Shown here one piece after another: positions 1 through 64,000 of a stretch of 64,000 bases of DNA. How positions within the stretch are numbered: the stretch's first letter is position 1; each line of letters begins with the position of its first letter. A program made the translations under genes and the position numbers. The DNA is taken from the NCBI RefSeq assembly GCF_009937995.1, contig NZ_AP021881.1:434001-498000 (forward strand), read 5' to 3'. The DNA is from Sulfuriferula nivalis (lineage in GTDB: Bacteria > Pseudomonadota > Gammaproteobacteria > Burkholderiales > Sulfuriferulaceae). Under the pieces are notes generated by a model that had not been told where the DNA came from, made no database searches, and saw nothing but the letters and a program-made list of their open reading frames with translations.

Positions 1-634
1 CAGGCATGCGGTGGTGGTCGAGATCAATGCCATCTGCTGTAATGCGGCGCTGATGCTTGGGCAACACCATGCGACCAGGAATGCCGACCACGGTCATCTC
101 TGCGCTAATATCTTCTATTACTACGGAATTGGCGGCTATGCGGGCATTCTGGCCAATGGTGATTGGGCCCAGTATCTTTGCCCCGGCACCTACTACTACG
201 CCATCGTTCAGTGTTGGGTGACGTTTGCCAGGATTCCACGTCGTACCACCAAGAGTGACACCGTGATACAGGGTAACGTCATTGCCAATTTCTGCAGTTT
301 CACCGATGACAACGCCGCAGCCGTGGTCGATGAAAAAACGGCGTCCTATAGTTGCGCCCGGATGGATGTCGATTTGCGTTAGCATGCGTGCAATAAAACT
401 GATACAGCGTCCGCCATAGCGTAGTTTGCGCCGCCATAATGCATGGGCGACGCGATACAGCAGCAGTGCATGAACGCCAGGATAAAGGCTGACTACTTCC
501 AGCATATTGCGGGCAGCCGGGTCGCGCTCAAATACACAGGTGATATCCTCGTGCACCATTCCCCATAAGGTTGGCTTAGACAATGCTTCAACCTGTGGGG
601 CTGCTTGGGTAGGGTTGTCAGCCAGTGCAGTCAT
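1..634 (-). CDS. cysE: Serine O-acetyltransferase (CysE/NifP type), 3' end cut by window
   Basis: The enzyme makes O-acetylserine from serine and acetyl-CoA, the precursor of cysteine. Next to nifV it most likely supplies cysteine for Fe-S cluster synthesis, as nifP/cysE1 does in Azotobacter. The reverse strand reads from ATG at 634 and stays open to position 1, about 211 residues. It shows an N-terminal helical part and then a left-handed beta-helix region with [26 protein letters not shown] and YHGVTLGG, the SAT active-site and acetyl-CoA signatures. It starts 17 bp after nifV ends, so the two are probably cotranscribed from the sigma-54 promoter at 1834-1848. The family is clear. The dedicated nif role is inferred from context. 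Confidence 0.9.
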
Positions 635-651
635 GGTGGGTTTCTCGTTAA

Positions 652-1782
652 TCACGATGGCATACCTGTACAGGCAGCATTTTCTAGATAGAAACGCTTT
701 AAATCATCGACGCTGGGTGTGCATTTGGTGAGGATGGCATGTATCCGTATCATATTTAGCAACGAATGTGCTTCCAGCTCGCTGAGGATTAGCCCAAGCT
801 TGGCGTAGGCATCAATGACTGAATGTGAACCTGAATGTTTACCTAATACAGTGCGGTGTTCCCGACCAACTTCAGTCGGGCTGAAGCCTTCGTAGTTGAG
901 TGGGTTCTTGATAATGCCATCCACATGGATGCCTGATTCATGGGTGAAAACTGCATCGCCAACTATGCTTTTGTTCACTGGAACAGGTCGTCCGGAGGCG
1001 GCCGCTACCAGCTGTGAGATGTGCGGGAATTGTGTTGTATCAATATTGCTCTCGATGCTATAGAGATGTCGCAGTGACATGACGACTTCTTCCAGTGGCG
1101 CATTGCCGGCGCGTTCACCTAGTCCGTTTACCGTTGTATTGGCGTGAGTAGCACCAGCGAGTATGGCTGCCAGTGTATTGGCAGTAGCCAGCCCCAAATC
1201 ATTATGCGCATGCATTTCAAGGTCGATATCGACTTCCTGACGTAGCAGGTTGAGACGTCCATAAGTGGCGAACGGATCAAGCAAGCCTAGTGTGTCTGCA
1301 AAGCGAAAGCGTTGCGCGCCTGCTTGCTGTACAGTTGCAGCTACGGTTAGCAGAAAATCACTATCTGCGCGTGAGGCATCTTCGCCACCGACACATACTT
1401 CAAAACCAAGGTCTAATGCGCGTGGTACAAATGCCTGTATCTGCTCCAGCACCCATTCACGATCACGTCCCAGTTTGTGTTTGATTTGGACATCCGACAC
1501 TGGAATGGAAAGATTAACAATGTTGACGTTACAACGGGCAATAGCAAGTAAATCAGATTCGCACATGCGTCCCCATGCCATGAGTCTGGCTGGTAAATGC
1601 AAATGGGTTATCGCCTGAATTAATTCAATTTCAGCTGTTCCCATCACTGGAATGCCAATTTCCAACTCTTGTACACCTGCACGCGAAAGCGCTTCGGCAA
1701 TAGCGATTTTCTCGTCTGCGCTGAATGCTACCCCAGCGGTTTGTTCGCCATCGCGTAGTGTGGTGTCGTTGATCGTTACCAT
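652..1782 (-). CDS. nifV: Homocitrate synthase NifV
   Basis: NifV condenses acetyl-CoA with 2-oxoglutarate to homocitrate, the organic ligand of the nitrogenase FeMo-cofactor. The protein (376 residues from this start) is a DRE-TIM metallolyase. It opens with the DTTLRDGEQ motif and has the metal-binding HAHNDLGLA segment, [13 protein letters not shown], and the homocitrate-synthase-type [11 protein letters not shown] and LGKHSG motifs. An in-frame ATG at 1806 would add eight residues. I prefer 1782 because known NifV proteins begin about here and because the predicted sigma-54 start site (about 1822) would leave only a 16-nt leader with no clear Shine-Dalgarno for 1806. A GGAAG lies 11 nt before 1782. 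A 2-isopropylmalate synthase is less likely given length, regulation and neighbours. Confidence 0.93.
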
Positions 1783-1833
1783 GATGTCATTGGCTTCCGT
1801 TAGCATGTTGAATAGTGCTTCAGATCATATTGA

Positions 1834-1848
1834 GCAATAGCTGTGCCA
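1834..1848 (-). promoter_or_regulatory. Sigma-54 (-24/-12) promoter of nifV-cysE
   Basis: The minus strand reads TGGCACAGCTATTGC, a full match to the consensus TGGCAC-N5-TTGC with the required 10-nt gap between GG and GC. Transcription would begin near 1822. With the NifA site at 1943-1958 this gives nifV-cysE its own nitrogen-regulated promoter. Confidence 0.9.
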
Positions 1849-1942
1849 ACTTGATATTTTTTAATTTAGTCTTTATTTTTCAATGTGTTGTGTATATTTT
1901 AATGATTTGTTTTTATAGGCGGATTGGGGCGAATGTCGGGTT

Positions 1943-1958
1943 TGTCGTTTTTGTAACA
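1943..1958. promoter_or_regulatory. NifA upstream activator site for nifV
   Basis: TGT-N10-ACA (TGT at 1943-1945, ACA at 1956-1958) is the NifA-binding consensus. Its centre lies about 128 bp upstream of the predicted nifV start site, within the usual range for activation by DNA looping. Confidence 0.8.
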
Positions 1959-2002
1959 GGGGCTGTCAGTGTAGATATGATGAGGTAATGCAGGTACGAA
2001 GT

Positions 2003-2023
2003 TTGAGTGTCAGGGACACTCAA
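2003..2023 (-). terminator. Perfect hairpin after fdx, possible weak terminator
   Basis: A 9-bp perfect stem (TTGAGTGTC / GACACTCAA) with a 3-nt loop lies 5 bp past the fdx stop on the minus strand. No T run follows it, so it may be a partial terminator or an mRNA-stabilising end rather than a strong intrinsic terminator. It separates the isc operon from the independently promoted nifV. Confidence 0.5.
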
Positions 2024-2028
2024 TTTGC

Positions 2029-2367
2029 TTAGTGTTCTTCGTGCGCAAGATTGAGTGAGTAGCGTGGTAATTCCACCAGTAAGTCAGTTTGCCGTAGCAC
2101 GACCTGGCAGGCCAGACGTGAATGCGGATTGAGTCCCCATGCTTTGTCGAGTTGATCTTCTTCATCTTCTTCAGGTGCGGTCAGTGAGGCATATCCTTCA
2201 TGAATGATGACGTGGCAAGTGGCGCAGGCGCAGGATTTCTCACAGGCGTGTTCTAGTTCGATATTGTTTTTAAGCAGAGCATCACACAGGAAACCACCTG
2301 CTTTGGCAGCGAATGTTGCACCTTCTGGACACAGGGTGTCATGAGGCAGTATGGTAATCTGTGGCAT
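2029..2367 (-). CDS. fdx: Isc-type [2Fe-2S] ferredoxin
   Basis: This is an adrenodoxin-like ferredoxin of the Isc system, 112 residues, which supplies electrons during cluster assembly on IscU. The cluster ligands appear in CEKSCACATC (C-x5-C-x2-C) and in a later cysteine in LACQVVL, the Isc-ferredoxin pattern. GGAG lies 9 nt before the ATG. It is the last gene of the minus-strand isc run, 23 bp after hscA. In this setting it may serve nitrogenase cluster assembly. Confidence 0.92.
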   Translation of the reverse strand: MPQITILPHDTLCPEGATFAAKAGGFLCDALLKNNIELEHACEKSCACATCHVIIHEGYASLTAPEEDEEDQLDKAWGLNPHSRLACQVVLRQTDLLVELPRYSLNLAHEEH

Positions 2368-2390
2368 CGCGATTTCTCCAGGTGTGGGGG

Positions 2391-4274
2391 CTAAACGTGG
2401 CTTTCCAGGTCCGTTAATTTATGTCCGGTGAGGGCGCGTTGTATACTCGCATCCATGCGCCGGGCAGCGAAATTCTGGGTAGCCTGGTTGAGCGCATCAC
2501 TTGCCTGCCGGAGAGGTTTCAAACTGTCACCATCGCCAGTTTCTATCACTTCTGCCAGTGCGTGCATGGCTTTTGTCAATGTGATACGTTCGGCAGGAGA
2601 GAGCAATGTGTCGCCATCCTGATGAATGGCGGCATCAGTGGCATCAAGCAGGCGTCGTGCATCTACCTGTGCTTCGCGTAGCATACGCACTTGCATGTCA
2701 ATGTCTGCTTTGCCGTAGGCATCCTGCAGCATTTGTGCAACTTGTGTGTCGCTCAAACCATATGATGGTTTGACGATAACAGATGTTTCTATCCCCGTGC
2801 TTTGTTCGCGGGCACTGACATTTAACAGTCCGTCGGCATCGACTTGCAGCGTTACCCGGATACGTGCTGCACCCGCAACCATGGCTGGAATGCCACGTAA
2901 TTCAAAGCGCGCCAGTGAGCGGCAATCTGCCACTAATTCACGCTCGCCTTGCAGCACATGAAAACTCATGGCGGTCTGACCGTCTTTGAAGGTGGTAAAT
3001 TCCTGCGCCTGTGCAACCGGGATACTGGCGTTGCGTGGGATGATTTTTTCCACTAATCCGCCCATGGTTTCTATACCCAGCGATAGCGGGTTGATATCCA
3101 GCAATAACCATTCTTCGTTACCACGATTACCCGCCAGTACATTGGCCTGCATTGCCGCACCAAGGGCGACAACCTGATCAGGGTCGACATTGGTTAGAGG
3201 GGTCTGCTGGAAATAGTCGGCTACTGCCTTACGTATATGTAACATGCGGGTGGAACCGCCAACCAGTACTACACCTTTGACGTCTTCGATCCGTAATTTT
3301 GCATCACGCAACGCTTTACGTGTGGGTTTGAGTGAACGTGCCACCAGCTCTGCGGTGATGGTCTCAAAAGTTTCTCGTGGCAACAGGATATCAACAGTGC
3401 GGCCATTGCTCAGCGTGGTGTTTATGTGAGTGATGGTCTCAGTCGATAATGCTTCTTTAGCTGCACGTGCCTGGGTTAGCAGTCGTTGTGTATCATGTGC
3501 GTTCAGTGCGGGCAGCGCCAATTGGTCGATGATCCAGCTTGCAATGGTACGATCGAAATCATCACCACCCAGTGCTGAATCACCGTTAGTGGCCAGTACC
3601 TCGAAAATGCCTCGTGATAGTTTGAGGATGGAAATATCAAATGTCCCACCTCCCAGATCATAAACGGCATATATACCTTCGGCAGCATTATCCAGACCGT
3701 AGGCAATAGCAGCAGCCGTTGGCTCATTCAATAGTCTTAACACAGTTAACCCGGCCAATCTGGCCGCATCCTTGGTGGCCTGGCGTTGCGCATCATCAAA
3801 ATACGCAGGGACAGTGATAACGACACCAGTCAGTTCACCGCCTAGTGCGGCTTCGGCGCGCAGGCGCAGGGCTTTTAGTATTTCAGCGCCGACTTCAACT
3901 GGTGTTTTAATACCCGCGGCAGTAGCGATACTGACCATGCCTGGGGAGTCAATTAGTTGATAAGGTATTTGTGCTGTGTCTGCTACATCTGCCAGTCCAC
4001 GCCCCATCAGGCGTTTGGCTGAGGCTATGGTATTGAGGGCGTCGCGACTTTGTTGAGCCAGCGCGGTATGCCCCGTCTCTATACTGCCATCTGCCAGATA
4101 ACGAACCACTGACGGTAATAAACTACGGTCGAGTTCATCACGAATGACTGTGCCCGAACCGCTGATAACGCTGGCTACCAGTGAATTGGTCGTGCCGAGA
4201 TCAATACCTACCGCCAACCGGTGTTGATGCGGTGCGGCGGACAGGCCGGGTTCGGATATTTGTAACAGTGCCAT
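2391..4274 (-). CDS. hscA: Hsp70-family Fe-S chaperone HscA
   Basis: HscA is the specialised Hsp70 that drives release of clusters from IscU. The 627-residue protein has the Hsp70 phosphate loop (GIDLGTTNS), the second nucleotide motif ([12 protein letters not shown]) and the adenosine motif ([10 protein letters not shown]), followed by a substrate-binding domain and helical lid. Length and the short N-terminal extension fit HscA rather than DnaK. The usual J-domain partner gene hscB is absent: iscA lies 33 bp upstream and fdx 23 bp downstream, with no room for it. The partner LPPVK motif is kept in IscU at 99-103. Confidence 0.94.
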
Positions 4275-4307
4275 AATAAAAGTCCCGGTTTATTAGTCAG
4301 AAAATGG

Positions 4308-4631
4308 TCAGACCTTGAAACTCTCACCACAGCCGCAAGCATCCTTGACGTTGGGATTGTTGAATTTGAAGCCCTCATTCAAGCCTTCGCGCACAAAGTC
4401 CAGTTCGGTACCTGCCAGAAAAACATGGCTTTTCGGATCGACTAATACGCTTACGCCGTAGCTTTCAAACAGCAAGTCATCTTCTGCGGTTTCGTCAGCA
4501 AATTCGATGGCATAAGCCAAGCCTGAACAGCCGCTGGTTTTAACCGCCAAGCGCAGGCCAACGCCTTTACCGCGCTTTTCGATAAAACTGCTGATGCGTT
4601 TAGCTGCGCTTTCAGTCAGGGTGACGGTCAT
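4308..4631 (-). CDS. iscA: A-type Fe-S carrier IscA
   Basis: A 107-residue A-type carrier that receives or donates Fe-S clusters or iron during maturation. The three ligand cysteines are visible in [10 protein letters not shown] and near the C-terminus in [15 protein letters not shown] precedes the ATG. It is the second of two adjacent A-type genes; the upstream one is ErpA-like. Sequence features (short N-terminus, [10 protein letters not shown]-type opening) favour IscA. Confidence 0.9.
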
Positions 4632-4652
4632 AATGGTCTCCTTGGGTTGCGT

Positions 4653-5033
4653 TTACATCGAGAACGAACTGCCGCAACCACAAGTGGAAGCTGCATTTGG
4701 GTTCTTGATGAGAAAACGGGCGCCTTCCAGACCGTCTTCATAATCGATTTCGGCACCGGCCAGATACTGGAAACTCACCGCATCCACGATCAGATTGACG
4801 CCATGCTTGGCGATGCAGGTGTCGTCTTCGTTGATGGTTTCGTCAAAGGCAAAACCATACTGGAAGCCGGAACAGCCACCACCGGTGACATAAGCGCGTA
4901 AATTTAATTTCGGATTGCCTTCTTCCACGATCATGTCTTTCACTTTCAGTGCAGCACTTTCAGAGAACTGGATCGGAGTGGCAAAGTCGGTGAAATTTGC
5001 CGGTTGGGTGGTTTCAGTCATGGTTTCTAACAT
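4653..5033 (-). CDS. erpA: ErpA-like A-type Fe-S carrier
   Basis: A 126-residue A-type carrier whose body ([41 protein letters not shown]) is of the ErpA subfamily, which delivers clusters to target proteins. The start at 5033 is chosen because AGGAG lies 7 nt upstream. Longer in-frame starts overlap iscU. The gene sits between iscU and iscA. erpA is usually unlinked to isc in gammaproteobacteria, so its position inside the operon is notable. Confidence 0.88.
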
Positions 5034-5064
5034 GGTCAGCTCCTGTTTATCAGCGGTTAAAATA

Positions 5065-5490
5065 TCAATGGGTGGCAACGGGTGCGCAGATTGGATAGTC
5101 GGTTTCGCCTGCTTCGTGTTTGGAGCGATAATCCGCCACGGCTGCCTTGATCGCATCTTCGGCGAGGATGGAGCAGTGGATTTTTACCGGCGGTAAAGCC
5201 AGCTCTTCGGCAATGGCGGTGTTTTTGATATCCAGCGCCTGTTCCAGTGTTTTGCCTTTAACCCACTCGGTTACCAGCGAACTGGATGCAATTGCAGAAC
5301 CGCATCCGTAGGTCTTGAATTTTGCGTCTTCGATTACGCCATCAGCATTGACCTTAATTTGCAATTTCATTACGTCACCGCATGCAGGTGCGCCGACCAT
5401 GCCGGTGGCTACGCTGTCGTCGTCCTTGTCAAAGGTACCGACGTTGCGCGGGTTTTCGTAATGGTCTATGAGTTTGTCGCTGTATGACAT
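5065..5490 (-). CDS. iscU: Fe-S scaffold protein IscU
   Basis: IscU is the scaffold on which IscS-derived sulfur and iron form [2Fe-2S] and [4Fe-4S] clusters. The 141-residue protein has ligands C37 (APACGD, with D39), C63 (YGCGSA) and C106 (KIHCS), and the HscA-recognition LPPVK at 99-103. It lacks the central ferredoxin-like and C-terminal Nfu domains of NifU, so this is an Isc-type scaffold although it sits in a nif neighbourhood. It lies 15 bp after iscS. Confidence 0.95.
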
Positions 5491-5505
5491 AGTGTTCTCC
5501 TGAAT

Positions 5506-6717
5506 TTAGTGTGCAGCCCATTGCACCGAGTTGATGTCGATGCCGTCCTTGTACATATCCCATAGCGGCGACAGCTCGCGCAGTTTGCCGATTTTTTCCT
5601 TAATCAGTTTGATCGCGAAATCCACTTCCTCTACCGTAGTGAAGCGCCCCAGACTGAAGCGGATGGAGCTGTGTGCCAGTTCGTCGTTGCGACCCAGTGC
5701 GCGCAGCACGTAGGAGGGTTCCAGACTGGCCGAGGTACAGGCGGAACCGCTGGAAACCGCAATGTCCTTGATCGCCATTAGCAACGATTCGCCCTCGACA
5801 TAGTTGAAGCTGATGTTGAGGTTGTGCGGTACGCGCTGGGTCATGTCACCGTTCACATAAACTTCTTCCAGCTCCATGAAGCCGGCGAGCAGGCGATCGC
5901 GCAGCTGGCGGATACGTGCGTTTTCGGCAGTCATTTCTTCGGCGGCAATCCGGTAAGCCTCGCCCATACCGACAATCTGGTGAGTGGCCAGCGTGCCAGA
6001 ACGCATGCCGCGTTCGTGACCGCCACCATGCATCTGCGCTTCCAGACGTATACGCGGCTTGCGGCGTACGTATAGCGCGCCTATGCCTTTAGGGCCATAA
6101 GTTTTGTGGGCGGAAAACGACATCAGGTCTACTTTGAGTTTGCTGAGATCAATTTCTACCTTGCCGGTCGCTTGCGCAGAATCAACGTGAAAAATAATGC
6201 CTTTGTCACGGCAGATCTGGCCTAGTTCAGCAATTGGCTGAATTACGCCGATCTCGTTATTAACGAACATCACCGATGCCAGGATGGTGTCTGGGCGTAT
6301 TGCCTGTTTGAATACGTCCAAGTCGAGCAGGCCGTCTTCGCGCGTATCCAGATAGGTGACTTCAAAACCCTCGCGTTCGAGTTCACGGCAGGTATCGATA
6401 ATTGCCTTGTGTTCGGTCTTTACCGTGATCAGATGCTTGCCTTTAGCTTTGTAGAAATGCGCCGCGCCCTTGATCGCTAAATTGTTGGATTCGGTTGCGC
6501 CGGATGTCCACACAATTTCTTTGGAGTCGGCATTGATCAGTTTGGCAACTTGTTCGCGCGCCTCCTCGACAGCTTTGTCAGCATCCCAGCCGTAAGCGTG
6601 TGAACGACTGGCCGGATTACCAAACATCACGGTCAGATAGGGAATCATTTTCTGCGCCACGCGCGGATCAACCGGGGTGGTTGCGGAATAGTCGAGATAT
6701 ATAGGTGACTTGGGCAT
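5506..6717 (-). CDS. iscS: Cysteine desulfurase IscS
   Basis: A PLP enzyme that removes sulfur from cysteine and passes it as persulfide to IscU. The 403-residue protein has the PLP lysine K205 in [10 protein letters not shown] and the mobile catalytic loop [10 protein letters not shown] with C327. Length and loop match IscS (group I) more than NifS. It leads the operon iscS-iscU-erpA-iscA-hscA-fdx. No iscR precedes it. Instead a sigma-54 promoter (6776-6790) and a NifA site (6867-6882) lie upstream. The Shine-Dalgarno is weak, but the start matches the family N-terminus ([13 protein letters not shown]). Confidence 0.95.
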
Positions 6718-6775
6718 AGTGTCGTTGTATCGCGAGTAAAGTTTGTCGGTTAACAGTGAGTACGTTCCACTATCA

Positions 6776-6790
6776 GCAAATAGCGTACCA
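6776..6790 (-). promoter_or_regulatory. Sigma-54 promoter of the isc operon
   Basis: The minus strand reads TGGTACGCTATTTGC. GG and GC have the required 10-nt spacing and one base differs from TGGCAC-N5-TTGC. The predicted start site is near 6764, giving a leader of about 47 nt before iscS. Confidence 0.82.
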
Positions 6791-6866
6791 ATGCGATATT
6801 ATTTTATAAGTAATTGATTTTATGATATTTATTTTATTATCGTGGGTTGGTGAAGATTGTTGGATT

Positions 6867-6882
6867 TGTATGATTTGGTACA
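6867..6882. promoter_or_regulatory. NifA upstream activator site for iscS
   Basis: TGT-N10-ACA with symmetric flanks (TTTGT ... ACAAA), centred about 110 bp upstream of the predicted isc operon start. This matches the NifA-binding consensus and ties the Isc genes to nif control. Confidence 0.8.
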
Positions 6883-6934
6883 AATCGTTAACGACAAAAT
6901 GTAAGCGTTAGGGCGGGAAGGTGTAGCGTTATGT

Positions 6935-6966
6935 GCAGGCACACTTAAATATAAATGCGTGCCTGC
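6935..6966 (-). repeat. Inverted repeat downstream of fmdB
   Basis: GCAGGCAC and GTGCCTGC form a perfect 8-bp stem around a 16-nt AT-rich loop, just past the fmdB stop. No T run follows on the minus strand. It may end or attenuate fmdB transcription before the isc promoter region. Confidence 0.45.
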
Positions 6967-6975
6967 GGATTTTAT

Positions 6976-7203
6976 TTATTTGGGGATTTCTGAGGGTTTG
7001 TAATTACTGAAATGGCCTTCGCGGGCTGCATGACTACGTGCACGTTTGCGCAAGACGTCAATCTTGCTTTTGGGCATAGGCATGGACACGAGTTTTTCCA
7101 GTTGTGCGCTACCACATTCCGGGCATGCTATTACGGTGGTAGATCGGACCAGTAACTCGAATTTATTGTTGCAATTGCTACAATGGTAATCATAAATAGG
7201 CAT
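6976..7203 (-). CDS. FmdB-family zinc-ribbon protein
   Basis: A 75-residue protein starting MPIYDYHCSNC, with two CxxC knuckles (CSNC and CPEC) forming the FmdB/CxxC_CxxC_SSSS zinc ribbon, followed by a basic tail. The start at 7203 is set by AGGAGG a few bases upstream. FmdB-type proteins are named after a putative regulator of formamidase genes, but their biochemical role is uncertain. The sigma-54 promoter at 7254-7268 places this gene among nitrogen-regulated genes next to nifA. Similar small zinc-ribbon genes occur in other nif clusters; that parallel is from memory. Confidence 0.85.
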   Translation of the reverse strand: MPIYDYHCSNCNNKFELLVRSTTVIACPECGSAQLEKLVSMPMPKSKIDVLRKRARSHAAREGHFSNYKPSEIPK

Positions 7204-7253
7204 ATATCCTCCTGTAGGAAAGCTTACAAAAATGTACATCTATAGTCCTAGTA

Positions 7254-7268
7254 GCAAAAAAAATGCCA
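7254..7268 (-). promoter_or_regulatory. Sigma-54 promoter of the fmdB-like gene
   Basis: The minus strand reads TGGCATTTTTTTTGC, with correct GG/GC spacing and one mismatch to consensus, including a T-rich spacer. The predicted start near 7242 gives a 39-nt leader carrying AGGAGG. I found no exact TGT-N10-ACA between 7270 and 7500, so the activator site is degenerate or absent. Confidence 0.78.
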
Positions 7269-7553
7269 TTACTGTTTGATGGCATGTGTTAATTGCTCCC
7301 GAGTTATGCGTTCATGATTATAAAAAGATTTTTTTATTAGATACCGTGTTTCCGAGATGAAATAGGCGGTTTGCCAGTAAATAAGAGCGTGCTTGTTGAG
7401 CAAATTGCATGTCAGTGATTTGTAAGTGTTTGTCCAACTTGATTCTGGGTACATTTTTTGCATTAGAGAAACATTATTTAGGTATTGTAAAAACATGCCA
7501 AGGTATTCGGTGGGTAATCTAACGATATGATTATCTTTATATCATAAGTTTGG

Positions 7554-7568
7554 TGGCGATATTTGGGC
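7554..7568 (+). promoter_or_regulatory. Weak candidate sigma-54 promoter of nifA
   Basis: TGGCGATATTTGGGC keeps the GG-N10-GC spacing, but the -12 element is GGGC instead of TTGC. It lies about 40 bp before the nifA ATG. It could be an autoregulatory promoter or chance. No clear sigma-70 promoter is evident either. The whole 7204-7608 gap is AT-rich and holds no convincing gene. Confidence 0.3.
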
Positions 7569-7608
7569 TTTAAGCAAGCGTATCCAATATGGAATTTAGG
7601 AGTGACAA

Positions 7609-9234
7609 ATGGCTAAAACACTGGATGTAAATAGGCGTTTGGAGTTGTCCACCATTTATGAAGTTGGCAAAATTCTGAGCTCTTCGCTCGATTTGTCCAA
7701 GACGTTCCGTGAGGTTTTAAATCTGTTATCCATTAACTTGGATACGCGTCGAGGGATGATTAGTTTGTTGCAAGAGTCAGGTGAGTTGCATTTAATTGGT
7801 GCAAGCGGCTTGTCGGCGGATGAATTTAAGCGCGGACGTTTTAACTCTGGGGAAGGTGTAACAGGTCGTATCCTGCAAACGGGTATGCCAGTCGTTGTGC
7901 ACGATATTTCCAAGGAGCCGCTTTTTCTCAATCGTACAGGCTCGCTAGACGAAGTAGCAACCCATCCTATTGCTTTTATTGGTGTGCCGATTAAGGCTGG
8001 ATCAGAAACGATCGGTGTGTTGAGTATAGATCGCTTGGCAGAAAAACAGGGTCAAAAATTTCAGGATGATGTTCAGCTATTGACAATGGTGGCTAATCTG
8101 ATTGGGCAGGTTGTGCGTTTGAACCAAACTGTAACGGCAGATCGAGCACTACTACTGCAGGAGCAGCAACGTCTGAAAAGCGAATTGCATGGTAAATACA
8201 GTCTAGATAATGTAGTAGGCTACTCCAAGCCCATGCAGGAAGTTTTCGCGCAAGTGCATCAGGCCGCGCCTGGAAATGCTACTGTGTTACTGCGTGGTGA
8301 GAGCGGTACTGGTAAGGAAGTCATTGCTCGTGGTGTACATTTTCTCAGCCCACGTAAGGACGGCCCCTTTATTAAAGTTAATTGTGCTGCGTTGACTGAA
8401 ACCCTACTCGAATCTGAATTGTTTGGCCATGAAAAAGGCGCTTTCACGGGTGCACAAGCTGAACGTAAGGGACGCTTTGAGCAAGCTCACGGCGGAACGC
8501 TGTTTCTGGATGAGATCGGCGATATTTCGCCCGCATTTCAGGCCAAGCTGTTGCGTGTATTACAGGAGCGAGAATTTGAGCGCGTTGGTGGTAATCGTTC
8601 CATAAAGGTCAATGTACGTTTGATTACTGCGACTAACCGCAATCTGGAACAGGCGGTGTCTAAGGGTGAGTTTCGGGCTGATCTTTATTACCGCATCAAT
8701 GTAGTAAGTATATTCCTTCCACCGCTGCGTGACCGGCGCGAAGATATACCTTATCTGGTGGAACGTTTTCTCAGTAAATTTAATCAAGAAAACAAGCGCA
8801 AACTTACTTTGTCGCCTGAGTCTATGCAAGTGCTGGTTAACTGTTACTGGCCAGGTAATGTGCGCGAATTAGAAAATTGTGTAGAGCGTACAGCTACTAT
8901 GGCACGTACCAGTGTTGTTCGCGAAGTCGACTTTCCTTGTCAGCATGCCAAATGTCTCACTCAGACACTGCACGGCGATGTCGTGCCTATTCCCATTGTC
9001 ATTCAACCTGTGCACGCTGAAAAGAAGCCTGCGATAACTGATAGTGCCAGTCATGAGCATGTGGTTTCTGAACCTGTTGCCGTATCGCCTCCATCCACTG
9101 AGCGCGAACGGTTGATATGGGCACTGGAACAATGTGGTTGGGTACAGGCGAAAGCGGCACGTTTGCTTAATATTTCACCAAGGCAGATGGGTTACGCGTT
9201 ATTGAAATACAACATAGAAGTGAAGAAATTCTGA
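7609..9234 (+). CDS. nifA: Nif-specific sigma-54 activator NifA (oxygen-sensitive class)
   Basis: NifA binds TGT-N10-ACA sites and uses ATP to open sigma-54 promoters of nif genes. The 541-residue protein has an N-terminal GAF domain (about 20-170), a central AAA+ domain with Walker A GESGTGKE (230-237) and the sigma-54 contact loop GAFTGA (277-282), and a C-terminal Fis-type helix-turn-helix (about 505-535). Cysteines 412, 424, 444 and 449 give C-X11-C-X19-C-X4-C at the end of the AAA+ domain and linker. This is exactly the motif of NifA proteins that sense oxygen/redox directly (rhizobia, Herbaspirillum, Azospirillum). No nifL is present. TAGGAG precedes the ATG. Confidence 0.96.
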
Positions 9235-9322
9235 GGGTTGGCAAGTATCGTGGTAATTGCAATACGGCTGGGTCAGAATGTTCGTTAAGTATTTCGTTAC
9301 TTAAATTTGAGTTAGGGCGGCA

Positions 9323-9760
9323 ATGGAAAGTACAAGCGTATTTGAACATAATCGCGTGATTTTGTGCCATTTTGACAGCTATAGTGCGGCCTCAGTGTTT
9401 GCGCGATATGGAACTAGCATATTGGCGCCGGTACCTTTGCCAGAAGATGCCAGTGTCATGGCTGAGCCTGTTGATATTGGCGAATACTATGCACCGGAAG
9501 TAGTAATGGCAGCGTTATCTGCATTGTATGGCTACAATCTGGCTGAAATAAGATCTGTCCCAGGTTTTCAAGTATGGATGCACAGTAGTTCAGGTCCAAT
9601 TCGCATCCATCTTCTATGCTTTACTACCCTTGATGCACCTAAGGCAGCAATAGAACCTAATGGCGGTTTATTCAAATCTATCAGTGAAATGCGTGGCACG
9701 CCGATGATAGAGCTAAACCTGCTACGACTAGCGTTTGATTTGGTGATGAGTGGAGGGTGA
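9323..9760 (+). CDS. Hypothetical 145-residue protein downstream of nifA
   Basis: I do not recognise the family. The reading frame is open for 145 codons, with AGGGCGG about 6 nt before the ATG, similar to the Shine-Dalgarno of the STAS gene at 40925. The product looks soluble: no signal peptide or membrane segment, and no cysteine pairs. It lies 88 bp after nifA on the same strand and could be cotranscribed with it. The competing frames on the other strand look like shadows. Confidence 0.6.
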   Translation: MESTSVFEHNRVILCHFDSYSAASVFARYGTSILAPVPLPEDASVMAEPVDIGEYYAPEVVMAALSALYGYNLAEIRSVPGFQVWMHSSSGPIRIHLLCFTTLDAPKAAIEPNGGLFKSISEMRGTPMIELNLLRLAFDLVMSGG

Positions 9761-9848
9761 GCCTGCTGTATTGGGTCGTGGAGCGACAAATCTAAATATT
9801 GGAGATAAGCAAATTGTCTTCAAACTTTTATTTGTAAATCAATTTTGT

Positions 9849-9925
9849 TGGTGCGCCCGACTGGAGTCGAACCAGTGACCCTTGGCTTCGGAAACCAATA
9901 CTCTATCCATCTGAGCTACGGGCGC
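9849..9925 (-). tRNA. tRNA-Arg (anticodon CCG)
   Basis: The reverse strand folds as a cloverleaf: acceptor GCGCCCG pairs with CGGGCGC, the D-arm contains AGCTCAGATGGATAGAG, the anticodon stem TTGGT/GCCAA encloses TTCCGAA (anticodon CCG, reading CGG), the T-arm contains GGTTCGACTCC, and CCA is encoded. It is flanked by non-coding DNA. No integrase lies beside it. Confidence 0.96.
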
Positions 9926-10017
9926 TTTGAGTTCGACAGCATAGCGATTTTAAGGGTTAACGTCTATAGATTTGGTATTTATCCATGTTGTTGATAGGTG
10001 GATTTTTCATATGGTGC

Positions 10018-10046
10018 TTTTGCGATTGAAGAATTGACGTTATAAT
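10018..10046 (+). promoter_or_regulatory. Candidate sigma-70 promoter for the cytochrome c gene
   Basis: A perfect TATAAT lies at 10041-10046, 43 bp before the chosen ATG. The -35 region at the expected distance (about TTTTGC) is poor. Nothing else is recognisable between the tRNA and the gene. Confidence 0.45.
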
Positions 10047-10088
10047 CGCGGTTATTCAAAATTTATGACATTTTTTAAGGATGCAGTA

Positions 10089-10655
10089 ATGAGTGATGAA
10101 CATGCAAAAATGACTAAAACGACTCCCCAGCAATTCTTTTTTGCTTTGTGGGGTGGTTTGTTTGCACCGCTATTTGCGATTTTGTTGATTGTAGGTTTAG
10201 TGGCAAAGATACAAGGTAGTCACTCCCATGAAGAATCAATGGCGTATAACGATGCGGCTGTTGAGGAACGTATTCATCCAGTAGGCGAAATTAGTCTGGC
10301 TGATCCTAATGCAGTGCATGTTGATAAAACAGGCGCTGAAGTATTTGCTGCTGTTTGTATCGGTTGCCATGGTACTGGGGCATTGGGTTCACCAAAATAC
10401 CAAGATAAAAGTGCTTGGGGTCCTCGTATTAAGCAAGGTTATGATACTTTGATTCAGCATGCTTTAAGCGGTATTCGTCAAATGCCAGCACGTGGTGGTA
10501 ATCCTGATTTGACTGATACTGAAATCGCAAATGCGGTGGCTTTCATGGCGAATGCAGGTGGTGCTAAGTTTACACCGCCTGAAGCAAAAGCGCCTGCTGC
10601 TGCACCAGCGGGTGCAGCTCCGGCAGCAGCTGCGCCAGCACCAGCAGCAAAATAA
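10089..10655 (+). CDS. Membrane-anchored monohaem cytochrome c (c5-like)
   Basis: A 188-residue electron carrier. An uncleaved N-terminal segment (about 13-36) anchors it in the inner membrane with the haem domain in the periplasm. The haem site is CIGCH (90-94) with a likely axial Met at 132 (RQMPARGG), resembling cytochrome c5/CycB-type domains. The C-terminus is an Ala/Pro-rich tail. The start at 10089 is chosen because AAGGATG lies just upstream; an ATG at 10065 in the same frame lacks a good site. It is monocistronic, ending in the terminator at 10669-10700. The respiratory partner is unknown. Confidence 0.88.
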   Translation: MSDEHAKMTKTTPQQFFFALWGGLFAPLFAILLIVGLVAKIQGSHSHEESMAYNDAAVEERIHPVGEISLADPNAVHVDKTGAEVFAAVCIGCHGTGALGSPKYQDKSAWGPRIKQGYDTLIQHALSGIRQMPARGGNPDLTDTEIANAVAFMANAGGAKFTPPEAKAPAAAPAGAAPAAAAPAPAAK

Positions 10656-10668
10656 GTTAGTGCTCGTT

Positions 10669-10700
10669 AAAAAGGCGCTCTATTGCAGAGCGCCTTTTTT
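10669..10700. terminator. Bidirectional intrinsic terminator
   Basis: AAAGGCGCTC, a 7-nt loop and GAGCGCCTTT form a strong stem with A-rich and T-rich flanks (six T after the stem). It lies between the convergent cytochrome c gene and alr and can serve both strands. Confidence 0.92.
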
Positions 10701-10727
10701 ATTGCCTGTTGTCTGTTTGGTAAGTGG

Positions 10728-11795
10728 TTATAAAGTACGTTCGGGTACACGCTGCGCACGAGCACAGAGTAATTCATAACTGATAGTCCCGGCTGCTGCG
10801 GCGACGTCTTCAACAGGTAAACCCTGTCCCCACAATATCACCTGGCTTCCTACCTTGGCATCGGGGATTTCAGTCAGATCGACAAATAACATATCCATGG
10901 AAACTCGCCCCAGAGTGCGGGTACGTACGCCATTGACCAATATGGGTGTGCCAGTAACTGCATGGCGTGGATAGCCATCGGCATAACCACAGGCGACGAC
11001 ACCAATACGACTATCACGGTCAGCAACCCATAAACGGCCATAACCCAGTGCATCACCGGTTTTGAGTGTCTGTATGGCAATGATTTGACTGTGCAGGGTC
11101 ATCGCTGGGCGTAAGTTTAAGCTGGCAGCAGATGTGTCAGCGAATGGTGATGCGCCATAGAGTGAAATGCCAGGACGTACCCAGTCACGATGTGTATCTG
11201 GGTAACGCAGGATAGCTGCGGAGTTGGCCAGACTCATAGGATAAGGCAGTAGTGCAAAATGTTGCTGTATCTCCGCCAGTTGCGTGGCTATGCCATATTG
11301 ATCATCTGCAGTCGCAAAATGGCTCATTAATGTAATGGGCGAGAGTGTGGGTATAGACTGAATTTGCGCTAAAGCTATGCGGAAGTTTGCGGGCGGGAAT
11401 CCCAGGCGATTCATGCCGCTATTGAATTTGATAAATACGGGTATGGATTGTTTTAATTTGGCGGCGCGTAACCAGTTGATTTGTTCACTGTTATGAATAA
11501 CCAGACTTAATTGATGTGTGACGCACAGGCTGATTTCTGACGCATCAAATATTCCTTCTAATAGCAGTATGGGTTTGATCCAGCCGAGGTCGCGTAATTG
11601 TATGGCTTCATCTACTGAAGCAACGGCAAAACCATCGGCATCCCACAGCGCGTAGGCAACACGCGCCAGACCATGGCCATATCCATTAGCCTTGACCACT
11701 GCCATGACACGGGAATGAGGCGCGTGGCGACGAGTAACCGATAAGTTATGTTGTAGCGCTTCGGTGTCGATATGCGCAAATATCGGACGTGACAA
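10728..11795 (-). CDS. alr: Alanine racemase
   Basis: A PLP enzyme that makes D-alanine for peptidoglycan, 355 residues, the usual length. The PLP lysine is in VVKANGYGHG near residue 35, and the second-domain motif GYADGYPRH is present. The only sensible start is TTG at 11795. It follows the dnaB stop codon directly (TAA-TTG) with GGGGA upstream, so alr is probably translated by coupling to dnaB. The dnaB-alr order is common in proteobacteria. Confidence 0.95.
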   Translation of the reverse strand: MSRPIFAHIDTEALQHNLSVTRRHAPHSRVMAVVKANGYGHGLARVAYALWDADGFAVASVDEAIQLRDLGWIKPILLLEGIFDASEISLCVTHQLSLVIHNSEQINWLRAAKLKQSIPVFIKFNSGMNRLGFPPANFRIALAQIQSIPTLSPITLMSHFATADDQYGIATQLAEIQQHFALLPYPMSLANSAAILRYPDTHRDWVRPGISLYGASPFADTSAASLNLRPAMTLHSQIIAIQTLKTGDALGYGRLWVADRDSRIGVVACGYADGYPRHAVTGTPILVNGVRTRTLGRVSMDMLFVDLTEIPDAKVGSQVILWGQGLPVEDVAAAAGTISYELLCARAQRVPERTL

Positions 11796-13184
11796 TTAAT
11801 AGTCCCCGCTTTGTCCGCTGGCGTAGTTTTCAAAACGGGTATGTTCACCCAGGAAGGTGAGTCGTACTGTACCGATAGGGCCGTTACGCTGTTTACCAAT
11901 GATGATTTCTGCGCTGCCTTTGTCCGGGCTGTCAGGGTTATAGACTTCATCACGATAAATAAACAATATTACGTCAGCATCTTGCTCAATCGCGCCGGAT
12001 TCACGTAAGTCGGACATGACAGGGCGCTTGTTAGGGCGCTGTTCCAGTGAGCGGTTGAGCTGAGACAAGGCGATGACTGGGCAGTTGAGTTCTTTAGCCA
12101 GTCCTTTGAGTGAGCGTGATATTTCAGAAACTTCTGTAGCGCGGTTTTCGCCGCTGGATACGCTGGACATTAACTGAATATAGTCGATGATAATCAGGCC
12201 AAGCTTGCCACATTGCCGATGCAGGCGGCGGGCGCGGGCGCGGAGCTCAAGCGAATTCAGTGCGGGTGTTTCGTCGATAAAGATGGGCGCATCGTTGAGT
12301 TTGCCGACGGCATAAGTCAGTTTTTGCCAGTCGTCATCTTGCAGCTTACCTGTGCGTAGTTTATGTTGATCCAGTCGGCCTATCGAACCTAGCATACGCA
12401 TGACTAGCTGGGAGCCACCCATTTCCATGGAGAAGATGGCCACGGGAAGGCCGCTGTCTATGGCGATGTTTTCACCCATGTTAATAGAGAATGCGGTTTT
12501 ACCCATAGACGGACGACCTGCGACGATGATCAGGTCACCTCCCTGTAATCCTGCGGTTTTTGCATCCAGATCAGCAAAGCCTGTGGGTATGCCGGTAACG
12601 TCACTTTGATTATCACGGCTAAAAAGTTCATCGATGCGTTCAACGACTTGCGTAAGCAATGGTTTCATTTCCAGAAAACCTTGCTGGCTGCGTGCACCCG
12701 CTTCAGCGATGTCGAATACTTTGGATTCGGCCTGATCCAGTAAGTCATTAGCAGAGCGTCCAGCCGGGCTATAGGCGGATTCAGCGATATCTGTGCCGAC
12801 TTCGACCAGCTTACGCATAATCGAACGGTCGCGCACGATTTCCGCATAGCGTCGAATGTTGGCAGCTGACGGCGTGTTTTGTGCCAAAGCTACCAGATAG
12901 GATAAGCCACCCACATTACCCAGTTCACCCATGTTTTCCAGATGCTCGCCTATGGTAACGACGTCAGCGGGTTTGCCTTGCTCGAGTAGTTTTGTTACTG
13001 CCTGATAGATCAGCTTGTGATCATGGCGATAGAAATCTTGTCGCGTAACAACGTCAGCAATTTTATCCCAGGCGTTGTTTTCCAGTAACAGCCCACCCAG
13101 TATGGATTGCTCTGCCTCAACTGAATGCGGCGGCAATTTAATGGCGGCAAGTTCTTTATCAACAGGGGGTGAAAATTGGCTCAT
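11796..13184 (-). CDS. dnaB: Replicative DNA helicase DnaB
   Basis: The hexameric helicase of the replication fork, 462 residues. An N-terminal primase-interacting domain (about 15-120) precedes a RecA-like core with Walker A GRPSMGKTAF and Walker B IIIDYIQLM. No intein or insertion is seen. It lies in a minus-strand run metH-eamA-dnaB-alr. Confidence 0.97.
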   Translation of the reverse strand: MSQFSPPVDKELAAIKLPPHSVEAEQSILGGLLLENNAWDKIADVVTRQDFYRHDHKLIYQAVTKLLEQGKPADVVTIGEHLENMGELGNVGGLSYLVALAQNTPSAANIRRYAEIVRDRSIMRKLVEVGTDIAESAYSPAGRSANDLLDQAESKVFDIAEAGARSQQGFLEMKPLLTQVVERIDELFSRDNQSDVTGIPTGFADLDAKTAGLQGGDLIIVAGRPSMGKTAFSINMGENIAIDSGLPVAIFSMEMGGSQLVMRMLGSIGRLDQHKLRTGKLQDDDWQKLTYAVGKLNDAPIFIDETPALNSLELRARARRLHRQCGKLGLIIIDYIQLMSSVSSGENRATEVSEISRSLKGLAKELNCPVIALSQLNRSLEQRPNKRPVMSDLRESGAIEQDADVILFIYRDEVYNPDSPDKGSAEIIIGKQRNGPIGTVRLTFLGEHTRFENYASGQSGDY

Positions 13185-13211
13185 GGTCTGGAACGCGGAT
13201 AAAAGTAGTGT

Positions 13212-14096
13212 TTATTTTAACACGCGTATGGGTTGTCGTTGATGCAGTGTGAGACCTAACAAAATTAAACCAGTGCCTAGCCATACTTGCCAGTGAGTGC
13301 TTTCATGATTCAGCCATAGACCTATTAATAACGCAGTAACAGGGGTAATCATAGTAATTAATGCCACTTGGCTCGCTGCAAGTTGTTGGGTAACAAAAAA
13401 ATATAAGGTAAAGCCGAGTACTGAGCCGAATATGCCTAGATAAAGCGTGGACACAGCAGCCAGGGTTGACCAGTGTGGTATGTGTCCGAATGCCAGCCAC
13501 CAGGCAGGTAGAAGCAAAGCGACCACTAAGCACAGCGCACCAGTAGTCAGTGCCAGCGGATGTATCGCTGTGCTTACCTGTTTTACCCAGACTAGGCTGG
13601 CGGATTGGGTAATAACAGCTGCGAGTATGGCGAAAAAGGCAAGCATGGCATCTGGTGCGATATGAGTACCCGCGCCGAAAATTACGCTTAACCCCATTAA
13701 GCCTAACACTATGCCTGCTATTTTTTTGCCAGTCAGACGTTCATCTTTACCCTGTAATGTGGTGATGATGCCGGTAAATAATGGTACCAAACCAAACAGG
13801 ACAGCAATCAAACCTGATGGTACCTTCGCAGCACCCCAATACACCAGTGCCATTGCCCCGCCTATGCCGGAACCCGCAGCAATATAAGCGTGGATGGCAG
13901 CGCGATTGATGGGTAGGCGTATGCGAAATGCAGCGAGTAGAATGAAGCACAGCGCCATGCCCAGACTCATGCGGATCAGTAGTGGAAAAATAAAATCAGC
14001 GCCTATGCCGCTCCATTTAATAGCAAGCGGCGTAGTTGACCAGATAGCGATAACGCCAAAATAAGCGGCTATGACGCCAGGTGATTTAGGTGTCAT
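13212..14096 (-). CDS. EamA/DMT-family transporter
   Basis: An inner-membrane protein of about 294 residues with ten predicted hydrophobic segments in two EamA repeats, as in the drug/metabolite transporter superfamily (RhaT/YdcZ relatives). The substrate cannot be read from sequence. The ATG at 14096 overlaps the last codons of metH by 11 bp and gives the family's normal N-terminus ([18 protein letters not shown]). A longer in-frame start at 14177 lies deep in metH and is unlikely. Cotranscription with metH is likely. Confidence 0.85.
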
Positions 14097-17000
14097 AGCC
14101 CAGGTTGGGCGCCAGCCAGCGTTCAGCAGTAGTGATGTCCCAGCCTTTGCGCTGTGCATAATTTTCCAGTTGGTCACGGTCGATTTTGGCGACAGCGAAG
14201 TAACTGGACTCAGGATGAGAAAAATAAAATCCTGAGACGCTGGAAGCCGGCATCATGGCGTAGCTTTCGGTAAGCTGCATGCCAGTGTTTTCAACTGCAT
14301 GCAACAGTTCGAATAAACCTGCTTTTTCACTGTGTTCTGGGCACGCAGGATAGCCAGGTGCAGGACGGATGCCGCGATATTTTTCCTCAACCAGGTCATC
14401 ATTGTTTAAGGCTTCATCTGGCGCATAACCCCAGAATTCGCGTCGTACGCGTTGATGCATGCATTCGGCAAAGGCTTCGGCAAAGCGGTCAGCCAATGCT
14501 TTGAACAGGATGGCATTGTAATCATCCAGATCAGCTTCATAGGCTGCGACTCGCTCGTCCATGCCCATGCCCGACGTGACTGCAAAACCACCAATGTAGT
14601 CTGCCACGCCACTATCTTTAGGGGCGATAAAATCGGCCAGACACATATTCGGGCGGCCTGGCGGTTTTTCCATTTGTTGACGTAGTGCGTGGTAAGTCAT
14701 TGCGACGGTGCTGCGGCTTTCATCGGTATAAATTTCGATGTCGTCGTTGACGCGATTGGCTGGGAATAGTCCGATTACGCCGTTAGCGTGCAGCCAGTTT
14801 TCGTCGATGATGCGCTTGAGCATGGCTTTAGCATCAGCAAATAATTTGCGCGCTTCCACGCCGACTATTTCGTCATCAAGTATTTTTGGGTAACGTCCGT
14901 GCAGCTCCCAGGTCTGGAAGAAAGGGGTCCAGTCGATGAAGGCTGCGATTTCCGCAAGCGGATAGTCGGTGAATGTTTGTATACCCAGTGTTTTTGGCAC
15001 CGGCGGCGTGTATAGCTTCCAGTCAGTCACCAGCGCGTTGGCACGAGCTTGCGCCAGCGTGGCGCGTTTGGATTGAGCCTTCTTGCCTTTATGACTTTCA
15101 CGGATGCGGATGTAATCAGCTTTAACTTCAGCGACATACGCATCATGCAACTCAGGTGAGAGCAGTTGTGTACATACGCCGACTGCCCGTGATGCGTCTT
15201 TGACGTATACCGTTGTGCCGCTGTAATTAGGCTCGATTTTGACAGCGGTATGAGCCAGCGAAGTGGTCGCGCCACCGATGAGCAGTGGTAGCTTCATGCC
15301 CAGGCGTTCCATTTCTTTGGCGACATGCGCCATTTCTTCCAGTGACGGTGTGATCAGACCTGACAGCCCGATGATGTCTGCTTTTTCATCGATGGCAGCT
15401 TGCAGTATTTTTGCCGCAGGTACCATAACTCCCAGGTCGACAACATCATAGTTGTTGCAGGCCAGCACTACGCCTACGATATTTTTGCCGATATCGTGTA
15501 CGTCACCCTTGACGGTTGCCATGATGATCTTGCCCTTGGCCTGACTGCATTCACCACTCAGCGCTTTTTCTTCTTCAATGTATGGAATCAGGTGGGCAAC
15601 AGCTTGTTTCATGACGCGGGCGGATTTGACCACCTGTGGCAGGAACATTTTGCCTTCACCAAACAAATCACCAACCACATTCATACCCGCCATCAGCGCG
15701 CCTTCGATGACGTGGATAGGGCGTTCTGCCTGTAACCGTGCGGCTTCAGTGTCTTCGATAATATAAGTGGTGATGCCTTTGACCAGCGCATGTGAGAGTC
15801 GCGCTTCCACAGGTAATTCGCGCCAGCTCAGGTCTTCTATCTGTTCTTTGGCTGTGCCTTTGACGCTATCGGCGAATTCAACCAGCCGTTCAGTTGCGTC
15901 AGGGCGACGGTTGAGAATAACGTCTTCGACGCGCTCAAGTAAATCAGCTGGAATGCTGTCATAAACGCCAAGTTGTCCGGCGTTGACGATGCCCATGTCC
16001 ATCCCTGCTTTGATGGCGTGGTAGAGGAATACGGTATGGATTGCTTCGCGTACTGGCTCATTGCCGCGGAACGAGAACGATACGTTGGACACGCCACCTG
16101 AAATTTTGGCATAAGGCAGAGTGCGCTTGATTTCGCGAGTGGCTTCGATGAAGTCCACCGCGTAATTGTTGTGCTCTTCGATACCTGTCGCCACAGCAAA
16201 GATGTTGGGGTCGAAGATGATGTCTTCAGGCGGAAAGTTGAGTTGTTCGGTGAGTAGTTTGTAAGCGCGTGTGCAAATTTCAACCTTACGAGCTTGCGTG
16301 TCAGCTTGACCGATTTCATCAAACGCCATCACCACGGCTGCCGCGCCATAGCGCATGCACAGCTTGGCGCGGGCGAGAAACTCTGCTTCGCCTTCTTTCA
16401 TGGAAATTGAGTTGACGATGCATTTGCCTTGCACGCATTTCAGACCCGCTTCTATGATAGACCATTTGGACGAGTCGATCATGATGGGTACACGAGCAAT
16501 ATCGGGTTCGGAGGCGATGAGGTTCAAGAAACGCACCATGGCTGCTTCTGCATCGAGCATGCCTTCGTCCATGTTGATATCGATGATTTGCGCACCTGCT
16601 TCGACTTGAAGTCGTGCTACAGCTAGGGCTTCGTCATATTGCTCGTTGATGATTAAACGCGCGAACATTTTTGAGCCAGTGACGTTGGTGCGTTCGCCGA
16701 CGTTGACGAATAAATCACCTGCACCAAGATTGAACGGTTCCAGACCCGAGATGCGCAGTTTATGCTCGATGTCGGGTATTTGACGTGGCGGATATTTCGC
16801 TACGGCTTCGGCAATCGCAGAAATATGGGCAGGCGTAGTGCCACAGCAACCGCCGATAACGTTGAGCATGCCAGCTTGAGCCCATTGCGCTATGTGCGCA
16901 GTCATGGCTGCGGGGGATTCGTCATATTCGCCGAAAGCGTTGGGCAAACCAGCGTTAGGGTGTGCCGAAACGTAACAATCAGCCTTGTTAGATAACTCTT

Positions 17001-17775
17001 CGACATACTGGCGTAACTCTGCCGCACCAAGCGCGCAGTTTAGCCCGATAGATAACGGCTTCACATGGCGTACAGAATTGAGGAAGGCTTCGGTTGTTTG
17101 CCCAGACAGTGTGCGCCCTGAAGCATCAGTAATCGTGCCGGAAATCATAATCGGCAGGCATAGATTATGCTTGTCAAAGAACTGTTGAACTGCAAATAAC
17201 GCAGCCTTGGCATTAAGTGTGTCAAAAATGGTTTCAACCATGAGTATGTCCACACCGCCATCGATCAATCCTCGGATTGCTTCGGTGTAAGTGTTAACTA
17301 ACTCATCGTAACTGACATTGCGAAAGCCAGGGTCGTTGACGTCAGGGGACATACTTGCAGTACGGCTGGTCGGGCCTAATATGCCCGCGACAAAACGTGG
17401 TTTGTCAGGTGTTTTGCTAGTGTATTCATCCGCAGCGGTACGGGCTAATTTGGCAGCTGCATGATTGAGCTCATATACCAGATCTTCCATGTGGTAATCA
17501 GCCATGGAAATTGCGGTGGCATTGAAGCTGTTGGTTTCCAGTATGTCTGCACCTGCTTGCAGGTATGCACTATGTATTGCTTGAATAATATGGGGTTGGG
17601 TCAGACACAGCAAGTCGTTATTGCCCTTGAGGTCATGCGCAAAATCAGCAAAGCGTGTGCCCCGATAGTCTGCCTCTTCCAGTTTGTAGCTTTGTATCAT
17701 CGTTCCCATCGCGCCATCAAGGATGAGTATGCGGTTTTTTAGTGCGGCGAGTAGTAGATCGGTGCGATTAGTCAT
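14086..17775 (-). CDS. metH: Cobalamin-dependent methionine synthase
   Basis: Transfers methyl from 5-methyltetrahydrofolate through cobalamin to homocysteine. The 1229-residue protein has all four modules: homocysteine/Zn domain (1-330, with GGCCGTTP), pterin-binding domain (about 355-620), cobalamin cap and B12-binding domain ([11 protein letters not shown], His as lower ligand), and a C-terminal AdoMet reactivation domain. The 214-bp upstream gap to the divergent rhodanese gene is AT-rich, and I see no cobalamin or SAM riboswitch in it. Confidence 0.97.
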
Positions 17776-18019
17776 GGCGAAAACGAGAATGACGGAAAGC
17801 TGCTTATGATACGTGGATTCAGCCGTTTAAACTAGATGAACTGCTGAGCGTTAAATGTGTAATGTAAGATAGATTATTACAGTTTAACTATGTGATTTAA
17901 AATAAAAATATGACAAAAAATATAAAGTTTGTTAGCATGGTTCAGTCTTTTGTAAGTATAGGCGAAATAAATTTTTCCTTTTTAAAACAGTGACATTTAT
18001 TAGTAAAGGAGTGGAAGTC

Positions 18020-18391
18020 ATGATGGACATAAACTCACAAGATTTGTCGGAATTTTTGTCGACAAACCCACATGCAACCGTTGTCGATGTCAGATTCGCA
18101 AACGAACGTGATGAATATGGGTATGTGCATGGTTCCAAGCATGTGCCGTTGTACACGGGTGATTGGGACGACAATCTTAATTTTGCTGATGAATTGTTCG
18201 CTGTTGCGTCGCAAGAAGAACCTGTGATATTTGTGTGCCGCTCTGGTAATCGTTCCTGTGTGGCATGTGAACTGGCGATAGAACTAGGTTACCAGCAAGT
18301 TTATAACTTGAAAGGTGGCCATGTGGAGCTGGTTAGTCATTTCACTGACAGGCTGGAGGACAGGCAACGATTGTTGCATATGCCCGCGTAA
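18020..18391 (+). CDS. Single-domain rhodanese-like protein
   Basis: A 123-residue sulfurtransferase-type domain with the active-site loop CRSGNRS (persulfide cysteine) and a preceding VVDVR motif. The start at 18020 has AAAGGAG 8 nt upstream; a second ATG follows at once, and the longer frame from 17990 has no ribosome site. The protein is cytoplasmic. Its substrate is unknown. It is divergent from metH. Confidence 0.88.
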   Translation: MMDINSQDLSEFLSTNPHATVVDVRFANERDEYGYVHGSKHVPLYTGDWDDNLNFADELFAVASQEEPVIFVCRSGNRSCVACELAIELGYQQVYNLKGGHVELVSHFTDRLEDRQRLLHMPA

Positions 18392-18471
18392 CAACAGGCT
18401 GGATACTGATTCCATCGTTATCGCAACGATGAAAAATTGTACTTCTCGCTCGAGGTCGTTACAATCAGCAT

Positions 18472-19035
18472 ATGACACAAACTATCGACCTCACTGGACA
18501 CTTTCTCATTGCCATGCCCGGCATGGAAGACGAGCGTTTTTCACGCACGTTGACGTATATCTGCGAACATAATGAACAAGGTGCGTTAGGCATCATAGTG
18601 AATCGACCATTAGATATCGATATGACTGATTTATTCAAGCAGATCGATGTGCCTCTTACCTATCCTGATATTGCTGCTGATCACCTCTATTTTGGCGGGC
18701 CCGTTGATGCTGGGCGTGGCTTTGTGTTGCATCAGCCTGTGGGTGACTGGCAAGCCACTCTGGAAGTGCTTGATGGTGTTGGCTTGACGACTTCTAAAGA
18801 TATACTGGAAGCGCTGGCAGAAGGTCATGGGCCAGCCAGATTAATGGTATCGCTGGGTTACGCTGGCTGGGATGCAGGGCAGCTGGAAAACGAAATGGCG
18901 CAAAATGCATGGTTGTCTGTAGCAGCCGATACACATGTGTTATTTGATTTACCCGCTGAAGAACGTTTGCTTGCGGCAATGCACTTGCTGGGTGTGGATT
19001 TCGCCAGTTTATCGGAAGAAGCTGGGCATGCCTGA
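18472..19035 (+). CDS. algH: UPF0301/AlgH (YqgE) family protein
   Basis: A 187-residue protein with the family opening [17 protein letters not shown] and the [13 protein letters not shown] and [12 protein letters not shown] signatures. The molecular role is not settled; AlgH was first linked to alginate regulation. It begins a plus-strand run whose members overlap: algH-ruvX by 8 bp, ruvX-pyrR by 14 bp, pyrR-pyrB by 4 bp, pyrB-pyrC' by 1 bp. Confidence 0.93.
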
Positions 19036-19474
19036 GTTGAAATCAGGCACATTGCTTGGTTTTGATTTTGGACTTAAACGAGTGGGTGTGGCAGTCGGTA
19101 CGTGGGAATTGGGATTGGCGCACCCACTGGAAACAATTAGCAGCGAAATAAATACAGCACGCTTTGCCCGAATTGCTGAGCTCATCAGCCAGTGGCGGCC
19201 TGTGGCGTTAATAGTGGGGATGCCACAATACGATGATGGTGCACAGCATGAATTTGCACCTACCTGTTTGCGCTTCGCTAATCGATTGCATGGTCGTTTT
19301 GGATTGCCTGTGTTTTGGGTCGATGAACGATACAGCTCAGTGGCAGCAAGCAGCGTCTTGAATGAGCAGGGCGTCCGCGGCCGTAAACAAAAGCCGATGT
19401 TAGATCAGGTCGCCGCGCAACAGATTTTGCAACAATATTTTGATGAATCGGATTCAGCTCATGAACTTACCTAG
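19028..19474 (+). CDS. ruvX: YqgF/RuvX putative pre-16S rRNA nuclease
   Basis: A 148-residue RNase H-fold nuclease thought to process the 5' end of 16S rRNA (earlier called a Holliday junction resolvase). It shows [14 protein letters not shown] with the first catalytic Asp, VGMPQYDDG, and the later acidic motif WVDERYSS. The ATG at 19028 overlaps the algH stop. Longer in-frame starts lie inside algH. Confidence 0.93.
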
Positions 19475-19961
19475 CGCAAACAGTTTAATCGCGCAGCTTG
19501 CCGCCACTATTAAGCCTACTCTAACCAGCAATACCGTGTTGGTCGGTATGCATACTGGAGGGGTATGGGCGGCGGAGCACTTACATCCTTTACTGGACGG
19601 AAACATGCCGCATGGCAGTTTGGATATTTCATTTTACCGGGATGATTTTGAGCGTATAGGCTTGCATGCACAGGTAAAGCCTACCCGTTTGCCATTTGAG
19701 GTTGAAGGCCGAGATATTTTGTTAGTAGATGATGTGCTTTATACAGGCCGTTCAGTGCGTGCTGCGATGAATGCTTTGTTTGATTATGGTCGTCCTGCGA
19801 AAATTCGACTGGCTGTGCTAATAGACCGGGTTGGCGACCGGCAATTGCCGATTGCTGCCGATTTTGTCGGTGCGGCATTGCACGTACCTGGTCATCAGCA
19901 TATACATCTGGTGCGTGATGGTGACTTACAACTTGATTTGAAATTAGTGGATATCTCATGA
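19461..19961 (+). CDS. pyrR: PyrR-type uracil phosphoribosyltransferase/regulator
   Basis: A 166-residue type I PRTase with the PRPP loop [17 protein letters not shown] and the PyrR-like [11 protein letters not shown]. In Bacillus PyrR is an RNA-binding attenuator that also has UPRT activity; in proteobacteria its regulatory role is less certain. ATG at 19461 overlaps the ruvX stop. The gene leads directly into pyrB. I see no attenuator hairpin upstream because the genes overlap. Confidence 0.92.
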
Positions 19962-20908
19962 CGATTAACCCTCAACTTAATGCTGACGGCAGCTTGCGGC
20001 ATTTATTGACTATAGACGGGCTGCCACGTGCGATTTTGACGCATATTCTTGATACTGCTGAGGGTTTTATTTCAGTGAGTGAGCAGGAGGTTAAAAAAGT
20101 ACCTTTGTTGCGCGGCAAGGCAATTTTTAATTTGTTTTTCGAACCTTCGACACGGACACGTACGACTTTTGAAATCGCAGCAAAGCGACTTTCGGCAGAC
20201 GTCATTAACCTTAATATCAACGCATCCAGCCAAAGTAAGGGCGAGACCTTGCTGGATACGGTGGATAATTTAGCTGCCATGCAAGCTGATATGTTTGTTG
20301 TGCGGCATGCACAATCGGGTGCAGCACATATGATTGCGCGGCATGTGGCGCCACATATACACGTGGTAAATGCAGGCGATGGTCGTCATGCGCATCCCAC
20401 CCAGGGATTGCTGGATGTGTTTACCATCCGTAAATACAAGGGTGAGTTTCATAACCTGCGTGTCGCTATTGTTGGTGATGTACTGCATTCGCGTGTTGCA
20501 CGTTCACAAATCCATGCGCTGACTACACTGGGCGTGCCTGAAGTGCGTGTCATTGCCCCTAAAACGCTATTGCCTGTCGGTGTTGAGCAAATGGGTGTGC
20601 ATGTGTATCACGACATGCTGCAAGGGTTGAAAGACGTGGACGTGGTAATCATGTTGCGTTTGCAAAATGAACGTATGCGTGGTGCGCGCCTGCCCAGCTC
20701 GCAAGAGTATTTCAAATACTACGGTCTGACTCAGGAAAAACTGGCGTTAGCGCGTCCAGATGCCATCGTTATGCATCCAGGTCCTATGAACCGTGGTGTG
20801 GAAATTGACTCATCTGTCGCAGATGGCAAACAGTCTGTGATATTGCCACAGGTGACCTATGGTATCGCTGTACGTATGGCGGTCATGAGCATATTGGCGG
20901 GGAACTAA
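19958..20908 (+). CDS. pyrB: Aspartate carbamoyltransferase catalytic chain
   Basis: Catalyses the committed step of pyrimidine synthesis, carbamoyl phosphate plus aspartate to carbamoyl aspartate. The 316-residue protein has the carbamoyl-phosphate motif [12 protein letters not shown] and the aspartate-binding RLQNERM loop. It overlaps pyrR and the following pseudo-dihydroorotase, which in the pseudomonad-type holoenzyme forms part of the ATCase complex. Confidence 0.97.
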
Positions 20909-22188
20909 TGAAAATAAAAATTAGTAATGGGCGTGTTATAGACCCTAAAACACAATTCGACAGTATTGCTGATGTCTATATCGCGGCTGGAAAAATAGTG
21001 AGTATCGGTGCAATGCCAGCAGGTTTTCAGGCTAATCGTGTGATCGATGCGACGAATCAGATTGTTTGTCCCGGTCTGGTTGACCTGGCTGCGCGATTAC
21101 GTGAGCCAGGTTTCGAATATCGCGCAACGCTTGAGTCGGAAATGAATGCTGCGTGTGCAGGTGGCGTGACCAGCCTGGCTTGCCCACCAGATACTGATCC
21201 GCCATTAGACGAGCCCGGCTTGGTTGAGATGCTGAAGTTTCGTGCTAAAAATCTGAATCAGGCGCGTGTTTATCCTATCGGAGCGTTGACACAAAAACTG
21301 GAAGGTTTGCGACTCACTGAGATGGCTGAATTGCGTGATGCAGGTTGCGTCGGCTTTTCCCAAGCTGATGCACCCATAAGTGATACGCAAGTATTGGTAC
21401 GCGCACTGGAATATGCTTCGACGTTCGGATTTACTGTGTGGTTGCGTCCAGAAGATGCCTACCTTGCTAAAGGTGGGGTTGCGCATGACGGATTCGTCGC
21501 AACACGGCTGGGTTTGCCGGCTATTCCTGTGAGTGCAGAAACAGTTGCAGTTGCGACTATCTTGCTGCTGGTGCGAGAAACCAATGCGCGAGTGCATTTG
21601 TGTCGATTATCCTCAGCGCAGGGGGTTGATATGGTGCGTCGTGCGAAAGCGGAAGGGCTGAATATCAGTTGCGACGTCAGTATCAACCACTTGCATTTGT
21701 CGGAAATGGACATCGGTTATTTCGATCCTAACTATCATCTGAGCCCACCGTTACGTTCTACCCGTGACCGTGAAGCAATACGTGCAGGTCTGGCGGATGG
21801 AACGATAGATGCGCTGTGCTCGAATCACACACCTGTCGATGATGATGCCAAACAAATGCCATTTGCCGAAGCTGAAGCCGGTGCGACCGGGCTGGAGTTG
21901 TTGTTGCCGCTGGCATTGAAGTGGGCGCAGGATCAGGGTGTAAGTTTGGCCAATGCGCTAGCGCGTATCACGCATCATCCTGCACAAATACTGGGTCTGG
22001 ATGCGGGGCACTTAACTGTTGGGCAGGTTGCAGATGTGTGTATTTTCAACCCTGAATCTCGTTGGCAAGTTATTCCGGCTAATCTCAGAAGTCAGGGTAA
22101 AAACACCCCGTTTCTGGGTTATGAAATGCAAGGTGCGGTAACGTTTACTTTGGTTGATGGGCAAGTGGTGTTTGAGGCGAAAAAATAA
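20908..22188 (+). CDS. pyrX: Dihydroorotase homologue PyrC' (pseudo-DHOase)
   Basis: A 426-residue amidohydrolase-fold protein aligned with type I dihydroorotases, but the metal site is gone. The usual DxHxH before LREPG is DLAARLREPG, the HH pair after the central sheet is NHL, and the TDHAPH motif is SNHTPV. Such inactive PyrC' proteins in Pseudomonas and relatives are needed for assembly of the PyrB dodecamer. It overlaps pyrB by one base, which fits that role. A catalytic PyrC must be encoded elsewhere. Confidence 0.9.
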   Translation: MKIKISNGRVIDPKTQFDSIADVYIAAGKIVSIGAMPAGFQANRVIDATNQIVCPGLVDLAARLREPGFEYRATLESEMNAACAGGVTSLACPPDTDPPLDEPGLVEMLKFRAKNLNQARVYPIGALTQKLEGLRLTEMAELRDAGCVGFSQADAPISDTQVLVRALEYASTFGFTVWLRPEDAYLAKGGVAHDGFVATRLGLPAIPVSAETVAVATILLLVRETNARVHLCRLSSAQGVDMVRRAKAEGLNISCDVSINHLHLSEMDIGYFDPNYHLSPPLRSTRDREAIRAGLADGTIDALCSNHTPVDDDAKQMPFAEAEAGATGLELLLPLALKWAQDQGVSLANALARITHHPAQILGLDAGHLTVGQVADVCIFNPESRWQVIPANLRSQGKNTPFLGYEMQGAVTFTLVDGQVVFEAKK

Positions 22189-22218
22189 GCGTTACATTTG
22201 CTGATTTGTACGCAAAAA

Positions 22219-22251
22219 TAAAAAGCCACTTACTTGCGTAAGTGGCTTTTT
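22219..22251. terminator. Bidirectional terminator after pyrX
   Basis: AAAAAGCCACTTA, loop CTTGCG and TAAGTGGCTTTTT form a 13-bp stem with A and T tails, between the convergent pyrX and the dynamin-like gene. Confidence 0.93.
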
Positions 22252-22265
22252 AACGGTTAAAACAC

Positions 22266-24227
22266 TCAGGCTGCGATAGCTTGAACTTTGCTAAGTGATG
22301 CAATCAAAGCGTGTTTAATATCACTTTCCAAACGATTCAGTGCTTCAAGTTGCTTGTCGATGTTATGGCGCATTTCTTCCAGCTCCGCAATGCGGTCTTC
22401 CAGTGTGTCAGTGGCTTTGTGGATGCGTTTGATGCTTTCCAGGCGGCGACGTAACTGCATTTGGTGTTCACGTACTTGCGTTTCCATCGGTGCCATCACT
22501 GCTTTCAGCCAGCTGTCGGCTTCACGATTAGCGACTTCATAGATGTTCACTACACGACTCGCCAGCGTTTCAAAGAATTTGGCCGTGAGTGTGTACTGTT
22601 CGTTGGTCAGCATATTGAGCAAGGTGTTGAAATGCTCGTTGTAGGTTTTTTCCAGTCTGTCCATTTCCTTCTTGTATTTAAAGGTGGAATAGGTCGGTGG
22701 TGTCACCTCGGTCAAGCCGTGCTCACTGCTGAATTTTTTGTACATCGCAGCCATCATTTCCTTGATTTCTTCGATTTGAGTCGCTGAGTGAGTGATATTT
22801 TCATCGACTTTGGAGAAGAAACCATTCATGGCGCTGCGTAATCCGGCACTGAAGCGACTTTTTTCCATGGCTATGCGCGTGTCACGGACTTCGGCTTTGA
22901 TCCGTTCCATACCTAAGTGGCTGAACAGGACATTTGATTGTTGTGAAAATACGCTGCGTAATGCCTGGAATTGTTGCAGACCACGTTCAAAGTGCGCTTT
23001 TTCTTCTTCTACCTTGGCCATCATGTGTTGCACGACTTCTTCATTTTTACCGCGCAAGCCTGTCAGTTCCAGCAGTTGTTCGTCTATATTGTTCATGCGT
23101 GCGCCAAGCAGGCCGCGCGTGCTGGTCATCAGATCATCCATTTCACCGGCAGTATTTTCGCGCACGATGTCTTGTTTGGACGGGATGAGCTCGTCGCTGA
23201 GTGCATGTTCCAGTTCTAGCAAACGGCTTTTTACCAATAGCTCGTGGTCATTGTTGATTTTCGCCAACAGACCTTTCTGTGCAGAAACTGGATAAATTTG
23301 CTTGTTTTCCAACCCTAACAGATTGGCACAGCTGACGACTTGACCCTGAATTTCAGCATCTATAGCATCCTGGGTTTTGAGTTCATCCCACTGGCTATCA
23401 ATTTTGTTGAGTACGACTAAACGGCCACGATGTCCACCTTGCATAGGTGCAATATGGCTGCGCCATACTTCAATGTCAGATTTGGTGACGCCAGTATCGG
23501 CCGCCAGTATGAAAATAATCGCGTGAGCGTTAGGCAGCAGGTTTAATGTCAGTTCTGGTTCTGTACCAATCGCATTCAGCCCTGGTGTGTCAAGAATGAC
23601 CAATCCCTTTTCCAGCAAAGGATGTGGAAAATTGATAATCGCATGGCGCCAGCGTGGAATTTCTACCATGCCTTCAGCATCTACAGTCAATAACGAGTCC
23701 GCATCCTGTGCACGGTACAGGCCGAATTTTTCGGCTTCATCTTTGCTGACACGCTGGGTTTCACTGACGCGCTGTAATGTTTCCAGCATGGAGTCTGCTG
23801 AATCTACATCTAATGGTATGGTTGTCCATTCGTCAGGGTAACGTTTGTATTCGGTGGTGGTTACATTGCCTGCGCGTGTGGCGATAGGCAGTAACTGTAT
23901 GGATGGAGGGCGGCTGCCATCGTAGAGCAATTCGGTCGGGCACATGGTGGTGCGGCCAGCAGTCGAAGGCAATAGACGTTTTTTGTAATCAGCAAAAAAG
24001 ATTGCATTAATTAATTCGGATTTGCCACGTGAAAACTCAGCAACAAACGCAACGTTAAGCTTGTCTTCAGCCAGACGATCTATCAGGTGTTGCAAACGCA
24101 GGTCAATTTGCCAGTCACTGATTTCTTCGTTGGTCAGCCATTGCCGATAATGCCCGATCTGGGTAGAAAGCTGTTCACGCCAAGCGCTATATTGTTCGAA
24201 TTGTTCGGATAAACTTAAGTTGGACAT
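22266..24227 (-). CDS. Bacterial dynamin-like GTPase
   Basis: A 653-residue large GTPase. The G domain shows G1 AEFSRGKSELINAIF, the conserved switch Thr region (LLPSTAGRTTMCP), G3 LDTPGLNAIGTE and G4 LNKIDSQWD. Long coiled-coil/helical stretches follow (about 330-640), as in dynamin-family proteins that act on membranes. The target membrane and role are unknown. It is a single gene, convergent with pyrX. Confidence 0.85.
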   Translation of the reverse strand: MSNLSLSEQFEQYSAWREQLSTQIGHYRQWLTNEEISDWQIDLRLQHLIDRLAEDKLNVAFVAEFSRGKSELINAIFFADYKKRLLPSTAGRTTMCPTELLYDGSRPPSIQLLPIATRAGNVTTTEYKRYPDEWTTIPLDVDSADSMLETLQRVSETQRVSKDEAEKFGLYRAQDADSLLTVDAEGMVEIPRWRHAIINFPHPLLEKGLVILDTPGLNAIGTEPELTLNLLPNAHAIIFILAADTGVTKSDIEVWRSHIAPMQGGHRGRLVVLNKIDSQWDELKTQDAIDAEIQGQVVSCANLLGLENKQIYPVSAQKGLLAKINNDHELLVKSRLLELEHALSDELIPSKQDIVRENTAGEMDDLMTSTRGLLGARMNNIDEQLLELTGLRGKNEEVVQHMMAKVEEEKAHFERGLQQFQALRSVFSQQSNVLFSHLGMERIKAEVRDTRIAMEKSRFSAGLRSAMNGFFSKVDENITHSATQIEEIKEMMAAMYKKFSSEHGLTEVTPPTYSTFKYKKEMDRLEKTYNEHFNTLLNMLTNEQYTLTAKFFETLASRVVNIYEVANREADSWLKAVMAPMETQVREHQMQLRRRLESIKRIHKATDTLEDRIAELEEMRHNIDKQLEALNRLESDIKHALIASLSKVQAIAA

Positions 24228-24297
24228 CTGTCTTCGCCCCTAGTAATGTACGGTTTTAATTATTTGATAAGTATAGCCAAAATTGTAAACCTTGTGC

Positions 24298-25116
24298 CTA
24301 TTTTTTCTGACACTGAGCACAATAAAAAGTACTGCGCTGGTTTTGACGTAAATGGCGTATCAATTGCCCACATTGATGACAGGTTAGGTCGGTGCGGCCA
24401 TAGACGAAATATTGCTGCTGGAAATAACCTGATGCACCATCACTACCAACAAAATCACGTAAAGTGCTACCGCCTGCCGTGATGGCTTTTTCCAGCGTGT
24501 TTTTGATAGATTCAACTAAGCGTACATAACGGGGGCGGCTAATTTTTCCTGCTGCGAGTTCGGGGTGGATACCAGCGTGGAACAGTGATTCATTAGCGTA
24601 GATATTGCCGACACCAACTACGTGATGACTGTCCATGATAAAGCTTTTAATCGAGCTGCTGCGGCCACGTGATTTCATATATAAATAGTCGCCGTTAAAA
24701 TCATCCGTGAGTGGCTCTACGCCTAAATTCACCAGTAAAGCGTGATTCAGTGGGTTGTTTTCTGCCCATAATACCGCACCGAATCGGCGCGGATCACGCA
24801 GGCGTATGCATTGCTGATTTTGCAGCACAATATCGATATGATCATGAACTCCTGCGGGCGTAGCGCTGTCTAGTATGCGCAAACTGCCTGACATGCCAAG
24901 ATGTATCAATATGGTGCCGTGGTCTAATTGGACGAGTAAATATTTACCGCGCCGGCTTAACGCCTGTATAGTTTGCAACTGAGTAAGTTGTGGCAGATTT
25001 TCCGGTACTGGCCAGCGCAGTTTGGGGTTGCGCACGACGATCTGTTGTATGGTGTGCCCGACAACATGTGGCAATAAGCCACGGCGTGTGGTTTCTACTT
25101 CTGGTAATTCAGGCAT
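24298..25116 (-). CDS. mutM: Formamidopyrimidine-DNA glycosylase
   Basis: Excises 8-oxoguanine and formamidopyrimidines. The 272-residue protein begins PELPEVETTRRGL with the catalytic Pro2/Glu3, has the H2TH region (VGVGNIYANESLF) and ends in a CxxC...CxxC zinc finger. It is divergent from the exporter operon. Confidence 0.97.
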   Translation of the reverse strand: MPELPEVETTRRGLLPHVVGHTIQQIVVRNPKLRWPVPENLPQLTQLQTIQALSRRGKYLLVQLDHGTILIHLGMSGSLRILDSATPAGVHDHIDIVLQNQQCIRLRDPRRFGAVLWAENNPLNHALLVNLGVEPLTDDFNGDYLYMKSRGRSSSIKSFIMDSHHVVGVGNIYANESLFHAGIHPELAAGKISRPRYVRLVESIKNTLEKAITAGGSTLRDFVGSDGASGYFQQQYFVYGRTDLTCHQCGQLIRHLRQNQRSTFYCAQCQKK

Positions 25117-25142
25117 GGTTATATATAACGAAAGCGTAATCG

Positions 25143-26519
25143 ATGAAGTTTAACCGAAATTTAATTTATGTATTGAGTTGTCTCGCATTCGCGGCACAGG
25201 CTGCGGATGAGGGCTTGAAATTGCAGTCGAGTAGTATGTTAAGCATGGATCCATTTGCCACGCACGATAAAGTTGCGGCGAATGTGACGGGTTATATCCA
25301 GCATGATTGCGTGTTGCCGGCAGGCGCAATGAATTTGCTTGATGTGGTCAATACAGCACTTTGTAATAATCCACAAACACGCAGCGCATGGGCGAGCGCG
25401 CAAGTTGCCGCGGGGCAGTTGGGTAGTGCGCAGAGTAGCTATTTGCCTAGCGTAAATGGTACAGCTAATCTCAGTCGAGATCGTAGCCTGTTAACAGGAT
25501 TGAATACTACTAATCGCAGCTTTGGTTTATCACTTAATTACCTGTTGTTTGATTTTGGTACACGTAGTGCACAACGCGATGCGGCATTGGCTAGCCTGGA
25601 TGCAGCTAACCGAAATCAGGATCAGGCTGTAAATAGCGTTTATCTCGCGGTGGTGCAGGCGTATTACCAGTATTTTGCAAGTCAGGCACAAGTGACCTCG
25701 TTGGTTGAAGCAGAAAAATCTGCCAAGTTGAGTCTGGATGCAGCTACTGGACGTTATCAAGCAGGGGTGAACACTCGGGCTGATGTGTTGCAAGCCCAAA
25801 CTGCTTACAGTCAAGCGCAACTCAATCGCCTCCGTGCTGAAGGTGACATGCGTGTGGCGCAGGGTGTGTTGACTAATGCGGTGGGTCTGGACGCAGATCA
25901 GTCACTGAATTTAACGCCACCTGCTGATGATTTGGCACTAAAAAATCTTACTGGTAATGTGCGCGATTTGATTGTTCAAGCACAGCAACAGCGTCCCGAT
26001 TTGCAAGCTGCAGCCGCGCAACTGCGTGCTGCACAAGCCCAGGTGCGACTCAATGAAGCAGCTGGTATGCCTACGCTGTCACTGATAGGCAGCACTAATT
26101 ACCAAGATAATGGCAGTATTAACGGTACAGGTAACAGTATCGGTTTAGCGGTGAACGTGCCGATTTTTACCGGATTCAATTCCGCCTACAAGATACGTAC
26201 AGCTCAGGCGCAAGTGTTGGTTCAGCAAGCGCAGCAAGCGCAGTTAAGTAATCAGGTAGCGCTAGATGTATGGCGTGCATGGCAAAATTTAGCGACTGAA
26301 TCGAATGCGCTTAAAGCCAGTGCTGATCTGGTTGTGAGTGCGACTGCTTCAAATGACATGGCGTTGGGTCGTTATCGAGCCGGGGTAGGCAATATTCTGG
26401 ACGTGCTTAATGCGCAGGCTAGTTTGGCGAGTGCGCGTAGTCAGCAAATTCAAGCGCAATATAATTTGCGTATTGCCAAGGTTGCACTGGCGCAAGCGGT
26501 AGGGCGGCTGGATGAGTAA
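25143..26519 (+). CDS. TolC-family outer-membrane efflux channel
   Basis: A 458-residue outer-membrane factor: signal peptide (about 1-20), then two repeats of the OEP domain with long helical hairpins rich in Gln/Ala and the typical ARYQAGV(N/G) motifs (TGRYQAGVNTRADVLQA and LGRYRAGVGNILDVLNA). No lipobox, so it is TolC-like rather than OprM-like. It begins an exporter operon with an adaptor, an ATPase and a permease. Substrate unknown. Confidence 0.92.
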   Translation: MKFNRNLIYVLSCLAFAAQAADEGLKLQSSSMLSMDPFATHDKVAANVTGYIQHDCVLPAGAMNLLDVVNTALCNNPQTRSAWASAQVAAGQLGSAQSSYLPSVNGTANLSRDRSLLTGLNTTNRSFGLSLNYLLFDFGTRSAQRDAALASLDAANRNQDQAVNSVYLAVVQAYYQYFASQAQVTSLVEAEKSAKLSLDAATGRYQAGVNTRADVLQAQTAYSQAQLNRLRAEGDMRVAQGVLTNAVGLDADQSLNLTPPADDLALKNLTGNVRDLIVQAQQQRPDLQAAAAQLRAAQAQVRLNEAAGMPTLSLIGSTNYQDNGSINGTGNSIGLAVNVPIFTGFNSAYKIRTAQAQVLVQQAQQAQLSNQVALDVWRAWQNLATESNALKASADLVVSATASNDMALGRYRAGVGNILDVLNAQASLASARSQQIQAQYNLRIAKVALAQAVGRLDE

Positions 26520-26886
26520 TGACTGGCAGTTTCGTTTTGAGTTTGCGGCGGTCATCGCATTTTCTTTTTTCATCCCGGGGATGATTTATGTGGTGATGAT
26601 GGTTAAGCGCTCTATTTCACGTACTACAGTTGCATTGCTGGGGTTTGCTCTGGTCGCGGTGGCGGGAATCGATGCCGTTTTGTTACATCATATTGCTTAT
26701 GCCGCACAACATACCGCTTCGGTATGGGATGACAAACTGTTTGCATCAGAATTGTCTGTGGCTCTCTACTTGTTGCCATTGGTATCGGCAGGAGTCGGGG
26801 TTAATATTTTGTCGCATATACTCATTACCCATTTAGCAGAGGCAGAGCGGGCGTTTGATCGGCAAGCCAATAAGGAAGATGTATGA
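26512..26886 (+). CDS. Small inner-membrane protein of the exporter operon
   Basis: A 124-residue protein with three predicted membrane segments (about 10-32, 38-60 and 82-106). I do not recognise the family. It overlaps the TolC gene by 8 bp and the adaptor gene by 4 bp, so it is very likely translated and part of the same export system, perhaps as an accessory subunit. No catalytic motif is visible. Confidence 0.7.
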   Translation: MSNDWQFRFEFAAVIAFSFFIPGMIYVVMMVKRSISRTTVALLGFALVAVAGIDAVLLHHIAYAAQHTASVWDDKLFASELSVALYLLPLVSAGVGVNILSHILITHLAEAERAFDRQANKEDV

Positions 26887-28022
26887 AATTAAGTAAGTCA
26901 GCGTGGATTATCGCGGTGTTAGTTCTGGCGGGTGGTGCTTATGTGTATGTGCAAGGTAAGAATGCCAAGCCAGCTATGGATCGTTATCGGTTGGCAGAAG
27001 TGGTGCGTGGTGATCTGGTGCGTAATGTTTCGGCGAATGGTACGTTAAACCCGGTTGTTCTGGTTAATGTGGGTACGCAGGTTTCAGGGGTGGTGAAGGC
27101 ATTGCATGTGGATTACAACCAGAAAGTTAAGGCTGGGCAAATACTGCTGGAGCTGGATCCCGCATTATTACAGGCGCAAATTGCGCAAAGCAGTGCCAAT
27201 GTGACTCGTGCGCAAGCTGCTTTGAAGCTGGCGCAAACGCTGGCTATGCGCCAGCATAATTTATTAAAACTGGATTACGTAGCGCGTCAGGATGTTGATC
27301 AGGCTGACGATGTAGTAGCGGGTGCCCGCGCACAGCTGGCAGTAGCGCAGGCGCAATTAGTGCGTGATCAGACTAATTTGGCTTATAGCGTCATCCGTTC
27401 GCCTGTTTCTGGGACGGTGATAGATCGTTCTGTCGACGTGGGGCAAACGGTTGCAGCAAGTTTCCAGACGCCGACTTTGTTTAAGATTGGTCAGGATTTG
27501 AGCAAAATGCAAATTGATACCACCGTTGCGGAAGCGGACGTGGGCGGGATTAAAGTCGGGCAGCCTGCACGTTTTACTGTTGATGCATTCCCGGATCGCA
27601 ATTTTGAAGGCAAGGTGCGACAAATACGTCTTAATCCTACCAGTCAGCAAAATGTGGTGACTTATGATGTAGTGGTTGCCGTGGATAACCCGGATTTTGT
27701 GCTGCTTCCTGGTATGACGGCTTATGTCAATATTGAAATTGATCGGCGTAATAATGTGTTACTTGTGCCAAATGCGGCGTTACGCTTTAAGCCCACGGAA
27801 GAAACCGACAAGTCGGCCGATAAACCACATCGTCCAGCGGGTACGGGTGTGTATGTATTGCAGGCAGGTAAGCCGGTGGCCATCAAGCTCCAGTCTGGCA
27901 TGACGGATAATAAGCAGACCGAAGTGGTGAGTGGCGCTCTGGCTGCGGGTAATGAGGTAATCGTGGGCGACAAACAGGCTGAACAGAACGATAAATCTAA
28001 GCAAACGCAGCGATTATTCTAA
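26883..28022 (+). CDS. MacA-like periplasmic adaptor
   Basis: A 379-residue membrane-fusion protein: N-terminal membrane anchor (about 7-24), lipoyl half-motifs (GTQVSGVVKALHVDYNQKV and VIRSPVSGTVIDRSVDVGQ) around a helical hairpin, then a beta-barrel and membrane-proximal domain. It links the ABC permease to the TolC-like channel. Relatives are MacA/YknX. It overlaps the small membrane protein gene (ATGA) and is 2 bp from the ATPase gene. Confidence 0.93.
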   Translation: MKLSKSAWIIAVLVLAGGAYVYVQGKNAKPAMDRYRLAEVVRGDLVRNVSANGTLNPVVLVNVGTQVSGVVKALHVDYNQKVKAGQILLELDPALLQAQIAQSSANVTRAQAALKLAQTLAMRQHNLLKLDYVARQDVDQADDVVAGARAQLAVAQAQLVRDQTNLAYSVIRSPVSGTVIDRSVDVGQTVAASFQTPTLFKIGQDLSKMQIDTTVAEADVGGIKVGQPARFTVDAFPDRNFEGKVRQIRLNPTSQQNVVTYDVVVAVDNPDFVLLPGMTAYVNIEIDRRNNVLLVPNAALRFKPTEETDKSADKPHRPAGTGVYVLQAGKPVAIKLQSGMTDNKQTEVVSGALAAGNEVIVGDKQAEQNDKSKQTQRLF

Positions 28023-28024
28023 TC

Positions 28025-28723
28025 ATGAGCCATGTAATAGAGGTTAAGCAGTTAGGCAAGGATTATGCGACCGAGGCGGGTGTGTTTGTTGCGTTGAAAT
28101 CGGTGGATTTGACTATATCCTCAGGAGAGTTTGTTGCCATCATGGGGCCGTCTGGTTCCGGCAAGTCTACTTTGATGAATCTGCTCGGCTGTCTGGATTA
28201 TCCCAGTCGTGGCGAATACAAACTGGATGGCGAAGATGTGTCTAAATTGTCATCTGATGCGCTGGCGGCTTTGCGTAACCGTGTTATAGGTTTTGTATTC
28301 CAGGGTTTTAATTTGTTGCCGCGTTTGAATGTGCGCGATAACGTGGCATTGCCTATGCTCTACAAGGGCACCAGTGGCAGTGAGCGCAAACAGCGCGCTG
28401 ATGAAATGTTGGCGCAAGTTGGGTTGGCTGGCTTGGGCGATCGTCACCCCAATCAACTTTCAGGTGGGCAACAACAGCGCGTGGCTATTGCGCGTGCTTT
28501 AACTAATACGCCACGACTGATACTGGCGGATGAGCCTACGGGCAATCTTGATAGTCATACCAGCGATGAAGTCATGCGTTTATTTACTGAACTGAACAGC
28601 ACTGGCATTACTGTCATCATCGTTACGCATGAAGCTGATGTTGCCAAATATGCCCAGCGGTTGGTGCGGTTCAAGGATGGCGAGATGGTTTACGATGGCA
28701 AACCAGAAGGTGATTTATCTTGA
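28025..28723 (+). CDS. MacB/LolD-type ABC ATPase
   Basis: A 232-residue nucleotide-binding protein with Walker [10 protein letters not shown], signature [15 protein letters not shown] and Walker [13 protein letters not shown]. It would power the permease at 28767. In E. coli MacB the ATPase and membrane domain are one chain; here they are split. A 43-bp gap containing a dispersed repeat separates the two genes. Confidence 0.95.
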
Positions 28724-28734
28724 TTTGCAATAAA

Positions 28735-28749
28735 GTTAGAACTGACCCC
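28735..28749 (-). repeat. Dispersed repeat, copy R1
   Basis: Read on the minus strand this is GGGGTCAGTTCTAAC, identical to R2 (31512-31526) and one base from R3 (49510-49524). Similarity to R2 continues for about ten more bases toward TTGCA. It lies in the ATPase-permease gap. The adjoining ACCCC-GTCAGA-GGGGGT forms a small hairpin, and its G-rich arm is the likely Shine-Dalgarno of the permease. Confidence 0.75.
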
Positions 28750-28766
28750 GTCAGAGGGGGTGGGCG

Positions 28767-29990
28767 ATGAATCCGGTTGCTATGCTGGCTGAGTCGTGGC
28801 GTGCGATTATTGCTAATCGTATGCGTTCATTTTTAACTATGCTAGGGATGATAATCGGCGTGGCTGCGGTGGTGCTGATGCTGGCCATCGGGCAAGGCGC
28901 GCAAAATGCGATCAACTCCACCATCAGTTCTATGGGAAGTAATCTGTTTATCGTACTGTCGGGTGCTACAACCTCCGGTGGACAGCGTATGGGGCTGGGT
29001 ACTTCGCCGACGCTTACCATGAGCGATGCTGCTGCGCTGGCGGAATTGCCTAATGTCACAGCCGCGGCACCCGTTCAGCCAGGCACAGCTGCGGCAGTTT
29101 ATGCGGGCAATAACTGGAGTACTTCGGTCAGTGGTGTGACCCCCGATTATTTACAGGTACGCAACTGGGTGGTCGCCTCGGGATTCGCGTTTACTGATGC
29201 TGATGTGCGTGGTGCTGCCCGTGTGGCTATCCTCGGACAAACCGTAGTGGATAATTTGTTCGGCGATGAAAATCCCATAGGCAAAACCATGCGTATCAAT
29301 AGAAGCCCTTTTACAGTTGTTGGTGTGCTCGAACCTAAAGGCCAAAGTCTGGATGGGCGTGATCAGGATGATGTCATTATTGTTCCTGTGACTACGGCGC
29401 AGCGTAAGCTGTTCGGCAGCCAATTCCCGGGAACTGTTCGGTTTATTATGGCGCAAGCCAGCACGGCTGAAGCGATGCCAGCCGTTGAGAAAGAAATGAA
29501 TGAGTTGCTGCGTGCCCGCCATCGTGTTGCAGCAGATGCCGATGCGGATTTCAGCGTGCGTAACCTTTCTGCCATGGCAGAGGCTAGCGCAGCCGCAACA
29601 CGCATCATGTCATATGTGCTGGGTGCGATTGCTTCCATTTCGTTGATTGTTGGCGGTATTGGCATTATGAATATCATGCTGGTATCCGTAACCGAACGTA
29701 CGCGGGAAATCGGCATACGCATCGCCATCGGCGCGCGTCACCGAGATATTTTGCTGCAGTTTTTGTTAGAGGCGATCACCATTTCCCTCATAGGTTGTTT
29801 AATCGGCGTAGGTTTGGGGATGGGTGGTGCGTGGGCGGTGCAAAAACTGGCGGGATTCCCCGTGGTAGTGACGTTTGACATTGCCTTGCTCGCATTTAGT
29901 GTGGCTGCGGGTGTGGGTATATTTTTCGGATTTTATCCTGCACGCAGGGCGGCTTTGATGAATCCGATTGATGCGTTGCGTTATCAGTAA
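28767..29990 (+). CDS. MacB-like ABC permease (FtsX family)
   Basis: A 407-residue protein: N-terminal membrane segment (about 20-43, LTMLGMIIGVAAVVLMLAIG), a large periplasmic MacB_PCD domain (about 45-250), and three C-terminal FtsX segments with the conserved ERTREIGIRIAIGA loop. With the ATPase, adaptor and TolC-like channel it forms a tripartite MacAB-type exporter, acting by mechanotransmission on a periplasmic substrate such as a peptide, glycolipid or macrolide. Confidence 0.93.
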   Translation: MNPVAMLAESWRAIIANRMRSFLTMLGMIIGVAAVVLMLAIGQGAQNAINSTISSMGSNLFIVLSGATTSGGQRMGLGTSPTLTMSDAAALAELPNVTAAAPVQPGTAAAVYAGNNWSTSVSGVTPDYLQVRNWVVASGFAFTDADVRGAARVAILGQTVVDNLFGDENPIGKTMRINRSPFTVVGVLEPKGQSLDGRDQDDVIIVPVTTAQRKLFGSQFPGTVRFIMAQASTAEAMPAVEKEMNELLRARHRVAADADADFSVRNLSAMAEASAAATRIMSYVLGAIASISLIVGGIGIMNIMLVSVTERTREIGIRIAIGARHRDILLQFLLEAITISLIGCLIGVGLGMGGAWAVQKLAGFPVVVTFDIALLAFSVAAGVGIFFGFYPARRAALMNPIDALRYQ

Positions 29991-30254
29991 TGGGATTGGT
30001 GTAAGCATGCAGATATGCAACCCGTCATGTGTACAGAATTACAATGGTTACTTAGTTTTATGAAAATTCTTTAATAATCAGGCTGCTAATCCTGTTGTAA
30101 TTGTGGTAATTATGAAGAATTTATTACAGTGTTTGCATAGTTGTAAAAAAACAACAATTCATAAAAACTACTTGCCCGTACGCCAACCAGCCCCGATAAT
30201 CGCAGCAGCTTCCAGTAGGGAGTGAACTTTTAATTTTTCCATATGGAGATTTAT

Positions 30255-31427
30255 ATGAACAAAAAACTTATCGCAATCGCAATCGCTACTGCAGTTTCAG
30301 CGCCAGCAATGGCTGCTACAAGCAACGTTGAAGTATACGGCTTGATGTCTATGGGCGTTGACTCAGTTAATACAGATTTGTTAAATGGTACTAGCAACCG
30401 TGTTGGTCGTGTTTCTGACTACGCTTCACGTATCGGTTTCAAAGGTAATGAAGATTTAGGTAATGGCTTGAAAGCTGTATGGCAAATTGAATCAGGTGTT
30501 ACTGCTGATGGTGGTACCGCTGCAGGTAACGCTACTAATGGTTCTACATCTACCGCAACAGCTGGTACAGGTTCTATAGGCGGTGCTACTACTGCTTTTG
30601 GTGGTGCTGCATTACGTAATACGTTTGTTGGTTTGTCAGACCAAGCTTTGGGTACTGTAATGATTGGTAAAATCGACACTCCATACAAATCATCTACAGG
30701 TCGTTTAGATCAGTTTTCTGACACCTTAGGTGATTATAATAACTTGGTAGGTGCAGCATCAGGCGTTGCTGCAACTAGCTATTTCGATTTGCGTCCAGCT
30801 AACGTAGCTGCATATGCAACTCCTAACTTCTCTGGCTTTTCTGCTGTAGCTGGTTATGTATTTGGTGGCGAATCTGCTACTTCAGGTACTGCAAGCAACG
30901 GTAATGCATATTCATTGGGCGCTATGTACGATGCTGGTCCTTTGTACTTGACAGCTGCTTATGAAAAACATAACTTGGGTTCTGGCGCTTCGGGTTCATT
31001 ATCAACAGGGTTGGCTACGGCTGGTCTAGAGCGTAAAGCATGGAAATTAGGTGCTGCTTACAGCATCATGGATTTCACCTTGGCTACTATGTATGAAAAA
31101 ACAGATGATAACTTAGGTGCTGCTGGTGTTAGTGCATACGGTCACAACACATGGTTCTTGTCTGGTAAATACCAGATGGGTGCTGTAGCGTTGAAAGCAC
31201 AGTATGCAAAGGCTGGTGAAATTGACAATGTTGCAAATTCAGGCGCTAAAATGTACACAGTTGGTGCGGATTATGGCTTCAGCAAGCGTACAACTGCATA
31301 CGTTCTGTACACCAAAATCAGCAACGATGCTGCTGCTAACTACAACTTCGCATACAATGCAGCGCCTGGCTCTGCAGCTGGTGCTGATGTAGCTGGCTTC
31401 TCATTGGGTATGAAGCACTCATTCTAA
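30255..31427 (+). CDS. Betaproteobacterial general porin (OmpC/Porin_4 type)
   Basis: A 390-residue trimeric outer-membrane porin: signal peptide with AMA cleavage (about 1-20), mature start ATSNVEVYGLM, 16-strand barrel pattern, and terminal Phe (GMKHSF). GGAG before ATG 30255 sets the start; an ATG 12 bp earlier is ignored. Codon use is skewed to a small set (GGT, GCT, AAC), as in highly expressed genes, unlike its neighbours. The 264-bp upstream gap is AT-rich with a GTTGT/ACAAC hairpin near 30139, and holds no gene. Confidence 0.95.
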   Translation: MNKKLIAIAIATAVSAPAMAATSNVEVYGLMSMGVDSVNTDLLNGTSNRVGRVSDYASRIGFKGNEDLGNGLKAVWQIESGVTADGGTAAGNATNGSTSTATAGTGSIGGATTAFGGAALRNTFVGLSDQALGTVMIGKIDTPYKSSTGRLDQFSDTLGDYNNLVGAASGVAATSYFDLRPANVAAYATPNFSGFSAVAGYVFGGESATSGTASNGNAYSLGAMYDAGPLYLTAAYEKHNLGSGASGSLSTGLATAGLERKAWKLGAAYSIMDFTLATMYEKTDDNLGAAGVSAYGHNTWFLSGKYQMGAVALKAQYAKAGEIDNVANSGAKMYTVGADYGFSKRTTAYVLYTKISNDAAANYNFAYNAAPGSAAGADVAGFSLGMKHSF

Positions 31428-31464
31428 TCCCTCGCTGGCTTTTGCCAGTTAAGGTTTAGTTGAT

Positions 31465-31498
31465 TAAAAGCAGGCGACCAAAAGTTGCCTGCTTTTTT
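31465..31498 (+). terminator. Porin terminator
   Basis: GCAGGCGAC, a short loop and GTTGCCTGC form a 9-bp stem with one G-T pair, followed by six T. It lies 37 bp past the porin stop. Confidence 0.92.
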
Positions 31499-31511
31499 GT
31501 TTGTTTAATAG

Positions 31512-31526
31512 GGGGTCAGTTCTAAC
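31512..31526 (+). repeat. Dispersed repeat, copy R2
   Basis: GGGGTCAGTTCTAAC, followed by TTTGATGCAATATG. It is an inverted partner of R1 across the permease and porin genes, and similar to R3 at 49510. It lies just after the porin terminator, a position typical of REP/transposon-end-like debris. Confidence 0.75.
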
Positions 31527-31615
31527 TTTGATGCAATATGTCAATGCTACAAACATGAGGTGATGAGTATGTTCATGGCTTGGGTTAGTATTGTATTTTT
31601 GAACAGGTTAATGGT

Positions 31616-32671
31616 ATGTCGATAACACAGGAGGCGCATCGTATTCCCGTGGTCCTGCTCACGGGTTTTTTGGGTAGTGGTAAAACTACGCTGTTGAACC
31701 ACCTCATTGCGCAATTGCCACATACGGCAATTATTATGAATGAATTTGGTGAGATAGGTCTGGATCACCAGTTGCTACAAAAGACAGATGGCCCGCTGGC
31801 ATTATTGCAAGGTGGTTGTGTGTGCTGCACAGTGGCGGGTTCGTTGTCACCGACGTTGCGGAATTTATTTATGGCGGCAAAGAGTGGCGATATACCGCAG
31901 TTTGAGCGAGTGATTATTGAAACCACTGGCATTGCTGATCCCGCACCGATACTGGAAACTTTGCTGAATGACCGATGGGTTGCCGCGCGTTTTGCATTGA
32001 ATAGCGTGGTGACAACTGTGGATGCTGTGTTGGGTGAGCAACAGCTGGATAGCTATTTCGAAGCAGTAAAACAAGTCGCGGTTGCAGACAGATTGCTGAT
32101 TACTAAAGCAGATTTGGCTGGTGAAAAACAGGTGGCGCTGATACGTGAACGATTGGTCACGCTAAATCCTGCTGCACCCATTTTGATGGCGGATCATGGG
32201 CAGATAGAACCTGAATTGATATTGAATGCAGGCATATTTAACCCTGCAACCAAGCAGCCGGAAGTTGCGCAATGGCTAAATGAAGCGCGATATCGGCCTG
32301 TGGTAGCAGGTAAATTAGGCGGCAAAGCTGCGATGAAATCCGATGCCGTACATGATGACCGTATACGTTCATTTAGTTTAACTTATGATGAGCCGCTGGA
32401 ATGGGATGCACTAAACGCTGCGTTACGTATGCTGCTGACGCACCGTGCTAAGTGGGTGTTACGGATGAAAGCGATCGTTAATTTGCAAGGCAAGGAACAC
32501 CCAACGGTGCTGCATGCAGTGGGTCATGTATTTTCACCACCAGTGGATTTGCCAGAATGGCCAGATGCTGATCATCGTAGTCGTTTTGTGTTTATTGTGG
32601 CCGATTTGGATGCGGAAGCGGTCGCCCAGATGCTGGAAGATTTTAAGTCAGCCTATCAGGCAAATAAATAA
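31616..32671 (+). CDS. CobW/G3E-family GTPase, putative metallochaperone
   Basis: A 351-residue G3E P-loop GTPase with Walker A GFLGSGKTTLLN, the metal-binding GCVCC motif, the ETTGIADP switch, and a C-terminal CobW_C domain (about 245-345). Family members deliver Zn or Co to client enzymes, often under zinc limitation (ZagA/YjiA/ZNG1 groups). It sits at the head of an outer-membrane uptake cluster with TonB and ZnuAB-like genes, which suggests zinc. I did not find a convincing Zur box upstream. Confidence 0.88.
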   Translation: MSITQEAHRIPVVLLTGFLGSGKTTLLNHLIAQLPHTAIIMNEFGEIGLDHQLLQKTDGPLALLQGGCVCCTVAGSLSPTLRNLFMAAKSGDIPQFERVIIETTGIADPAPILETLLNDRWVAARFALNSVVTTVDAVLGEQQLDSYFEAVKQVAVADRLLITKADLAGEKQVALIRERLVTLNPAAPILMADHGQIEPELILNAGIFNPATKQPEVAQWLNEARYRPVVAGKLGGKAAMKSDAVHDDRIRSFSLTYDEPLEWDALNAALRMLLTHRAKWVLRMKAIVNLQGKEHPTVLHAVGHVFSPPVDLPEWPDADHRSRFVFIVADLDAEAVAQMLEDFKSAYQANK

Positions 32672-32758
32672 ACGATATCAACATTAGTTGGATTGTAGCT
32701 GACTATTAGGTGTGGATACCGTCAGGTTGATGTCAGTGCATGAGGATAGACTTAACTC

Positions 32759-33073
32759 ATGTTTACCCATGGACACTATTCCAAAATCGCATTCATACTG
32801 GTTCTGCTACTGGCATGGACGCAGCAATTGGTTGCGGCGCACGGTGTGGTGCACCCATTTCAGGATGGGGGCGCGCAACATCATGCGCCTGGCACGGATA
32901 AGCCGCTATGTGATTTATGTGTTATCAGTGCGCTGGATAATATACCGACGGTGCTGCCGGATTTTGATTTGGCGACTGATGCACGCCATGTACTGGCTGC
33001 CGAAGTGCTGGCTAGCCAGACTCAGTTTACCTTTGTATCTTATTCTTCTCGCGCCCCGCCTGTTTTTATTTGA
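32759..33073 (+). CDS. DUF2946-like small exported protein, copy 1
   Basis: A 104-residue protein with an N-terminal hydrophobic segment/signal (about 9-27), a His-containing AAHGVVHPF motif, a CDLC pair at about 61-64 and a C-terminal RAPP motif. This is the layout I associate with DUF2946 proteins found near TonB-dependent metal receptors. It is clearly paralogous to the protein at 37310. The His and Cys residues suggest periplasmic metal binding, but no function is established. It precedes the receptor gene by 64 bp. GAGG lies about 12 nt upstream of the ATG. Confidence 0.72.
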   Translation: MFTHGHYSKIAFILVLLLAWTQQLVAAHGVVHPFQDGGAQHHAPGTDKPLCDLCVISALDNIPTVLPDFDLATDARHVLAAEVLASQTQFTFVSYSSRAPPVFI

Positions 33074-33137
33074 CTGTATGAAATTGCATTGCGCTTAGTC
33101 GTAATGCGTTGATTATTATTGAATAAGGACTAAATCT

Positions 33138-35501
33138 ATGAAACGTAGATTAATTGCGTCCAGCATACTGATGATGCTGGGCGCGTACGCTCATGCGGCG
33201 GATATATCACCCGCGGCATCCCATGAAATAACGTTATCGGGCCAGATTGATGGTCATGTCAATGACTCTTTGGGGCGCGCAATTGCTGCCGCTACGGTTG
33301 CATTGCAGACAGCTGAGGGTAAAACTCTGGCTAGTACGCAGACAGATGCGCAGGGACATTTTGTTTTTTCTCATCTGGCGACTGGTATGTATGCATTAGT
33401 TGCGACCAAGAAGGATTTTCAGACTGGCACCGATATTGTTAATTTGATGTCTGCGGCCAGTAAGGACAGTACGATTACGTTATCAAGTATTAAGGCGCTG
33501 GAAATTGATGTTGTTGCCAAAAAATTGGATAGAGCACGTAATGGTATTGCAGTGGATACGGGTAGCAGCAATTATCATATCAGCTCACAAGATATTGCCG
33601 CCTTGCCACAAGGTGCAGCTACGCCAGTCAATCAGGTGTTGTTGCAAGCTCCGGGTGTGGCCCAGGATTCTTATGGGCAGTTGCATATACGTGGTGATCA
33701 CGGTAATGTGCAATATCGGATTAACGATATTATTATTCCTGAATCTATTTCCGGTTTTGGTCAGTCGCTGGATACGCGTTTTGCTAGTAGCATTAATTTG
33801 CTGACAGGCGCGTTGCCTGCGCAATATGGTTATCGAACCGCCGGGGTAGTGGATATTCATACCAAAAGTGGTGCATTTGAAGATGGTGGCCGGATAGGAA
33901 CGACCATAGGCAGTAATGATACGCGCGAATTGTCGGGTGAGGTGAGTGGGCATAAGGGTGACTTCAGTTATTACCTGAATGCGTCCAGTCTCTCGAACAA
34001 TTTAGGCATAGAAAATCCGACTGCTTCACGCGATGCTATACACGATGCCACAAGTCAGCATAAGGAATTTGGCTACTTTTCCTATTTGCTGAGTGACAGC
34101 TCGCGCCTGAGTTTGATTTTGGGAAATGCAGACAGCAAGTTCCAGATTCCAAATACTGCAGGCTTGACACAAAATTACACCTATACGGGTGTACCTAGTT
34201 ATCCATCAGAAAATCTGAACGAAAATCAGCATGAAACGACACGATACGGCATTCTTGCTTTGCAAGGTACGTTGGGCGATGCATTTGATTACCAAGTGGC
34301 TGCATTCAGCCGTTATTCCAAAGTGCTGTTTGCTCCAGATGTGATCGGTGATCTGATTTATAACGGTGTGGCAAGTCAGGTATTACGTACCAGTCAGGCG
34401 TATGGTGTACAGGCGGATGGAAGTTATCGTATAAACGATCAACACACGCTACGCTCGGGTGTGTTTGTGAGTCAGGAACATCTGGATAATAACAATGACG
34501 TACAGGCATTTACGCTTGATGGTGGTGGTAACCCGACAACCACTTTGACCAGTTTTTCTGATATCAATAGTAAAGTTGCCAATCTGGACGGTGTTTATGT
34601 ACAGGACGAGTGGAAAGCAACGGATAAGCTGACGGTTAATTATGGTGTGCGCTTCGATCAGGTTGATGCGTATGTAACAGGTAGTCAGCTGAGTCCGCGT
34701 CTGGGTGCTGTGTATCAGATTGCGCCAAGCACCACACTGCATGCAGGTTACGCACGTTACTTTACACCACCACCTAATGAGCTGATTAGCGGTCAGACCA
34801 TTGCGTTATCTCAAGGTACAACAGCTGCGCCACCTGGCACCCAGAATGATGCTGTGCAGCCCGAGTCAACGGATTATTATGACATCGGCCTCAGTCATAA
34901 AGTGACACCTGAGTTTACAATTGGCGTGGACAGCTATTATAAGCATGTGACCAATTTGCTGGATGAAGGGCAGTTTGGTGCGGCATTGCTGTACACACCG
35001 TTCAATTACGCCGAGGGCAAAATATATGGTGCGGAGCTAACGGGTAATTACCATAAAGATAATTTCTCAGCTTATTTCAATATCGCCCACTCGGTGGCAT
35101 TGGGTAAGAACATTGTTTCAGCACAATATAATTTTGCAGCGGATGAGCTTGCTTACATTGCCAATAATTGGGTGCATCTGGATCATGATCAAACCATTAC
35201 GGCATCTGTAGGATCGGCGTATCGCTGGCGTGGAACGAAGTATAGTGCTGATGCAGTGTATGGCAGCGGCTTGCGCAGCGGTTTTGCCAATACCTCAAGT
35301 TTGCCAGCTTATGTGCAAGTTAATGTGGCAGCAGCACGTTCATTTGATACCACAGTGCTAGGCAAGATCGAAGGCCGTGTCAGCGTATTAAATCTGTTCG
35401 ATAGCAGTTATGAAATCCGCGATGGTAGTGGTATTGGTGTCGGGGCGCCGCAATATGGGCCACGCCGTGCAGTGCTATTAAGTCTCGATAAATTCTTTTA
35501 A
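33138..35501 (+). CDS. TonB-dependent receptor with CarboxypepD_reg-like N-domain
   Basis: A 787-residue outer-membrane receptor: signal peptide (about 1-20), a carboxypeptidase-regulatory-like beta domain (about 30-115), a plug (about 140-245, with LHIRGDHGNVQYRIND), then a 22-strand barrel ending LSLDKFF. It takes up a ligand using the ExbB-ExbD-TonB set encoded just downstream. Context with CobW and ZnuAB-like genes suggests zinc or a metal complex (ZnuD-like role). The signal peptide is nearly the same as that of the protein at 37709. Confidence 0.92.
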   Translation: MKRRLIASSILMMLGAYAHAADISPAASHEITLSGQIDGHVNDSLGRAIAAATVALQTAEGKTLASTQTDAQGHFVFSHLATGMYALVATKKDFQTGTDIVNLMSAASKDSTITLSSIKALEIDVVAKKLDRARNGIAVDTGSSNYHISSQDIAALPQGAATPVNQVLLQAPGVAQDSYGQLHIRGDHGNVQYRINDIIIPESISGFGQSLDTRFASSINLLTGALPAQYGYRTAGVVDIHTKSGAFEDGGRIGTTIGSNDTRELSGEVSGHKGDFSYYLNASSLSNNLGIENPTASRDAIHDATSQHKEFGYFSYLLSDSSRLSLILGNADSKFQIPNTAGLTQNYTYTGVPSYPSENLNENQHETTRYGILALQGTLGDAFDYQVAAFSRYSKVLFAPDVIGDLIYNGVASQVLRTSQAYGVQADGSYRINDQHTLRSGVFVSQEHLDNNNDVQAFTLDGGGNPTTTLTSFSDINSKVANLDGVYVQDEWKATDKLTVNYGVRFDQVDAYVTGSQLSPRLGAVYQIAPSTTLHAGYARYFTPPPNELISGQTIALSQGTTAAPPGTQNDAVQPESTDYYDIGLSHKVTPEFTIGVDSYYKHVTNLLDEGQFGAALLYTPFNYAEGKIYGAELTGNYHKDNFSAYFNIAHSVALGKNIVSAQYNFAADELAYIANNWVHLDHDQTITASVGSAYRWRGTKYSADAVYGSGLRSGFANTSSLPAYVQVNVAAARSFDTTVLGKIEGRVSVLNLFDSSYEIRDGSGIGVGAPQYGPRRAVLLSLDKFF

Positions 35502-35541
35502 TGATAAGGGGTGGGTATCCCACCTCTGAATGGAGTCAACC

Positions 35542-36189
35542 ATGCAAGATTTACATGAAAGTTGGATAGCTTTTAAACTCGGTGGTGCAATGATTTTGCC
35601 ACTGTCATTGTTAGCTGTGCTGGCACTGGCAATTATGCTGGAAAAAGCGGTGTTGTACTGGCGTTACACGCGCTTGCCTAACAAATTGCAGCAGCTTATA
35701 GAGACGTATGGGTTTGATTGGTCAGTGCTTGAACAGGAATTGTCAGCGCTGGATAGGCATCACTATTTTTTCAGATTTTTCCATGTGGTGATGGCAAATC
35801 GCAATCATCCATACTGGTGGACAGAATCACGTGCTGCTGATGAAGCGCAGGTTATAGAAAGCGGATTGTCACGGAGACTGTGGGTATTAGAAACCATAGT
35901 CACTGCTGCGCCGCTATTAGGTTTGATGGGAACTATAGGCGGCATGATGCATGCGTTTCAGCTAATAGGCGGAGCAGGGCTGGTAAATCCGACTGGAGTG
36001 ACTGGCGGTGTTGCGCAAGCACTGATTGCAACCGCGGTGGGTTTGTTGATAGCACTGATATCATTGTTTGGATTTAATTATTTCTCCCGCCTGCAAGCGC
36101 AAACTATGGATGAAATGGAACGTCTGGGCACGCGCATGATAGACCATATCCGTCTTGATCAGCACGCTACAGATAACATGGGGGCGTAA
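35542..36189 (+). CDS. exbB: ExbB/TolQ-family proton channel subunit
   Basis: A 215-residue MotA/TolQ/ExbB protein with three membrane segments (about 14-36, 112-135 and 155-180), including the conserved APLLGLMGTIGGMMHAF and the Gly/Thr-rich VTGGVAQALIATAVGL. It uses proton motive force to drive TonB. The start at 35542 follows GGAG by 6 nt; an ATG at 35530 is possible. It lies 3 bp before exbD. Confidence 0.92.
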   Translation: MQDLHESWIAFKLGGAMILPLSLLAVLALAIMLEKAVLYWRYTRLPNKLQQLIETYGFDWSVLEQELSALDRHHYFFRFFHVVMANRNHPYWWTESRAADEAQVIESGLSRRLWVLETIVTAAPLLGLMGTIGGMMHAFQLIGGAGLVNPTGVTGGVAQALIATAVGLLIALISLFGFNYFSRLQAQTMDEMERLGTRMIDHIRLDQHATDNMGA

Positions 36190-36191
36190 TC

Positions 36192-36590
36192 ATGAAGTTG
36201 CGTAAAGCACGGGTGCAACGCAAGGGGCGGATAGAAATTATCCCGATGATAGACGTGATGTTTTTTCTGTTGGCGACATTCATGTTGTCTTCGCTGACCA
36301 TGCAGAATTTGAATTCACTTAAGGTGAATTTGCCGCAGGGCAAGGCGGAGCAATTGCATGTAGATACGCCTGTTACTTTAGTGGTGACAGCAGATGGGCA
36401 GCTATTTATTAACCGTACGCCAGTTGTTTTGACTACGCTGGTTCAGGTATTGCATCCATTGCTGCCTACCAGTCATGAAGTTGTGGTGTCGGCTGACAGT
36501 AAGGCGCCGCAAGGGGTCGTGGTAAAGGCCATGTTGCAGGCACGAGTCGCAGGTGCGCAACATTTCCTGATTGCGGTTGCGCATGAGTAA
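36192..36590 (+). CDS. exbD: ExbD-family proton channel subunit
   Basis: A 132-residue ExbD/TolR protein: a short cytoplasmic N-terminus, one membrane helix with the proton-carrying Asp (IIPMIDVMFFLLATFML), and a periplasmic domain. GGGGG precedes the ATG. It overlaps the tonB start by 8 bp. Confidence 0.93.
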   Translation: MKLRKARVQRKGRIEIIPMIDVMFFLLATFMLSSLTMQNLNSLKVNLPQGKAEQLHVDTPVTLVVTADGQLFINRTPVVLTTLVQVLHPLLPTSHEVVVSADSKAPQGVVVKAMLQARVAGAQHFLIAVAHE

Positions 36591-37251
36591 CTACACCATA
36601 GCTGTTCCGGGTGAGGAATTGAGCAGTGGTTTGCGCTGGTCACTGCCTGTGGCATTGTTGTTGTGGGTGATGATGTTATGGATTTTTGGTCGGTATTTTA
36701 CGGCATCAGATCAGCCACAAATTCCGCCAGAGCCGCCAATTGACGCACGCATAGTCGAATTGCCACCACCGCCTGCGCCGCCTAAGCCTGTGGCACAGGT
36801 AGAAAAAGCACCGACGCCGGTCAAAGTGCAGACACCAGTTTTGCAAAAGACCATGCCTGTAGTCGTGCCCAAAGTAGTCGCGCTGGTGACGCCACCGCCA
36901 CAGCCAGTAGCACCGACAGTGGCAGCTCCTCCTCCACCACCAGTTGCACCAACAGTGCCAAGCAGTAATGCCCAAGGTACGGAGCAACTAGGGGCGCGTG
37001 CGCTGTATCAACCTAAACCAAAATTGTCGGAAGATCTGCTGGATGCAACTATGCATGCAGTGGTGATGGCGCGATTTCATATTGCTGCAGATGGCAGTGT
37101 GACGGTTGAATTAACTCAGCCTGCACCTGACCCACGGGTGAATCAGCTGATATTAAAAACTCTGAGAACCTGGCGTTTTTTCCCTGCAATGCAAGCAGGG
37201 AAGCCTGTCGCTTCGGTACAGGAAATTAAAGTTGCGATAGATGTAGATTGA
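36583..37251 (+). CDS. tonB: TonB energy transducer
   Basis: A 222-residue protein: inner-membrane anchor (about 18-38), a long Pro-rich periplasm-spanning part (about 48-130, PPPPAPPKPV and VAPTVAAPPPPP) and a C-terminal TonB domain (about 150-222, ARFHIAADGSV ... LRTWRFFPA). The ATG at 36583 overlaps the exbD end. It probably serves the receptor at 33138 specifically, given the linkage. Confidence 0.93.
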   Translation: MSNYTIAVPGEELSSGLRWSLPVALLLWVMMLWIFGRYFTASDQPQIPPEPPIDARIVELPPPPAPPKPVAQVEKAPTPVKVQTPVLQKTMPVVVPKVVALVTPPPQPVAPTVAAPPPPPVAPTVPSSNAQGTEQLGARALYQPKPKLSEDLLDATMHAVVMARFHIAADGSVTVELTQPAPDPRVNQLILKTLRTWRFFPAMQAGKPVASVQEIKVAIDVD

Positions 37252-37292
37252 TAGTGAGAGGCTAGGACGGCGCTAGTGAATTAGCGGGAAAA

Positions 37293-37305
37293 TCAGTTAT
37301 ACTGA
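37293..37305 (+). promoter_or_regulatory. Palindrome overlapping a possible -10 box
   Basis: TCAGTTATACTGA is a 13-nt palindrome about its central base. TATACT (37298-37303) inside it could be a -10 element. If so, transcription would start at or next to the ATG at 37310, giving a leaderless message. It may also be an operator. It does not clearly match the Zur or Fur consensus. Confidence 0.35.
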
Positions 37306-37309
37306 CTAA

Positions 37310-37624
37310 ATGCTGACACGTCGCCATTTAGCCAAACTTGCTTTCATCCTCATCATACTCTTGACGTGGACGCAACAGCTCGTCGCGGCGCATGGTGTCG
37401 TTCACCCTTGGCATGACGGCAGTACACAGAAACAGGCACCTGGCTCACATAGTCAATTGTGTGATTTATGTGTGGTGAGCGCGCTGGACAGTGCGCCACT
37501 GCCGAATTTTAATCTGCCTGCTGTCACCTCTGTTCCATCCACGTTTATAGTGGTTGCAATAGCGAACCTGCGCCTTGCACCTCCTCGTTGTTATTTATCC
37601 CGCGCGCCTCCTTTGCTTGCTTAA
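37310..37624 (+). CDS. DUF2946-like small exported protein, copy 2
   Basis: A 104-residue paralogue of the protein at 32759. It keeps the hydrophobic start, TWTQQLVAAHGVVHP, the CDLCV pair and a terminal RAPP segment, while the middle and C-terminal parts have diverged. No Shine-Dalgarno is seen before the ATG; see the -10-like box at 37293-37305. It precedes an outer-membrane protein gene by 85 bp, repeating the small-protein plus outer-membrane-protein order of copy 1. Confidence 0.7.
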   Translation: MLTRRHLAKLAFILIILLTWTQQLVAAHGVVHPWHDGSTQKQAPGSHSQLCDLCVVSALDSAPLPNFNLPAVTSVPSTFIVVAIANLRLAPPRCYLSRAPPLLA

Positions 37625-37708
37625 AAATTAAATCATTATTGATGTCGCTCTGTTTCTGCTAATAGTGGAAACATTGCGTCACGTTTTATTTTTAAGTAAG
37701 GATATATC

Positions 37709-39121
37709 ATGAAACGTAAGTTAATTGCGTCTGGCATCTTGATGATGCTGGGTACGTCTGCCTATGCCGGCGACGATCTGGCGGAGATACGCCAAGAAAT
37801 TCAACAAATGAAAGCGAGCTATGAAGCGCGCATCCAGCAGTTAGAAGCCCGTCTCGCGCAAACAGAAGCCGCTGCCAAGCAGGCAGACAAGAAGGCTGAG
37901 CAGGCGGATAGTAAAGCAGAGCAGGCCAGCCAGGTTGCTGCGGTTGCCGCACAACCTGCACCGAGTAAGGAAAGCGCATTTAATCCTGCAGTTTCCCTGA
38001 TATTGGCCGGGACGATGAATCACAGTTCGTTATCGCCATCCACTTATGCCATAGGCGGTTTTATTCCGAGTGGTGGTGAAGTTGCACCTAACGCACGCGG
38101 GTTTTCGCTGGGTGAATCTGAATTGGCGATTAGTGCAAATATCGATCCTGACTATCGTGGCAATTTTGTACTGGCAATGGCACCAGATAACACCGTGGGG
38201 ATAGAAAATGCATTTGTGCAGACGCTGGGACTGGGTCATGGCTTGAGTGCACAGGCGGGGCGTTTTTACTCCAGCATTGGTTATTTGAACAATGTGCACT
38301 CCCATGCCTGGGATTTCACCGATGCGCCACTGGTGTATAAATCGTTTCTGGGTAATCAGTATGCTGATGACGGTGTGCAAGTGAAATGGCTGGCACCAAC
38401 CGAAAGTTTGCTGGTCGAATTGGGTGCAGAGCTGGGTAGCGGGCGTAGTTTTCCGGCCACCACCAAAGATAAAAACGGGAGTGTGGCTGGGGCAGTGTTT
38501 GCGCATGTGGGTGGCGATTATGATGACTCAAATAGCTGGCGTGCTGGTTTGTCATACCTGGGGACGGGCGCACAGGATAGAACCTATGCAGATGTCGATG
38601 CAGCGGGTGTTGCGACGACTAATGCATTTTCAGGCAAAAGTAAAACCTGGATAGGCGACTTTATCTGGAAGTGGGCACCGAATGGTAATGCGACTGTTAA
38701 CAGCCTGAAAATACAGGGCGAGTATATGCATCGTAATGAGGATGGGAATTTGGCCTGTCTGGATAACTCTGCCAGCACCGGTGTATGTACAGGCGTAGCT
38801 GATACTTATACCTCAAGCCAGTCTGGCTGGTATCTGCAAAGTGTGTATCAGTTCATGCCCCATTGGCGAGTAGGTTTGCGTCACGATAGTATGAGCAGTG
38901 GCAGCGTAGTATTGGGCGCTGGTTTGACTGCGGCGGATTTCCCGATTCTGGCGGCGTATAGCCCTAGCCGTAATACAGCGATGGTAGATTACAGTCCGAG
39001 TGAATTTTCGCGTTTCCGCGTGCAATATGCCCGCGATGCGTCACGTCCGACTGAAACTGATAACCAGTTCTCCCTACAATACATCATGAGTCTAGGTGCG
39101 CATGGCGCCCATACTTTCTAG
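37709..39121 (+). CDS. Outer-membrane beta-barrel protein with coiled-coil N-terminus
   Basis: A 470-residue protein: signal peptide (about 1-21) almost identical to that of the TonB receptor, a coiled coil of heptads rich in Lys/Ala/Gln/Glu (about 25-85), then a barrel (about 95-470) ending in His-Thr-Phe. This resembles coiled-coil-anchored porins. It may be a channel for the metal imported by the adjacent ZnuA/ZnuB-like pair. AAGGAT precedes the ATG. The ligand is unknown. Confidence 0.78.
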   Translation: MKRKLIASGILMMLGTSAYAGDDLAEIRQEIQQMKASYEARIQQLEARLAQTEAAAKQADKKAEQADSKAEQASQVAAVAAQPAPSKESAFNPAVSLILAGTMNHSSLSPSTYAIGGFIPSGGEVAPNARGFSLGESELAISANIDPDYRGNFVLAMAPDNTVGIENAFVQTLGLGHGLSAQAGRFYSSIGYLNNVHSHAWDFTDAPLVYKSFLGNQYADDGVQVKWLAPTESLLVELGAELGSGRSFPATTKDKNGSVAGAVFAHVGGDYDDSNSWRAGLSYLGTGAQDRTYADVDAAGVATTNAFSGKSKTWIGDFIWKWAPNGNATVNSLKIQGEYMHRNEDGNLACLDNSASTGVCTGVADTYTSSQSGWYLQSVYQFMPHWRVGLRHDSMSSGSVVLGAGLTAADFPILAAYSPSRNTAMVDYSPSEFSRFRVQYARDASRPTETDNQFSLQYIMSLGAHGAHTF

Positions 39122-39133
39122 GAGTTATTAGAA

Positions 39134-40042
39134 ATGAAAATCAAATTAATATTTGCAATGTTAGCGCTGACTGGCAGTTTTTCAGCGCATGCGGCGTTAA
39201 ACATATTGGCGTGCGAACCAGAGTGGGGTGCATTGGCGCAGGAGTTGGGCGGTGATAAGGTTAAAGTGGCAAATGCGACGTCGGCTTTGCAAGACCCACA
39301 TCGCATAGAAGCGCGGCCATCACTGATTGCGCGTGCCCGTAATGCGGATATGCTAGTGTGTACAGGGGCAGAACTGGAGATAGGCTGGTTGCCAATATTG
39401 TTGCGTGATTCAGGCAATGCGGCGATACAGCCAGGCCAGCCAGGTAATTTCGAAGCAACACGTTATGTAGCGCTGCTGGAGAAGCCACAGCGACTGGACA
39501 GGGCTGATGGCGATGTTCACGCGGCAGGTAATCCGCATATACAGACTGATCCGCACAACATCGCGCTCGTAGCAGATGCTATGAGCAAGGCGCTGGAAAC
39601 AGTCGATGCAGCTAATACGGCTTATTATCAAGCGCGCCATGATGATTTTATGGCGCGCTGGCGTGCAGCAATTGCACGTTGGGAAACACAGGCTGCGCCA
39701 TTAAAAGGTGTGGTGATCGTGGCGCAACATCAAGCTTACCCCTATTTGGAAAACTGGCTGGGGTTGAAACAGGTGGCGACACTGGAGCCTAAACCTGGTG
39801 TCGAGCCCAGCATTGCGTCGCTATCGGCAGTGTTGAACAAGTTGAGTATTACCCCAGCCAAGATGGTGGTGCGTTCCGCTTATAACGATGACAGGGCTTC
39901 TGCCTGGTTATCGCAGCGTGCCAATATTCCAGCAGTGGTATTGCCATTTACAGTAGGTGGTACGCCAGCAGCTAATACTTTGTTTGGCTTGTTTGACGAT
40001 ACTATTAATCGCCTGTTGGCGGCAGATAAGGTGGCGAAATAA
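39134..40042 (+). CDS. ZnuA-like metal ABC substrate-binding protein
   Basis: A 302-residue periplasmic cluster A-I binding protein: signal peptide (about 1-20, SAHA cleavage), and likely metal ligands in DPHRIE, NPHIQTDPHN and AQHQAYPY, matching the three His of ZnuA/TroA proteins, with an acidic residue late in the protein as a possible fourth. It lacks the long His-rich loop of E. coli ZnuA. Zinc or manganese is likely. AGGAG lies upstream; the stop overlaps the permease ATG. Confidence 0.87.
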   Translation: MKIKLIFAMLALTGSFSAHAALNILACEPEWGALAQELGGDKVKVANATSALQDPHRIEARPSLIARARNADMLVCTGAELEIGWLPILLRDSGNAAIQPGQPGNFEATRYVALLEKPQRLDRADGDVHAAGNPHIQTDPHNIALVADAMSKALETVDAANTAYYQARHDDFMARWRAAIARWETQAAPLKGVVIVAQHQAYPYLENWLGLKQVATLEPKPGVEPSIASLSAVLNKLSITPAKMVVRSAYNDDRASAWLSQRANIPAVVLPFTVGGTPAANTLFGLFDDTINRLLAADKVAK

Positions 40043-40806
40043 TGGACAATACCGCGCTCGATATATCGATACTATGGCCTGCGCTGCTGGCAGGATTGTT
40101 GGTGCTGGCAACGCATGTGCCACTGGGTCGCGAGGTGTTGGCGCGCGGTATCGTCTTTATTGACTTGGCTATCGCGCAAATCGCTGGATTGGGCGTCATC
40201 GTGGCAGATGCGTTGGGCATGGATCCGCATGCCTGGGGTGTGCAGGTTGCGGCACTCGCTGCGGCTGCAGTGGGGGCGATAGGTCTGACCTGGACTGAGA
40301 AACATTATCCAGATAGTCAGGAAGCGCTGATAGGTGTGTCGTTTGTGCTGGCTGCTTGCGCAAGTTTGATATTGATGGCCGGTAACCCGCATGGTGCGGA
40401 ACATCTGAAAGATTTGTTAGTCGGACAGATACTGTGGGTGAGCCCTGCACAATTACAGATTACTGCAGTCGTGACGGCGTTATTGTTACTGGCGCGTCAC
40501 TGGCTGGGTGCGCATCTGGGACGAGCAGGGTTTTACTTGATTTTTGCTTGTGCAATTACCTTATCAGTGCAGTTAGTCGGTATTTATCTGGTGTTTGCCA
40601 GTTTGATTGTTCCTGCGCTGGCCGTACGTCAGTATTCAGATCGTGTCGGATTATGGGTGGCATATGCGATTGGTGCGTGCGGGTATGCGCTGGGTCTGGT
40701 GATGTCGGCCTGGTATGACGTGCCATCTGGCGCGGTAATCGTATGGGCTATTGCAATTATGGCGTTAATGAGTCGATTGTTACCTGTGGCACGTCGGCAT
40801 GTTTGA
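40042..40806 (+). CDS. ZnuB-like metal ABC permease (ABC-3 family)
   Basis: A 254-residue inner-membrane protein with about seven or eight hydrophobic segments and the ABC-3 layout (FIDLAIAQIAGLGVI near the N-terminus). It overlaps the ZnuA-like gene by one base. No ATPase (ZnuC) gene lies on either side, so the transporter must borrow an ATPase encoded elsewhere or is incomplete. Confidence 0.87.
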   Translation: MDNTALDISILWPALLAGLLVLATHVPLGREVLARGIVFIDLAIAQIAGLGVIVADALGMDPHAWGVQVAALAAAAVGAIGLTWTEKHYPDSQEALIGVSFVLAACASLILMAGNPHGAEHLKDLLVGQILWVSPAQLQITAVVTALLLLARHWLGAHLGRAGFYLIFACAITLSVQLVGIYLVFASLIVPALAVRQYSDRVGLWVAYAIGACGYALGLVMSAWYDVPSGAVIVWAIAIMALMSRLLPVARRHV

Positions 40807-40924
40807 TGCTTTGTAGGATAGTCACCTTGGTTAATGGTAAAATATTCCATGTATCCGTTGATGTTTGGGGCGGATACGGCAATAATGCAGTATTGATAAA
40901 AACATGACACGTTAGGGCGAAGCA

Positions 40925-42115
40925 GTGGAATTTTTTGGGATGTTCAAGCGTAAAGAGAAGCAAGAAGCCGACCGCTCATTAGAGATGGTGGCGGTTAAGC
41001 CTAAGAGCAAAGAACAGGCTATTGCTGAAATTCATGCAGAAACGCTAACTGAGCAACGTTTCAATGAGGATCTGACACACGAAAGCATTATCGTCACCGA
41101 GATGGAATCACAGTTTCCATACGGTGTTGAGGATGCCGCAATGACTTACGCCAATGGCCGGACTGACGATGCAATCAGTGGTGTCCATGCGTTGTTAGCT
41201 AAGACACCCAAGGAAGAATTGCTGTGGTTTATGTTGTTTGATTTGTATCAAGTCAGCAATAAACGTAAAGAATTTGATAAGTTGGCATTGGATTATGTTA
41301 ACGAGTGCGAGAAATCTCCCCCTATGTGGCGCAGTGCTGGTGATGAGTCGTTAGCGTCGGTAACAGAAACGCCAACAGTTGCAGCGACAGAAGGGCAGCT
41401 ATTTTCACTAAAGGGCAGTCTGGATTTACATATGGCTGACCGTATCGGCTTGCTGCAGGCAGCGGCGAGCAAAGGCTCGATACAGCTGGACTTGTCTGGT
41501 TTGACGCTGATTACGCCTGAAGGTGCGGGTTTGTTACAAGCCGCGATGGTTAAGCTGCAAAAACAACAGGCAACCTTGCAGATTGCCAGTGGTGCATTTG
41601 TGGATTTGTTACAACAATACATTGCACAACCCGAAAACAATAATTGTGAGCCTTGGTTATTGTTGTTACAGCTGTACCAGCTTCAAGGTAAGGAATCGGA
41701 ATTTGAGGATTTGGCGGTTGATTTTGCCGTGCGTTTTGAAGTATCGCCTCCGTCGTGGGAGTCACCTAAGAAAATTGCGACGTCCGTTGCTGAAGCACCC
41801 AAAAAACCAGCGGCTATACCGAGTAGTGCTGTTGCTGAATCTCAGGCCTTTATCATGACGGGAACGATAACCAGTGCGAGCGCGGCGATCTTTGACGCAT
41901 TTAAACAGTATGCGGCTAAACATAGTGATGTGGTGCTTGATATGCATGCAGTAGACAGGGTTGAGTTTGCCAGTGTAGGTTTGTTCATGGATGCACTGAT
42001 GGCGCTGATTCCATCTGGTAAGAATGTGTCGATAATAGATGCAAATATGATGGTGAGAGTCTTGTTAATCACTATGGGTCTGGATCAAATGGCCACAATA
42101 CTGCCACGTAAATAA
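40925..42115 (+). CDS. Protein with two helical-repeat plus STAS modules
   Basis: A 396-residue cytoplasmic protein. Two STAS-like domains (about 155-220 and 305-390, with LDLSGLTLITPEGAGLL and LDMHAVDRVEFASVGLF) alternate with two related TPR-like helices: WFMLFDLYQ ... EKSPPMW at about 98-136 and WLLLLQLYQ ... EVSPPSW at about 238-278. The helices resemble FimV-type repeats. The start is GTG at 40925 with AGGGCG upstream; ATG 40940 lacks a site. Function unknown; STAS domains often act in anti-sigma or regulatory binding. It precedes hslVU after a terminator. Confidence 0.8.
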   Translation: MEFFGMFKRKEKQEADRSLEMVAVKPKSKEQAIAEIHAETLTEQRFNEDLTHESIIVTEMESQFPYGVEDAAMTYANGRTDDAISGVHALLAKTPKEELLWFMLFDLYQVSNKRKEFDKLALDYVNECEKSPPMWRSAGDESLASVTETPTVAATEGQLFSLKGSLDLHMADRIGLLQAAASKGSIQLDLSGLTLITPEGAGLLQAAMVKLQKQQATLQIASGAFVDLLQQYIAQPENNNCEPWLLLLQLYQLQGKESEFEDLAVDFAVRFEVSPPSWESPKKIATSVAEAPKKPAAIPSSAVAESQAFIMTGTITSASAAIFDAFKQYAAKHSDVVLDMHAVDRVEFASVGLFMDALMALIPSGKNVSIIDANMMVRVLLITMGLDQMATILPRK

Positions 42116-42125
42116 AGCATGGTGT

Positions 42126-42169
42126 AAATCATAAAAAAGGGAGCTGATCAGCTCCCTTTTTTATGATTT
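42126..42169. terminator. Bidirectional terminator, 44-nt perfect palindrome
   Basis: AAATCATAAAAAAGGGAGCT and its exact complement meet at a central GATC. The GC-rich core GGGAGCTGATCAGCTCCC is followed by TTTTTT. It ends the STAS gene transcript. Confidence 0.95.
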
Positions 42170-42231
42170 ACGCTTGATATTGTTCATCCAGTCCTCATCT
42201 AATTCCGTATTGTCTTTTATCGGTAAGCATT

Positions 42232-42768
42232 ATGGAACAATATCGCGGCACAACCATACTCTCAGTACGACGTGGTAATCAGGTTGCACTGGGGGGCGAT
42301 GGTCAAGTGACTTTAGGCAATATCGTCATCAAAAGCACTGCACGTAAAATACGACGCATACATCAGGGGCAGATATTGGCGGGCTTTGCTGGCGGTACGG
42401 CGGATGCCTTTACCTTGTTTGAACGATTTGAAGCCAAACTGGATAAACATCAGGGTAACTTGTTGCGTTCGGCAGTAGATTTGGCAAAAGACTGGCGTAG
42501 TGATAGGGCTTTGCGTCGTCTGGAAGCAATGCTGGCAGTAGCAGATCGGGAGCACTCGTTGATTATTACTGGTAATGGCGATGTGCTGGAGCCTGAGTAT
42601 GGCATAGTCGCCATCGGCAGTGGCGGTGCATATGCGCAGTCGGCTGCGCGTGGTCTGCTGGAAAATACTGATTTGTCGCCACAAGATATTGTTGCCAAAT
42701 CATTGGCGATAGCCGGTGATATCTGCATTTACACCAATCAAAATCATCTCATAGAAGTTCTGGAATAG
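42232..42768 (+). CDS. hslV: HslV peptidase subunit
   Basis: The 178-residue proteasome-like peptidase of the HslUV complex. The catalytic Thr follows a short propeptide ([14 protein letters not shown]). GGDGQVTLG and the Lys in [12 protein letters not shown] match the family. It lies 4 bp before hslU. Confidence 0.97.
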
Positions 42769-42772
42769 CATA

Positions 42773-44116
42773 ATGTCGAATATGACCCCCCAAGAAATCG
42801 TACATGAACTCGATAAACACATTATCGGACAGGATCCTGCCAAGCGTGCAGTAGCCGTGGCGCTGCGTAATCGCTGGCGGCGCGCGCAAGTGGCTGAACC
42901 ACTGCGCCATGAAATCACTCCTAAGAATATCCTGATGATAGGGCCTACAGGGGTGGGTAAGACTGAAATTGCAAGGCGTCTGGCACGTGTTTCAAATGCG
43001 CCTTTTATTAAAATCGAAGCCACGAAATTTACCGAGGTGGGTTATGTCGGTCGTGATGTTGACTCGATTATTCGTGATCTGATGGAAATTGCGATCAAAG
43101 ATTTGCGTGAGCTAGACATGACACAGGTCAAAATGCGTGCTGAAGATGCGGCCGAAGAGCGTGTGCTGGATGCATTGTTGCCGCCTGCGCGTGATGTTTC
43201 CCATAGTCTGGGTTTGGATAGCACGGAAAAGCCAGAGGATAGTGCGACACGGCAGAAATTTCGTAAGATGCTGCGTGAAGGACAATTGAACGATAAGGAA
43301 ATCGACATTGATGTCGCGGGCGCGCAAGCAACTGCGCAAATTTTTGCGCCACCCGGTATGGAAGACCTCACCAGTCAGATACAGGATATGTTCCAGAATA
43401 TGGGCAACCGGCCACGTAAAACGCGCAAGCTGAAAATTGCTGATGCGTTGAAATTGCTGGTTGAAGAAGAAGCCTCGGGTATGGTGAACGAAGAAGATAT
43501 CAAGCAGCGCGCTTTGCTCAGTGTGGAACAAAATGGCATCGTTTTCCTTGATGAAATTGACAAAATCACCAGCCGCATTGAGGCCAGTGGTGGCGAAGTA
43601 TCGCGTCAGGGTGTGCAGCGGGATTTGCTGCCGTTGGTGGAGGGCACCACGGTAACGACCAAATATGGCATGGTCAAAACTGACCATATTCTGTTTATTG
43701 CCAGCGGCGCATTTCATCTGGCGAAGCCGTCAGATCTGATTCCTGAATTGCAGGGGCGTTTTCCGATACGTGTCGAGTTGACGTCATTGTCTGTCGCTGA
43801 TTTTGAAGCTATCCTGACTGCAACAGATGCCTGCCTGACTTTGCAGTACCAGGCGTTATTGGCGACTGAGGGGGTGACATTGAACTTTACGCCTGAGGGC
43901 ATTACTCGCCTTGCGGAAATTGCATTTCACGTGAATGAAACTACTGAAAACATAGGTGCTCGTCGCTTGCATACGGTAATGGAGCGGTTGCTGGAAACGG
44001 TGTCGTTTGAAGCGCATCTGCATCAGACAGAAGCCGTGGAAATCGACGTGGATTTTGTAAATGCCAGACTTAATAATATTGCAGTGAGCGAGGATTTGGC
44101 GCGTTATGTGTTGTAA
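42773..44116 (+). CDS. hslU: HslU unfoldase subunit
   Basis: The 447-residue AAA+ ATPase that unfolds substrates for HslV. It has Walker [10 protein letters not shown], the GYVGRD pore motif, an inserted I-domain (about 110-240), Walker [11 protein letters not shown], and the C-terminal tail ARYVL that docks into HslV. Confidence 0.97.
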
Positions 44117-44170
44117 TATGATCTCTACACGTCGCCACAGTTTTTATCACTAATATTGTTAAGGACCGCT

Positions 44171-45031
44171 ATGAAGAACCAGCAGCAGACTCGATTTTCG
44201 TTATGTTCACGTAGTATGTTGCTGGGACTGATGTGTGTCCCATTTTTTTTGGCGGGTTGCAGTTCCTCCCATGGAGTTGATAAAGGCAAAACGCAAGTGG
44301 TGGCCAAAGTGAATGGCGAGGAAGTCACTGTTCATGAAGTTAATCAGTATATGTCGCACCTTACCCAGTTAGATGGCACACCAGAGCAAATGCGCAAGCA
44401 GGCTATTGATGCAGTGATCGATCAGCACTTGTTACAAACGGCAGCTAAACAGGCCAAACTGGATCGAGATGTGAATGTGGTGCAGGCTGAACTGGATAGC
44501 AAGAAGAATATATTGATTGATGCTTACAAAGCACGCCAATTTCATAGTGGCACAGCGCCTACCGATCAGCAAATTGCAGCTTATTATCAATCACATCCCG
44601 TATTGTTCAGTGACCGCAAGTTGTATCAGTTACAACAGTTACGTGTACAAAGCAGCGCTGAGAACCAGACTTCGTTACTGGCGCAATTGAAGCAAAGCGA
44701 TAATATTGATGCATTTGTCCACTGGCTTGATGCGCAGCATATTCCGTACGATACCAGTAACACCACAAAAGCTCCGGAAGATATGAGCCCGTCTGAGCGC
44801 AGCCTGATTATGCAAATCAAGGTCGGTGAAGCGGCGATACTTAATCAGGATCAGGACAGCATTAGTATAGATTTATTGTTAGCCACGCAACCTCAACCCA
44901 TTTCGCTCGCGCATGCGCAATTGCGGATACGTGACTTGCTGATAGCAGAGAGCGCGGCGCAACAAGTGGCATTGTGGTTGAAGCAGGCACGCCTTAATTC
45001 CAAAATAGTCTATACCGATATTGCGCAATAA
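44171..45031 (+). CDS. SurA/EpsD-like lipoprotein, putative peptidyl-prolyl isomerase
   Basis: A 286-residue lipoprotein with a type II signal (lipobox LAGC near residue 29) and a SurA N-terminal-like helical domain (VVAKVNGEEVTVHEVNQYM onward). A short PPIase-like part follows. The layout resembles the EpsD family of prolyl isomerases linked to exopolysaccharide export. AAGGA precedes ATG 44171; a TTG 15 bp earlier is less likely. No exopolysaccharide genes adjoin it here, so its client is unknown. Confidence 0.72.
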   Translation: MKNQQQTRFSLCSRSMLLGLMCVPFFLAGCSSSHGVDKGKTQVVAKVNGEEVTVHEVNQYMSHLTQLDGTPEQMRKQAIDAVIDQHLLQTAAKQAKLDRDVNVVQAELDSKKNILIDAYKARQFHSGTAPTDQQIAAYYQSHPVLFSDRKLYQLQQLRVQSSAENQTSLLAQLKQSDNIDAFVHWLDAQHIPYDTSNTTKAPEDMSPSERSLIMQIKVGEAAILNQDQDSISIDLLLATQPQPISLAHAQLRIRDLLIAESAAQQVALWLKQARLNSKIVYTDIAQ

Positions 45032-45041
45032 CTAGCAGGCT

Positions 45042-45692
45042 TTAAATTTCTACATCATTACTTGGTCGCCAGGATTTTGGGGCAGGCTGCCAAGTAACGC
45101 GAATATATGGGCGATCATGACCTGACAGATACAGTGCTGCTTGCGTAATCCAGCGCTGTGTGGGGGTTGGTTCTACAAAAGGGGTGGCGAATATCAGGCC
45201 AACTAAACCCAGCGCAATTAAACCGTAGTGAGCGCGAATTGGTGGGGCTTTGTGTAGCAAATAAATAAACACAAAACTGATAGTGCCGCCTAATAGCCAG
45301 CCCGCTATTGATTCCGACAAGGAATGAGCGTGTACCATAATTCGGGAAACCGCGATCAACGTGCCAAAACCAACTCCCAGTGCTATTGCGCCTAAACGCA
45401 TCATTGCGGATGCTCTTTGCGTAAGCAGATAAAGCAATACTGGCGTGATCGACATTGCGCGTGTTACATGACCACTAAAGCCGGTAAAGTCATATTCACG
45501 ACTACCTATTCCCCAGCCTATAAATGCAATTTTACTGGCGACAACAATGCTCATCGCACCTAAAAACAACAGCAGCCACCACATGGTTAACCGCCATGCC
45601 CGACCAGCTAGTAGCCAGCCAGTGATAGCTGTAGCCATCGGTGCAATAACACTGAAACTGGCTAAATTAGTAATAGTGGCCCAGAAAATCAT
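45042..45692 (-). CDS. PAP2-family membrane phosphatase
   Basis: A 216-residue inner-membrane protein with about six hydrophobic segments. PAP2 catalytic motifs are FSGH (motif 2) and SRIMVHAHSLSE (motif 3, SR-x5-H-x3-E, with Glu for the usual Asp); the first Lys motif is degenerate. It may act on a lipid phosphate or polyprenyl diphosphate. It is convergent with the lipoprotein gene, with only 10 bp between stops. Confidence 0.8.
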   Translation of the reverse strand: MIFWATITNLASFSVIAPMATAITGWLLAGRAWRLTMWWLLLFLGAMSIVVASKIAFIGWGIGSREYDFTGFSGHVTRAMSITPVLLYLLTQRASAMMRLGAIALGVGFGTLIAVSRIMVHAHSLSESIAGWLLGGTISFVFIYLLHKAPPIRAHYGLIALGLVGLIFATPFVEPTPTQRWITQAALYLSGHDRPYIRVTWQPAPKSWRPSNDVEI

Positions 45693-45835
45693 GGAAGGAG
45701 TAGTGGCGGAATGACGGCTAACTTTAACCGAGAAAAGTCCTTAGAACAAGCGAGATATCAGCTATTTCGCATAAGGTGAGTTTTATGTGAGAGCTGGATT
45801 GTTATCTGGGTTGATAGCCTAGCTTTACTTACGAT

Positions 45836-45853
45836 CTTGTCAGTAAATGGTCA
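45836..45853 (+). promoter_or_regulatory. Candidate PhoB box upstream of pstS
   Basis: CTTGTCAGTAAATGGTCA holds two TGTCA-like repeats starting 11 bp apart, close to the Pho box consensus (CTGTCAT repeats). It lies about 97 bp before the pstS ATG, in a 257-bp gap with no gene. It fits phosphate-starvation control of pstS. Confidence 0.6.
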
Positions 45854-45949
45854 CTCAATATTCATTTATGGTCGAATATAAATGCTTAGAATTATTACAA
45901 CTGCAATGTGATGTGCAGCTAATATTTTATTCATACGTTCGAGGTAAAA

Positions 45950-46000
45950 ATGCAATCAACCAACCGTCTTATCAAAACATTGAGCGCAGCTGCTGTTGCG
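45950..46000 (+). pseudogene. pstS: pstS, 5' fragment cut by IS91-like element
   Basis: ATG with GAGGTAAA upstream, then 17 codons encoding the start of a signal peptide (MQSTNRLIKTLSAAAVA). The frame then runs into the insertion element. It continues as the fragment at 48452-49427. Confidence 0.88.
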
Positions 46001-46044
46001 CTAACGAATAAGGTTAGATTGTGATCGCGAAGCGAGCCACAATC
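46001..46044 (-). repeat. oriIS-like end of copy 1
   Basis: The transposase-distal end holds CTAAC-N7-GTTAG at 46001-46017, then GATTGTG ... CACAATC (46017-46044) enclosing TCGC-GAA-GCGA. Such a hairpin beyond the transposase 3' end is where the IS91 HUH nuclease initiates rolling-circle transposition. The assignment is by analogy. Confidence 0.6.
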
Positions 46045-46313
46045 TGAACCGTTTGTTGGACAAGCCCGGCATGGCTGGGGCGGGTGTTGCTTGAGCGCTT
46101 ATGGAAATATCTTTTTGACTATGCTGGCATAACTGGACGCGTTACGCATCCCACCCGCCATTTCACGACCTTCACGTTGCCATTGCAGCAACTTATTCTA
46201 TTCAACTCACCGTTTTTAGTCGGCTTTTCGGGCATGTTAACCCAATTTCAGCCTTCTTCAGGGCGAGCACGGCCATACCTGCCTAGTCTGGCAGGTGGGC
46301 GGTGTGGGCTGGT

Positions 46314-47429
46314 TTAGCGCATGGTCTCCCACCCTGTGTCATCTGCTCTGTGTTCCCGTTTTATAGATGGGGCTGATGTGGCTAGCGGTATCGCTTTGAT
46401 ACGTGTGCGCACTATCTTCATCACCCCACCGCAACATTGGCAACGTATCGCTGGTCTGGGTTGCGCTGGCGGCGGATTGTTCCGTCGCCATAGGTGGGTC
46501 AGCTGTAGCTGGGTGAGTAGTTTGCTATTGGGATGCAGGTAGCCAAAGTTGCGGGCGCGGCGGTAGCCTTTGGGCAGAATGTGTTGCAGTATCAGTCGCA
46601 GGAAGGCTACACCACTCAAGGTACGGGTTTCCATTTGTTTGGTTTGGCTGTTCCGGTAACGGAAGGTGACCTGACCATGCCGGTCGGAGAGGATGTCTTT
46701 CTCCTGTATCACCCCCCGATACAGATAGCGCCCAAGGTAGATCAGAGCGTGCTGTCCAGTGCCGACGGCTTTGCAATCCACCACCCAATCGGTCGGGTAA
46801 TCGTTTGGCAGGGTGAGTCCTGCTTGTCTGATGCCTGCCAGTAATTTGGCACGAAATACTTTGGCCAGGGCTTTGTGGTTAAACAGGTAGTTGCCGTGTT
46901 TATGACGCATGCGTCGCTGTTTGGGGTTAAAGGCGACAGCGGGCATGACGAGATGCACATGGGGGTGATAGTCCAGTCGGCGGTTATGGGTATGCAGTAC
47001 AGTCACCGCCCCTGCGCTGCCGCGCAGCTTGTTGTCGTTTTGGCTGAAGGTGTTGACTGTTTCCCACGCGCAGCGTGTGATCAAGTCATACATGACGCGC
47101 TGATGTTGCCAGGCCAGTGTGCGCAACTGGGCGGGCACGGTGAAGGTGAGCATGAAGTAGTTGGCGGGGATGGATTTGTGTAATTGCTGGTCTATCCAGC
47201 GCTGTGATTCGTGCGCCTGGCAATGCGGGCAATGCCGATGACCGCAGGAATGTGGCAGGTAGCTGGGTGTTTGACAATCATCACAGGCAAGTTGCATCCT
47301 CGGGCTCATCTGGCTACGGCAGGTTTGAAAGGCGGTTAAGGCAGCTTGCTGGCTGGGCAATAGGTGATGACCGTGTTGTGCAAGCAGTTTAGCTGCGTAG
47401 GTTGCTACGATGTGCGCCAGTCTGATCAT
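46314..47429 (-). CDS. IS91-family HUH (Y2) transposase
   Basis: A 371-residue transposase: N-terminal zinc-binding domain (CDDC ... CGHRHCPHC, Zn_Tnp_IS91), then the rolling-circle nuclease with HUH motif HPHVHLVMP, and two tyrosines in YLGRYLYRG (Y-x3-Y). ATG at 47429 overlaps the TGA of the frameshifted recombinase (ATGA), giving coupling. A TTG 15 bp earlier is less likely. Domain layout is intact, so it is probably active. Confidence 0.92.
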
Positions 47430-48339
47430 TTGACTTTGCCCCAATGAATGTGGAATTTCTCCATTAATTGATTAAGGCGAGTGTGTGCGCTCTGATGGCG
47501 TTGTTCGGTGAGGTGGGTGTAGCGGATGGTGGTGAGGATGGACTGGTGTCCGAGTATCTGCTGAATTTCGAGTAAATCGATGCCAGCTTCTATCAGGTGG
47601 GTGGCATAGCTGTGGCGCAGGCTGTGTGGTGTAATTCTTTTTTTAAGCCACAGTCACGGGTCACTTGACCCAAGGTGGTCTGGATACCACCACGATCCAG
47701 CGGGGTGCGTGCCAAGTGCGATTTGGCAAGACCGCCGTGTCGATTAGGAAAGAGCAAGCTTGGGTTGCGATGGGTGAGCCAGAAACGGCGCAATACCTGC
47801 AAGGTGTTCTCTGATAACGGCACCAATCGATCACGGTTGCCTTTGGCGTTGCGTACTTGCACCCGCATCCGATCCGCATCGATATCCCCTACCTGCAAGC
47901 GTAAGCCTTCGCCTAATCGTAAGCCCAGGCTGTAGAGGGTGAAGAAGAATACGCGGTAGCTCAATACGCGGGTGGCCATGAAGATTTGTTGTGCCTGGGC
48001 GACGGTAATGATGTCGGGCAGGCTATATGACTTGGGTGGTTTAACCAGATCCGCACCTGGCCAGGGTTGGCTGAGTACATGGGCATAATAGAACTTCAGT
48101 CCATACAGATCATGTTTGAGCGTACTCCATGAATGGGTATCCAGGATGCGAACAAAATAGTCGGTTAATTGTGGCTTGGTGAGCGCGTCTATCTGGTCAT
48201 TAAAATACACCGCTGCGCGCCGTACGCCGTGTGAATACAAGGCGATGGTTTTAGGCTGCATGCCTCTGAGCTTGAGGCAATTCAGCAGTCGCTGGTGATT
48301 GTGCTCGAAGTGCGCGGGGATGGGTGTGGGGGCTGTCAA
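47426..48339 (-). CDS. Tyrosine recombinase split by a -1 frameshift (copy 1)
   Basis: Frame 0 encodes 248 residues (stop near 47593) with the SAM-like N-domain and the first catalytic Arg (GLRLGEGL), but ends soon after a run of seven A (47638-47644 on the plus strand as T). Reading in the -1 frame after this run gives [22 protein letters not shown] and IRYTHL, supplying the HxxR, His and nucleophile Tyr, and reaches TGA at 47426 (about 304 residues in all). TTA-AAA-AAA-G is a classic slippery site, so programmed frameshifting is likely. A simple inactivating indel in the ancestor is the alternative. Confidence 0.85.
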
Positions 48340-48428
48340 TGTCGTCTCCTCGTGGTACAGTAATCAAAATTCCATTGCTGGGGGAGACGAAATTATGCTG
48401 CGTAATTTGATGGTTCGGGAATATTTCT

Positions 48429-48440
48429 CCGCGATAGCGG
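48429..48440 (-). repeat. terIS-like hairpin of copy 1
   Basis: CCGC-GATA-GCGG lies 11 bp from the recombinase-side end of the element, followed by GGCTTCGTTCAAC at the junction. The minus strand reads GTTGAAC at this edge, containing GAAC, which resembles IS91 target/terminus sequences. Confidence 0.45.
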
Positions 48441-48451
48441 CTTCGTTCAAC

Positions 48452-49427
48452 TTTAGGTCTTAGCGTTAGCCATGCCGGTGCTGCAGAAATCACTGGTGCA
48501 GGTAGTACATGGGTTTATCCTTTAATCAGCAAATGGAGTGCGCCTTACGCACAAGCTGAAAATGTTCAGGTAAATTACCAGGCTATTGGTTCTGGTGGTG
48601 GTATCAAACAAATCAAAGCGGGCACAGTTAATTTCGGCGCTAGTGATATGCCACTGAAACCAGAAGATCTGAAAGCATCGAATTTGATACAGTTCCCGAC
48701 TGCGATTGCAGGTGAGGATATGATCATTAATCTGCCAGGTGTGAAACCAGGTGAATTAGTTCTCAGCGGTCCCGTGATTGCTAAAATTTACATGGGGGAA
48801 ATCACCAAGTGGAATGACCCTGCTATCGTTGCGATGAACAAAGGTTTGAAATTACCTGACATGGTGATCACACCAGTACATCGTGCTGACGGTTCAGGTA
48901 CAACTTTTACCTTTGCTAGTTACCTCTCTAAAGTGGATCCAAACTGGGAGTCTAAGGTAGGTGTTAATACTGCAGTTAATTGGGTGGGCGGTATTGGTGG
49001 TAAAGGTAATGATGGTGTTGCCGCCTTAGTTAATCAGGTTAAAGGTTCAATCGGATATGTTGAATATGCTTACATCCTTGAAAGCAAACTGAACTATGTA
49101 CGTATGTATAACCAGGCTGGAAAATTGGTAAGCCCAAGTCTGAAAGGCTTCCAGGCAGCTGCTGCTAACGTTGACTTTACTAAAGCTGAAGATTTTTATG
49201 TCATCCTGACCAATCAGCCTGGTGCAGATAGCTGGCCTATATCAGGTTGCACATGGGAAATCCTGAAAAAAGATGCGCCTAAGGAAAGTAATGAAGCTGT
49301 AGTTAAATTCTTTACCTGGGGCTTCGAGCACGGTCAGGATTTGGCCAAATCAATTGCTTTCGGACCTCTACCTGAAAATACAGTGAGTACGATTAAAACA
49401 TACTGGCATAGTCAGTTGGGTATTTGA
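48452..49427 (+). pseudogene. pstS: pstS, 3' fragment (phosphate-binding protein)
   Basis: Continues the interrupted pstS in frame. The first full codons give LGLSVSHAGAAEITGAGSTW, i.e. the rest of the signal peptide and the mature PstS start, then the phosphate-binding motifs GSGGGIKQ, FGASDMPL and HRADGSGTT. The intact protein would have about 342 residues. An internal ATG at 48648 could yield a 259-residue fragment lacking the signal and part of the binding site, so it should not work. No pstC, pstA or pstB follows; a terminator comes at once. Confidence 0.9.
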
Positions 49428-49455
49428 TTTAGCGTTGGTTTAATTAGTAATACTG

Positions 49456-49490
49456 AAACGCCACTTGATTTATCGGGTGGCGTTTTTTTT
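49456..49490 (+). terminator. pstS terminator
   Basis: AAACGCCAC, a 12-nt loop and GTGGCGTTT form a 9-bp stem continued by a run of T (eight in a row), 28 bp past the pstS stop. Confidence 0.93.
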
Positions 49491-49509
49491 GGCTAACATG
49501 ATGCATGAT

Positions 49510-49524
49510 GGGGTCAATTCTAAC
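49510..49524 (+). repeat. Dispersed repeat, copy R3
   Basis: GGGGTCAATTCTAAC, one base from R1 and R2, followed by ATTCTTACATATTG. It stands at the left edge of a repeat island. Confidence 0.65.
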
Positions 49525-49539
49525 ATTCTTACATATTGC

Positions 49540-49770
49540 GCGCATTGGTAAGTCGGGATTGCCCGACGGCAAGTTACTTTCTCTTGCTTGCCCAAGAGAA
49601 AGTAACCAAAGAGAACGGCACCCCGCTGCACCAGTCCTGCGGACTGCCCACGTAACGTTAGTAAAATCGGGCGGCTGCGGAACTCGCGCTGCCCGCTCAG
49701 ATAGTCCTCGCCGACTACCCCCGATTTTATTAACGTTACGTGGTGATGCAGGAGGGGGATGCTGCCGAGT
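49540..49770. repeat. Intergenic repeat island with nested inverted repeats
   Basis: Two structures lie in the 380-bp gap between pstS and the transglutaminase gene. The first is a perfect 14-bp hairpin, GTTACTTTCTCTTG / CAAGAGAAAGTAAC, at 49573-49606 with a 6-nt loop. The second is a 24-bp inverted repeat with one mismatch, arms 49648-49671 and 49720-49743 (core CCACGTAACGTTA), enclosing 48 nt. The block resembles a family of repeats common in proteobacterial intergenic DNA; that parallel is from memory. An 89-codon frame across it (49505-49774) shows no protein-like features. Confidence 0.75.
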
Positions 49771-49809
49771 TTAGAGTTTTGGATGTTAAATTAGTATTTT
49801 TTATTGTGA

Positions 49810-50385
49810 TTATATAATCTCAATATCAGGCAGATGCTGAAACACTTCTTCTACGGTTTGATATTGGGTAAGTGTATTAATTATTAGCGGTAGAGGCTCG
49901 CTCCAGATTTCGGTGAAATCCCTCTCCGAGGTGTTTGTAATGTTGAAAGCTAAGGCTTCCATAGGTGGACTGAATTCAGCAGTGACACCTGACTTGTTAC
50001 CTCGGGCGTCAATTCGATACCATCCGTACTGTTGGAGATAAACGGCGTTTAAGCCGTGAAGGCAGTAAGGTGGGCTGTTGCCATCGATAGATAATCGTTG
50101 GTAACACAGCCCTGCTGGAATACTATTGGCTCTAAGTAGCGCGGCTAATAGATGGCTTTTAGCGTAACAATAGCCTGTTCCATGTATTAAGACCTCAGAT
50201 GCTTTGCATGTGACAGGGTTTTGACGGTAGTCCCAGCTGTGTTTGATGTGATCACGAACAAACTTGAAGCAACTTTCAGCTATCGCTTCATCTGAAGAAT
50301 TAGCTGTTGCCAGTTCTTTGGCTTGTGTGAGTATGAGTGGATGTTGCCAGTCTATGTAGTCACTATGTTCAAGATATTGTTTCAT
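49810..50385 (-). CDS. Transglutaminase-like cysteine protease-fold protein
   Basis: A 191-residue cytoplasmic protein with the transglutaminase core: Cys in GTGYCYAKSHLLAALLRA, His in CLHGLNAVYL, Asp in YRIDARGN. Such small proteins may be peptidases or amide hydrolases; the substrate is unknown. It lies 28 bp downstream of gpsA on the same strand and may be cotranscribed with it. Confidence 0.87.
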   Translation of the reverse strand: MKQYLEHSDYIDWQHPLILTQAKELATANSSDEAIAESCFKFVRDHIKHSWDYRQNPVTCKASEVLIHGTGYCYAKSHLLAALLRANSIPAGLCYQRLSIDGNSPPYCLHGLNAVYLQQYGWYRIDARGNKSGVTAEFSPPMEALAFNITNTSERDFTEIWSEPLPLIINTLTQYQTVEEVFQHLPDIEII

Positions 50386-50413
50386 GACTTGGGCCCGTGG
50401 GTGAGATACCCAA

Positions 50414-51403
50414 TTACTCTACCACTTCAGCCTTAGGCTCCCGATTTAACAGCGCTTCAACTGCCGTCTTGGGCGCAACACCTTGATACAGTATTTGATA
50501 TACGGCGTGAACGATGGGCATGTCTACGCCTAGTTGTTGTGCAAGTTGCTCGACTTCTTTGGTGGTGGTGACGCCCTCGGCGATGTGACCGAGGTCGCGG
50601 AGTATGGCTTCCAGGCTCATGCCTGCAGCCAGGCGCAAGCCGACCTGGCGATTACGGGAGAGGTCTGCGGTGGCGGTGAGGATTAGGTCGCCCATGCCAG
50701 TTAATCCCATGAAAGTTTCGGTGTGTCCACCTAATTTATGACCCAGACGCGTCATTTCTGCCAAGCTGCGTGAAATCAGTGCGGCGCGGGCGTTGTAGCC
50801 GAAGTGCAGGCCATCGGAGATGCCTGCGGCAATGGCGATGACATTTTTCAGCGCGCCGCCGACTTCTACACCAATCACATCGGTGCTGGTATATACACGT
50901 AAATGGTGGTTGTGTAACTGACTGGCGAGTGCGAGGGTTGCAGTTTGTTCGCTGGCTAAGGTGAGCGCAGTGGGTAGACCCGCAGCAACTTCTTTGGCGA
51001 AGCTGGGCCCTGAAAGCGCTCCGCGTGGGGTTGCGGCATTGAGTGTTTCATTGGCGATTTGATGCGGCAGTTTCATGGTGCCTGTTTCAAAGCCTTTGCA
51101 TACCCAGATGACTGGGGTAGTGCCAACTTTATCTGCGATTTTGCTCAGCGTGCTGCGGAAGGCGCCGCTGGGAGTAGCGACTATAATTGCGTCGGCGTTG
51201 GCTATGCTGTCATTAAGGTCGCTGCTTAATTGGAGTTGAGGCGGCAGGTTCACATCGGGCAGATAGCGTGTGTTGCATTTATCTGCCTGCATTATTGCAA
51301 TTTGTTCAGGGTTGCGTGCCCACAGGGTGACTTGGTGTCGTGGTGCAAAATTAACCGCAAGTGCGGTTCCCCATGCGCCAGCACCGAGTATGGCTAGTTT
51401 CAT
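50414..51403 (-). CDS. gpsA: Glycerol-3-phosphate dehydrogenase [NAD(P)+]
   Basis: Makes sn-glycerol 3-phosphate from dihydroxyacetone phosphate for phospholipid synthesis. The 329-residue protein has the Rossmann motif GAGAWGTALA, WVCKGFE, LSGPSFAKEVA, the catalytic Lys in KNVIAIAAG, and GLTGMGDLILT. ATG at 51403 overlaps the TGA of the upstream SH3 gene. Order secB-SH3-gpsA on the minus strand. Confidence 0.97.
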   Translation of the reverse strand: MKLAILGAGAWGTALAVNFAPRHQVTLWARNPEQIAIMQADKCNTRYLPDVNLPPQLQLSSDLNDSIANADAIIVATPSGAFRSTLSKIADKVGTTPVIWVCKGFETGTMKLPHQIANETLNAATPRGALSGPSFAKEVAAGLPTALTLASEQTATLALASQLHNHHLRVYTSTDVIGVEVGGALKNVIAIAAGISDGLHFGYNARAALISRSLAEMTRLGHKLGGHTETFMGLTGMGDLILTATADLSRNRQVGLRLAAGMSLEAILRDLGHIAEGVTTTKEVEQLAQQLGVDMPIVHAVYQILYQGVAPKTAVEALLNREPKAEVVE

Positions 51404-51828
51404 GTGCCCCATACCTGATTGAGTTTGATATAGCCTGTACTTTGATTAGGCAGGCGTACTTTTGCCCACTCACCACTATTTTCCAGCCAGACGAGTATTA
51501 CGTTGGCGGCGACTTGCGCGGTGACAGGCGCGTTGTCGTTGGGAGTGTTGCGAATTGTGCTAGCACTGCGCACGACCAGCGTGCGTGTCGTGCTCAGTTG
51601 GTCCAGCGCTATCCATGCCATAGCTCCGCTGCTATCGCGCACTTTTGCCCAGCCGGTGATGATAACCACAACTTCTAACGGATAGCCTTTGCTTAATACA
51701 AATAAGCGTGTTGCTTCGGTCGAGGGTGCATCATACAAGACGGCCGCTGTATTTGCAGTAGAGCGGAAATCCAGTGCCTGTACCGGTAAGGCACAGAGCA
51801 TGGCGATGGCGAATAGCAGACGGTACAT
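51400..51828 (-). CDS. Exported bacterial SH3-domain protein
   Basis: A 142-residue protein with a signal peptide (about 1-18, VQA cleavage) and two SH3b-like repeats (about 22-75 and 82-140, GWAKVRDSSGAMAWI and GEWAKVRLPNQSTGYI). Similar proteins bind cell wall or act as adaptors. It sits 2 bp after secB and overlaps gpsA, so it is part of their operon. Exact role unknown. Confidence 0.85.
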   Translation of the reverse strand: MYRLLFAIAMLCALPVQALDFRSTANTAAVLYDAPSTEATRLFVLSKGYPLEVVVIITGWAKVRDSSGAMAWIALDQLSTTRTLVVRSASTIRNTPNDNAPVTAQVAANVILVWLENSGEWAKVRLPNQSTGYIKLNQVWGT

Positions 51829-51830
51829 GA

Positions 51831-52283
51831 TTAATGCGTGGTTGCGCCGTTAGCGAGCTCTTGTTTTTGTTGCATGTACAAGGCTTCAAAGTTAACTGGA
51901 TTCAAAATTACAGGTGGGAAACCGGCGCGGTTGACTAAGTCTGAAACGGTTTCACGCAAGTAAGGGAAAACAATATTCGGGCAGCCTATGCCAAGAACTG
52001 GATCCAGTTGCTCTGCAGGGATTTGTGCAATACGGAAAATGCCAGCCTGAGTAACTTCTACCAGGAACATGATTTTGTCGCCAACTTTAGCAGTAACAGT
52101 TGCGGTCAATGATGTTTCATAGACGTCTTCGGCGATTGGAGCGCTTTGGGTTGCTAATTGCACATCGATTTCTGGCGCTTCGCGTTCGAGGAATATATTG
52201 GGTGCGTTAGGGACTTCTAAAGAAGCGTCTTTGACGTATAGTTTTTCGATGGCAAATACTGCTTGTGGTTCCTGATCGCTCAT
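51831..52283 (-). CDS. secB: Protein-export chaperone SecB
   Basis: A 150-residue cytosolic chaperone that keeps preproteins unfolded for SecA. It shows FAIEKLYVKDASLEVPNAP near the start and the conserved CPNIVFPYLRETVSDL. The secB-gpsA linkage is standard in proteobacteria, though the usual grx gene is absent and a small SH3 gene lies between. Confidence 0.96.
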   Translation of the reverse strand: MSDQEPQAVFAIEKLYVKDASLEVPNAPNIFLEREAPEIDVQLATQSAPIAEDVYETSLTATVTAKVGDKIMFLVEVTQAGIFRIAQIPAEQLDPVLGIGCPNIVFPYLRETVSDLVNRAGFPPVILNPVNFEALYMQQKQELANGATTH

Positions 52284-52391
52284 GACGACTCCATAGTGTA
52301 AACAAAAATCTTATTTTAACCCGAATGCGTGACGAGGATAAGACGAAATTCAGGGGGATGATGACTAATTCAAGATTGTACGTCAGTGATA

Positions 52392-52413
52392 AATGTAGTA
52401 ATGTGGCTACATT
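52392..52413. promoter_or_regulatory. Candidate autoregulatory operator of the toxin-antitoxin pair
   Basis: AATGTAG-N8-CTACATT is an inverted repeat ending 21 bp before the antitoxin ATG. Phd-type antitoxins usually bind palindromes over their own promoter, so this is the likely operator. Confidence 0.6.
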
Positions 52414-52434
52414 GTGTGATGCTAGGGGTTAGCT

Positions 52435-52683
52435 ATGTCAGTTACAACATTATCTAGTCGTGAATTTAATCAGGATGCGAGTGGTGCCAAGAAGGCAGCA
52501 ATGCAAGGCCCCGTGTTTATTACCGACCGAGGCAGGCCTGCGCATGTGTTATTGAGCATAGCAGATTATCAAAAAATGGTCGGAGGGGCTTCTAATATCG
52601 TCGATATGTTAGCGATGACTGCTGATGTCGAATTTGAGCCTGTACGCGCAGGTGGTCTATATCGTGCGGCGGATTTGAGCTGA
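52435..52683 (+). CDS. Phd/YefM-family antitoxin
   Basis: An 82-residue protein with the Phd fold opening (TLSSREFNQDASGAKKAA, FITDRGRPAHVLLSI) and an acidic/hydrophobic C-terminus likely to bind the toxin. It would neutralise the PIN toxin and repress the operon through its N-terminal domain. Its stop overlaps the toxin ATG (TGATG). Confidence 0.9.
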   Translation: MSVTTLSSREFNQDASGAKKAAMQGPVFITDRGRPAHVLLSIADYQKMVGGASNIVDMLAMTADVEFEPVRAGGLYRAADLS

Positions 52684-53108
52684 TGTTTTTGCTGGATACT
52701 AATGTCGTCTCAGAACTGCGACGCGCCAAAACAGGTAAGGCCGATCAGCATGTTGTTGCCTGGGCTGCTACTGTGCCACAAGCGGCATTGTATTTGTCTG
52801 CAATTAGCTTGTTAGAGCTGGAAATGGGAGTGTTGTCAGTGGCGCGGCGCGATGCGGCGCAGGGGGCGATGCTACGAGATTGGCTGGATGGTCATGTTTT
52901 GCCTGCGTTTGCAGGACGAATACTGGATGTGGATACAGCAGTGGCACTCTGTTGTGCGCGTTTGCCTGTGCCAGATCCATGCGCAGAACGCGATGCATTG
53001 ATTGCAGCGACGGCTATCGTGCATGGAATGACGGTGGTGACGCGCAATGTTGCAGATTTTACGGCGACGGGAGCGGCGCTGTTTAACCCTTGGAATGTAG
53101 CAAAATGA
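52683..53108 (+). CDS. vapC: VapC/FitB-like PIN-domain toxin
   Basis: A 141-residue RNase toxin. The PIN acidic residues are seen in LLDTNVVSEL, the Glu in SLLELEMGV, and the ERDALIAATA and VTRNVADF motifs. The stop codon overlaps the ATG of the glycosyltransferase gene (ATGA), so the pair is transcriptionally and perhaps translationally joined to the genes for polyprenyl-sugar metabolism. Confidence 0.92.
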   Translation: MFLLDTNVVSELRRAKTGKADQHVVAWAATVPQAALYLSAISLLELEMGVLSVARRDAAQGAMLRDWLDGHVLPAFAGRILDVDTAVALCCARLPVPDPCAERDALIAATAIVHGMTVVTRNVADFTATGAALFNPWNVAK

Positions 53109-54604
53109 ATGCACAAAAAACATTCCAGCGTGTGCTGTGGAGTACATTGCTGCTTAAACTCGCACTGGCGTATTTCCTGCCTATGTCGGGTGATGAGGCT
53201 TATTTCATCGTATGGGCGCGGCATCTGGATTATGGCTATTACGATCATCCGCCTATGGTTGGGTGGATACTGTATGTCATGCGCTGGTTTGGCGATAGTG
53301 AAGTACTGATGCGTTTGCCTGCTGTTGTATTTTCAACCTTAATGGGTGCAGGTATTTATCGTCTGCTCAAATCATGGGATGCCGAGCGAGCGGCGTGGGT
53401 GGCAGTGGTTTTTCTGATCTCGCCTGTCAATATTCTCAATGTGCTCATTACTACCGATACGCCGTTAATATTCTTTGTATTTGTGTCTGTGTATATGATG
53501 GTGCGGGCGGTGCAGCAGGATAGGTTGAGTTACTACTTGTTGTCGGGCGTGGCGCTTGGGTTCGCATTTCTGTCCAAATATTTTGCCGTGCTATTAGGCT
53601 TAGCATATCTGGCCTTCGTCCTGTTTACGCCTGGATTGAAACGTCGCTGGCTGGGGTTGAGCGCGCTGGTATTGGCTTCCATGCCTGCGGTAGCAGTAAA
53701 TGTGTATTGGAATTACACCCACTGCTGGGACAACATTTTGTTTAACTTATACAACCGCAACGAAGGGGCACAGTTCTCATTGGATAATGTGTGGCTGTAC
53801 GTTGTGACCACGCTGTATCTGATGACACCACCACTTGTGTATTACGTCTGGAAACAGCGCGGTCAGATGATAGACAGTAGCATTACTAGGCGTATGTATG
53901 GGTTTGCATTCTGGTTGCCAATAACATTTTTTGCGCTGTTGTCGCTGAAAAAAACCATAGGATTACATTGGGTGCTGGCATTTTATCCATTCTTTTATCT
54001 GTGGCTGGCAGCAAAGTTAACTGCGGTGCAATGGCGCAAAACTGCTAAGTTCATGGCGTGGTTTACAGCCGTGCATGTGTTAATTGTGGCAGCGATTTTA
54101 GCTGCGCCCGCGAGTTGGTGGCAGCATAGCAAACTCTATAGTGGTTATGTTTTTATCATGCACAATGATGATGTTATCGCGCAATTGCGACCGTATGAGC
54201 GTGATTACTTGTTCGCGGTAGATGATTATTCTAATGCAGCAGTGATTGCCTATCATGCCAATAAAGAATTCTTCGTGTTCGGCGCAGGCTCACAGCATGC
54301 CCGGCAGGATGATATGAATACGGATTTCCGTACCATGGCCGGACGCAATATTCTGACGGTAGACAAATCGCAACCTGATTTATCTAAATACACCCCGTAC
54401 TTTCAGCATGTCGAATTGCGTACCGTGAATGTTCGTGGGGCAGTGATTTATCTGGTGCTCGGGCGTGGCTTTGATTATCCTGCCTATCGTGCTGGTGTGT
54501 TGGCACAGGTGCGTGACCGCTATTATCGGATACCCGATTTCTTACCGCACACATCGTGTTATTTCTGCGATAAATATTTTGCGGACTATGCCTGTCCGCG
54601 CTGA
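53105..54604 (+). CDS. GT39/ArnT-like polyprenyl-phosphosugar glycosyltransferase
   Basis: A 499-residue membrane protein with about 11 hydrophobic segments and the PMT_2/ArnT periplasmic loop motif GDEAYFIVWARHLDYGYYDHPP holding the catalytic acidic pair (DE); that segment spans residues 24-45. These enzymes transfer a sugar from a polyprenyl phosphate to a lipid or protein on the periplasmic side. With DprE1/DprE2-like and UbiA-like genes nearby, the donor may be polyprenyl-phospho-arabinose or ribose. The acceptor is unknown. Confidence 0.86.
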   Translation: MNAQKTFQRVLWSTLLLKLALAYFLPMSGDEAYFIVWARHLDYGYYDHPPMVGWILYVMRWFGDSEVLMRLPAVVFSTLMGAGIYRLLKSWDAERAAWVAVVFLISPVNILNVLITTDTPLIFFVFVSVYMMVRAVQQDRLSYYLLSGVALGFAFLSKYFAVLLGLAYLAFVLFTPGLKRRWLGLSALVLASMPAVAVNVYWNYTHCWDNILFNLYNRNEGAQFSLDNVWLYVVTTLYLMTPPLVYYVWKQRGQMIDSSITRRMYGFAFWLPITFFALLSLKKTIGLHWVLAFYPFFYLWLAAKLTAVQWRKTAKFMAWFTAVHVLIVAAILAAPASWWQHSKLYSGYVFIMHNDDVIAQLRPYERDYLFAVDDYSNAAVIAYHANKEFFVFGAGSQHARQDDMNTDFRTMAGRNILTVDKSQPDLSKYTPYFQHVELRTVNVRGAVIYLVLGRGFDYPAYRAGVLAQVRDRYYRIPDFLPHTSCYFCDKYFADYACPR

Positions 54605-54610
54605 GGCTAT

Positions 54611-55954
54611 ATGAATAAATTAAATCGGCCATTATCAGGCTGGGGGCGTTATCCCGTAGAAACTTGCGCCTCTGAGCGACCTGAGCGCTATCAGGATTTA
54701 CGTGCATCATCACCGACACAAATTGCGCGTGGGCAAGGGCGCAGTTATGGCGATGCGGCTTTGGGCGAGACGGTGATTTTGACCGAGCGGGTAAACCGTA
54801 TGCTGGCGTTTGATGTGGTAGCCGGCACCTTACGCGCCGAAGCAGGCGTGACTTTGGCAGAAATATTGGATGTTATTGTGCCGCAAGGCTGGTTTCTGCC
54901 AGTCACACCAGGGACGCGTTTTGTGTCGCTGGGTGGTTGCGTGGCAGCAGATGTGCATGGCAAAAATCATCATCATGACGGTGCATTTGGCCAGCATGTT
55001 ATCGACATAGAATTAATATTGGCGAATAACAGCCGCGTCACTTGTTCAGCGACCGAAAATGCCGATTTGTTCTGGGCGACAGTGGGCGGCATGGGGCTGA
55101 CGGGTATTATCGGTGAGGTTAGCTTGCGCCTGATACCGATTTCCAGCCCTTATATGCAAGTGCGCCATCATGCGGCAGCTAATTTAACGGCAACCTTTGC
55201 GTTGTTTGAGAATGCCGCACTAGATGATGCCTACAGCGTGGCGTGGATAGATTGTCTTGCTACAGGAGAATCATTGGGGCGTAGTGTGCTAATGACGGGG
55301 CATCACGCTGCGGTAGTAGATTTGCCCAATACTTTGCAATCTGCAGTGAAAATTAAACCAGCTAAATCCATGCCATTTGATTTGCCTGCGGCAGCGTTGA
55401 ATCCGCTGACTGTTAAGTTATTCAATCAGTTTTATTACACCCGTGAGGGGCGTAAAACTCAGCCGTTTTTTGCCCATTACACCGATTATTTTTATCCGTT
55501 GGATGGTATTTCCCACTGGAATCGCTTATATGGAAAATCGGGTTTTGTGCAGTATCAGTGCGTGATACCTACGGCGGGTGCGTTTGGGGCTGTAACGGCG
55601 TTGCTGGAAAAGCTGGCAGTGAGTCGTCGGCCATCGTTTCTGGCGGTGTTGAAAAAACTGGGTGCGCAAGATCAGGGTATGCTGTCGTTTCCGCTGGCAG
55701 GTTATACTCTGGCACTGGATATTCCCATGCGTGATGCAGGTGTGCTGGCGTTGACGCGTGAGCTGGATGCTATCGTTCTGGCGCATGGCGGGCGAGTTTA
55801 TCTGGCCAAGGATGCCGTGCTCAACGCACAAACTTTTCGTATCATGTATCCACGTCATGCCGAGTGGTTGCGGGTAAAGCAGCTGGTAGATCCGCATGGA
55901 CGTTTTGCTTCCAGTTTGTCTAAACGGCTGAATTTGGGGGCGCAACATGGCTAA
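54611..55954 (+). CDS. dprE1: DprE1-like FAD oxidase (polyprenyl-phosphoribose 2-oxidase)
   Basis: A 447-residue VAO-type flavoprotein. FAD-binding motifs are RGQGRSYGDAA and PGTRFVSLGGCVAADVHG, followed by KNHHHDGAFG, as in DprE1, which oxidises C2 of decaprenyl-phospho-ribose. The C-terminal half has the ALO-like substrate domain. It overlaps the DprE2-like gene by 8 bp and lies 6 bp after the glycosyltransferase gene. The polyprenol need not be decaprenol here. Confidence 0.9.
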   Translation: MNKLNRPLSGWGRYPVETCASERPERYQDLRASSPTQIARGQGRSYGDAALGETVILTERVNRMLAFDVVAGTLRAEAGVTLAEILDVIVPQGWFLPVTPGTRFVSLGGCVAADVHGKNHHHDGAFGQHVIDIELILANNSRVTCSATENADLFWATVGGMGLTGIIGEVSLRLIPISSPYMQVRHHAAANLTATFALFENAALDDAYSVAWIDCLATGESLGRSVLMTGHHAAVVDLPNTLQSAVKIKPAKSMPFDLPAAALNPLTVKLFNQFYYTREGRKTQPFFAHYTDYFYPLDGISHWNRLYGKSGFVQYQCVIPTAGAFGAVTALLEKLAVSRRPSFLAVLKKLGAQDQGMLSFPLAGYTLALDIPMRDAGVLALTRELDAIVLAHGGRVYLAKDAVLNAQTFRIMYPRHAEWLRVKQLVDPHGRFASSLSKRLNLGAQHG

Positions 55955-56684
55955 TGCGGTAATGATAGTCGGTGCGACCTCAGCTATTGCGCGTGCTACT
56001 GCGGCAGCGTTTGCAGCAAAGGGGCATGATATTTATCTGGCAGGACGTAATGCGGACGAGCTGGGACGAATAGCAGCAGACTTGGCAATCCGTTATCGTA
56101 TCAATGCGCGGTGGGGGATATTTATCGCCGAGGATATGGCGAGCCATGCAGGATTTTTTAATCAGGCCATGGCAGAGATGGGTGAAATGCGCGGCGTGGT
56201 GCTGGCAATGGGGATGCTGGGTGACCAGCAGGCGGCACGTGATTTCCCGTTGGGTGCTGAGGTGATTATGGTGAATTTTACTGCCGCCGCGTCTATATTA
56301 AGCCACTGTGCGAACTATCTGGAAGCGCGTAAGCAGGGTTTTATTATCGGTATCAGTTCCGTTGCGGGTGATCGTGGACGACAAAGTAATTATCCTTATG
56401 GCGCGGCGAAAGCCGGTTTGAGTGCGTATTTGCAGGGTTTGCGCAATCGCTTGTTCCATAGTGGCGTGCGTGTGATTACTGTCAAGCCGGGCTTTGTAGA
56501 TACAGCGATGACTTATGGCATGGCGGGTCTGTTTCTGGTTGCCAGCCCGCAATACATGGGTGAGCGTATTGTTGCTGCACTCAATAAGTCGGCTGACGTG
56601 GTGTATCTGCCCTGGTTCTGGCGCTATATCATGCTGATCATTAAAAATATCCCTGAAGCAATTTTCAAGAAGTTGAAGTTATGA
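55947..56684 (+). CDS. dprE2: DprE2-like short-chain reductase
   Basis: A 245-residue SDR with a nucleotide-binding start (IVGATSAIARATA), an SSVAGDRGR segment and the catalytic YPYGAAKAG (Tyr-x3-Lys). It would reduce the 2-keto intermediate from the DprE1-like enzyme to the arabino form. Overlaps on both sides (8 bp and 4 bp) point to one operon. The C-terminus is hydrophobic/basic, as in DprE2, and may associate with membrane. Confidence 0.9.
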   Translation: MANAVMIVGATSAIARATAAAFAAKGHDIYLAGRNADELGRIAADLAIRYRINARWGIFIAEDMASHAGFFNQAMAEMGEMRGVVLAMGMLGDQQAARDFPLGAEVIMVNFTAAASILSHCANYLEARKQGFIIGISSVAGDRGRQSNYPYGAAKAGLSAYLQGLRNRLFHSGVRVITVKPGFVDTAMTYGMAGLFLVASPQYMGERIVAALNKSADVVYLPWFWRYIMLIIKNIPEAIFKKLKL

Positions 56685-57283
56685 CCAAGCCTGTGGTTGC
56701 TGCGTTTGATTTTGATGGCACGCTGACTCATGGTGATAGCTTTTTGCCATTTTTGCGCTATCTGGCAGGTGACAAACAGTATGCGTTATCAATGTTGCAG
56801 CTGTCGCCGGTATTGCTGGGTTATGCGCTTAAACTGGTGAAGAATCATCATGCAAAAGCGAGGGTGCTGGCGCAATTTTTTACTGGGCAGGATGTGCAAC
56901 GCATACAGCAACGCGCGCGTGAGTTTGCGCAGCATCAGCTGCCACAACGAATCAATCCCAAGGCCTTGGCACGACTGCGCTGGCATCAGCAGCAGGGGCA
57001 TCGCTGCGTGATTGTGAGTGCGTCACTGGAATGCTATTTGCGCCCGTGGGCGGCAAGTGTGGGTGTAGAGGAAGTTATCGGCTCGCGTTTAGGCATAGCG
57101 GGTGAGGCCTATACAGGTGAGTTGGCATTGCCCAACTGTTATGGCGTGGAAAAGTCGCGCCGACTGACAGCGTTGCTGGGTGAGCGCGAGGCGTATATCT
57201 TATATGCCTATGGTGATAGCAAAGGTGACAAGGAATTACTGGCGATGGCGGACTATGGCTACTACCGAAAAATGCCTGACTAA
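56681..57283 (+). CDS. HAD-IB family phosphatase
   Basis: A 200-residue SerB-like HAD hydrolase with nucleophile motif DFDGTLTHGDS, motif II VIVSASLE and motif IV YGDSKGDKE. In this operon it may remove the 5-phosphate from polyprenyl-phosphoribose 5-phosphate, the step between the UbiA-like and DprE1-like enzymes. That assignment rests on context only. The gene overlaps dprE2 by 4 bp and is followed 38 bp later by IS copy 2. Confidence 0.85.
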   Translation: MTKPVVAAFDFDGTLTHGDSFLPFLRYLAGDKQYALSMLQLSPVLLGYALKLVKNHHAKARVLAQFFTGQDVQRIQQRAREFAQHQLPQRINPKALARLRWHQQQGHRCVIVSASLECYLRPWAASVGVEEVIGSRLGIAGEAYTGELALPNCYGVEKSRRLTALLGEREAYILYAYGDSKGDKELLAMADYGYYRKMPD

Positions 57284-57633
57284 TTTAGTGTGCTATACAA
57301 AACGATATGGCAGTGCTAACCTAACGAATAAGGTTAGATTGTGATCGCGAAGCGAGCCACAATCTGAACCGTTTGTTGGACAAGCCCGGCATGGCTGGGG
57401 CGGGTGTTGCTTGAGCGCTTATGGAAATATCTTTTTGACTATGCTGGCATAACTGGACGCGTTACGCATCCCACCCGCCATTTCACGACCTTCACGTTGC
57501 CATTGCAGCAACTTATTCTATTCAACTCACCGTTTTTAGTCGGCTTTTCGGGCATGTTAACCCAATTTCAGCCTTCTTCAGGGCGAGCACGGCCATACCT
57601 GCCTAGTCTGGCAGGTGGGCGGTGTGGGCTGGT

Positions 57634-58749
57634 TTAGCGCATGGTCTCCCACCCTGTGTCATCTGCTCTGTGTTCCCGTTTTATAGATGGGGCTGATGTG
57701 GCTAGCGGTATCGCTTTGATACGTGTGCGCACTATCTTCATCACCCCACCGCAACATTGGCAACGTATCGCTGGTCTGGGTTGCGCTGGCGGCGGATTGT
57801 TCCGTCGCCATAGGTGGGTCAGCTGTAGCTGGGTGAGTAGTTTGCTATTGGGATGCAGGTAGCCAAAGTTGCGGGCGCGGCGGTAGCCTTTGGGCAGAAT
57901 GTGTTGCAGTATCAGTCGCAGGAAGGCTACACCACTCAAGGTACGGGTTTCCATTTGTTTGGTTTGGCTGTTCCGGTAACGGAAGGTGACCTGACCATGC
58001 CGGTCGGAGAGGATGTCTTTCTCCTGTATCACCCCCCGATACAGATAGCGCCCAAGGTAGATCAGAGCGTGCTGTCCAGTGCCGACGGCTTTGCAATCCA
58101 CCACCCAATCGGTCGGGTAATCGTTTGGCAGGGTGAGTCCTGCTTGTCTGATGCCTGCCAGTAATTTGGCACGAAATACTTTGGCCAGGGCTTTGTGGTT
58201 AAACAGGTAGTTGCCGTGTTTATGACGCATGCGTCGCTGTTTGGGGTTAAAGGCGACAGCGGGCATGACGAGATGCACATGGGGGTGATAGTCCAGTCGG
58301 CGGTTATGGGTATGCAGTACAGTCACCGCCCCTGCGCTGCCGCGCAGCTTGTTGTCGTTTTGGCTGAAGGTGTTGACTGTTTCCCACGCGCAGCGTGTGA
58401 TCAAGTCATACATGACGCGCTGATGTTGCCAGGCCAGTGTGCGCAACTGGGCGGGCACGGTGAAGGTGAGCATGAAGTAGTTGGCGGGGATGGATTTGTG
58501 TAATTGCTGGTCTATCCAGCGCTGTGATTCGTGCGCCTGGCAATGCGGGCAATGCCGATGACCGCAGGAATGTGGCAGGTAGCTGGGTGTTTGACAATCA
58601 TCACAGGCAAGTTGCATCCTCGGGCTCATCTGGCTACGGCAGGTTTGAAAGGCGGTTAAGGCAGCTTGCTGGCTGGGCAATAGGTGATGACCGTGTTGTG
58701 CAAGCAGTTTAGCTGCGTAGGTTGCTACGATGTGCGCCAGTCTGATCAT
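57634..58749 (-). CDS. IS91-family HUH (Y2) transposase, copy 2
   Basis: Identical in translation to the protein at 46314-47429, with the zinc-binding CGHRHCPHC, the HPHVH motif and the YLGRY pair. Start at 58749 by the same ATGA overlap. Confidence 0.92.
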
Positions 58750-59659
58750 TTGACTTTGCCCCAATGAATGTGGAATTTCTCCATTAATTGATTAAGGCGA
58801 GTGTGTGCGCTCTGATGGCGTTGTTCGGTGAGGTGGGTGTAGCGGATGGTGGTGAGGATGGACTGGTGTCCGAGTATCTGCTGAATTTCGAGTAAATCGA
58901 TGCCAGCTTCTATCAGGTGGGTGGCATAGCTGTGGCGCAGGCTGTGTGGTGTAATTCTTTTTTTAAGCCACAGTCACGGGTCACTTGACCCAAGGTGGTC
59001 TGGATACCACCACGATCCAGCGGGGTGCGTGCCAAGTGCGATTTGGCAAGACCGCCGTGTCGATTAGGAAAGAGCAAGCTTGGGTTGCGATGGGTGAGCC
59101 AGAAACGGCGCAATACCTGCAAGGTGTTCTCTGATAACGGCACCAATCGATCACGGTTGCCTTTGGCGTTGCGTACTTGCACCCGCATCCGATCCGCATC
59201 GATATCCCCTACCTGCAAGCGTAAGCCTTCGCCTAATCGTAAGCCCAGGCTGTAGAGGGTGAAGAAGAATACGCGGTAGCTCAATACGCGGGTGGCCATG
59301 AAGATTTGTTGTGCCTGGGCGACGGTAATGATGTCGGGCAGGCTATATGACTTGGGTGGTTTAACCAGATCCGCACCTGGCCAGGGTTGGCTGAGTACAT
59401 GGGCATAATAGAACTTCAGTCCATACAGATCATGTTTGAGCGTACTCCATGAATGGGTATCCAGGATGCGAACAAAATAGTCGGTTAATTGTGGCTTGGT
59501 GAGCGCGTCTATCTGGTCATTAAAATACACCGCTGCGCGCCGTACGCCGTGTGAATACAAGGCGATGGTTTTAGGCTGCATGCCTCTGAGCTTGAGGCAA
59601 TTCAGCAGTCGCTGGTGATTGTGCTCGAAGTGCGCGGGGATGGGTGTGGGGGCTGTCAA
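58746..59659 (-). CDS. Tyrosine recombinase split by a -1 frameshift (copy 2)
   Basis: Identical to the gene at 47426-48339, including the run of seven A (plus-strand T at 58958-58964). That both copies keep the same split, with the downstream frame intact, means either a working frameshift or very recent duplication of one defective copy. Confidence 0.85.
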
Positions 59660-59881
59660 TGTCGTCTCCTCGTGGTACAGTAATCAAAATTCCATTGCTG
59701 GGGGAGACGAAATTATGCTGCGTAATTTGATGGTTCGGGAATATTTCTCCGCGATAGCGGCTTCGTTCAACATACCGTAGTATAAAAACTAATCAATTTG
59801 CTACGAATCAATGTAATTGCAACTCTAAATAAAGTATCGGCACATGATGTCGGGCAGATAAAAAGTGCAGGAGTGATGCAG

Positions 59882-60727
59882 ATGCAAAATACTAAATTGA
59901 TGAAGATGCTGGTGCTTGGCTTGCTGTGTGTCGTGAGCGGCATTGTTCATGCTGAGGTGATACAGGTGCGTTTGCCTTCTAAGCTGATGGTAAGTGCTGA
60001 CTATCGTCTTGGTAGCCCTGATAAGCCAGCGGTTATTTTAGTTCATGGATTTTTACAGACTCGGCTGGCTTTGCCTATGAGTGGATTGGCGCAGGCGCTG
60101 AATGATGCTGGTTATACTGTCGTCGTGCCTACGTTGTCAGAAGGTTATAATCTGCGCAATAAGACCGTGGCATGCGAAGCACCCCATCGCCATAATATGG
60201 TGACTGATAGTAATGAAGTTCAGTTCTGGGTGGAGTGGCTGGCGCAACGTACGCAGCAACCTATAGTGCTGATAGCGCACAGTTCCAGTGCAAATGTGGT
60301 GTTGAGCTATGTTTCCGAGCATCCGGATCGTCTTGTACGTCAGGCAATTTTGGTAAGTGTTGTGCCCATCAGAGCTAATCCAGATGAATTGGCTCGAGTC
60401 TTGCGTGCCCCAGAGTCTAGCGGTTTATCTTCCTACACTATGGCCTATTGTCAGCATAATTATTTATCCACTCGGGCAGATTATTTGAGTTATGCGGTTT
60501 GGGATGAAGATAAAATCATTCATACCTTGTCTCAGGCGAAAGTGCCGGTGAAAGTGTTGATCGGCAGTATGGATAAAGTATTCCCTGTCGGGTGGGGTAC
60601 GCGTTTACAGCATGATTTCCCCGGGACGGATGTGGTGAGTGGGGCTGGGCATTTTTTTGATGGTACGGCCGAGTTTGATCTGGATGATAGAGTCCTGGCA
60701 ATATTGAAGTCGCTACGAAAGAACTGA
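59882..60727 (+). CDS. Exported alpha/beta hydrolase
   Basis: A 281-residue protein with a signal peptide (about 1-24, VHA cleavage) and an alpha/beta-hydrolase fold: oxyanion HGFLQ, nucleophile Ser in IAHSSSANV (an atypical A-H-S-S-S-A elbow rather than GxSxG), acid in GSMDKVFP and His in GAGHFFDG. The start at 59882 has AGGAG 8 nt upstream; ATG 59876 is closer than usual. Substrate unknown. It is 1 bp from the diguanylate cyclase gene, so the two are probably cotranscribed. Confidence 0.83.
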   Translation: MQNTKLMKMLVLGLLCVVSGIVHAEVIQVRLPSKLMVSADYRLGSPDKPAVILVHGFLQTRLALPMSGLAQALNDAGYTVVVPTLSEGYNLRNKTVACEAPHRHNMVTDSNEVQFWVEWLAQRTQQPIVLIAHSSSANVVLSYVSEHPDRLVRQAILVSVVPIRANPDELARVLRAPESSGLSSYTMAYCQHNYLSTRADYLSYAVWDEDKIIHTLSQAKVPVKVLIGSMDKVFPVGWGTRLQHDFPGTDVVSGAGHFFDGTAEFDLDDRVLAILKSLRKN

Positions 60728-60728
60728 C

Positions 60729-62198
60729 ATGGTACGCGCCTGGTTTCAGTCACATTCGATTAAAACGCATGTCATTCTGTTTATTCTGCTGTTGTCTGTG
60801 TTATTAAGCGTTGTCAATTTATTGGCATATGAAAAAATGGCCGATGTGCGGGAGAAAATTCAGCAGCAACATGCCTTGGCAGCCAAAGCGGAGTTGGCGA
60901 AAGCGTTATTGTCTATACAGCCATTTATGACTGCCGCTATACAGAAATTTGTAGACAGCGATGAAACGCATCAACAGTTGTTTGATACCAGCTTTTATGA
61001 ATATTGGCGGGATGGTCGCGCATTGAGTAGTGGCCTGCTACCAACTATGGTAGATGAAATCGCCTTGTATGACCGGCATGGCAAGGTGCTGGCATCAGCG
61101 GCATCAAATGATATTCCGGATGAATTGCCAGCCACACCTTCGTTGTGGATCAGGCTGCATGATGGTCGGACATACGGCTATTTAGTGCGTCCACTTTATG
61201 ACGGTTACAGCAAAACTCAGCTTTCTGGCTATGCTTTGGTGCGTTTTGATTTCATGGCTGCATTGCGTGAGGTATTGCCATTCTATGACGTAAGTACACG
61301 TGATTTTGGTTTTGATTTAATACCAGATCATGTTGTCACGATGGGAGATATGGTAGCGCATATCCATTTCCGCCCTTCTGATAATCCCGATGTGGATATG
61401 CTGTTCAAAGTGATGCAGCAAACGCAATTTGGCGTGTTGTGGATATTGCTGTTTTTATCTTTGGGCGTGTACTTGATGGTGATGCGTTATATGGCGACAC
61501 CGCTAGTGCATTTGGCGCGTCATATTCGTGTTTTGGGTGATCATCATAGTCGTGAGGATGCGCCGAAATTTGAAGATCCTTTGTATGTGCTTGAGTTGGA
61601 TGAATTAAGGTGCTCGCTCAACACCTATCAGCAGCAACTCGATGGCATGCACAGGCGCATTGATGATAAGAATAAGGCGCTCTGGGATATGGCGCATAGA
61701 GATGGCCTAACCGGGGCTTATAATCGTCTGGCTTATGACGAGGAGTTTATAGCACTGCATGAGTTGGCAAAATCTCAGCTTATTTCTACCACGCTGTTGT
61801 TAATTGATTGCGATAAATTCAAACATATTAATGACACTTACGGGCATCATGTGGGCGATGAAGTGCTGATTACATTGGTGAAGCTGATACAGAAATGTTT
61901 GCGCAACGATGATAGGTTATACCGCATCGGTGGTGATGAGTTTGTGGTGTTGTTGACCGAGCATAATTCGATTTATGGCGTGACCGTTGCTCAACGTATC
62001 GTGCAGGCAGCGGCCGAATATGAAACCCATAAATTGGGTATGCATGAGCCTATGGTAGTGAGTATCGGTATCGCCCATGCAGCAACGATTAACTCAGATG
62101 TGCTGATGAGTTTGCATAAGCAGGCGGATAAAGCAATGTATCGCGCCAAACAGCAAGCATCGCAAAAATTAGTGGTGTATGAACCCAACATGGCATGA
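60729..62198 (+). CDS. Membrane diguanylate cyclase (GGDEF)
   Basis: A 489-residue c-di-GMP synthase: membrane helix (about 12-32), a periplasmic sensor domain (about 35-235), a second helix (about 237-257), a linker, and a GGDEF domain (about 325-485) with RIGGDEF. The feedback I-site RxxD (RNDD) lies exactly five residues before GGDEF. No EAL domain. It probably senses a periplasmic signal and may control attachment or surface polymers. Confidence 0.94.
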   Translation: MVRAWFQSHSIKTHVILFILLLSVLLSVVNLLAYEKMADVREKIQQQHALAAKAELAKALLSIQPFMTAAIQKFVDSDETHQQLFDTSFYEYWRDGRALSSGLLPTMVDEIALYDRHGKVLASAASNDIPDELPATPSLWIRLHDGRTYGYLVRPLYDGYSKTQLSGYALVRFDFMAALREVLPFYDVSTRDFGFDLIPDHVVTMGDMVAHIHFRPSDNPDVDMLFKVMQQTQFGVLWILLFLSLGVYLMVMRYMATPLVHLARHIRVLGDHHSREDAPKFEDPLYVLELDELRCSLNTYQQQLDGMHRRIDDKNKALWDMAHRDGLTGAYNRLAYDEEFIALHELAKSQLISTTLLLIDCDKFKHINDTYGHHVGDEVLITLVKLIQKCLRNDDRLYRIGGDEFVVLLTEHNSIYGVTVAQRIVQAAAEYETHKLGMHEPMVVSIGIAHAATINSDVLMSLHKQADKAMYRAKQQASQKLVVYEPNMA

Positions 62199-62250
62199 AT
62201 TGTCTGGCTGGGTTAAGATGTTCGGGTTCGTCTACCGACCTTAATTATTC

Positions 62251-62556
62251 ATGAAATTTCAACACTTGCCATTAGGCACTCGCTTTGTTTATCAAGGTGA
62301 GATTTTCACTAAAATATCCCCTCTGGTAGCGTCTGTTGACGGTGGTGGTCAGCGTATGATCCCGCGTTATGCGAGTCTGTCTCCTGTAGATGGGGTGGAG
62401 ATAACTGCACCTGCTAAAACGAAATCTGGGCTTATTGAACTGGATCGTGTTTGGCTGGCGCTGGACACACTGGAACATACGCTGGCGCAGTCTGTGCTGG
62501 ATGCCGAAGTGGTTAAACTGGCTGTGGCGCAATGCAGGGAAACGATACGCGCATGA
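62251..62556 (+). CDS. Hypothetical 101-residue protein
   Basis: I do not recognise it. It is a soluble protein with a beta-rich start (LPLGTRFVYQGEIFTKISP) and a helical C-terminal third. Its stop overlaps the ATG of the UbiA-like gene (ATGA), which supports real translation. Confidence 0.62.
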   Translation: MKFQHLPLGTRFVYQGEIFTKISPLVASVDGGGQRMIPRYASLSPVDGVEITAPAKTKSGLIELDRVWLALDTLEHTLAQSVLDAEVVKLAVAQCRETIRA

Positions 62557-63425
62557 AAATGTTGTCTGCATTGTGGCGTTTGATGCGCCCTCATCAATGG
62601 CTAAAAAATAGTTTTGTTTTTACTGGATTGCTGTTTGGGCATGCCTGGAACGATAGCGTTATCGTGTGGCATGTGGTGCTTGTTGCGGTAGCGTTTTCGT
62701 TAATGGCGAGTGCGATATATATTCTCAATGACATGGTGGATAGAGAGCAGGACAAGCTGCATCCTGTTAAATGCCTACGACCATTGGCAGCTGAGGAATT
62801 GACATTGCCGACCGCAGGATTGTTTGCGATGTTGCTGACAGGTATCGCTTTGAGTATTGCGTATGCGGTCAGTAGCGTGGCGTTGATAATCGTAGTGGCT
62901 TATGCGCTGATGAATCTGGCCTACTCGCTACGTCTCAAGCATGTGGTGATGCTGGATGTGTTTATTATTGCCATGGGATTTATGCTGCGCATACTGGTGG
63001 GTACGCTGGGTGTGGGTATCCCGCCGTCACAATGGTTGTTGCTGTGTGGTTTGATGGTCACACTTTTTTTGGGATTCGCCAAACGCCGTGCTGAAATGAC
63101 CGCACTGCATAATGGCGGCACTGCGCATCGCAAGGTGCTGGCGCATTACAGCTCAGTTTTGCTCGATAAGATGATAGGCATTACCGCATCCGGCGTGATT
63201 ATGAGTTACAGCCTCTATACCATGAGCCCGGACACAATACGCGCACACGGTACGGCATATCTGATCTATACCGTACCGTTTGTGATGTATGGTGTATTCC
63301 GCTACATTTATTTGCTGCATGAGCAACAGGGTGGCGCAGATCCATCGCGTGAGCTGGTGCGAGATGTGCATCTGGTAGTTGCGGTATTGGCCTGGGCATT
63401 GACGACCTTCTGGCTGATACGATGA
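62553..63425 (+). CDS. UbiA-family prenyltransferase, DPPR-synthase-like
   Basis: A 290-residue membrane protein with about eight or nine hydrophobic segments. The first Asp-rich motif is NDMVDREQDKLHPVK. The opening RPHQWLKNSFVF and the closing of the Asp motif on HPVK are typical of decaprenyl-phosphate phosphoribosyltransferases (Rv3806c type), which attach phosphoribose from PRPP to a polyprenyl phosphate. This would supply substrate to the DprE1/DprE2-like pair. The start at 62553 overlaps the previous stop. Confidence 0.88.
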   Translation: MKMLSALWRLMRPHQWLKNSFVFTGLLFGHAWNDSVIVWHVVLVAVAFSLMASAIYILNDMVDREQDKLHPVKCLRPLAAEELTLPTAGLFAMLLTGIALSIAYAVSSVALIIVVAYALMNLAYSLRLKHVVMLDVFIIAMGFMLRILVGTLGVGIPPSQWLLLCGLMVTLFLGFAKRRAEMTALHNGGTAHRKVLAHYSSVLLDKMIGITASGVIMSYSLYTMSPDTIRAHGTAYLIYTVPFVMYGVFRYIYLLHEQQGGADPSRELVRDVHLVVAVLAWALTTFWLIR

Positions 63426-64000
63426 TGTTGCAGGGCTGGCGACGGCACGCCTTATTGCTGGTGATGCTGGTCAGTGTCGCGGCATATCTGGGCTTTGTGC
63501 TGTGGACAGGCTGGGATGCGGTAGTGCACGCGGTCAGCCAGATAGGCTGGGGGGTGACGTTACTGGCGTTGGCGCTGTCTATGGTGAATTACATACTGCG
63601 CTTCGTTCGCTGGCAATTGTATCTGGCGCAGCTGGGACACAAGCTGCCGCTGGCTGAGCATTTCAAAATCTACATGGCAGGTTTTAGCATGACCATCGTG
63701 CCGGGCAAGGTCGGTGAGACTATCCGCAGCCTGTTTCTCAAAGCGCATGGCGTGGATTATGCTAAAAGCGTTGCGGTGTTTTTCAGTGAACAAGGTTCCA
63801 ATTTAATCAGTATGGTATTGCTCGCAGCGGCAGGCGCGTGGGTGTATCCCGTGGCGCAGCCTTTTGTGCTGGGTTTGAGTGCGGTGCTGGTGGTGATCCT
63901 GGTGTTGTTACAGCAAGCGCGGTTGTTATTGTTGATAGAGGGTTGGAGTACGCGTGTGTTGCCAGTTAAATTGGCGCGGATTATTCATGCCGGAGTCACC
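63422..64000 (+). CDS. YbhN/LPG-synthase TM-like membrane protein, cut by window end
   Basis: The first 193 residues of a multi-pass membrane protein (about five hydrophobic segments seen), with LRFVRWQLYLAQLG and the conserved PGKVGETIRSLFLK loop of the UPF0104/lysylphosphatidylglycerol-synthase TM family. The ATG overlaps the ubiA-like stop. Family members have been proposed as lipid or polyprenyl-linked sugar translocases; here it may flip the polyprenyl-pentose. The frame is open to the window edge. Confidence 0.82.
   Translation, partial: MMLQGWRRHALLLVMLVSVAAYLGFVLWTGWDAVVHAVSQIGWGVTLLALALSMVNYILRFVRWQLYLAQLGHKLPLAEHFKIYMAGFSMTIVPGKVGETIRSLFLKAHGVDYAKSVAVFFSEQGSNLISMVLLAAAGAWVYPVAQPFVLGLSAVLVVILVLLQQARLLLLIEGWSTRVLPVKLARIIHAGVT

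What the first reader, a model, noticed from the sequence alone, without database searches (positions are those of the whole stretch)
1834..6882. An Isc-type Fe-S machine appears to be under NifA/sigma-54 control
iscS-iscU-erpA-iscA-hscA-fdx is normally a housekeeping operon run by IscR. Here iscR is missing, a sigma-54 promoter (6776-6790) and an exact TGT-N10-ACA NifA site (6867-6882) stand before iscS, and nifV-cysE follow with their own sigma-54 promoter and NifA site. No nifU or nifS is seen. The cell may have a nitrogen-regulated second Isc system in place of NifUS.
Basis: partly seen in the sequence, partly recalled or inferred. Interest (0 to 1): 0.8.

Follow-up and report, generated by a model that had tools for sequence, protein, structure and literature searches.

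The report
Nitrogen-fixation-controlled second Isc operon
A nitrogen-fixing sulfur bacterium carries, beside its everyday iron-sulfur cluster factory, a second copy of that factory placed in the nitrogenase gene cluster behind nitrogen-fixation switches, apparently doing the job that the NifU protein does in textbook nitrogen fixers.

Summary
Window 2029-6717 (minus strand) encodes iscS-iscU-erpA-iscA-hscA-fdx. A sigma-54 box (6775-6790) and a NifA-type site (6867-6882) precede iscS; nifV has its own pair (1833-1848, 1943-1958). Of 23 nif-linked isc operons with visible upstream DNA, 21 carry both sites; 0 of 31 housekeeping isc operons do.

The genome also has an ordinary iscR-led isc operon, no SUF scaffold and no NifU. 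So the operon probably replaces NifU, not NifU plus NifS.

It is a recurrent module: 23 of 89 examined nifV-bearing genomes have it, 35 have NifU, none has both, 31 have neither. One genus relative, G007, lost its iscS, most of iscU, hscA and fdx, so it is not indispensable.

Open-access papers already report isc or hsc genes in NifU-less nif clusters, so this is a well-defined variant of a known kind. Expression and function are inferred.

The parts
1..655 (-). cysE-type serine acetyltransferase, nif-linked (runs off the window; whole gene at genome C1:433801-434655)
   Evidence: open frame; named by resemblance to CysE in my reading and by the annotated cysE beside nif genes; no family search of its own
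652..1806 (-). nifV, homocitrate synthase
   Evidence: TIGR02660, 528.2 bits, cut-off 462.9
1833..1848 (-). sigma-54 -24/-12 box of nifV (11 of 12 consensus positions)
   Evidence: a box within 71 bp of nifV in 14 of 16 nif-type loci examined
1943..1958 (-). TGT-N10-ACA NifA-type site of nifV, 94 bp upstream of the box
2029..2367 (-). fdx, Isc-type [2Fe-2S] ferredoxin
   Evidence: TIGR02007, 158.9 bits, cut-off 132.1
2391..4274 (-). hscA, Fe-S assembly chaperone (no hscB partner in this operon)
   Evidence: TIGR01991, 856 bits, cut-off 708.55
4308..4631 (-). iscA, A-type carrier
   Evidence: TIGR02011, 170.6 bits, cut-off 150.6
4653..5033 (-). erpA, A-type carrier; marks the nif-type operon
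   Evidence: NF010147, 182.8 bits, cut-off 117; present in 24 of 24 nif-type operons
5065..5490 (-). iscU scaffold, 141 aa, LPPVK kept, C-terminal tail with a cysteine
   Evidence: TIGR01999, 226.3 bits, cut-off 192.4; NifU_proper only 136.5 of 273.3; alignment
5506..6717 (-). iscS cysteine desulfurase
   Evidence: TIGR02006, 750.7 bits, cut-off 643.2; NifS model 478.8 of 530.75, below cut-off
6775..6790 (-). sigma-54 -24/-12 box of iscS, TGGTACGCTATTTGCT
6807..6819 (-). IHF-type match between box and NifA site (exact match in only 6 of 18 relatives with both sites)
6867..6882 (-). NifA-type site TGT-N10-ACA, 76 bp upstream of the box
6976..7203 (-). FmdB-type zinc-ribbon ORF between nifA and iscS
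   Evidence: TIGR02605, 55 bits, cut-off 31.3; a similar ORF beside nif genes in L084, L087, L088, L090, L093, L101, L104, L115 and L027
7609..9234 (+). nifA, sigma-54 activator, divergent from the isc operon
   Evidence: TIGR01817, 738.5 bits, cut-off 528.85

Best explanation
A second, nitrogenase-dedicated ISC machine. When fixed nitrogen runs out, NifA binds at 6867-6882 and, with DNA bending, drives sigma-54 RNA polymerase at 6775-6790 to transcribe iscS-iscU-erpA-iscA-hscA-fdx; nifV-cysE follow from their own promoter of the same type. IscS takes sulfur from cysteine (nif-linked CysE raises cysteine supply), IscU builds the cluster, Fdx supplies electrons, HscA (with HscB lent by the housekeeping operon) releases it, and IscA/ErpA pass [4Fe-4S] units to NifH, NifB, NifQ and NifDK. 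So separate IscU, Fdx and carrier proteins do what NifU does as one polypeptide, and NifU is missing. A NifS-like desulfurase elsewhere in the nif region is kept, perhaps for steps that IscS serves poorly. Shown here: gene content, sites, their conservation, absence of NifU and SUF, presence of the iscR-led operon. Inferred: NifA binding, induction, cluster delivery to nitrogenase, HscB sharing, division of labour with the NifS-like protein.
For: Site pair in 21 of 23 nif-type operons with visible upstream DNA, in 0 of 31 upstream regions of housekeeping iscS and 0 of 19 of housekeeping iscR; shuffles 5 of 3800. No NifU over cut-off in this genome or in the nine other nifV-bearing genus members; no SufB/D, control found in 14 of 14. 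In the genus the ten nifV-bearing genomes are exactly the ten with a second IscU match, of 18. Among 89 nifV-bearing genomes: 23 nif-type operons, 35 NifU, 0 both, 9.0 expected if independent. The IscU loci of the 29 NifU genomes that have an IscU-type gene were opened: none is of nif type. Fixed architecture: erpA in 24 of 24, iscR in 0 of the 23 with visible upstream DNA. In the five nif-type genomes from outside the order (G153, G167, G230, G268, G279) it is the only IscU-type scaffold found. Catalytic IscS motif 20 of 20 and LPPVK 20 of 20. In A. vinelandii the IscU/NifU difference is reported to lie in regulation more than activity (PMC10669500, passages).
Against: No expression or mutant data. 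G007 fixes its nif cluster with erpA-iscA, a 36-residue iscU remnant and the NifS-like gene only, without nif iscS, hscA or fdx (a 91% complete MAG), and 31 of 89 nifV-bearing genomes have neither system, so neither is strictly needed. In A. vinelandii Isc and Nif replace each other only in part (title and review passages). Proteins of the two operons of this genome remain similar (IscS 80%, IscU 84%), so division of labour is not proven by sequence. Two of 23 nif-type operons lack the site pair by my criteria (L098 no NifA site, L127 no box). Genomes are related, so the exclusion count overstates independence; within the order sample alone the chance figure is 0.014.
Confidence: 0.75

Rival explanations
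1. General booster: NifA raises overall Isc capacity when demand rises, but the products mix freely with the housekeeping ISC and are not dedicated to nitrogenase.
For: High similarity to housekeeping proteins and all known catalytic motifs kept; no hscB in 15 of 24 nif-type operons, so HscB must be shared there; 31 of 89 nifV-bearing genomes manage with neither NifU nor this operon.
Against: In five genomes the nif-type operon is the only IscU-type system found, so there it does not merely add to a housekeeping ISC (their SUF content was not searched). Own operon architecture and NifU exclusion suggest a function that NifU also covers.
Confidence: 0.2
2. Passenger: the operon travelled with the nif island and is redundant, on the way to loss.
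For: G007 has lost most of it; G605 shows hscA alone beside nifA; the G001 copy groups with copies from other families, which suggests transfer.
Against: Intact frames and motifs in 9 of 10 nifV-bearing genus members and conserved sites over long divergence.
Confidence: 0.05
3. The sites are fortuitous and the operon is constitutive or runs from another promoter.
For: Single TGT-N10-ACA sites occur at chance rate in this DNA.
Against: Spacing and position conserved in 21 of 23 against 5 of 3800 shuffles for the first 19.
Confidence: 0.03

Closest known systems
NifU-NifS-NifV block of Azotobacter-type nif clusters
   Same: Cysteine desulfurase plus scaffold beside nifV, cysE, nifW; nitrogen-fixation promoters; Fe-S supply for nitrogenase (established for NifUS; inferred here)
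   Different: Scaffold is IscU-type without the ferredoxin and Nfu domains of NifU; desulfurase is IscS-type; ErpA, IscA, HscA and Fdx are added
Housekeeping iscRSUA-hscBA-fdx operon
   Same: Protein families and gene order of iscS, iscU, iscA, hscA, fdx
   Different: No iscR, erpA inserted between iscU and iscA, hscB missing in 15 of 24, sigma-54/NifA sites
Rhodoferax antarcticus nif cluster (PMC5374385, passages)
   Same: iscU and iscA copies in the nif cluster, nifU missing
   Different: Authors left the significance open; regulation and comparative distribution not treated in the passages seen
Acid-mine-drainage fosmid DX-1A-14 (PMC3912193, passages)
   Same: hscA and erpA between nifA and nifB, nifS without nifU, sigma-N/NifA sites predicted
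   Different: No iscS or iscU reported in the passages seen: a partial form, like G007 or G605 here
Herbaspirillum seropedicae nif region (PMC3093359, passages)
   Same: nif genes interspersed with hes, fdx, hsc genes in seven NifA/sigma-54 operons
   Different: Annotated as nifU and nifS; whether these are IscU/IscS of the present type was not checked (an Oxalobacteraceae MAG, L054, has the present type)
Mesorhizobium loti iscN-iscU (PMC3538637, passages)
   Same: NifA/RpoN promoter before an IscU-type scaffold; double mutant partly defective in fixation
   Different: Two genes only, another architecture

Membership tests
ISC machinery | IscS, IscU, IscA, HscA, Fdx of the equivalog families | tested here: met
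   all over curated cut-offs
ISC machinery | HscB co-chaperone in the operon | tested here: not met
   33-base gap between iscA and hscA; HscB only in the housekeeping operon
ISC machinery | IscR regulator in the operon | tested here: not met
   absent here and in all nif-type operons with visible upstream DNA
NIF machinery (NifUS) | three-domain NifU scaffold | tested here: not met
   no match over the TIGR02000 cut-off in this genome; two NifU_N proteins, both IscU-type
NIF machinery (NifUS) | NifS-type desulfurase | tested here: inconclusive
   operon desulfurase is IscS; a separate NifS-like protein scores 481.3 against 530.75 bits
NifA/sigma-54 regulon | -24/-12 box plus upstream TGT-N10-ACA | tested here: met
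NifA/sigma-54 regulon | NifA- and nitrogen-dependent expression | not testable with these tools
   no expression data
SUF machinery | SufB/SufD scaffold | tested here: not met
   0 matches in the genome, control 14 of 14

The most novel reading that the evidence does not exclude
The nif-type Isc operon is a distinct, horizontally moving nitrogenase-maturation module of Beta- and Gammaproteobacteria that evolved as an unbundled NifU: scaffold, electron donor and carriers as separate proteins, with an IscU adapted to nitrogenase clients by its C-terminal tail (a cysteine in 20 of 24 nif-type against 4 of 20 housekeeping IscU tails), and it excludes NifU wherever it settles.
Probability: 0.35. 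Interest if true: 0.65.

Novelty: new variant of a known kind. Interest (0 to 1): 0.5.

Why it matters
How far ISC can replace NIF in maturing nitrogenase is an old question in Azotobacter and a practical one for moving nitrogenase into hosts whose mitochondria have an ISC-type system but no NifU. If these bacteria do run nitrogenase on a NifA-controlled ISC set, they show which extra parts (ErpA, IscA, HscA, Fdx, the IscU tail) and what regulation are enough, and give natural part lists to test.

Tried and rejected
Rejected: 'no nifS in the cell' (a NifS-like gene exists); 'a recent local duplicate of the housekeeping operon' (no nif copy is sister to its own genome's housekeeping copy); 'a single origin is shown' (the free tree needs two changes of the label, only 3% of bootstrap trees have one; the one-clade tree is 17 log units worse but not rejected, p-AU 0.204). 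The first version of my count had 19 nif-type genomes; opening further loci added G167, G230, G268 and G279, and one of these (L127) lacks the box, three lack the tail cysteine; the IscU loci of NifU genomes were then opened too. The tree was not rebuilt with the four added loci. G142 has a lone second IscU gene and G280 a duplicated iscR-led locus; neither is of nif type.

Led nowhere: the plasmid search brought mostly housekeeping isc, with the Methylococcus plasmid as its one nif hit opened. Exact IHF matches are not conserved (6 of 18). Structure prediction was not used. Ten literature searches of the open-access library gave no paper describing a complete NifA-controlled isc operon as a NifU replacement; subscription papers are not held, so this is a weak absence. 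All papers cited were seen as passages only.

Full report
What is there. The window is genome C1:434001-498000 of a 3.44 Mb, 99.94% complete genome. On the minus strand lie iscS, iscU, erpA, iscA, hscA and fdx (2029-6717), then nifV and a cysE-type gene; nifA is divergent at 7609-9234 with an FmdB-like ORF between. Further on the same strand, just outside the window, I read nifW and fixABCX-like frames by eye (only nifW was used as a query later). The genus is most likely Sulfuriferula: a genus-mate's contig (G016:C23, 497,992 bases) has the same length as a record titled Sulfuriferula sp. MAG (L048).

The switches. The iscS box and NifA site stand at 6775-6790 and 6867-6882, the nifV pair at 1833-1848 and 1943-1958. 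In 138 kb of this genome only four boxes reach 11 of 12 positions: nifH (12 of 12), its divergent neighbour, nifV and iscS; each has a TGT-N10-ACA upstream. At the looser cut of 10 there are 32 boxes, 22 inside ORFs, and more than in mononucleotide shuffles (5-10), so the box alone proves nothing; 7 of the 32 have a TGT-N10-ACA within 220 bp, six of these intergenic. In relatives the pair recurs: of the first 20 nif-type operons 19 had visible upstream DNA, 19 of 19 had a box 53-89 bp before iscS and 18 of 19 the NifA site; of four more found later, three have both and one (L127) has no box. Housekeeping operons: upstream of iscR 0 of 19; upstream of iscS 3 of 31 have a box and 0 of 31 the pair. 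Dinucleotide shuffles of the first 19 upstream regions give the pair in 5 of 3800. Some relatives are near-identical (G008/G012, G009/G010, G167/G279), so these are not all independent.

The rest of the genome. A second operon, cysE-iscR-iscS-iscU-iscA-hscB-hscA-fdx, lies at C1:1.33 Mb. The only NifU_N proteins are the two IscU; NifU_proper finds nothing over its cut-off; SufB/D is absent where the control finds it in 14 of 14 genomes; one short Nfu-domain protein sits at C1:985.6 kb, next to an ORF I read by eye as PurL. A third desulfurase, closest to NifS (481.3 bits, cut-off 530.75), lies at C1:375056-376210 with NifZ, a DUF3024 protein and NifT, downstream of nifB. So nitrogenase here must draw on one of two ISC systems plus, perhaps, this NifS-like enzyme.

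A module, not a singleton. In the genus, 10 of 18 genomes have nifV over its cut-off and the same ten have a second IscU match. Nine keep the operon; in G007 only erpA-iscA, a 36-residue iscU remnant, nifV, nifW, nifA and the NifS-like gene are seen. nifV over cut-off was found in 57 of 399 genomes of the order (8 of them in the genus) and 31 of 321 of the class (one of them this genome). Taking the 49 and 30 others with the ten of the genus gives 89. NifU_proper: 35 (17 order, 18 class, 0 genus). Nif-type isc, that is an isc operon with erpA, without iscR and in nif company: 23 (9 genus; G351, G367, G383, G393, G454, G536, G547, G592, G622; G153, G167, G230, G268, G279). For G454 and G268 no nif gene is on the fetched stretch and I assign them by architecture (and for G268 by the site pair). 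Both: 0, where independence would give 9.0; kinship makes that an overstatement. I opened the IscU loci of the 29 NifU genomes that have an IscU-type gene: 26 of 26 are iscR-led; those of G142, G280 and G486 are iscR-led or a lone iscU; six NifU genomes have no IscU-type hit. Neither: 31. In twelve of these (L106-L117) I looked around nifV and saw no isc operon; G605 has hscA beside nifA. A Methylococcus sp. EFPC2 plasmid carries the module too, with hscB and annotated nifL, nifV and nifW, and so does an Oxalobacteraceae MAG, L054.

Anatomy. Of 24 nif-type operons (23 plus the plasmid), erpA is in 24, hscB in 9, fdx seen in 20 (two of the other four are cut by a contig end), nifA next door in 12. 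Housekeeping operons have iscR in 19 of 19 with visible start, hscB in 20 of 20 and no erpA. The nif IscU keeps LPPVK in 20 of 20 and IscS its SSGSACTS loop in 20 of 20. A cysteine in the IscU tail is found in 19 of the first 20 and 1 of the 4 added, against 4 of 20 housekeeping; I cannot say what it does.

History. On a tree of five joined proteins from 40 operons the nif label needs two changes (shuffled mean 13.7); one clade is neither shown (3% of bootstrap trees) nor rejected (p-AU 0.204). No nif copy is sister to its own genome's housekeeping copy, and the G001 copy joins G536 and G622 of other families rather than its own genus. Few origins and movement with the nif island are the simplest reading.

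Mechanism and limits. NifU joins IscU-like, ferredoxin and Nfu domains; A. vinelandii nifU mutants are only impaired in diazotrophic growth, IscU can partly stand in, IscS and NifS are reported not interchangeable (PMC10669500, passages), and a 2007 study's title speaks of limited functional replacement. That fits what is seen here: IscU, Fdx and carriers as separate NifA-driven genes, NifU gone, a NifS-like gene kept. It is inference. M. loti shows that a NifA-driven IscU-type pair matters in part (PMC3538637, passages). Against strict need stand G007 and the 31 genomes with neither system.

Prior reports. R. antarcticus: iscU and iscA in a nif cluster without nifU, significance left open. 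Mine-drainage fosmid: hscA and erpA between nifA and nifB. H. seropedicae: hes, fdx, hsc among nif genes in NifA/sigma-54 operons. Ten searches found no account of the complete module or of its exclusion of NifU, in open-access papers only.

Noticed in passing
G007:C89 (L085, L104): nif cluster with only erpA-iscA and a 36-residue iscU remnant left of the nif isc operon: a natural partial deletion.
   Followed up: partly
L123, L124, L127, L128, L101: Genomes outside the order whose only IscU-type scaffold found is the nif-type operon; their other NifU_N hits are weak, SufU-like ones or none.
   Followed up: partly
31 of 89 nifV-bearing genomes have neither NifU_proper nor a nif-type isc operon; how they feed nitrogenase is open.
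   Followed up: partly
L028, L038, L044, L046, L047, L130-L133, L137: Housekeeping isc operons with a second, about 40% identical IscS-like gene between iscR and iscS.
   Followed up: no
window 46314-48339 and 57634-59659; genome C1:393535-395560: The same pair of ORFs (376 and 248 aa) three times, as a mobile element would be.
   Followed up: no
genome C1:380422 and 380660: Divergent pair of sigma-54 boxes (10 of 12), each with a TGT-N10-ACA site 115 or 91 bp upstream, before two non-nif-named genes.
   Followed up: no
window 6976-7203: FmdB-like zinc-ribbon ORF that keeps company with nifA in many of these clusters.
   Followed up: no
G001:C6 (L083): Its nif isc operon groups with those of other families, not with its own genus.
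   Followed up: partly
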